DNA of 21,380 nt from a virus: the IMG/VR virus record IMGVR_UViG_3300030331_002189, positions 1 to 21,380 of that record, one strand, 5' to 3'. A program made the position numbers and the translations under genes. Below, piece by piece: positions 1 to 21,380 of the stretch. Every line of letters starts with the position of its first letter. The first letter of the stretch is position 1. Below the pieces are notes generated by a model. That model saw only the letters and a program-made list of their open reading frames with translations, had not been told where the DNA came from and ran no database searches.

Positions 1-62
1 AATGCGTCCAGCTGATGTTGATATGGCGTAGTTTTAAATCGATAGTCCATATTTTTGTCCAT
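1..62 (-). CDS. N-terminus of a probable SNF2/DEAD-like helicase (partial)
   Basis: Reading the minus strand from an ATG at 62 gives an open frame of 20 residues to the window edge, containing YRFKTTPYQHQLDA. A 'F-x-T-x-P-Y-Q-H-Q' start is typical of phage SNF2-type or DEAD/DEAH helicases, whose N-terminal Q-motif region precedes Walker A. A second in-frame ATG lies at 50. The gene is divergent from the replication operon and has a good promoter just upstream on its own strand (117-144). Function is inferred from a very short segment only, so the identification is tentative; the rest of the gene is outside the window. Confidence 0.5.
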   Translation of the reverse strand, partial: MDKNMDYRFKTTPYQHQLDA

Positions 63-102
63 CCCACCGCCCAATTCTAACTTTATTAATATTTATATAT
101 TT

Positions 103-149
103 CTTTCTTGAAATCTAATATAATGATGTCATATTAATTGTCAAGAAAG
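103..149. promoter_or_regulatory. Divergent regulatory region with minus promoter and 9-bp inverted repeat
   Basis: On the minus strand, TTGACA (139-144) is followed after 16 bp by TATATT (117-122), a good sigma70-type promoter for the helicase gene. CTTTCTTGA (103-111) and TCAAGAAAG (141-149) are a perfect 9-bp inverted repeat that brackets the promoter and overlaps its -35, so it could be an operator. A plus-strand promoter for the gene at 155 must lie here too, but I see no convincing -35/-10 pair for it. Confidence 0.5.
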
Positions 150-154
150 TATTT

Positions 155-502
155 ATGACTGTTTACTGTATACAAGAGCCGCCCGGCACAGCCGACGGTA
201 ATCCAAGATATAACGTGATGAAAGCGTTATCTTTTGGTGATGTAAAATTTTTATTTACAGAACGTGCTCAATTAGTTTATAGTGCAGGTTCGTTAATACA
301 TAAATTAAGAAAGAAACTAGAAAGATTTAACGATGAAGATTTTTTATTACTTGTTGGTGACCCCGCGATCATTGCCGTTGCTTCTGTCGTCGCATCAGAA
401 GTTAATCACGGTAAGTTTAAGTTACTTAAATGGGATCGTATCGCTGGTAAGTATTACCCTTTATCGGTAGACTTATATAATAAGGAGAAAGAAAATGACT
501 GA
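155..502 (+). CDS. Hypothetical phage protein, first gene of replication operon
   Basis: A 115-residue protein starting with MTVYCIQEPPGT. I recognise no domain. The N-terminal part looks like a beta-strand-rich region with an early Cys; the centre (roughly residues 60-85) is a hydrophobic segment, LLLVGDPAIIAVASVVAS, more like a buried helix than a membrane span because polar residues flank it closely. The C-terminus is basic with a Lys/Glu tail. It ends inside the start of the next gene (8-bp overlap), so the two are translated as an operon. A purine-rich AAGAAAG precedes the ATG as a weak ribosome-binding site. Position at the head of the replication operon suggests an early role, but no function is claimed. 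Confidence 0.7.
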   Translation: MTVYCIQEPPGTADGNPRYNVMKALSFGDVKFLFTERAQLVYSAGSLIHKLRKKLERFNDEDFLLLVGDPAIIAVASVVASEVNHGKFKLLKWDRIAGKYYPLSVDLYNKEKEND

Positions 503-1070
503 GATCAATGATATAGATTTCGAACAAGATCAACTGGAGAGAGTGAACGATTCGGGACTCCTCAACATCGCTGATTACTGCCAAAGATTGGTCGATTTAG
601 AGAACGAAGCATCCACCCTCGAAGAACAATTGAAACACATAAAAGAAGAAATGTTAAGTATCAGTAGAGAAAAAATACCTGCTGTTATGGAAGAAAAAAA
701 CTTGACACAGTTAAAATTAAACGATGGTAGCGCAATCGAAGTGAAACCATTTTATGGAATTAGTATACCGTCTATGAAAGATCCCGATGGGAGAGCACAG
801 GCGTATCAATGGCTTCGTGACAATAACCTAGGAGATATTATCAAAAATGAAATATCAGCTAGGTTCGGTCGTAACGAAGACGGAAAGGCATTGGAATTTA
901 CCAAGTTAGCCACCGCAAATGGGTATGAGGTTCAACAGGATTTGTCTGTGAACTCTCAAACTCTAAAAGCAACTCTTCGGGAACTGCACGAAAAAGGTGC
1001 GGATCTACCTCCTGAAGATATTTTTAAAACGTTTGTTGGTAGACAAGCAAAAGTAACAAGGAAAAAATAA
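495..1070 (+). CDS. Hypothetical coiled-coil protein of replication module
   Basis: A 191-residue protein preceded by a strong AAGGAG ribosome-binding site. Residues about 25-60 are rich in Leu, Glu and Lys with heptad spacing (YCQRLVDLENEASTLEEQL), suggesting a coiled coil. The remainder is mixed alpha/beta and ends in a basic tail (RQAKVTRKK). No catalytic motif is visible. It overlaps the gene before it and lies 2 bp before the next gene, so it belongs to a tight operon with the primase, helicase and polymerase genes. In marine phages proteins at this position often accompany a DNA-binding partner; whether that holds here is inference from position only. Confidence 0.7.
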   Translation: MTEINDIDFEQDQLERVNDSGLLNIADYCQRLVDLENEASTLEEQLKHIKEEMLSISREKIPAVMEEKNLTQLKLNDGSAIEVKPFYGISIPSMKDPDGRAQAYQWLRDNNLGDIIKNEISARFGRNEDGKALEFTKLATANGYEVQQDLSVNSQTLKATLRELHEKGADLPPEDIFKTFVGRQAKVTRKK

Positions 1071-1072
1071 CA

Positions 1073-1849
1073 ATGAACAAAGTTCAAAAGAAAACGAACA
1101 ACGCAATTGCATCTGTTGATGAAAGTATGTTTATGGCAGATGCGCAAACACAGAGCGGCCTCGAGAACGTAAGTTCCGCCGATGATCTAGCACTTCCGTT
1201 TTTAAAAGTGTTGAGTCAATTATCTCCTCAGTGTAACAAGACCAGCAATAATTATGTTGAAGGTGCAGAACCTGGCATGATTTACAACACTGTGTCTGGT
1301 ACACTCTTTGATGGAGAACAAGGTATTGATGTAATACCTTGCCACTATAAACGAGAGTTTATAGAGTGGGGTGAGCGTGGTAAAGGCAGCGGTGCTCCTG
1401 TAGCAGTCCATGGTGCTGATTACGATATCAGTCAAGCACCTAGAGACGCTAATTTTCAAAACAGGCTACCGAATGGTAATGTGATTGATGAAACGGCCAA
1501 TCACTATGTTTTGGTTGTTAGTAAGGATGGTTACGAACAAGCTTTGATAACCATGAAAGCTACCCAAAGAAAAGTTTCACGTAAGTGGAACTCCATGATG
1601 CTCGGCATAAAGATGCAAGGCAAAGACGGACCGTTTACACCTCCGTCTTACAGTCACGTCTACAAGCTGAGAACTGTGCCACAGTCTAATGCAAAAGGGA
1701 CTTGGTTCGGTTGGGATGTACAAAAAATTGGTCCTGTGCAGGATCGAGGGACATACGATGCAGCAAAGCTGTTTTCACAAGGTGTTAGTAAGAACACCGT
1801 CAAGGTGTCCCACGAAGAAGAGACGCAGACTACTTCTACATCTTACTAA
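1073..1849 (+). CDS. Hypothetical protein, possible ssDNA-binding or replication accessory protein
   Basis: A 258-residue protein with a predicted beta-rich middle (residues about 70-215: IDVIPCHYKREFIEWGE, HYVLVVSKDGYEQALITM, TWFGWDVQKIGPV) and a Ser/Thr/Glu-rich, acidic, flexible C-terminus. A compact beta-barrel-like core with an acidic tail, encoded immediately before the primase, is the general pattern of phage single-stranded DNA-binding proteins. I cannot see a diagnostic motif, so this is a structural guess and not an identification. The gene is followed directly by a rho-independent terminator (1855-1876), so it ends the first transcription unit of the operon or sits at an attenuation point. 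Confidence 0.65.
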   Translation: MNKVQKKTNNAIASVDESMFMADAQTQSGLENVSSADDLALPFLKVLSQLSPQCNKTSNNYVEGAEPGMIYNTVSGTLFDGEQGIDVIPCHYKREFIEWGERGKGSGAPVAVHGADYDISQAPRDANFQNRLPNGNVIDETANHYVLVVSKDGYEQALITMKATQRKVSRKWNSMMLGIKMQGKDGPFTPPSYSHVYKLRTVPQSNAKGTWFGWDVQKIGPVQDRGTYDAAKLFSQGVSKNTVKVSHEEETQTTSTSY

Positions 1850-1854
1850 AAACT

Positions 1855-1876
1855 GGGCGGCTTCGGCCGCCCTTTT
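1855..1876 (+). terminator. Rho-independent terminator
   Basis: Perfect 7-bp GC stem GGGCGGC (1855-1861) and GCCGCCC (1866-1872) closed by a UUCG tetraloop and followed by TTTT. It starts 5 bp after the stop of the gene at 1073-1849 and precedes the primase start at 1893 with no obvious new promoter, so it probably lowers rather than abolishes transcription into the primase. Confidence 0.9.
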
Positions 1877-1892
1877 AATTTAAAGGGACAGA

Positions 1893-3431
1893 ATGGACGA
1901 GAAATTTAGAGAGATCTTTCGTGGTCTTAACGTGGCGTATGGTAAATTTATACCAGAAGAGACAAGCGACTCCGGTAAACTACAGGGAAAGAATAAAATT
2001 ATTAGAGAACCTGGCGGATTACCAGATCATTTGTGGGAGGATCATCTTAGCGGTAAAACAAGTTTAGGCATAATACCTATCGATGAAAACAATGAGTGTC
2101 GTTGGGGATGCATAGACATAGATAAGTATAATGGATTTGATCACTTACAATTAATTAAAAAGATTCGAGACAAGAAACTACCACTGATTGTTTTTAAATC
2201 AAAAAGTGGTGGTGCTCATGTCTTTATGTTTTTCACTGTCCCTGTGAAAGCGAGTCTCGTACAATCTAGGTTAAAAGAGTTTGCCTCTTTTCTGGGTTGT
2301 GCGGGCTCAGAAATTTTTCCAAAGCAGGTTAAATTATTACTAGACAAAGGTCAGACGGGTAACTATTTAAACTTGCCATACTTTGGTGGGGATGGAAGCA
2401 CACGTTGTGCTTTAGATGATGAAGGCAACCCTTGTAGTTTAGAATCATTCTATTCTATGCATTTGAAATATGCGCAGAACAATGCTGACGTTGAGTATGT
2501 TAGGCAACCTGATCGATTCGCAGACGGCCCACCTTGTCTCAATACTTTGTTTCACAACGGTGTTCCAGAGGGGGGTCGTGATGAAGCAATGACTAACGTT
2601 GCTGTGTTTCTTAAAAAGTCTGGCAAGACAGATTTTTTGTTCGATCTGGGGGCTATCAACAATGAAATGTGTGACCCACCTTTGACACAAGCAGAGGTTG
2701 AAAAAATAGAAAAGTCAGTCAAGAAAAAAGAATATGATTATGCGTGTAACAAAGAACCACTGTGTTCTAACTGCAATCGTAAAGAATGTTTTAGTAGAAA
2801 GTTTGGTAAGGGCGAAACAGATCTTGATGTCGTGCCAACGGGTTTAGAAAAATACGGATCAGAACCTCCGTTATGGTTCTTATCCTTAGATGGCGTAGAC
2901 AAACCGTTAGAGCTGGAGACAGAGGATTTACAAAACCAGATAAGGTTTCAACGAAAATGCATGGAGCAGATTAGCATCATGCCAAAGATTATACCGGTTC
3001 CAAGATGGACAGAAAAAATCGGTGCAATGTTGGGAGGCGCTACGTATACACCAGTCAAGGGTGTCAGCAACACAGAGCAGTTTATAGAATATTTAAAAGA
3101 GTGGTGCACAAACAAAGCTGCTGCAGAAACAAAAGAAGAGATTGCACTAGGTAAACCTTGGCTTAATAGAGAGGCCAATAGGGATCGTAAACATCACTTC
3201 TTACTAAAACATTTGGAGGCTTTTCTACAACGGAAAAAGTTTACTGTTTTTCAGAGAAACAAAATGGTTCGTATACTTGAACAAGAGTTACAGGGCGCAA
3301 AGAAAACGTTACGCATATCTCAGGCAGACGGAGATATATTTTTAAAAGTATGGGTCGTGCCAGAGTTTATTGACGATACAGAGGACATAGAAGTAGCAAC
3401 ACCAGACATGAAAGAAAAGGAGTCTTACTAA
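1893..3431 (+). CDS. Archaeo-eukaryotic-type primase (TOTE-type AEP domain)
   Basis: A 512-residue protein likely to make primers for phage replication. The AEP catalytic signature is visible: WGCIDIDKY with the metal-binding DxD at residues 75-77, and KSGGAH with the catalytic His at 109, followed by GNYLNLPYFGG (156-166), as in the primase domain of the TOTE conflict-system family. Residues about 223-280 (GVPEGGRDEAMTNVAVFLKK) resemble a PriCT-type helical domain. A four-Cys cluster follows (C285, C291, C294, C299), fitting a zinc or iron-sulfur site. The C-terminal 200 residues are not recognised; no helicase motifs are present, and a separate SF1 helicase is encoded downstream. A good AAAGGGA ribosome-binding site supports the start. 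The stop overlaps the next ATG (TAATG). Confidence 0.85.
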   Translation: MDEKFREIFRGLNVAYGKFIPEETSDSGKLQGKNKIIREPGGLPDHLWEDHLSGKTSLGIIPIDENNECRWGCIDIDKYNGFDHLQLIKKIRDKKLPLIVFKSKSGGAHVFMFFTVPVKASLVQSRLKEFASFLGCAGSEIFPKQVKLLLDKGQTGNYLNLPYFGGDGSTRCALDDEGNPCSLESFYSMHLKYAQNNADVEYVRQPDRFADGPPCLNTLFHNGVPEGGRDEAMTNVAVFLKKSGKTDFLFDLGAINNEMCDPPLTQAEVEKIEKSVKKKEYDYACNKEPLCSNCNRKECFSRKFGKGETDLDVVPTGLEKYGSEPPLWFLSLDGVDKPLELETEDLQNQIRFQRKCMEQISIMPKIIPVPRWTEKIGAMLGGATYTPVKGVSNTEQFIEYLKEWCTNKAAAETKEEIALGKPWLNREANRDRKHHFLLKHLEAFLQRKKFTVFQRNKMVRILEQELQGAKKTLRISQADGDIFLKVWVVPEFIDDTEDIEVATPDMKEKESY

Positions 3432-3433
3432 TG
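3407..3433 (+). repeat. 27-bp direct repeat, left copy, flanking HNH gene
   Basis: This stretch ends the primase gene and supplies the AAGGAG ribosome-binding site and TAATG junction. It is repeated at 3762-3788 with one mismatch (A to G). Together the copies bracket the HNH gene and mark its insertion as a duplication of the primase/helicase junction. Confidence 0.95.
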
Positions 3434-3766
3434 CCACCACCAGACAGACAAGCATACAGAGAGAGAACCAAAGAACACATTAAAGCTTACAACAAAGAGT
3501 ATCGTAAGAGACCTCATGTTTTAAAGTACAACAGAGCTTGGAAGGCTTATAGACATAAAAGAGTTAGAATAGCTACTCCTAAATGGTTAACCAAAGAACA
3601 AAGAAAACAAATGCTGCGATGGTATTTAAACAGACCTGAAGGATATCATGTTGATCATATAGTTCCTTTAAATAATCCTATTGTTTGTGGTTTAAATGTG
3701 CCTTGGAATTTTCAGTATTTAACTAAAAAAGAAAACGAAGATAAAGGTAATACTTTTATAGCATGA
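3431..3766 (+). CDS. HNH endonuclease (free-standing, inserted)
   Basis: A 111-residue protein. The N-terminal half is strongly basic with Tyr/Arg-rich helices (residues 1-55), likely DNA-binding. The C-terminal half carries the HNH motif: YHVDHIVPL (about residues 74-82), GLNVPWNFQYLTKKEN, and a final Asn/Lys (NEDKGN), giving the usual D-H, N and N/H metal and catalytic residues. It belongs to the short phage HNH family often found as mobile endonuclease genes. Its start overlaps the primase stop, and 27-bp near-identical repeats lie at each end, so it inserted between primase and helicase while keeping both ribosome-binding sites. Base use is more AT-rich than the primase. Its target site is unknown. 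Confidence 0.9.
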   Translation: MPPPDRQAYRERTKEHIKAYNKEYRKRPHVLKYNRAWKAYRHKRVRIATPKWLTKEQRKQMLRWYLNRPEGYHVDHIVPLNNPIVCGLNVPWNFQYLTKKENEDKGNTFIA

Positions 3767-3788
3767 AAGAGAAGGAGTCTTACTAATG
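3762..3788 (+). repeat. 27-bp direct repeat, right copy, flanking HNH gene
   Basis: It matches 3407-3433 at 26 of 27 positions. It includes the end of the HNH gene and the AAGGAG ribosome-binding site plus ATG of the SF1 helicase. Removing one copy plus the HNH gene would restore a direct primase-helicase TAATG overlap. Confidence 0.95.
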
Positions 3789-5285
3789 GCTAAAGTTATA
3801 AAATTACTAGGACCACCAGGGACTGGAAAAACATCTACCTTGTTGGACTACGTTGAAACAGAGATGGAGACAGTTCCAATAGACAAGATAGGATACTTCT
3901 CTTTTACTCGTAAAGCAGCTAACGAAGCAAGAGATAGGGCCATAGAAAAGTTTAACTTAGACAAGAAAAGTTTTAGATGGTTTTCAACACTGCACTCATG
4001 TGGTTATCATTCGATCGATCAAGAGGGTCGCACCGTTATGGGCAAGCCACACTTCAAATCTTTTTCTGACAAGATCGGTTTGAAGGCACAGCTTGTTGTG
4101 GACACCGAAACAGGTATGTCTGATAATATTTATCTCAACCAGCACAACCTAGCTCGTGCACGTGGCATCTCGTTAGAAGAACATTATAGGAAATACGTAG
4201 ACTCTACGATAGTGGACTGGAAGTTTCTAGAACACTTGTCAACGGCCTACGAAGAGTTCAAACAAGTTAACAGATACATAGACTACACGGACATGTTGTA
4301 CGAGGCAGTGAATGAAAATCTTCTGCCTGTTCTAGACGTGGTGTTCATAGACGAAGCTCAAGATCTGACACCGTTGCAGTGGGCTATGGTGGAGCACTTT
4401 GCATCGACAGCAAAAAGACTGTACCTGGCAGGCGACGACGATCAAGCTATTTACAGATGGCTTGGTGCAGATGTTGAAAGATTTATAGATTATCCTGCAG
4501 AAGAAACAGTTTTGCCTCAGTCTTTTCGAGTGAAGAAAAAGGTGCAAGAGTTTGCACAACAAATTATCGAGGTTACAAAAAATAGAATACACAAAGATTG
4601 GTTGCCGACAGAAGAGGACGGTGTTCTGCGCTATCATCAAAGCATGGAAAGTGTAGACTTATCTTCTGGCAACTGGCTTTTGTTAGGCAGAGATAAATTT
4701 ATCTTAGACAAGCTAGAAGAGGATTGTCGTATGCAAGGTCTATGGTATGAAAAACAAGAAAAGAAAAATATCATAAAACCTATACCACAAAGAATGTTTG
4801 ATGCGATTACAGGGTGGAATGACCTAATGAAAGGTGAGATGATCGATAAAAAAATTATAAAGAAAATTTTCTTTTACAAAAAAGTTTCTAATAAATACGA
4901 AGAAGCATTAGATGTAATGAATGACAAACATCTCTACGATCTTGAAACACTGACATTGTTGTTTGGTCCTTTCAGTGTAGGCGAATGGTCTCAAGCTTTA
5001 GATAAAATTAATTTACAAGATCGTGCGTATTTACTCAGACTAGAAATGAAAGACGAAAATATAAAGAACAAACCAAGAATAAAAATATCAACTATTCATG
5101 CTGCAAAAGGCGGAGAGTGTGATAAGGTGTTGCTTACGACTGACATGAATATAAGAACACATGAATCCTATCAAAAAGATTCGGACGACGAACAACGAGT
5201 ATTCTATGTTGGTGCAACCAGAGCGAAAGAAGAACTACACGTGCTGCTTCCACAAACCACTATGCATTTTAGATTAGCGTTATGA
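3786..5285 (+). CDS. UvrD/PcrA-like superfamily 1 DNA helicase
   Basis: A 499-residue ATP-dependent DNA helicase, probably the replicative or recombination helicase of the phage. Visible SF1A motifs in order: Walker A GPPGTGKT (residues 9-16); motif Ia region SFTRKAANEA (39-48); motif II FIDEAQD (187-193); motif III LAGDDDQAIYRWLGA (214-228); motif IV-like LPQSFR (243-248); motif V STIHAAKGGECDKVLL and motif VI VFYVGATRAKEELHVLL near the C-terminus. At about 500 residues it is shorter than bacterial UvrD (about 700), with reduced 1B/2B insertions. It sits in the same operon as the primase and polymerase and its stop overlaps the next start (ATGA). Confidence 0.93.
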   Translation: MAKVIKLLGPPGTGKTSTLLDYVETEMETVPIDKIGYFSFTRKAANEARDRAIEKFNLDKKSFRWFSTLHSCGYHSIDQEGRTVMGKPHFKSFSDKIGLKAQLVVDTETGMSDNIYLNQHNLARARGISLEEHYRKYVDSTIVDWKFLEHLSTAYEEFKQVNRYIDYTDMLYEAVNENLLPVLDVVFIDEAQDLTPLQWAMVEHFASTAKRLYLAGDDDQAIYRWLGADVERFIDYPAEETVLPQSFRVKKKVQEFAQQIIEVTKNRIHKDWLPTEEDGVLRYHQSMESVDLSSGNWLLLGRDKFILDKLEEDCRMQGLWYEKQEKKNIIKPIPQRMFDAITGWNDLMKGEMIDKKIIKKIFFYKKVSNKYEEALDVMNDKHLYDLETLTLLFGPFSVGEWSQALDKINLQDRAYLLRLEMKDENIKNKPRIKISTIHAAKGGECDKVLLTTDMNIRTHESYQKDSDDEQRVFYVGATRAKEELHVLLPQTTMHFRLAL

Positions 5286-5494
5286 CAGACTATGTAAATC
5301 ATCCTCCTCACTATAAGAAGGGCGACATCGAGTGTATTGATGCAATTAAGTCTTGCCTTGGAGATGGTTTTAAGTTTTACTTGCAGGGCAACGCTATAAA
5401 ATATTTATGGCGCTACGAACATAAAGGAAGAGCACAAGAAGATTTAGACAAAGCAAAATGGTATATTGACAAACTAAAAGAACAGCATGAATAA
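5282..5494 (+). CDS. DUF3310 family protein
   Basis: A 70-residue protein that matches the DUF3310 pattern over its full length: VNHPPHYKKGDIECIDAIKS, then GNAIKYLWRYEHKGRAQEDLDKAKWYI in the C-terminal half. The family is common in phage genomes and is sometimes labelled a nucleotide kinase, a label I do not think is supported by any visible P-loop here. It overlaps the helicase by 4 bp and the polymerase by 8 bp, so it is tightly coupled to the replication operon and likely early expressed. Confidence 0.9.
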   Translation: MTDYVNHPPHYKKGDIECIDAIKSCLGDGFKFYLQGNAIKYLWRYEHKGRAQEDLDKAKWYIDKLKEQHE

Positions 5495-7340
5495 ATTTGT
5501 ATACAACGCGCCCACAGAGTGGACGCCGAAAGAACATTTTCCTGATCTGTCCAAAGAGAAACTTATAGCTATTGACTTAGAAACGTGTGACACACAACTT
5601 ACTACGCACGGCTCTGGTTGGGCAACAAACAATGGTTACGTCACAGGTATCGCTGTGGCCACAGCTAACTGGGAGGGTTACTATCCTATTGCACATAACG
5701 GTGGCAATCTCGATAAAACAAAAGTTCTTGATTGGTTTAAAACTGTTGCGAAACTAGATTGTCCTAAAATTTTTCATAATGCATCGTACGATATAGGGTG
5801 GCTTAAAAGTCTAGGAATAACGGTCAACGGTAAGGTACACGACACCATGATATCGAGTGCTTTGCTAGATGAAAACAGATACTCTTACACACTAAACAGC
5901 TTGGCCAAAGATAAACTTGGTCGAACAAAAAACGAAGATTTGTTGATTGCTGCTGCCAAAGAGTTTGGTGTCGATCCTAAAAAAGAAATGTACAAACTAC
6001 CATCGATGCATGTTGGAGAGTATGCAGAATACGATGCACGGCTAACGTACGATCTATATTTATTAAACAGAGAAGAAATACAAAAGCAAGAGCTAGAAGA
6101 TATCTACGACCTAGAAACTAGACTACAGCCGTGTCTGATCGACATGCGAGCTAATGGTGTCAGAGTTGACCTGGAAAAAGCAGACCTCGCCAAGAAAGAA
6201 CTGTCTGCACGCGAGAAGGAATTAATGTTAGAAATCAAGAAGATATGCGGATTAGACATAGAGATATGGGCTGCTGCATCCATTGCAAAAGCGTTTGACA
6301 AACTCAACATCACGTATCCTAGAACACCAAAAAGTGGTGCGCCTAGTTTTACTAAAAACTTTTTGTCGAGTCACGAACACGAGATTGCACAGAAGATTGT
6401 TGAAGCAAGAGAGATGAACAAAGCCAATACAACGTTTATCGATACAATACTTCGACACCAGCACAAAGGTAGAATACACTCAGAGATTCATCAGATGCGC
6501 AGTGATGACGGCGGCACAGTGACTGGTAGATTTAGTTACAGTAACCCGAACCTACAACAGATACCTGCTAGGAACGATGATATTAAAAAACTGATTCGTA
6601 GTCTATTCATACCAGAAGACGGCACACAGTGGGGCACATTCGATTACTCACAGCAAGAGCCAAGGCTTGTAGTGCACTACGCATACTCTGATGGATTAGA
6701 TGTCAGAGCCATCATGAGTAAATATCAAGAAGGCAAAGCGGACTTTCACACCATGGTTGCAGATATTGCACAAATACCAAGGCCACAGGCCAAGACAATA
6801 AACCTTGGTTTGTTCTACGGCATGGGCAAAGGCAAACTCATGAACGAGTTAGGTATTGAAAAAGAAGAAGCCGATGAAATTTTATCGATCTATCAAAACA
6901 AAGTTCCGTTTGTGAAACAGCTAACCTACAATGTGATGGACAAGTCTGCCGCTCGAGGAGAGATCAAAACACTTCTGGGTAGAAAGTGTCGTTTCCCATT
7001 TTACGAGCCAAGAGAGTTTGGCAAGAAAGGTTTTTACAAAACAAAAGAAGAAGCTATCAAGGCAGAAGGCCACGGTAATTACAAGCGCGCTGGGACATAC
7101 AAAGCATTAAACAAATTAATTCAAGGCTCTGCAGCCGATCAAACAAAAAAAGCAATGGTGGACTTGTACGAACAAGATGGTATCATACCGCATATACAAG
7201 TGCATGACGAATTAAACATATCTGTTGAAAACAAAGGCATGGCACTCAATATAAAAAACAAAATGGAAAACTGTGTGGAACTAAATGTACCGAGCGTTGT
7301 TGATTATGCATTGGCTAAGAATTGGGGAGAAGCGAAATGA
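5487..7340 (+). CDS. polA: Family A DNA polymerase with 3'-5' exonuclease
   Basis: A 617-residue replicative DNA polymerase. The 3'-5' exonuclease domain shows exo I AIDLETCD (D30, E32), exo II FHNASYDIGW (96-105) and exo III YAEYDARLTYDLY (179-191). The polymerase domain shows motif A FDYSQQEPRL (385-394), motif B RPQAKTINLGLFYG (432-445) and motif C VHDE (572-575). There is no 5'-3' exonuclease domain, as usual in phage versions. By motif B alignment, the residue equivalent to E. coli Phe762 is Leu440, the 'Leu762' class reported for many marine phages. Overlaps on both sides place it in the operon with DUF3310 and a zinc-ribbon protein. Confidence 0.97.
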   Translation: MNKFVYNAPTEWTPKEHFPDLSKEKLIAIDLETCDTQLTTHGSGWATNNGYVTGIAVATANWEGYYPIAHNGGNLDKTKVLDWFKTVAKLDCPKIFHNASYDIGWLKSLGITVNGKVHDTMISSALLDENRYSYTLNSLAKDKLGRTKNEDLLIAAAKEFGVDPKKEMYKLPSMHVGEYAEYDARLTYDLYLLNREEIQKQELEDIYDLETRLQPCLIDMRANGVRVDLEKADLAKKELSAREKELMLEIKKICGLDIEIWAAASIAKAFDKLNITYPRTPKSGAPSFTKNFLSSHEHEIAQKIVEAREMNKANTTFIDTILRHQHKGRIHSEIHQMRSDDGGTVTGRFSYSNPNLQQIPARNDDIKKLIRSLFIPEDGTQWGTFDYSQQEPRLVVHYAYSDGLDVRAIMSKYQEGKADFHTMVADIAQIPRPQAKTINLGLFYGMGKGKLMNELGIEKEEADEILSIYQNKVPFVKQLTYNVMDKSAARGEIKTLLGRKCRFPFYEPREFGKKGFYKTKEEAIKAEGHGNYKRAGTYKALNKLIQGSAADQTKKAMVDLYEQDGIIPHIQVHDELNISVENKGMALNIKNKMENCVELNVPSVVDYALAKNWGEAK

Positions 7341-7594
7341 CCGCTGAGGTCATTGATGTTTGCCTATGCCCTGGGTGCAAGCATCTGACAGTGATGAAAC
7401 AGATTAAAGAGGACAAATACTTTTGTAGGTCCTGCAAAAAACAATTCAAACAATACAAAAACGGTAAGCTGATTTACATACCTCTCGGACTAGCTGATGC
7501 TATCGAGCGAACGAAACAAGAACTTATATTTGAGTTTGAATCCGACGACGGTATCGGAGAAGTTGTTTTCGAACCGGAGCTGGACGAAGACTAA
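7337..7594 (+). CDS. Small zinc-ribbon protein
   Basis: An 85-residue protein. CLCPGCKHL and YFCRSCKKQF form two CxxC knuckles about 20 residues apart, a zinc-ribbon fold, followed by a mixed region and an acidic C-terminus (EPELDED). An upstream in-frame start at 7322 would add five residues, but the ATG at 7337 overlaps the polymerase stop (ATGA) and has GGGGAGAAG at the right distance, so I prefer it. Such small zinc ribbons in phages may bind DNA or RNA polymerase; nothing here decides between these. It is the last gene of the operon, and its stop overlaps the stop of the convergent TSCPD gene. Confidence 0.8.
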   Translation: MTAEVIDVCLCPGCKHLTVMKQIKEDKYFCRSCKKQFKQYKNGKLIYIPLGLADAIERTKQELIFEFESDDGIGEVVFEPELDED

Positions 7595-7896
7595 TTTTTA
7601 AAATCTATAGCGTTGAACACCTCACCAATGATAGTCGCTGGTCTGCCATCCGAGTGATAGGTGGCACAAGATTTAAGTTCTTCTAGTGGTACGCCGTGTT
7701 GTAGGGCGACAGATATGATACGACCCATTTCAGTTAATGTGTCGTGACGTTCTGTGCCAACTTTACCGCCACCATTGATCCAAACTTCTTTGACATCTTC
7801 GTCATGAAATGAAGTGGTTAGTCGGTATGGCGTGCCGTTAGAATCTCTAATATCAAACGCATATGCCGGTCTTCTGTTTGTCAATTCTTTTCTCAT
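7591..7896 (-). CDS. TSCPD domain protein (ribonucleotide reductase-associated type)
   Basis: A 101-residue protein. RPAYAFDIRDSNGTPYRLTTSF, EVWINGGGKVGTE, LTEMGRIISVALQHGVPLEEL and YHSDGRPATIIGEVFNAI match the TSCPD domain, usually the C-terminal part of vitamin B12-dependent or related ribonucleotide reductases but also found alone in phages. The catalytic reductase is not in this window. It is the only gene on the minus strand between two plus-strand operons; its stop codon overlaps that of the zinc-ribbon gene (shared CTAA), and its promoter is back to back with that of the next operon. A role in nucleotide supply is inferred from the family. Confidence 0.8.
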   Translation of the reverse strand: MRKELTNRRPAYAFDIRDSNGTPYRLTTSFHDEDVKEVWINGGGKVGTERHDTLTEMGRIISVALQHGVPLEELKSCATYHSDGRPATIIGEVFNAIDFKN

Positions 7897-7918
7897 AGGC
7901 CTGCTTTCTTTTTATATA

Positions 7919-7946
7919 ATAATATCAATATATAGTTGACAGTCAA
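7919..7946 (-). promoter_or_regulatory. Promoter of TSCPD gene
   Basis: Minus-strand TTGACT (7941-7946), 16-bp spacer, TATTAT (7919-7924), about 23 bp before the ATG. Its -35 overlaps the opposite promoter in the palindrome TTGACAGTCAA (7936-7946), so the two promoters compete for or share one binding region. Confidence 0.65.
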
Positions 7947-7976
7947 TAGTAATCTACTATATAATGTAGTAGATTA
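7936..7976 (+). promoter_or_regulatory. Promoter with 10-bp palindromic operator over -10
   Basis: TTGACA (7936-7941), 18-bp spacer, TATAAT (7960-7965) for the operon starting at 8000. TAATCTACTA (7950-7959) and TAGTAGATTA (7967-7976) are a perfect 10-bp inverted repeat centred on the -10 element, which is what a dimeric repressor site would look like. The -35 is shared with the divergent TSCPD promoter. Confidence 0.75.
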
Positions 7977-7999
7977 TAATAAAATATGGAGGAATCTGT

Positions 8000-8167
8000 A
8001 TGGACGATAATTTTTTACCGAACTTTTTGTTTGGTAGTGATTTTGATAACGTGAGACTGCACGAAGAAAATAAAGTTTTAAAGCAGCAAGTAGAACAGTT
8101 GCAAAGTAAACTAAAAAGTCTTACAGTTACGTTCGAGCAGGAAACTGGTCGAGAAATCACAGTATAA
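8000..8167 (+). CDS. Small coiled-coil protein
   Basis: A 55-residue ORF with a good GGAGGA ribosome-binding site 7 bp before its ATG. The N-terminus is acidic and aromatic (MDDNFLPNFLFGSDFD); the rest is a heptad-type helix (ENKVLKQQVEQLQSKLKSL) like a short leucine zipper, ending in EQETGREITV. It is the first gene after the operator-bearing promoter at 7936-7976. I recognise no family. It may be a small regulator or partner protein that dimerises through the zipper; that is inference. Confidence 0.65.
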   Translation: MDDNFLPNFLFGSDFDNVRLHEENKVLKQQVEQLQSKLKSLTVTFEQETGREITV

Positions 8168-8195
8168 CTATGTATGAATAAAGAAAGGTAACAAG

Positions 8196-8378
8196 ATGCC
8201 CGACATCAATAAATACTCGTCTGTCTCGATCTCAAAGGCAGCGTATAAAGAACTCAATATAGTGAGAGAACATCTATCCTCCGAGCTAGGAATCACCTTC
8301 TCGTTGGCTAAACTCATTGAACATTTAGCAAAAGATAAAGCAAAATCACTAAAATTGAATGGACATTCAGGCAAATAA
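8196..8378 (+). CDS. Small ribbon-helix-helix-like protein
   Basis: A 60-residue protein. YSSVSISKAAYKELNIVREHLSS has the beta-strand-then-helix shape of a ribbon-helix-helix domain (short strand with alternating residues followed by a helix), and FSLAKLIEHLAKDKAK gives the second helix. Such proteins bind DNA as dimers and often autoregulate. It is encoded two positions downstream of a palindromic operator, which would fit a regulator of this region, but the family call is by pattern only. It overlaps the start of the exonuclease gene by 20 bp. Confidence 0.6.
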   Translation: MPDINKYSSVSISKAAYKELNIVREHLSSELGITFSLAKLIEHLAKDKAKSLKLNGHSGK

Positions 8379-9066
8379 ACCTATTTCTTTAATAACAGAG
8401 AAATATTCTTATGGCGACGTCAAACGAAAAACGGTCGACGGCAAGCGTTACTACGAGGGTGAAGGCAAGCTTTTACCATCTGTTACAACTATTATCAGTA
8501 AGACAAAAAACGAAAGAAACAAAAGGAGCTTACAAGCGTGGCGCGATCGAGTTGGCGAAGAGACGGCAGAGGCGGTTAAGAACCAAGCAGCAGCCGTCGG
8601 AACAGCCATGCACAAATTCCTCGAGTGTCATATCAGAGGAATAGGCTACGATGATGTCACAAACATCGGAGTCATTGGAAAACGTATGGCACAGCTTATC
8701 ATCGAAAAAGGTTTTCCCTTCATAGACGAATACTGGGGCACAGAAGTCCCCCTCTTCTACCCCACGTTCTATGGAGGGACGACCGACTGCACGGCTGTCT
8801 GGAACGGCAAACCGGCGATTATTGACTTCAAACAAACTAACAGGGCTAAACGAGAAGAGTGGGTTGAAGATTATTACATTCAACTGGCAGCGTATGCCAT
8901 GGCTCATGATGCGTTGTATGGAACTAAAATGGAAGCGGGCGTCATTCTTATGGCGTCAAGAGGGCTTAGTTTTCAAGTGTTTACGATCGACGGACAACGG
9001 TTGGATGATTACAAATACAAATGGTTAAAAAGGTGCGAACGATATTATGGTGAAGTGGACAACTAA
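8359..9066 (+). CDS. PD-(D/E)XK exonuclease (Cas4/RecB/MGME1-like)
   Basis: A 235-residue nuclease, probably for DNA replication or recombination. Visible motifs: GTAMH (H85), EVPLF (E129), GGTTD (D143), IIDFKQT with D156 and K158, and QLAAYAMA (Q175, Y179), the full order of active-site motifs in RecB-type exonucleases. No helicase domain and no clear four-Cys iron-sulfur set is present, so it is closer to the single-domain phage/MGME1-like forms than to Cas4. It overlaps the small upstream gene and the following gene, so it is operonic. Shine-Dalgarno support for the start is weak; translational coupling is likely. Confidence 0.88.
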   Translation: MDIQANKPISLITEKYSYGDVKRKTVDGKRYYEGEGKLLPSVTTIISKTKNERNKRSLQAWRDRVGEETAEAVKNQAAAVGTAMHKFLECHIRGIGYDDVTNIGVIGKRMAQLIIEKGFPFIDEYWGTEVPLFYPTFYGGTTDCTAVWNGKPAIIDFKQTNRAKREEWVEDYYIQLAAYAMAHDALYGTKMEAGVILMASRGLSFQVFTIDGQRLDDYKYKWLKRCERYYGEVDN

Positions 9067-9262
9067 AGAACTAGTCGCCAGGCTAGAAAAGTTTTGCGAA
9101 AGTCCCGAGGGCGCGAATGCCAGGGTATCGCTAGCTGTGCCTATGGGATTTGGATCTAATCCGAATACACATTTTGATATAAAAAAGATTGATTTAGTGC
9201 CGAATGCGATTGTAGGATCAAGTGAGAAGTACAGATTAATTATTGTTATACAGGAGGTGTAA
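9047..9262 (+). CDS. Hypothetical small protein
   Basis: A 71-residue protein starting inside the end of the exonuclease gene and ending with TAATG overlap with the next gene. The sequence has an N-terminal helix (TKELVARLEKFCES) and a beta-rich second half (ARVSLAVPMGFG, KYRLIIVIQEV). No family recognised. The tight overlaps on both sides and the good AGGAGG that it contributes to the next gene support it being real. Confidence 0.6.
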   Translation: MVKWTTKELVARLEKFCESPEGANARVSLAVPMGFGSNPNTHFDIKKIDLVPNAIVGSSEKYRLIIVIQEV

Positions 9263-9435
9263 TGACCTGGAAAATGTTTATACAGATATCGATCGTGGCT
9301 TTGCTGACCACGATATGTATCCAACAAACTAGATATCTAGAGGCAGATTGGTGCTCGGCAGAAATCGAAATCCTGCGTTCGCAACTAGCTGACATACACG
9401 GGTGGATGGAAAGAAGCGACGATGAAGCGGAGTAA
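9262..9435 (+). CDS. Small single-pass membrane protein
   Basis: A 57-residue ORF. Its ATG overlaps the preceding stop and follows a strong CAGGAGG. Residues about 5-20 (MFIQISIVALLTTICI) are a hydrophobic N-terminal segment, followed by a polar, probably helical tail (EADWCSAEIEILRSQL) and an acidic end. It could be a small membrane-anchored protein; the size and topology are reminiscent of spanin- or holin-accessory-type proteins, but there is no lysis context here, so I do not claim that role. Confidence 0.6.
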   Translation: MTWKMFIQISIVALLTTICIQQTRYLEADWCSAEIEILRSQLADIHGWMERSDDEAE

Positions 9436-9553
9436 GTTTTTTAGTAGTGAGCACGTTACCAAGAAAAGAGTCAGACGACCAGGCCGGCATGCGAAGCGGC
9501 CAAACAAGAAGTTTAACAAAAAGCAAAGCCGAGGGCAAGGGAGGAAACGATGA
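9422..9553 (+). CDS. Small highly basic protein
   Basis: A 43-residue ORF overlapping the end of the membrane-protein gene and the start of the next (ATGA). Almost half of its residues are Lys or Arg (RPGRHAKRPNKKFNKKQSRGQGR). A C-terminal RGQGR after a Lys-rich stretch occurs in short conserved proteins of many phages. It may bind nucleic acid by charge; no function is known to me. Confidence 0.6.
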   Translation: MKRSKFFSSEHVTKKRVRRPGRHAKRPNKKFNKKQSRGQGRKR

Positions 9554-9732
9554 ATGAGCCTTTAACTATAAAAATCAGGAAGATACAACAACTTCTTGAA
9601 CAACCACTTCAAGCAGATGCAAGGCGCATCTGGCGACAGCACATGCGCGCTTTAGAAGATAAGATTGAAGAAAAAGAACGTGAGCGGATACTGGCGTTGG
9701 CCAGACTTGGTGGCGCGTACCTGGAGACGTAG
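9550..9732 (+). CDS. Hypothetical small helical protein
   Basis: A 60-residue protein after a GGGAGGAAAC ribosome-binding region. The sequence is mostly helical and charged (IRKIQQLLEQPLQADARRIWRQ, DKIEEKERERILALARLGGAYL). No family recognised. Overlap with the upstream gene and direct abutment with the HNH gene at 9733 indicate an operon. Confidence 0.6.
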   Translation: MNEPLTIKIRKIQQLLEQPLQADARRIWRQHMRALEDKIEEKERERILALARLGGAYLET

Positions 9733-10125
9733 ATGACGATCTATAAAAGGCAACAACGTTATCTTACTACGGAAAAAGGTAAGGCAAGCAATCGCAAGTC
9801 GACCGCAAAGTATGCACAAACCGATGCTGGTCGAGAATCGAAGCGACTGCGCAACCAACGATACTTTGCTTCAGAGCACGGAAAAGCCGTTAATAGAGCA
9901 AAAGTCGCAAAATATAAGGCAGCGAAACTGCAACGCATACCGCCTTGGGTAGATCGGGATCATTTAAAAGAGATACGTGAGTTCTATAAGAATTGTCCTA
10001 AAGGTTACGAAGTCGATCACGTAATACCACTGCAAGGCGATACGGTATCTGGCCTGCATATGATGGCTAACCTGCAATATTTGACGGCTGAAGAGAATGG
10101 GCGCAAGTCTAATAGTTGGCAATAA
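9733..10125 (+). CDS. HNH endonuclease with N-terminal 17-residue repeats
   Basis: A 130-residue protein. Residues about 10-60 contain three consecutive 17-residue repeats, each of the pattern Y-x-x-S/T-x-x-G-K/R-x-x-x-x-R, probably a DNA-binding module. The C-terminal half has the HNH nuclease core: YEVDHVIPL, GLHMMANLQYLTAEEN and NGRKSN. It differs in sequence from the HNH protein at 3431, so the two are not a recent duplication. Its start immediately follows the preceding stop and it is followed by an iteron-like intergenic region. A homing or mobile endonuclease is the likely identity. Confidence 0.88.
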   Translation: MTIYKRQQRYLTTEKGKASNRKSTAKYAQTDAGRESKRLRNQRYFASEHGKAVNRAKVAKYKAAKLQRIPPWVDRDHLKEIREFYKNCPKGYEVDHVIPLQGDTVSGLHMMANLQYLTAEENGRKSNSWQ

Positions 10126-10403
10126 AGAACGGAACAAGAACAAAGTATGGCGAAAAACGGACAACGTGTGGTAGTTTATATAGTGTATATGAAATGAAAT
10201 AGATAAATGTTTTTTTATTTCAAATTAAGTTACCACATTACCACAAACAACGAAAAACGGACATAAGACATTGAAAAGTAACAATAAAGTATGTGGTAAC
10301 TATGTGGTAGTTTTAGTTCAAATGTGGTAAGCAAGAATGACATTTTACGAAGGAGTTCTTGAAATCAAAGTTTTAATCGCGTATTTTATTTTTTGAGAGC
10401 TAT
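10126..10403. repeat. Iteron-like intergenic region (TGTGGTAR motifs and 13-bp repeats)
   Basis: A 278-bp gene-free stretch. TGTGGTAA/G occurs six times: plus strand at 10167, 10292, 10303 and 10323; minus strand as TTACCACA at 10230 and 10238 (adjacent copies). The 13-mer CGAAAAACGGACA occurs at 10151 and 10251, exactly 100 bp apart. An AT-rich tract lies between them. This looks like a multi-site binding region for a replication initiator or regulator. A weak promoter (TTGAAA 10359, TATTTT 10382) may serve the next gene. Confidence 0.7.
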
Positions 10404-10811
10404 ATGAAAACCAAAACGGCCACTAAATTATCCACAGCCTGTATCATGCCGGCCAAAGGCAGACCGACCCAAGTCAAGGTAGGCTACCGAACCATACAAA
10501 TAAAATATGTTACACCAGATTTCATCACGGACGATATGACAGAGAGCTACGGAGAGTATAGGCCACGCGAGGGCGTTATCTATATTCAGGACGCGTTGGT
10601 CCCACAAGAAAGGTGCAACACGACATGGCATGAAATTTTACATGCGGTGGTCTACATCAGTGGACTCAACCAAGCAAACGGACCGCTCAAAGAGGATGAT
10701 GCCGAAGAACTTGTTGTAAATCAGATATCTAACTCTATGATGGGTGTGTATAGAGATAATCCCTGGTTATTAGATATGCTCAAAAAACATTTGAATAATA
10801 TAGATAACTAA
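10404..10811 (+). CDS. Small HExxH metalloprotease-like protein
   Basis: A 135-residue protein. TTWHEILHAVVYISGL (about residues 73-88) contains HEILH, the HExxH zinc motif, and acidic residues follow (EDDAEELVVNQIS), resembling the third ligand region of ImmA/IrrE-type or minimal phage metallopeptidases. The N-terminal half is beta-rich (VKVGYRTIQIKYV, EGVIYIQDALV). The substrate is unknown; ImmA-like proteins cleave repressors, so a regulatory role is possible but unproven. It lies directly after the iteron-like region and converges with the small terminase gene, overlapping by 4 bp at the stops. Confidence 0.7.
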   Translation: MKTKTATKLSTACIMPAKGRPTQVKVGYRTIQIKYVTPDFITDDMTESYGEYRPREGVIYIQDALVPQERCNTTWHEILHAVVYISGLNQANGPLKEDDAEELVVNQISNSMMGVYRDNPWLLDMLKKHLNNIDN

Positions 10812-11284
10812 GCTTTTTTCTTAGTTTCATCAACTAACTCGCCCTCAACAATCTTCATCTCTCTCATGAGCTCACCAATCTTTTCGTCAAGTTCACTTTC
10901 CGTAAGTTGATCTAGCTTACCGTGTTTGATAATCTTTTGATCTATGTATAAGCCTGCGGCTTTACCTCTAGCGACTTCTGCTTGAACTGCTGCCGAGTAT
11001 GACCCTTCTTCTAAAGCTTTCTCTCTAATCTTTTGTAGCTCTTTGAAATGCCTGTGTATATCCACGTCATACTTTTTGTGTATCTCTTCCCGAAGCTGTC
11101 TAGCATAGTCTACAACCAGGGGATAATACTTGGGGTTTTGTAACATAGATGCTTTTTGTCTGGCCGAACTTTCCGGATAACCTGCCTTGATAGCAGCCTC
11201 TGTTGCCGTCATCTTGCCCTCGTTGTGCACGAGTTCTTTGACAAATAAAACTTGTTTGCTTGTAAGTTTTCTTGGTACTCCCAC
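10808..11284 (-). CDS. Terminase small subunit
   Basis: DNA-recognition subunit of the packaging motor. LTSKQVLFVKELVHNEGKMTATEAAIKAGYPESSARQKASMLQ-type sequence gives an N-terminal helix-turn-helix as in the Terminase_2 family, followed by a central helical region and a C-terminal coiled coil (LTESELDEKIGELMREMKI). I chose the GTG at 11284 (158 residues), which has AAAGG 7 bp upstream. The open frame runs on to a TTG at 11419 (203 residues), but that extension is encoded by GCTTGCGCCTT repeats that recur in noncoding DNA at 15479 and 17154. The gene is on the strand opposite to the large subunit, 6 kb away, an unusual arrangement. Confidence 0.8.
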   Translation of the reverse strand: MGVPRKLTSKQVLFVKELVHNEGKMTATEAAIKAGYPESSARQKASMLQNPKYYPLVVDYARQLREEIHKKYDVDIHRHFKELQKIREKALEEGSYSAAVQAEVARGKAAGLYIDQKIIKHGKLDQLTESELDEKIGELMREMKIVEGELVDETKKKA

Positions 11285-11335
11285 GCTTGCGCCTTTCGTT
11301 TTTTTACGCTTGCGCCTTACTTGCGCTTGCGCCTT
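11285..11335. repeat. Three copies of GCTTGCGCCTT at the left edge of the accessory block
   Basis: Exact 11-mers at 11285-11295, 11308-11318 and 11325-11335. The same 11-mer recurs at 15479-15489 and 17154-17164, in GC-rich hairpin-forming noncoding DNA. Here it lies just upstream of the preferred start of the small terminase gene. Confidence 0.9.
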
Positions 11336-11452
11336 TCGCCTGTGCCTTTTTTTCAGGTGTTGCAAAATTATCACACAACCAACAAAAAAACAAGTATCGA
11401 GCCTTTTGACTTGACACAATATCTAGTAGATTTTTTTTCATCATGGATACAA

Positions 11453-11532
11453 GATATAGTATGTTGATAAGCACTTGTCAATAGCATTTTATATTATTTT
11501 GCTATTGACATTTAAAATAAATGCTATATAAT
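11453..11532. promoter_or_regulatory. Divergent promoters flanked by 11-bp inverted repeat
   Basis: Plus strand: TTGACA (11505-11510), 16-bp spacer, TATAAT (11527-11532) drives the accessory operon. Minus strand: TTGACA (11476-11481), 17-bp spacer, TATATC (11453-11458) points to the small terminase. TGTCAATAGCA (11476-11486) and TGCTATTGACA (11500-11510) are a perfect inverted repeat that contains both -35 boxes, so one regulator could bind both. Confidence 0.75.
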
Positions 11533-11601
11533 ACGATTTATTATAGAATAGGCCATAAGAAGAACCTATCAAAAGTATATAACAAGAAAGAAAAACTGTA
11601 T

Positions 11602-11820
11602 ATGGGTAAATTTAAAAACATGGCTTATGACAAAGCCGAAAATACAATAGACGATAAAATTGAAAAAATTATCAAAGAAGATGTATCCGTTGAAAAAGCT
11701 GTTGATGAATTAATGAAAGACAATTATGTAAAGGCTTTTTTCACAAAAGATGAAGTTTTAAATATTATAACACATGAAATAAAGAAAGAATTAAATTATG
11801 GCAACGCCAGCGTCCATTGA
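11602..11820 (+). CDS. Hypothetical small acidic/basic helical protein
   Basis: A 72-residue protein. The open frame could start at 11521, but that ATG lies inside the promoter -10 region, so the ATG at 11602 after AAGAAAGAAAAAC is preferred. The sequence is helical and charge-rich (ENTIDDKIEKIIKEDVSVEK, VDELMKDNYVKAFFTKDEV). No family recognised. It overlaps the GP88-like gene by 23 bp and begins the AT-rich accessory operon. It could be a small regulator or partner of the next protein; there is no direct evidence. Confidence 0.6.
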   Translation: MGKFKNMAYDKAENTIDDKIEKIIKEDVSVEKAVDELMKDNYVKAFFTKDEVLNIITHEIKKELNYGNASVH

Positions 11821-12493
11821 AACATTAGTATTTAATCATTTAAGTAAACATTGGAACTTGAAAACAGCTAAAAAAATAACTGGTGGTGGCATTACAAAGA
11901 AAAACAAAAAGATGCCTTTTTATAATTATGATCTATCGGCTTATGACTGTGATAAGGGAACTCAGTTGAGAAAAGTCGCTAATTCTGTATGTTCAAAATG
12001 TTATGCTACAAATGGGAACTTTCAATATCCATCAGTAAAATTAAGTCATCAGTACCATATTGAAAGTTTAAATAATGGCTTTAACTGGGTTCTTGGTATG
12101 GCTTATCAAATACTAAAAACTGAAACCAAGTTTTTCAGATTTCATGCTTCAGGCGATTTACAAAGTATTGACCACGCAAAACAAATTATAAATTTAGCTA
12201 AATTGACCCCTTCTTGTAAATATTGGATACCTACAAGAGAGACAAGAATATTAAAAGAATTAAAAGAGCTAGATATTTTCATACCTAAAAATTGTATTTT
12301 TAGAGTTTCAGCGCCTATGGTAGATGGCCATTTAAATAGTAAAGTTTTTAAAAATACAAGCTCAGTTATTACAAGCGCAAAAAAAGCACATGGAAAAAAT
12401 ATTTGTCCGTCTTTAAATCAGGGCGGAAAATGCCTCGATTGCAGAGCTTGTTGGAATGGTAAAATAAAAAATATAAATTATCTATTGCATTAA
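11798..12493 (+). CDS. GP88-like protein (phage gene product 88 family)
   Basis: A 231-residue protein resembling the phage gene product 88 family. Diagnostic pieces are ANSVCSKCYATNGNFQYPSV (C65, C68), FFRFHASGDLQS (about 112-123), a P-x-C-x-Y-W-x-P-T-R-E-T-R segment (about 138-150) and a C-terminal Cys cluster ICPSLNQGGKCLDCRACW. The paired Cys motifs suggest metal or iron-sulfur binding. The family is widespread in phages and plasmid-like elements and its biochemical function is not known to me. It overlaps the upstream gene and is followed 14 bp later by a fresh promoter at 12485-12512. Confidence 0.75.
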   Translation: MATPASIETLVFNHLSKHWNLKTAKKITGGGITKKNKKMPFYNYDLSAYDCDKGTQLRKVANSVCSKCYATNGNFQYPSVKLSHQYHIESLNNGFNWVLGMAYQILKTETKFFRFHASGDLQSIDHAKQIINLAKLTPSCKYWIPTRETRILKELKELDIFIPKNCIFRVSAPMVDGHLNSKVFKNTSSVITSAKKAHGKNICPSLNQGGKCLDCRACWNGKIKNINYLLH

Positions 12494-12512
12494 ATTTAAA
12501 ATGCTGTATAAT
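12485..12512 (+). promoter_or_regulatory. Promoter for WYL_2-like gene
   Basis: TTGCAT (12485-12490), 16-bp spacer, TATAAT (12507-12512), embedded in ATGCTGTATAATGCTATATA, which resembles the cassette promoters at 15.6-16.9 kb. A leader AAGAAAGAGAGAGCAAA precedes the ATG at 12538. Confidence 0.65.
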
Positions 12513-12537
12513 GCTATATAAAGAAAGAGAGAGCAAA

Positions 12538-12924
12538 ATGAAAATAACAAAAGAAGCTATAGAAAAAATTGTAGGCAATAAATTTTTCTACATATCATAT
12601 TTTAAAAAAGATGGTTCTTTTAGAGCCATGAACTCTGCTAGATTAAATGTCTCAAAACATTTAAAGGGAGGCATTAATCGAAACCCTAATATAAACAAAA
12701 CTCAAATTGTAGTATTTGATAACAATAAATCAGGATATAGAACCCTTAATATAGAAAAGATTATTGAAATTCGTTGTGGCGATTGTAAAATTGTTGATAG
12801 TGAATATGAAGTATTAATTAAGATGGATAAGGCTTATCAAAATGAAAGCGATTTCTTAATTAAACTTCGAGATAAATTAATAAATAACAAAGAGAAAGAA
12901 AGCGAGGATAACTATGGGACTTGA
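12538..12924 (+). CDS. SH3-barrel protein, WYL_2/DUF2693-like
   Basis: A 128-residue protein from the ATG at 12538 (an ATG at 12511 lies within the -10 region and is unlikely to be used). VGNKFFYISYFKKDGSFRAM, LNVSKHLKGG and VVFDNNKSGYRTLNIEKIIEI match the small phage SH3 beta-barrel family known as WYL_2/DUF2693, thought to bind ligands or nucleic acid. The C-terminal 45 residues are helical and charged. It has its own promoter, and its end overlaps the next start. A regulatory function is plausible from the family; it is not shown here. Confidence 0.6.
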   Translation: MKITKEAIEKIVGNKFFYISYFKKDGSFRAMNSARLNVSKHLKGGINRNPNINKTQIVVFDNNKSGYRTLNIEKIIEIRCGDCKIVDSEYEVLIKMDKAYQNESDFLIKLRDKLINNKEKESEDNYGT

Positions 12925-13330
12925 CCAGTACGCATTTTCAAGAAATAAAAACAGTAAACTCAATGGCCATGTAACTAAAACAGACATGGACAATATTAAA
13001 TACGCGTGGTGTAAACATGCAAGGCTACAAGTATTTATGAGAGATTTATTTAACGAAAGAACAGAAGAAAATAACAATGTTACACAAGGCGCGTTTGATC
13101 TTGGTTTCAATGGCGATCTTTTAGAAATTACAAAAGAAGATATTGAAAAGCTAAAAGAAGCACAAAAAGAAAGATACTGGAACTATTTTTGTAGTGATGG
13201 CTTCTTTTGGGGTCAGCAATTTCAGGAAGAAAGCTGCAAAGAATATGAAAAGCAAGACAAAGCATTTATTAACTGGGCTATGGAAGAAATAGAAAAAGGC
13301 AACAAAGTTTTCTATACATGTAGTTGGTAA
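12914..13330 (+). CDS. Conserved phage protein of the MGLD(Q/M)YA type
   Basis: A 138-residue protein beginning MGLDQYAFSRNK, with WCKHARLQVFMRDLF in the middle, an acidic patch (LLEITKEDIEKL), a Phe-rich DGFFWGQQF motif and the C-terminal end VFYTCSW. This layout is shared by a conserved family in marine and other phages, sometimes labelled phosphoglycerate kinase; I see no support for that enzyme name in a protein of this size. Function unknown. It overlaps the upstream gene and sits in the AT-rich operon. Confidence 0.7.
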   Translation: MGLDQYAFSRNKNSKLNGHVTKTDMDNIKYAWCKHARLQVFMRDLFNERTEENNNVTQGAFDLGFNGDLLEITKEDIEKLKEAQKERYWNYFCSDGFFWGQQFQEESCKEYEKQDKAFINWAMEEIEKGNKVFYTCSW

Positions 13331-13331
13331 T

Positions 13332-13592
13332 ATGAAAAAGTTTTGCTTAGAGTGTAACAAAGTTTTTTATCCAACTGAAAACAATTATATCGGCTATCCT
13401 TTTAAAGGTGGATACTGGGACGCAGAGTTAGGAAGATATAATTTTTCTGAAAGCCCACCTACTAGCAGGATTTTCCATAGTAGGCATTGTATGGATAGCT
13501 TTATATCTCAACGTGCAGATATATTAACACCAATTTTCAAACAAATAAAAGAAAGAGAGAATAACCATGACAACAGAGAAAATCAGACTTAA
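13332..13592 (+). CDS. Small Cys/His protein, possible zinc finger
   Basis: An 86-residue protein. FCLECNKVF (C5, C8) and FHSRHCMDSF (H49, H52, C53) give a likely zinc-binding site about 40 residues apart, as in treble-clef-like small proteins. The middle is rich in Gly, Tyr and Trp (GYPFKGGYWDAELGRYNF). It follows the preceding stop by one base and overlaps the next gene by 26 bp. No family identified; possibly DNA- or RNA-binding. Confidence 0.65.
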   Translation: MKKFCLECNKVFYPTENNYIGYPFKGGYWDAELGRYNFSESPPTSRIFHSRHCMDSFISQRADILTPIFKQIKERENNHDNRENQT

Positions 13593-14532
13593 TAAAACGA
13601 AAAGACAAGCTCTTAAATCAGAGTGGAAACATGTAGTATTTAATAACATGAACAGAAAAACAGATGAAGAATTAAGACAAGCTCAAGAGAATTACAGAGA
13701 AATAAGATCAGATGTTTGGGACGGGGTAATAACACCACACGTTGAAAAGAACTATCCAATGGCCGATATGAGAGTATTACAGCGATATGGCGGTAATAGT
13801 CATTATAATCATTTTACCACCACAGATAGATGCTTTTATTTTAAACCATCTTTTAATGACAATTCAGAAAGTCAATTTACATGGCAAATATCAGATGACG
13901 AATTTTTAGCCCTATATCATTATGACTTGTTGAATAGAAAGCATGAACCAACAATAAGAATAGAATACGATCAAACGCAAAGAAAAGATAATCCACACTT
14001 TTATGAAGCTGTTAATAATATGAGAGACAATTATTCCACAGTTGCAAAAGCGAATGGAACTTTTGAAGATTTTGCTTTATATACACAGAACTATTATAGA
14101 AGCGAAACAGGATTAGCAGAGAGCGATTATGGCAAGTATTCAAAAGTCGTTGTTTCAGGAAGCTGTCATTCAAGATGCATGATGATGGATAGTGAAACTG
14201 ACTGGGCTATGCTAAAACTATGGGCAAAAGCTCAAAGTACTTTAAGATCGGCACATATCGCATTATGGAAAGATAAATATCAACTTATAAATGATATGAA
14301 TAATGTTATCGATCAGGCTAAATTTCTATCAGATGTTGAGCAGTACTGGACAAATGTTAAGGATTGCGTCAATCTTGAAAATAATGAGATTAGCAAAGAA
14401 TTATCTATTGTAAGTGATGATTGTAAAAATAGATTGTCCCAAGCCGTCAATGGAATAGTGATTGATAAAAAACCAAAAGTGGCGGTTGTTTCGACTAATA
14501 CTCATTCAACACTTGCAACGATTGTTAATTAA
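13567..14532 (+). CDS. Hypothetical protein, 321 residues, unknown family
   Basis: The largest gene of the accessory block. The sequence starts with a basic helical region (KTKRQALKSEWKHVVFN), then a mixed alpha/beta centre containing YFKPSFNDNSESQFTWQISDDEF and a Cys-containing VVVSGSCHSRCMMMDSETDW around residues 195-215, and a helical C-terminal part. No catalytic motif, membrane segment or known domain is visible to me. A purine-rich AGAAAGAGAGAATAACC lies before the ATG. Because it is in the same operon as the GP88-like, SH3-barrel and Cys-rich genes, it may act with them; this is inference from position only. Confidence 0.7.
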   Translation: MTTEKIRLNKTKRQALKSEWKHVVFNNMNRKTDEELRQAQENYREIRSDVWDGVITPHVEKNYPMADMRVLQRYGGNSHYNHFTTTDRCFYFKPSFNDNSESQFTWQISDDEFLALYHYDLLNRKHEPTIRIEYDQTQRKDNPHFYEAVNNMRDNYSTVAKANGTFEDFALYTQNYYRSETGLAESDYGKYSKVVVSGSCHSRCMMMDSETDWAMLKLWAKAQSTLRSAHIALWKDKYQLINDMNNVIDQAKFLSDVEQYWTNVKDCVNLENNEISKELSIVSDDCKNRLSQAVNGIVIDKKPKVAVVSTNTHSTLATIVN

Positions 14533-14699
14533 TGGGTTGGAATAGAAAAGACATATTCGTTGATCTTGATACTATGGAAGAAGTCAGGATTTTAATTAGG
14601 AATTTTCGTAGTAAAGGGACGCATCTGACTTATCGCAGACCCTTGACCGATAAAGAAAAAGAACTTTATAAGGACAAAAAACAAGATGGACGAATATGA
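14532..14699 (+). CDS. Small hypothetical protein
   Basis: A 55-residue ORF whose ATG overlaps the previous stop (TAATG). It starts with MGWNRKDIFVDLDTMEEVRIL and ends in a Lys/Asp-rich tail. It overlaps the next small ORF by 14 bp. No family recognised; overlapping start/stop signals support translation as part of the operon. Confidence 0.5.
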   Translation: MGWNRKDIFVDLDTMEEVRILIRNFRSKGTHLTYRRPLTDKEKELYKDKKQDGRI

Positions 14700-14838
14700 T
14701 ATTGACGAAATAAAAATTAATATTGTCTATGAAGATGGAACAGAAAAAGAATTAAACTCAAGTCATCTATCAGATGGTATAATAAGTCAGTTATACAAAG
14801 ACATTGATAAAAATTTAAAGGTTAAGAATGACCATTGA
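14686..14838 (+). CDS. Small acidic hypothetical protein
   Basis: A 50-residue ORF (MDEYDIDEIKINIVYEDGTE at its start), acidic, with a beta-hairpin-like first half and a helical second half. Overlaps both neighbours (14 bp and 11 bp). Unknown function. Confidence 0.5.
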   Translation: MDEYDIDEIKINIVYEDGTEKELNSSHLSDGIISQLYKDIDKNLKVKNDH

Positions 14839-14998
14839 ACAAGACGAAAAATTTGAATATGACCTTGATGTATCTTATGAAAACAACTTTGAAAAATGGT
14901 ATCGTTGGGTTAATCGAGAGAAAAGAATTTACAAAGAAAAAGAGTACTCAAGAGATGAAGCAAAGGACAAATTTAATACTCTTTATGGTGGTGTTTAA
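14828..14998 (+). CDS. Small charged hypothetical protein
   Basis: A 56-residue ORF overlapping the previous one. It is rich in Lys, Glu, Tyr and Trp (ENNFEKWYRWVNREKRIYKE) and mostly helical, ending in LYGGV. No family recognised. It closes the run of three overlapping micro-ORFs before the nuclease gene. Confidence 0.5.
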   Translation: MTIEQDEKFEYDLDVSYENNFEKWYRWVNREKRIYKEKEYSRDEAKDKFNTLYGGV

Positions 14999-15037
14999 GC
15001 ATTGATGTTATCGTAAAAAATAGTATATGTTTTCAGG

Positions 15038-15430
15038 GTGAAACCTGAGACAAAACTATGGAAACTTGTTAAATCAAAAACACCCTTAATTCGTTGGAAT
15101 AGAATAGAAAACTCAGTTAATAGTGGCTTTCCTGATCTTTTTGGAAGTGGTTTAAATTCTCATTTTTTTACAGTAGAATTAAAGATAACATACGATAACA
15201 AAACAGTCCGATTTTCTCCCCATCAAATAGCATTTCACAAAATTAATTCAGGCCTGAAATATATCCTGATTAGCCCCCCTTGTCAGTCGTCCGTAAAACT
15301 TTTTGAACATACAATCATCAATGGGCAGCGAACAAAATTCATTGACCATAAGCCATTGTCCGTTGTTGATGATACAAAGAACAATGAACAATGGACAACT
15401 TTTCAAAATAAAATGCTAGAAAATGCTTGA
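15038..15430 (+). CDS. VRR-NUC-like PD-(D/E)XK nuclease
   Basis: A 130-residue protein with a GTG start; a stop codon 22 bp upstream in frame and no ATG alternative make this start the only one possible. ETKLWKLVKSK, RIENSVNSGFPDLFG and FTVELKIT followed by VRFSPHQIAFH give the compact nuclease order: helix, Glu in RIEN, the G-x-P-D motif, E-x-K, and a trailing Q. This is the short phage VRR-NUC/Holliday-junction-resolvase-like family. The last codons and stop lie within a 23-bp direct repeat (15411-15433) whose second copy is at 15581. A weak promoter may lie at 15002-15029. Likely role: structure-specific DNA cleavage, inferred from the family. Confidence 0.78.
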   Translation: MKPETKLWKLVKSKTPLIRWNRIENSVNSGFPDLFGSGLNSHFFTVELKITYDNKTVRFSPHQIAFHKINSGLKYILISPPCQSSVKLFEHTIINGQRTKFIDHKPLSVVDDTKNNEQWTTFQNKMLENA

Positions 15431-15433
15431 CAA
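15411..15433 (+). repeat. 23-bp direct repeat, copy 1
   Basis: Identical to 15581-15603. It spans the end of the nuclease gene and contains TTGACA, the -35 of the promoter that reads into the GC-rich noncoding unit. The two copies are offset by 170 bp. Confidence 0.95.
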
Positions 15434-15455
15434 GATTTAATTTTTATGATATACT
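15427..15455 (+). promoter_or_regulatory. Promoter of candidate small RNA
   Basis: TTGACA (15427-15432), 17-bp spacer, TATACT (15450-15455). No ORF of any length follows before the terminator at 15544-15566. Confidence 0.7.
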
Positions 15456-15461
15456 GTCTGG

Positions 15462-15566
15462 GACGGTGGGCGGGGTAAGCTTGCGCCTTATACCCTGCTC
15501 GCTCGCTTCGCTCGCTCGCTTGCCGCTTGTTGCTTCAAAAAAAAAAAACGCGCTTCGCGCGTTTTT
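15462..15566 (+). ncRNA. Candidate small noncoding RNA (about 105 nt)
   Basis: Between the promoter at 15427-15455 and a strong terminator lies a GC-rich, gene-free stretch with G-runs (GGTGGGCGGGG), the 11-mer GCTTGCGCCTT (15479) and CTCG-type tandem repeats (CTCGCTCGCTTCGCTCGCTC). Promoter, structured body and intrinsic terminator together define a small RNA-like unit. Start is estimated 7 bp after the -10. Whether it is transcribed and what it does cannot be seen from sequence. Confidence 0.4.
15544..15566 (+). terminator. Rho-independent terminator
   Basis: ACGCGC (15548-15553), loop TTC, GCGCGT (15557-15562), extended by A-run/T-run pairing to a 10-bp stem with a T tract at the 3' side. 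The A-run upstream makes it able to work in both directions. Confidence 0.85.
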
Positions 15567-15580
15567 CGTTGTCCGTAAAT

Positions 15581-15603
15581 AAATGCTAGAAAATGCTTGA
15601 CAA
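15581..15603 (+). repeat. 23-bp direct repeat, copy 2
   Basis: Exact copy of 15411-15433, again supplying TTGACA as -35 of a promoter. With copy 1 it brackets the candidate small RNA unit. Confidence 0.95.
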
Positions 15604-15625
15604 CGGATAAAAAATAATTTATAAT
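15597..15625 (+). promoter_or_regulatory. Promoter without an obvious ORF
   Basis: TTGACA (15597-15602), 17-bp spacer, TATAAT (15620-15625): a full-consensus pair. It is followed by a G-rich stretch similar to that after the first copy (GGTGGCGGGGCGGG) and only 48 bp later by the next promoter. Confidence 0.75.
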
Positions 15626-15672
15626 ATGGGGTGGCGGGGCGGGATAAAATAAAAAACTTTTTAAATTAACTG

Positions 15673-15701
15673 TTGACAACTGATAACAGTTATGCTATAA
15701 T
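15673..15701 (+). promoter_or_regulatory. Cassette promoter 1
   Basis: TTGACA (15673-15678), 17-bp spacer, TATAAT (15696-15701) with an extended -10 TG. Core TTATGCTATAAT is identical in four cassettes. TAACTGTT (15667-15674) and AACAGTTA (15685-15692) form an 8-bp inverted repeat over the -35 and spacer. Confidence 0.85.
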
Positions 15702-15737
15702 ATGCTATTAATTAATTAAACAGAAAGAGAAAGTAAT

Positions 15738-15965
15738 ATGTTTTTAGTAATACAAAAAAGAGACTATTCAAACATTGATTCTATGAGTTTTGATGTCTTG
15801 ATGTACACAAAAGATTACGACCTTGCGATTGACTTTGCGAGGTGTAAAAGAAAAGAAGCAGAGGAAAAGGGCGACCATAATTATTATTATTCAGTAGTCA
15901 AGTTTCCTAGAATTGATGTTAGTTCAGAGGTTGAAACTGAGCAACGGGTCAATGACTACAACTAA
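15738..15965 (+). CDS. Small hypothetical protein, cassette 1
   Basis: A 75-residue protein behind cassette promoter 1 and a leader ACAGAAAGAGAAAG shared with other cassettes. Sequence: beta-rich start (MFLVIQKRDYSN), then a helix (YDLAIDFARCKRKEAEEKGD) and a beta strand (YYYSVVKFPRIDV). The overall layout resembles a small alpha/beta fold, but no family is recognised. A second short ORF starts inside its end. Function unknown. Confidence 0.65.
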   Translation: MFLVIQKRDYSNIDSMSFDVLMYTKDYDLAIDFARCKRKEAEEKGDHNYYYSVVKFPRIDVSSEVETEQRVNDYN

Positions 15966-16056
15966 TAAAATAATGCTGTCAGTTGTTGCGCTGTTAAGTC
16001 TTCACTTTCCAGCGCATCACTTCGGCTTATACAGTTTCCTGGGGCTGCTCGCGTAG
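15952..16056 (+). CDS. Possible 34-residue hydrophobic peptide
   Basis: An ATG inside the end of the 75-residue gene opens a 34-residue ORF with a hydrophobic stretch (IMLSVVALLSLHFPAHHF, then LYSFLGLLA). It runs into a GC-rich hairpin region. Short hydrophobic peptides of this kind can be toxins or membrane-active peptides, but the ribosome-binding site is weak (ACGGGTCA) and the ORF could be fortuitous. Confidence 0.3.
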   Translation: MTTTNKIMLSVVALLSLHFPAHHFGLYSFLGLLA

Positions 16057-16107
16057 CCCTGGGGCTTTCTCGGGTCGCCCCTGCGGGGCGACCTTGAAAA
16101 TAAATAG
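15966..16107. other. GC-rich hairpin region between cassettes 1 and 2
   Basis: Contains GGTCGCCCC (16073-16081), loop TGC, GGGGCGACC (16085-16093), a perfect 9-bp hairpin followed by TTGAAAA; and GGGCT...AGCCC around 16041-16058. No convincing gene beyond the 34-residue ORF. The hairpin may act as a terminator for cassette 1 but lacks a strong T tract. Confidence 0.6.
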
Positions 16108-16136
16108 TTGACAACATAATAATATTATGCTATAAT
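16108..16136 (+). promoter_or_regulatory. Cassette promoter 2
   Basis: TTGACA (16108-16113), 17-bp spacer, TGC plus TATAAT (16131-16136), same core TTATGCTATAAT. A 6-bp palindrome ATATTA/TAATAT is centred on TGCTA, as in cassettes 3 and 4 but shorter. Confidence 0.85.
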
Positions 16137-16165
16137 ATGCTATTAATTAAACGGGAGAAAGCAAA

Positions 16166-16630
16166 ATGGAAAAATTTAATTTAAAATATAGATGGACTCA
16201 AAGCAAGGCACGAGACAGTTACGGCTATAATATCTGTACGCTTTTAGTTGACGGCGAAAGAGTCGCAAGATGCAACGGAGGCGGTTACGATATGACCGGC
16301 ACATCTCTTGGGCAATGGGTCGAGGGCAAGTTTAGAAAAGAGTTGTTAAAATTAAAAGAAGAGTTTTACGGCTTGACTTATCATAACCCAAATTGGAAAC
16401 CATCAAAAGAAATAATTGAAAGAGAAGAAAAGGGTCTTTCTCTTGGTCTTGAAAGATATCAAGATTTTTATAAACAATCTTCAAAGCTGCCGACAGAAAA
16501 GCACACAATCCCGCAGATTGACGGGGCTTGCGGTGTTTCTTCTGTTGAAAGAATATTGAAAGCTCTTGGGTACTCTTACGAATGTGTTGACTATGACAGC
16601 GGAGTGTATCAAGTCGCCCTTATAAATTAA
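16166..16630 (+). CDS. Hypothetical protein, cassette 2
   Basis: A 154-residue protein behind cassette promoter 2 and a GGGAGAAAGC ribosome-binding leader. N-terminal part: ARDSYGYNICTLLVDGERVARCNGGGYDMTGTSLGQW, a conserved-looking beta-rich segment; similar 'NGGGYDMTGT' segments occur in phage proteins of unknown function. Middle: helical and charged. C-terminal part: DGACGVSSVERILKALGY, with a Cys and a helix that could be a recognition helix. Base composition is richer in G and C than the operon to its left. The stop lies 3 bp before the -35 of cassette 3. Function unknown. Confidence 0.7.
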   Translation: MEKFNLKYRWTQSKARDSYGYNICTLLVDGERVARCNGGGYDMTGTSLGQWVEGKFRKELLKLKEEFYGLTYHNPNWKPSKEIIEREEKGLSLGLERYQDFYKQSSKLPTEKHTIPQIDGACGVSSVERILKALGYSYECVDYDSGVYQVALIN

Positions 16631-16633
16631 CAC

Positions 16634-16673
16634 TTGACAAAGTTGCTACATTATGCTATAATGTAGCAACTTT
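16634..16673 (+). promoter_or_regulatory. Cassette promoter 3 within a 15-bp perfect inverted repeat
   Basis: TTGACA (16634-16639), 17-bp spacer, extended -10 TGCTATAAT (TATAAT 16657-16662). AAAGTTGCTACATTA (16639-16653) and TAATGTAGCAACTTT (16659-16673) are perfect inverted repeats with TGCTA in the centre, covering spacer and -10. Confidence 0.9.
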
Positions 16674-16692
16674 AAACAGAAAGAGAAAGCTT

Positions 16693-16839
16693 ATGAAACT
16701 ATTTGACTTTGTATATATTACCTTAGGTGCGGTGGCATTTGTACTCGCAATAATGACAGCGATCATCGGTCAAGGGACGGTATCAATATTAATGATCATA
16801 CTGGGGGTTATTCTATGTGCCAGAAGTATTTTTAATTAA
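16693..16839 (+). CDS. Small two-span membrane protein, cassette 3
   Basis: A 48-residue ORF behind cassette promoter 3 and the leader ACAGAAAGAGAAAGCTT. Two hydrophobic segments (VYITLGAVAFVLAIMTAII, residues about 7-25, and VSILMIILGVILCA, about 30-43) joined by a short GQGT loop predict a hairpin membrane protein. The size and topology are seen in small holins, superinfection-exclusion proteins and toxins; none can be chosen on sequence alone. Its stop is 3 bp before the -35 of cassette 4. Confidence 0.65.
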   Translation: MKLFDFVYITLGAVAFVLAIMTAIIGQGTVSILMIILGVILCARSIFN

Positions 16840-16842
16840 TTG

Positions 16843-16880
16843 TTGACAGTTATCCCATATTATGCTATAATATGGGATAA
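16843..16880 (+). promoter_or_regulatory. Cassette promoter 4 within a 13-bp perfect inverted repeat
   Basis: TTGACA (16843-16848), 17-bp spacer, TATAAT (16866-16871) with extended TG. TTATCCCATATTA (16850-16862) and TAATATGGGATAA (16868-16880) are perfect inverted repeats with the same TGCTA centre, yet differ in sequence from the palindrome of cassette 3. Confidence 0.9.
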
Positions 16881-16902
16881 TTAAACAGAAAGAGAAAGCA
16901 AA

Positions 16903-17100
16903 ATGGAAACACATACAAGAGTTAACACAAAGATAAGAGTCCAGATTAGAAATGTTTTTGGTAATGATCTAATATATCCAATGTGTATCAATTCAAAAAG
17001 ATTTACAGATTTGACAGGCTCAAAAACTTTGTCAAGAAATAATATTAAAATAATAAAAGAACTAGGATTTGAAGTAGATGTAGTAGCACAAGAAATATAA
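16903..17100 (+). CDS. Small conserved-looking phage protein, cassette 4
   Basis: A 65-residue protein behind cassette promoter 4 with leader ACAGAAAGAGAAAGCAAA. VRVQ-type start (TKIRVQIRNVFGNDLIYPMC), then RFTDLTGSKTLSRNNIKIIKELGF: a beta hairpin followed by a helical region. A similar 'YGN-x-L-I-Y-P' plus 'LTG-x-K-T-L' layout occurs in short phage proteins of unknown function. Last gene of the cassette array; a hairpin-rich noncoding region follows. Confidence 0.7.
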   Translation: METHTRVNTKIRVQIRNVFGNDLIYPMCINSKRFTDLTGSKTLSRNNIKIIKELGFEVDVVAQEI

Positions 17101-17213
17101 CATACAATATATAGCGTGTTGCATAAATGCAACACGCCCTGCGGGCGGCGGTAGCTTGCGCCTTCGGCGCGTAAGCTCGCGCGCTGCGCGCGCTCGCCAA
17201 GGTAAGACAAAGG

Positions 17214-17252
17214 AAGAGAGACAGCTAGGCATTCAGCCTAGCTGTCTCTCTT
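17214..17252. terminator. Long perfect hairpin (17-bp stem)
   Basis: AAGAGAGACAGCTAGGC (17214-17230) pairs fully with 17236-17252, loop ATTCA. No T tract follows directly, so it may be a processing, packaging or bidirectional terminator structure rather than a standard terminator. Confidence 0.55.
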
Positions 17253-17271
17253 AGGGTACCTATAAAAAAGG

Positions 17272-17313
17272 GCAAAAGTGCAACTACTGTTGCACTTTTG
17301 CAACACCCCCTTT
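17272..17313 (+). terminator. Probable terminator hairpin
   Basis: GCAAAAGTGCAAC (17272-17284), loop TACT, GTTGCACTTTTGC (17289-17301); outer AAAAAAGGG and CCCCCTTTT can extend pairing with a small bulge and provide a short T tract. Confidence 0.6.
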
Positions 17314-17367
17314 TGTGCTATGTATAGTTAGTATATGCATGTATATATAATAATATAGAGATAGAAC

Positions 17368-18846
17368 ATGGACATAAAAGATTTCGAAGACAAGTTAACC
17401 GATCTGCCTCCTGAAAAGCGTAAACTGTTTGCAGAGTTATTGGAGCGCAAACAAAGTCTAAAGAGGACCCATAACGCCAAGCAAAATTTCCTGGACTTTG
17501 TAAAATACATTTGGCCGGATTTTATTGAAGGCACCCACCATAGAATCATAGCCGAAAAATTTAATAGAATAGCAGAAGGCAAACTAAAAAGATTAATTGT
17601 AAATATGCCACCTCGACATACTAAGTCAGAGTTTGCATCTTACATGTTACCCGCGTTTATCATGGGCCGTAATCCGTTAACCAAGATCATTCAAACGTCG
17701 CACACGGCAGAGTTATCACAAAGATTCGGTCGTAAAACAAAACAACTAATCGATTCGTCAGATTACAAAAAAATATTTCCAGATACCAATCTACAAGCCG
17801 ACTCGAAAGCAGCCGGTCGTTGGGACACCAGTGCAGGTGGCGAATACTTTGCTGCCGGTGTCGGCGGTGCGATTACCGGTCGTGGTGCAGATTTGTTAAT
17901 CATCGATGATCCACATTCAGAGCAAGACGCTCTGTCAGAATCTGCCATGGAGGGCGCATACGAGTGGTACACCTCTGGTCCTAGACAACGTTTACAACCT
18001 GGCGGTTCGATTGTGTTGGTCATGACACGATGGTCAACGATCGATCTGACAGGACAGCTGATCAAAGCACAAGCAGAACCCAAAGCCGATCAGTGGGAGG
18101 TTGTGGAGTTTCCAGCGGTTCTCGATAGTGGCACACCGACATGGCCTGAGTATTGGAAGATCGAAGAACTCGAATCGGTCAAAGCATCACTAGCGTTGTC
18201 TAAGTGGAACGCACAGTGGATGCAGAAGCCAACGTCTGAAGAAGGTGCGATACTCAAACGTGAGTGGTGGAAAGAGTGGAAAGAAAAGGACATACCTGAT
18301 CTGCACTACATCATACAAAGCTACGATACAGCGTTTAGTAAAAAAGAAACAGCGGACTATTCGGCGATTACAACTTGGGGCGTGTTTTCTCCTGATGATG
18401 TCAAGCCTTCTTTGATCTTGTTGGACGCACGGCGGGGTCGTTGGGAGTTTCCAGAACTCAAAGAGATTGCGCTCAAGGAATACAATTACTGGGAACCGGA
18501 GATGGTTTTGGTCGAGGCGAAAGCGAGCGGTATGCCGTTGTCCGATGAACTCAGACGTGCAGGAATACCTATTACTAATTATACACCAACCAGGGGCAAC
18601 GATAAACGGACAAGGGTCAACGCTGTGGCTCCGATGTTTGAGTCAGGTATGATCTATTATCCAGAGGGTCGAACATTTGCAGAAGAAGTTATTGAAGAAT
18701 GTGCCGCTTTCCCGTATGGTGAGAATGATGATTATGTTGATACGGTCACGCAAGCGTTGATGCGTTTCAGACAGTCAGGATTAATACAGTTGCGCATGGA
18801 CTACGAAGACGAGCCCATCGCACAAACGAAGAGAGTATTTTATTAA
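17368..18846 (+). CDS. terL: Terminase large subunit
   Basis: A 492-residue DNA-packaging ATPase and nuclease. ATPase: Walker-A-like NMPPRHTKSE (79-88, with K86 in the place of the P-loop lysine), Walker B LLIIDDP (176-182, D180-D181), and coupling segment VLVMTRWSTIDL (216-227). Nuclease (RNase H-like): SYDTAFSKKETADYSAI with D320, VLVEAKASG with E383, and the late acidic motif NDDYVDTVTQALM. Length and motif spacing are typical. The ATG at 17368 has only a weak purine-rich ribosome-binding site. Its stop overlaps the next start (TAATG). It is 6 kb from the small subunit and on the opposite strand. Confidence 0.95.
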   Translation: MDIKDFEDKLTDLPPEKRKLFAELLERKQSLKRTHNAKQNFLDFVKYIWPDFIEGTHHRIIAEKFNRIAEGKLKRLIVNMPPRHTKSEFASYMLPAFIMGRNPLTKIIQTSHTAELSQRFGRKTKQLIDSSDYKKIFPDTNLQADSKAAGRWDTSAGGEYFAAGVGGAITGRGADLLIIDDPHSEQDALSESAMEGAYEWYTSGPRQRLQPGGSIVLVMTRWSTIDLTGQLIKAQAEPKADQWEVVEFPAVLDSGTPTWPEYWKIEELESVKASLALSKWNAQWMQKPTSEEGAILKREWWKEWKEKDIPDLHYIIQSYDTAFSKKETADYSAITTWGVFSPDDVKPSLILLDARRGRWEFPELKEIALKEYNYWEPEMVLVEAKASGMPLSDELRRAGIPITNYTPTRGNDKRTRVNAVAPMFESGMIYYPEGRTFAEEVIEECAAFPYGENDDYVDTVTQALMRFRQSGLIQLRMDYEDEPIAQTKRVFY

Positions 18847-19220
18847 TGAAAATATCGGACAACACTTCCATCTCGCTCCCGGCGCGCAACCTTTTAGCCA
18901 TCCTAGCTGCAGTTGCAATTGGCACCATGTCATATTTTGCAATTATTGAGCGGCTTAACTCTATTGAATCAGATCTAAGATTGATACACAAAGATTTAGA
19001 AGCAGCTAATACGTTTATAGATTCCGTGCCCAAAGGCGGCATGGTCAGTCCACAGGTCCAAGAGCTCTACATGCTCGTGGAATACCTTGGTGAGAATGTA
19101 GATAAACTCAAAGAACAGATGGAAGCAGAGATACCGATGATACTAAAAAATGATATGGTTATACAATTTCATGAAGAAAGATTAATAGACTTGGAGTCAA
19201 AAGCGAATGGAAACCATTAA
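18846..19220 (+). CDS. Membrane-anchored coiled-coil protein
   Basis: A 124-residue protein. Residues about 13-33 (NLLAILAAVAIGTMSYFAII) form one transmembrane segment near the N-terminus; the rest is a long charged coiled coil (ERLNSIESDLRLIHKDL and later VEYLGENVDKLKEQMEAE). Single-span coiled-coil proteins directly after the terminase are frequent in phages and may be involved in lysis or assembly, but there is no diagnostic motif. Overlaps its neighbours on both sides. Confidence 0.7.
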   Translation: MKISDNTSISLPARNLLAILAAVAIGTMSYFAIIERLNSIESDLRLIHKDLEAANTFIDSVPKGGMVSPQVQELYMLVEYLGENVDKLKEQMEAEIPMILKNDMVIQFHEERLIDLESKANGNH

Positions 19221-19428
19221 AGTTGTATTTGCAATACTGATGATACAGAACGGTTCTACCGTAGAGATGGTGCCAACTGATGGTCTTAGCGACTGTCTCA
19301 AGCAGAAGCGTATTATCTCCCGCAATGTTGGAGAAGAACAGCAGGGAATATATATGCAATGCAAAGAAGTAAAAGCAGAAGTGTATGAAGACATGGGTCG
19401 ATTAAAGATAAAGAAAATTATAGAATGA
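19207..19428 (+). CDS. Small hypothetical protein, possibly exported
   Basis: A 73-residue protein overlapping the end of the previous gene by 14 bp. It begins METIKVVFAILMIQNGSTVE, a short hydrophobic start that is more a beta strand than a signal peptide, and contains two Cys (DCLKQK and MQCKE) separated by about 23 residues, which could form a disulfide. No family recognised. Overlaps the next gene by 4 bp (ATGA). Confidence 0.6.
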   Translation: METIKVVFAILMIQNGSTVEMVPTDGLSDCLKQKRIISRNVGEEQQGIYMQCKEVKAEVYEDMGRLKIKKIIE

Positions 19429-19982
19429 CAATGACCAAAGATATTCTCGACTGGTGCGAGAAATATCTTGAACCCAAAAACAAACATCTAGGCAACGTGC
19501 CTGTGTGTCCGTATGCGCGCATGGCTCGACTACAAAACAAGTATCGCGTTTTAGAAGTTAAGAACTGGGACACCTTTATCGACAAGATCGTAGAGGGCAT
19601 TGAGCTTGCAAAGTCACCCGACATACAGATTGTGATCGTTGCCTGCAACGATATTCGCATGGAGCCTGAAGAACTGGCCACCATGATTCACGCCTATAAC
19701 ATAGTTTTTGTGCCACAAGATATCTATCTGATGTGTTTTCACCCAGAGGACGATGACGAAGAGGAGGAGGTAGAGTTCTTGGATACAGGCGATTGGGGGC
19801 CAGAGAATGAGTTCATGATGGTTTTGATACAAAATTTTGACGAGCTTGAAAAAGCTAGTGACAATTTACGCAAAACTGGATACTATGATCACTGGCCTCG
19901 TGACTACTACGAGGGCACAGTTTTAAAACGACAGTCTTATAGGAGATATAGACATGGCAAAAAAGTTTCCAGACTTAAATAA
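19425..19982 (+). CDS. Hypothetical protein, 185 residues
   Basis: ATG overlaps the previous stop; a second in-frame ATG two codons later is also possible. N-terminal WCEKYLEPKNKHLGNVPVCPYARMAR has a conserved-looking Cys-Pro-Tyr-Ala-Arg. Middle: alternating strands and helices (DIQIVIVACNDIRMEPEELA). Then an extended acidic stretch (PEDDDEEEEVEF) and a basic tail (RQSYRRYRHGKK). No family identified. The strong bipolar charge suggests binding to nucleic acid or another phage protein; this is only inference. Confidence 0.65.
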   Translation: MTMTKDILDWCEKYLEPKNKHLGNVPVCPYARMARLQNKYRVLEVKNWDTFIDKIVEGIELAKSPDIQIVIVACNDIRMEPEELATMIHAYNIVFVPQDIYLMCFHPEDDDEEEEVEFLDTGDWGPENEFMMVLIQNFDELEKASDNLRKTGYYDHWPRDYYEGTVLKRQSYRRYRHGKKVSRLK

Positions 19983-20094
19983 AGATGGAAAAATCACCAA
20001 AGCTGATATATTAATCGGTAGAGGTGTAATTAAGAAAAAGAAGAAAAAGAAAACTTCTAAAAAGAAAACTAAAAAAACTAAAAGGAGGGCGTAA
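19954..20094 (+). CDS. Small EF-hand-like, Lys-rich protein
   Basis: A 46-residue ORF with a good AGGAG 8 bp upstream, overlapping the end of the previous gene. DLNKDGKITKAD (residues 7-18) matches a calcium-binding EF-hand/dockerin-type loop (D, N, D, G, I, D at the right spacing). It is followed by GRGV and a long Lys/Arg tail. Similar 'F-P-D-L-x-x-D-G-K-x-T-K-A-D' proteins occur in marine phages near the portal gene. Likely virion- or DNA-associated by charge. Confidence 0.7.
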   Translation: MAKKFPDLNKDGKITKADILIGRGVIKKKKKKKTSKKKTKKTKRRA

Positions 20095-20096
20095 CT

Positions 20097-20291
20097 ATGC
20101 CAGGAATGAGAAAAAAAGCACCAAAAGCTATGGCAATGAAACGTGGCGGTAAGGTCAAAAAAGGTATGAAGAAACGTACTAAGAAAAAAGGTATGAAGAA
20201 GCGTACTAAAAAAGCTATGGGCGGCATGATGAATAACAAAAGAGTTATGAAACGTGGCGGCGGCATGATGAATAAAAAGAACATGATGTAA
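20097..20291 (+). CDS. Basic Lys/Arg/Gly/Met repeat protein
   Basis: A 64-residue protein with an AGGAGGG ribosome-binding site. It has a tandem 9-residue repeat, GMKKRTKKK then GMKKRTKKA, visible as a 27-bp period in the DNA from 20163, and two MKRGG segments. It has almost no acidic residues. It probably binds DNA or is a minor virion component; low-complexity sequence prevents family assignment. Confidence 0.65.
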   Translation: MPGMRKKAPKAMAMKRGGKVKKGMKKRTKKKGMKKRTKKAMGGMMNNKRVMKRGGGMMNKKNMM

Positions 20292-20446
20292 TGGCAAAGC
20301 GCCCAGGCCTATACGCAAACATCTTAGCGAAGAGACGTAGAATCAAAGCGGGCTCGAAAGAGAAGATGCGAAAAAAAGGTGCCAAGGGCGCACCGACTAA
20401 AGCTAATTTTAAAAGAGCCGCACAAACGGCGAGGAAAAATAAATGA
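20291..20446 (+). CDS. Small basic phage protein
   Basis: A 51-residue ORF whose ATG overlaps the previous stop. MAKRPGLYANILAKRRRIKA and EKMRKKGAKGAPTKANFKRA resemble a short conserved protein encoded near the portal in several phage groups. Strongly basic. No known function to me. Confidence 0.7.
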   Translation: MAKRPGLYANILAKRRRIKAGSKEKMRKKGAKGAPTKANFKRAAQTARKNK

Positions 20447-20733
20447 CAAAACTTTGTCCCAGAGGTAAGGCAGCAGCAAAACGAAAGTTTAAGGTTTACC
20501 CTTCAGCTTATGCTAACGCTTATGCCTCTAAGATCTGTGCGGGAAAAATAAAAGATCCCTCTGGGGTAAAACGAAAAGATTTTCGTGGCAGTAAAGCCAA
20601 GGGCGGTTTGGTAGAAGCTACAAGAAGACTTCGATCGCAAGGTTTAAAAAATGGTGGTCGTGTTAAAAAGTTTGTAGCAAGAGGCTGTGGCGCTGTTATG
20701 CCAAACAGAAAAAAAGTAACGAAGGTTGCTTAG
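20443..20733 (+). CDS. Basic protein with KLCPRGKAAAKRKFKVYPSA-type motif
   Basis: A 96-residue protein starting 4 bp inside the previous gene. KLCPRGKAAAKRKFKVYPSA is followed by YANAYASKICAGK; this segment is conserved in phage and giant-virus small proteins. A second segment, VARGCGAVMPNRKK, lies near the C-terminus, and three Cys residues (C5, C32, C77) are present. Very basic, so probably a DNA- or capsid-associated protein. Name of the domain family uncertain. Confidence 0.7.
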   Translation: MTKLCPRGKAAAKRKFKVYPSAYANAYASKICAGKIKDPSGVKRKDFRGSKAKGGLVEATRRLRSQGLKNGGRVKKFVARGCGAVMPNRKKVTKVA

Positions 20734-21123
20734 ATGCCTAGTCACACAGGTTTAGATAAATGGTTCAAGCAAGATTGGGTTGACATTGGCTCCAAGAAAA
20801 AAGGTGGAGGCTTTGCAAAGTGTGGACGTTCCAAACAAAAGAAGGACGCCAAAAGAAAATATCCTAAATGTGTTCCGAGAGCAAAAGCAAATCGAATGAC
20901 AGAAAGTCAACGACGATCTGCGGTATCTCGTAAGAGAGCCAAAGCTCAAGGCGTTGGAGGTAAGCCAACAAACGTTGCAACATTTAAGAAAAGAAAAAAG
21001 GCAGCTGAAGGAGGCTACATGGGTAGTTTTATTGATGTGCAGATACCAGAGGGTAAGGGCACATCTAGACGTATTAGTAATCCATCAGTTAGGAATTATT
21101 ATAAATCACTTGGTATTATCTGA
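20734..21123 (+). CDS. Basic DUF5872-like protein
   Basis: A 129-residue protein directly after the previous stop. KWFKQDWVDIGSKKKGGGF, then KCGRSKQKKDAKRKYPKCVP, SQRRSAVSRKRA and GKPTNVATFKK form the layout of a conserved phage/giant-virus family that I believe is DUF5872. The C-terminal 40 residues are less basic (GGYMGSFIDVQIPEGKG). The function is unknown; the Cys pair and charge suggest metal- or nucleic-acid-binding. Confidence 0.65.
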   Translation: MPSHTGLDKWFKQDWVDIGSKKKGGGFAKCGRSKQKKDAKRKYPKCVPRAKANRMTESQRRSAVSRKRAKAQGVGGKPTNVATFKKRKKAAEGGYMGSFIDVQIPEGKGTSRRISNPSVRNYYKSLGII

Positions 21124-21314
21124 TGACGATCAATAGATCTCAAATGAGAAAACAAGTTTCTACAGGAGGAAAAATGTTAAAAAAGAAAAACAAAGCAAAA
21201 GTCAAAAAAGTTATTAAGGGTTTGAAAAAAGCATCCAAGCTACATGCGGGTCAAGCTAAAACTTTAAAAGGTGTTATTGGTAATGGCAAAAGATCCAAAA
21301 GTAGGAACAGGTAA
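21123..21314 (+). CDS. Small Lys-rich protein
   Basis: A 63-residue protein overlapping the previous stop. Sequence is dominated by Lys, Arg, Gly and Val (KKKNKAKVKKVIKGLKKASK). An internal ATG with AGGAGG just upstream (at 21174) would give a 46-residue product and is a credible alternative start. Overlaps the next gene by 32 bp. Histone-like composition; no family recognised. Confidence 0.6.
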   Translation: MTINRSQMRKQVSTGGKMLKKKNKAKVKKVIKGLKKASKLHAGQAKTLKGVIGNGKRSKSRNR

Positions 21315-21380
21315 AAAACCAAAAGGCTCAGGGAGGAGACTATACACAGATGAAAATCCGAAGGACACTGTACGTATTGC
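21283..21380 (+). CDS. Pre-portal conserved protein, N-terminal part (cut by window end)
   Basis: The reading frame from the ATG at 21283 gives MAKDPKVGTGKKPKGSGRRL followed by YTDENPKDTVRI and continues past the window. The GTGKKPKGSGRRLYTDENP pattern is a recurrent start of a conserved small protein upstream of the portal gene in marine phages. It therefore places the structural module just to the right. Overlaps the preceding gene. Partial. Confidence 0.75.
   Translation, partial: MAKDPKVGTGKKPKGSGRRLYTDENPKDTVRI

Follow-up and report, generated by a model that had tools for sequence, protein, structure and literature searches.

The virus record analysed here in its entirety (IMG/VR IMGVR_UViG_3300030331_002189, 21,380 bp; hereafter the window) carries, between TerS and TerL, two tandem copies of a short unit in which a sigma-70 promoter runs directly into a G-rich motif. 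The architecture of this unit, an upstream box followed by the promoter and the G motif, is well supported. We suggest that it may well be a transcription-opened G-quadruplex/R-loop replication-origin element that has been tandemly duplicated in the window; this is the likeliest of the readings considered but a tentative one, in which the origin function is deduced from sequence. To our knowledge, few environmental phages have a known replication origin. If the unit is a true origin, it would offer a short, single-copy and searchable signature for predicting origins in uncultured phages, and transcription-driven G-quadruplex formation could be tested in a simple system. If it only adjusts a promoter, it would still be an unusual signature common to unrelated phages, for which we found no precedent in the literature.

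The window encodes DNA polymerase A, a primase-like protein, a UvrD-type helicase, a GP88 protein, TerS (on the minus strand) and TerL. TerL and the DNA polymerase are nearest to those of HTVC023P-type pelagiphages (54-64% protein identity), and comparison of the window with phage records at the DNA level gave no match. The nearest annotated phages are HTVC027P, HTVC023P and 023Pt_psg01, with 61-64% identity in TerL, 54-56% in the DNA polymerase and a similar gene order; the promoter with the G motif was not found in the syntenic 12-13.5 kb of these phages. In the TerS-TerL region of pelagiphage 023Pt_psg01, several G tracts of the GGGTGGGCCC type occur on the minus strand (L106, close to 7448, 8262 and 9859), without a consensus promoter. 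The GP88-type gene of the window (phrog_1392, 11798-12493) has a counterpart that adjoins the promoter-G unit of an unrelated family, here called B (L119:8040-8792).

A preliminary description of this DNA had reported two identical 23-bp copies that each supply a -35 box, the first as part of a TTGACA-17-TATACT promoter and the second as part of a full-consensus one. All of this is borne out (Table 1). The exact copies lie 170 bp apart from start to start. In the whole window just three groups of exact direct repeats reach 20 bp, and this pair is one of them. None of 100 first-order Markov sequences matched to the window in length and composition had any such repeat, and the 23-bp repeats are not due to chance. 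With up to 3 mismatches allowed, the 20-bp repeat core had no third match in the window, where chance would give 0.01 on average. The similarity between the copies runs beyond the 23 bp, across the -10 box and into the G motif (15460 and 15628), and the duplicated element is a unit of about 65 bp, not 23 bp, made up of the upstream box, the sigma-70 promoter with its 17-bp spacer and the G motif. In its recurring form, the unit reads TTAATGCTA(G/T)AAAATGC, TTGACA, 17 bp, TATAAT and then GGGGTGGCGGGGCGGGATA or near variants; the consensus of the G motif, GGGRYGGYGGG(G)NGGG, straddles the transcription start predicted from the promoter. The TGA stop of the upstream open reading frame falls inside repeat copy 1, which thus supplies the last codons and the stop; the product looks nuclease-like and has no Pfam match.

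Table 1. Features of the duplicated promoter region in the window, and parS sites in other contigs
Feature	Coordinates	Strand	Remarks
Upstream ORF, 130 aa	15038..15430	+	Weak match to PHROG 2165 (annotated 'DNA helicase'); 3' end overlaps P1
Repeat copy 1	15411..15433	+	Conserved upstream box AAATGCTAGAAAATGC and -35 TTGACA of P1
Promoter P1, TTGACA-17-TATACT, extended -10 TG	15427..15455	+	-35 at 15427-15432, -10 at 15450-15455
G motif of P1, GGGACGGTGGGCGGGG	15460..15475	+	Straddles predicted transcription start
Filler between the units	15479..15580	+	Short repeats (GCTCGC/CGCTTG), an A12 run and the terminator-like hairpin; unconserved among relatives
Terminator-like hairpin CGCGCTTCGCGCG (...ACGCGCTTCGCGCGT) and T5	about 15543..15567	+	A-run on the opposite side, bidirectional-looking
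Repeat copy 2	15581..15603	+	Upstream box and -35 of P2
Promoter P2, TTGACA-17-TATAAT, 12 of 12	15597..15625	+	-35 at 15597-15602, -10 at 15620-15625
G motif of P2, GGGGTGGCGGGGCGGG	15628..15643	+	Followed by A+T-rich DNA
Separate ordinary promoter, TTGACA-17-TATAAT	15673..15701	+	Serves next ORF 15738-15965
Host-type parS, perfect	L003:1792, L098:13629, L011:4649
Host-type parS, one mismatch	L086:12665, L093:2599, L082:46

An ordinary promoter like that at 15673 also comes after the P2 unit in relatives. Beyond P1 and P2, six more sigma-70 promoters in the window match the consensus at 12 of 12 positions (15673, 16108, 16634, 16843, 7936 and 11505); four of these six lie within 1.2 kb, have the -10 context TATGCTATAAT in common and each stand ahead of a small open reading frame.

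The duplication was compared among relatives of the window (family A), three of which came from an exact search of viral contigs with the 23-mer and more from a neighbouring protein and from the G motif. That the promoter is duplicated, as first described, is confirmed here: each copy is a complete promoter unit, and the same orthologous pair, P1 upstream and P2 downstream, is present in at least four other contigs (L002, L003, L089 and L091). An orthologous P1 is found in these four and in L099, while L001, L086, L093 and L098 have one P2-type unit only. The P1 units have a common spacer of their own, AAGATTTAAAATC..TGATATA, and the duplication is therefore probably older than the divergence of the phages that carry it. 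The two 23-mers are identical to each other in the window and in L003, which we attribute to a functional element being conserved or converted, not to a recent duplication of a target site; in L002, copy 2 has TATA in place of TAGA. Among P2 units the sequence of the G motif is strongly conserved. L085, which has a related TerL, may be a distant member of the family.

The coupling of promoter and G motif is not confined to family A. A pattern of the promoter followed by G tracts matched 20 viral DNA stretches, some of them from phages without visible relation to the window, compared with 0 for a control pattern in which the same promoter is followed by C tracts. In 257 Gb of bacterial genomes the promoter-G pattern had 7 matches, with the G3-N-G3 ending present only in one poly-G artefact; all seven were rejected on inspection as chance, GC-rich or poly-G matches. 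Searching with the G motif alone, we found a promoter in register (at least 9 of 12 consensus matches; 80 of 99 stretches read) at 17 of 22 sites in viral contigs with GC below 0.42, at 2 of 10 with GC of 0.42-0.50 and at 0 of 51 with GC of 0.50 or above. With the -10 box and G motif as the query, TTGACA or TTGACT stood at 16 of the 22 assessable sites, always at exactly 17 bp, and the other six had no -35; since several of the coupling sites come from one phage family, the independent cases are fewer than these counts.

The accepted members fall into families A (the window), B (L094/L096 and L119/L122), C (L100), D (L095, L102, L104, L161, L116 and L117) and H (L151/L171/L196). All of them have an in-register promoter sequence, and the G motif starts 1-4 nt past the -10 box and spans the predicted start. 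Families E (L103), with a different tract pattern, and F (L097/L101), with a GC-rich genome and one more G motif of this class that lacks a promoter match, are weak and doubtful members. The motif class occurs once per record in records of 149, 91, 75.5, 146.6 and 61.6 kb (the last read nearly completely), and as a tandem pair in the window and in the available sequence of four relatives. Short BLAST searches for the unit in phages and plasmids gave chance-level matches only, and no useful annotated relatives came from DNA searches with families B and D (distant) and H (near). Searches of the open-access literature turned up no previous account of phage promoters coupled to a G motif.

The surroundings of the unit resemble those of an origin in several ways. 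The promoter opposes the genes on both sides in family B (L119/L122) and family D (L116 and L117), and in A and C the unit is followed by a separate promoter that serves the next gene. In L089 P1, L098, L099 and L120 the -35 box is preceded by a perfect DnaA box, TTATCCACA, 27 bp ahead of its start, and tandem DnaA boxes 11 bp apart lie beside the unit in two members of family D (L117 and L095); beside the units of the window there is no perfect DnaA box. In L117, a 91-kb phage record, four 11-bp direct repeats based on the DnaA box TTATCCACA (1119-1172) directly adjoin the promoter-G unit. In five contigs of family A, a host-type parS centromere site (TGTTTCACGTGAAACA, 0-1 mismatch) is 29-87 bp away from the G motif; parS was found in only one other record among the 2.15 Mb scanned, and the window itself has none. 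Chromosomal parS sites are located near replication origins, according to a passage in PMC4333373. In HTVC027P a parS with one mismatch (L105:7413) lies in a stretch that matches the open reading frame upstream of the unit.

In families B and C, the motif is followed by about 100 bp of 92% A+T (GC 0.08). The DNA after P2 is also A+T-rich; such a stretch is absent in family D and after P1, where GC-rich filler follows. In five large records, the distance from the site to the cumulative GC-skew minimum was 1.9, 4.7, 6.5, 8.2 and 11.8% of the genome length, a proximity with a combined p of about 0.02 (Fisher sum over five records, two of them related). The site is 18 kb away from the skew minimum in G004 and 12 kb away in G008, and in the circular 48-kb G005 it is separated from the raw minimum by 15 bp. 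G005 (L118:9745 and L150:18664) has a second promoter-G unit, about 1.2 kb from the skew maximum.

We propose that the host polymerase would start within the G tract, that the non-template strand would then fold into a G-quadruplex, and that the nascent RNA would remain hybridised to the C-rich template as an R-loop. The R-loop could hold the DNA open and provide a primer or a loading site for phage DNA replication. In the lineage of the window, with its two units P1 and P2, the RNA from P1 (about 105 nt) would matter in cis, without a conserved downstream product. The tracts on the non-template strand follow the pattern G3-4, G2, G3-4, one base, G3-4, and as the second tract is only GG, a quadruplex would be two-layered or bulged. 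Folding with ViennaRNA gave -4.9 kcal/mol for P2, compared with -27.7 for the pilE sequence of Neisseria gonorrhoeae, and P1 favours a hairpin. As the motif lies partly upstream of the likely start, the RNA by itself may not contain all four of the tracts; given this, the GG tract and the weak RNA quadruplex model, we assume a structure of non-template DNA or of a hybrid. It is conceivable, although we hold this with less confidence than the origin reading itself, that unrelated phages converged on or exchanged one module, a sigma-70 promoter starting in a quadruplex-forming tract, and use it as a single-copy replication origin, in some cases alongside DnaA boxes of the host and a parS centromere site of host type.

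Known systems resemble the unit in part. The pilE G4 of N. gonorrhoeae, the best-known device of this anatomy, is like the unit in that a non-coding RNA starts inside a quadruplex-forming sequence with a G-rich non-template strand (PMC3547852); in the phage unit, too, the start predicted from the promoter lies inside four non-template G tracts. The pilE element differs in having four GGG tracts and in driving pilin recombination, not replication, whereas the phage unit has GG as its second tract and an origin-like neighbourhood. The R-loop origins oriF and oriG of T4 are about 100 bp long, combine a promoter with an A+T-rich unwinding element, use an R-loop primer and lie near transcription switches (PMC3016281). 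Families B and C match the oriF layout, with a promoter followed by the A+T-rich stretch; in contrast, the T4 promoters are MotA-dependent, no G tract is described as belonging to the T4 origin (PMC3016281), and P1 of the window lacks the A+T stretch. At human mitochondrial LSP/CSB II a G tract lies downstream of the promoter, as in the phage unit. The LSP is used by a single-subunit polymerase, and its G tract is well downstream of the start site. A passage in PMC5027508 states that a hybrid RNA-DNA quadruplex at CSB II can stop transcription and influence replication.

The units could instead be ordinary tandem early promoters that add to the transcription of the early gene at 15738, with the G-rich stretch tuning promoter escape, pausing or the response to GTP or (p)ppGpp. 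P2 is codirectional with this gene, no terminator lies between them, and the window has many other strong promoters nearby. In family H (L151, L171 and L196) a short open reading frame begins about 80 bp downstream of the unit, so that the promoter there may serve an mRNA. Yet the promoters of families B and D point against every flanking gene, a second promoter intervenes between unit and gene in A and C, the motif is missing from the phage's other consensus promoters, and several large phages have a single copy per genome. We consider this explanation possible but rather unlikely.

A recombination initiator like the pilE G-quadruplex, at which transcription folds the non-template strand and leads to nicks and gene conversion, shares its anatomy with the unit: a non-coding RNA that starts in the quadruplex sequence and leaves the G-rich strand unpaired (PMC3547852). 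It would also account for the identical 23-bp copies and the hypervariable short repeats, as the filler between units is highly variable and has heptamer arrays. Slippage alone can produce variable filler, however; neither donor cassettes nor a variable coding gene were seen, and the units of families B and C are followed by plain A+T DNA. Such a role therefore appears improbable. We give slightly less credence still to the G motif as a double-stranded operator through which a regulator blocks or activates the promoter. Its position from -4 to +13 is typical of operators and its sequence is highly conserved among P2 units, but it is not palindromic, its G runs are constant while the intervening bases vary, and the unrelated phages that carry it would all need the same regulator.

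The filler bears on the two interpretations offered in the preliminary description, neither of which is supported beyond the promoter duplication itself. It is GC-rich as described (0.57 vs 0.39 for the window), but not strictly free of open reading frames: a TTG-started frame of 51 codons (15427-15582) runs across it, although the filler itself is unconserved. The terminator-like hairpin is present, and a transcript from promoter to hairpin would be about 105 nt, as would suit a small RNA gene inserted between duplicated promoters. Such a gene is very unlikely. Over six relatives, the mean pairwise identity is 82% for the P1 unit and 58% for the body, compared with 51% for shuffled letters; the body varies in length from 98 to 267 bp, and the U-run terminator between P1 and P2 is found in the window only and is absent in the relatives compared. 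This lack of conservation in sequence, length and terminator argues against a conserved small RNA gene. Moreover, the fold of the body alone is not significantly better than that of shuffles (z -1.45), an Rfam scan matched no family and a tRNA scan found none. A short transcript acting in cis from P1 is possible; we note that for the pilE G4-associated sRNA the RNA sequence itself is unimportant (PMC3547852).

A tiny mobile unit with a 23-bp target duplication, suggested by the 147 bp between the exact direct repeats, is hardly credible, given that the repeats are conserved functional promoter DNA present also in one-unit relatives, that homology continues past them into the -10 box and G motif, that those of L002 differ, that the units diverge independently, and that comparison of one-unit and two-unit relatives showed no precise empty site. 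With the unit of about 65 bp present once or twice in relatives, the filler unconserved and the terminator unique to the window, neither reading fits, be it a conserved small RNA gene or a mobile element with target duplication.

The repeats in the P1-P2 filler across relatives include GCTCGC, CTTGACG and GGTTCGCTTGTA. Hypervariable tandem repeats (heptamers CGCTTGA and TTGTCCG; GCTCGC and CCTGAG units) occur at 15480-15530 of the window, in the P1-P2 gap of L002, L091 and L089, and upstream of the L001 unit, and many contigs stop near them, perhaps through assembly breaks.
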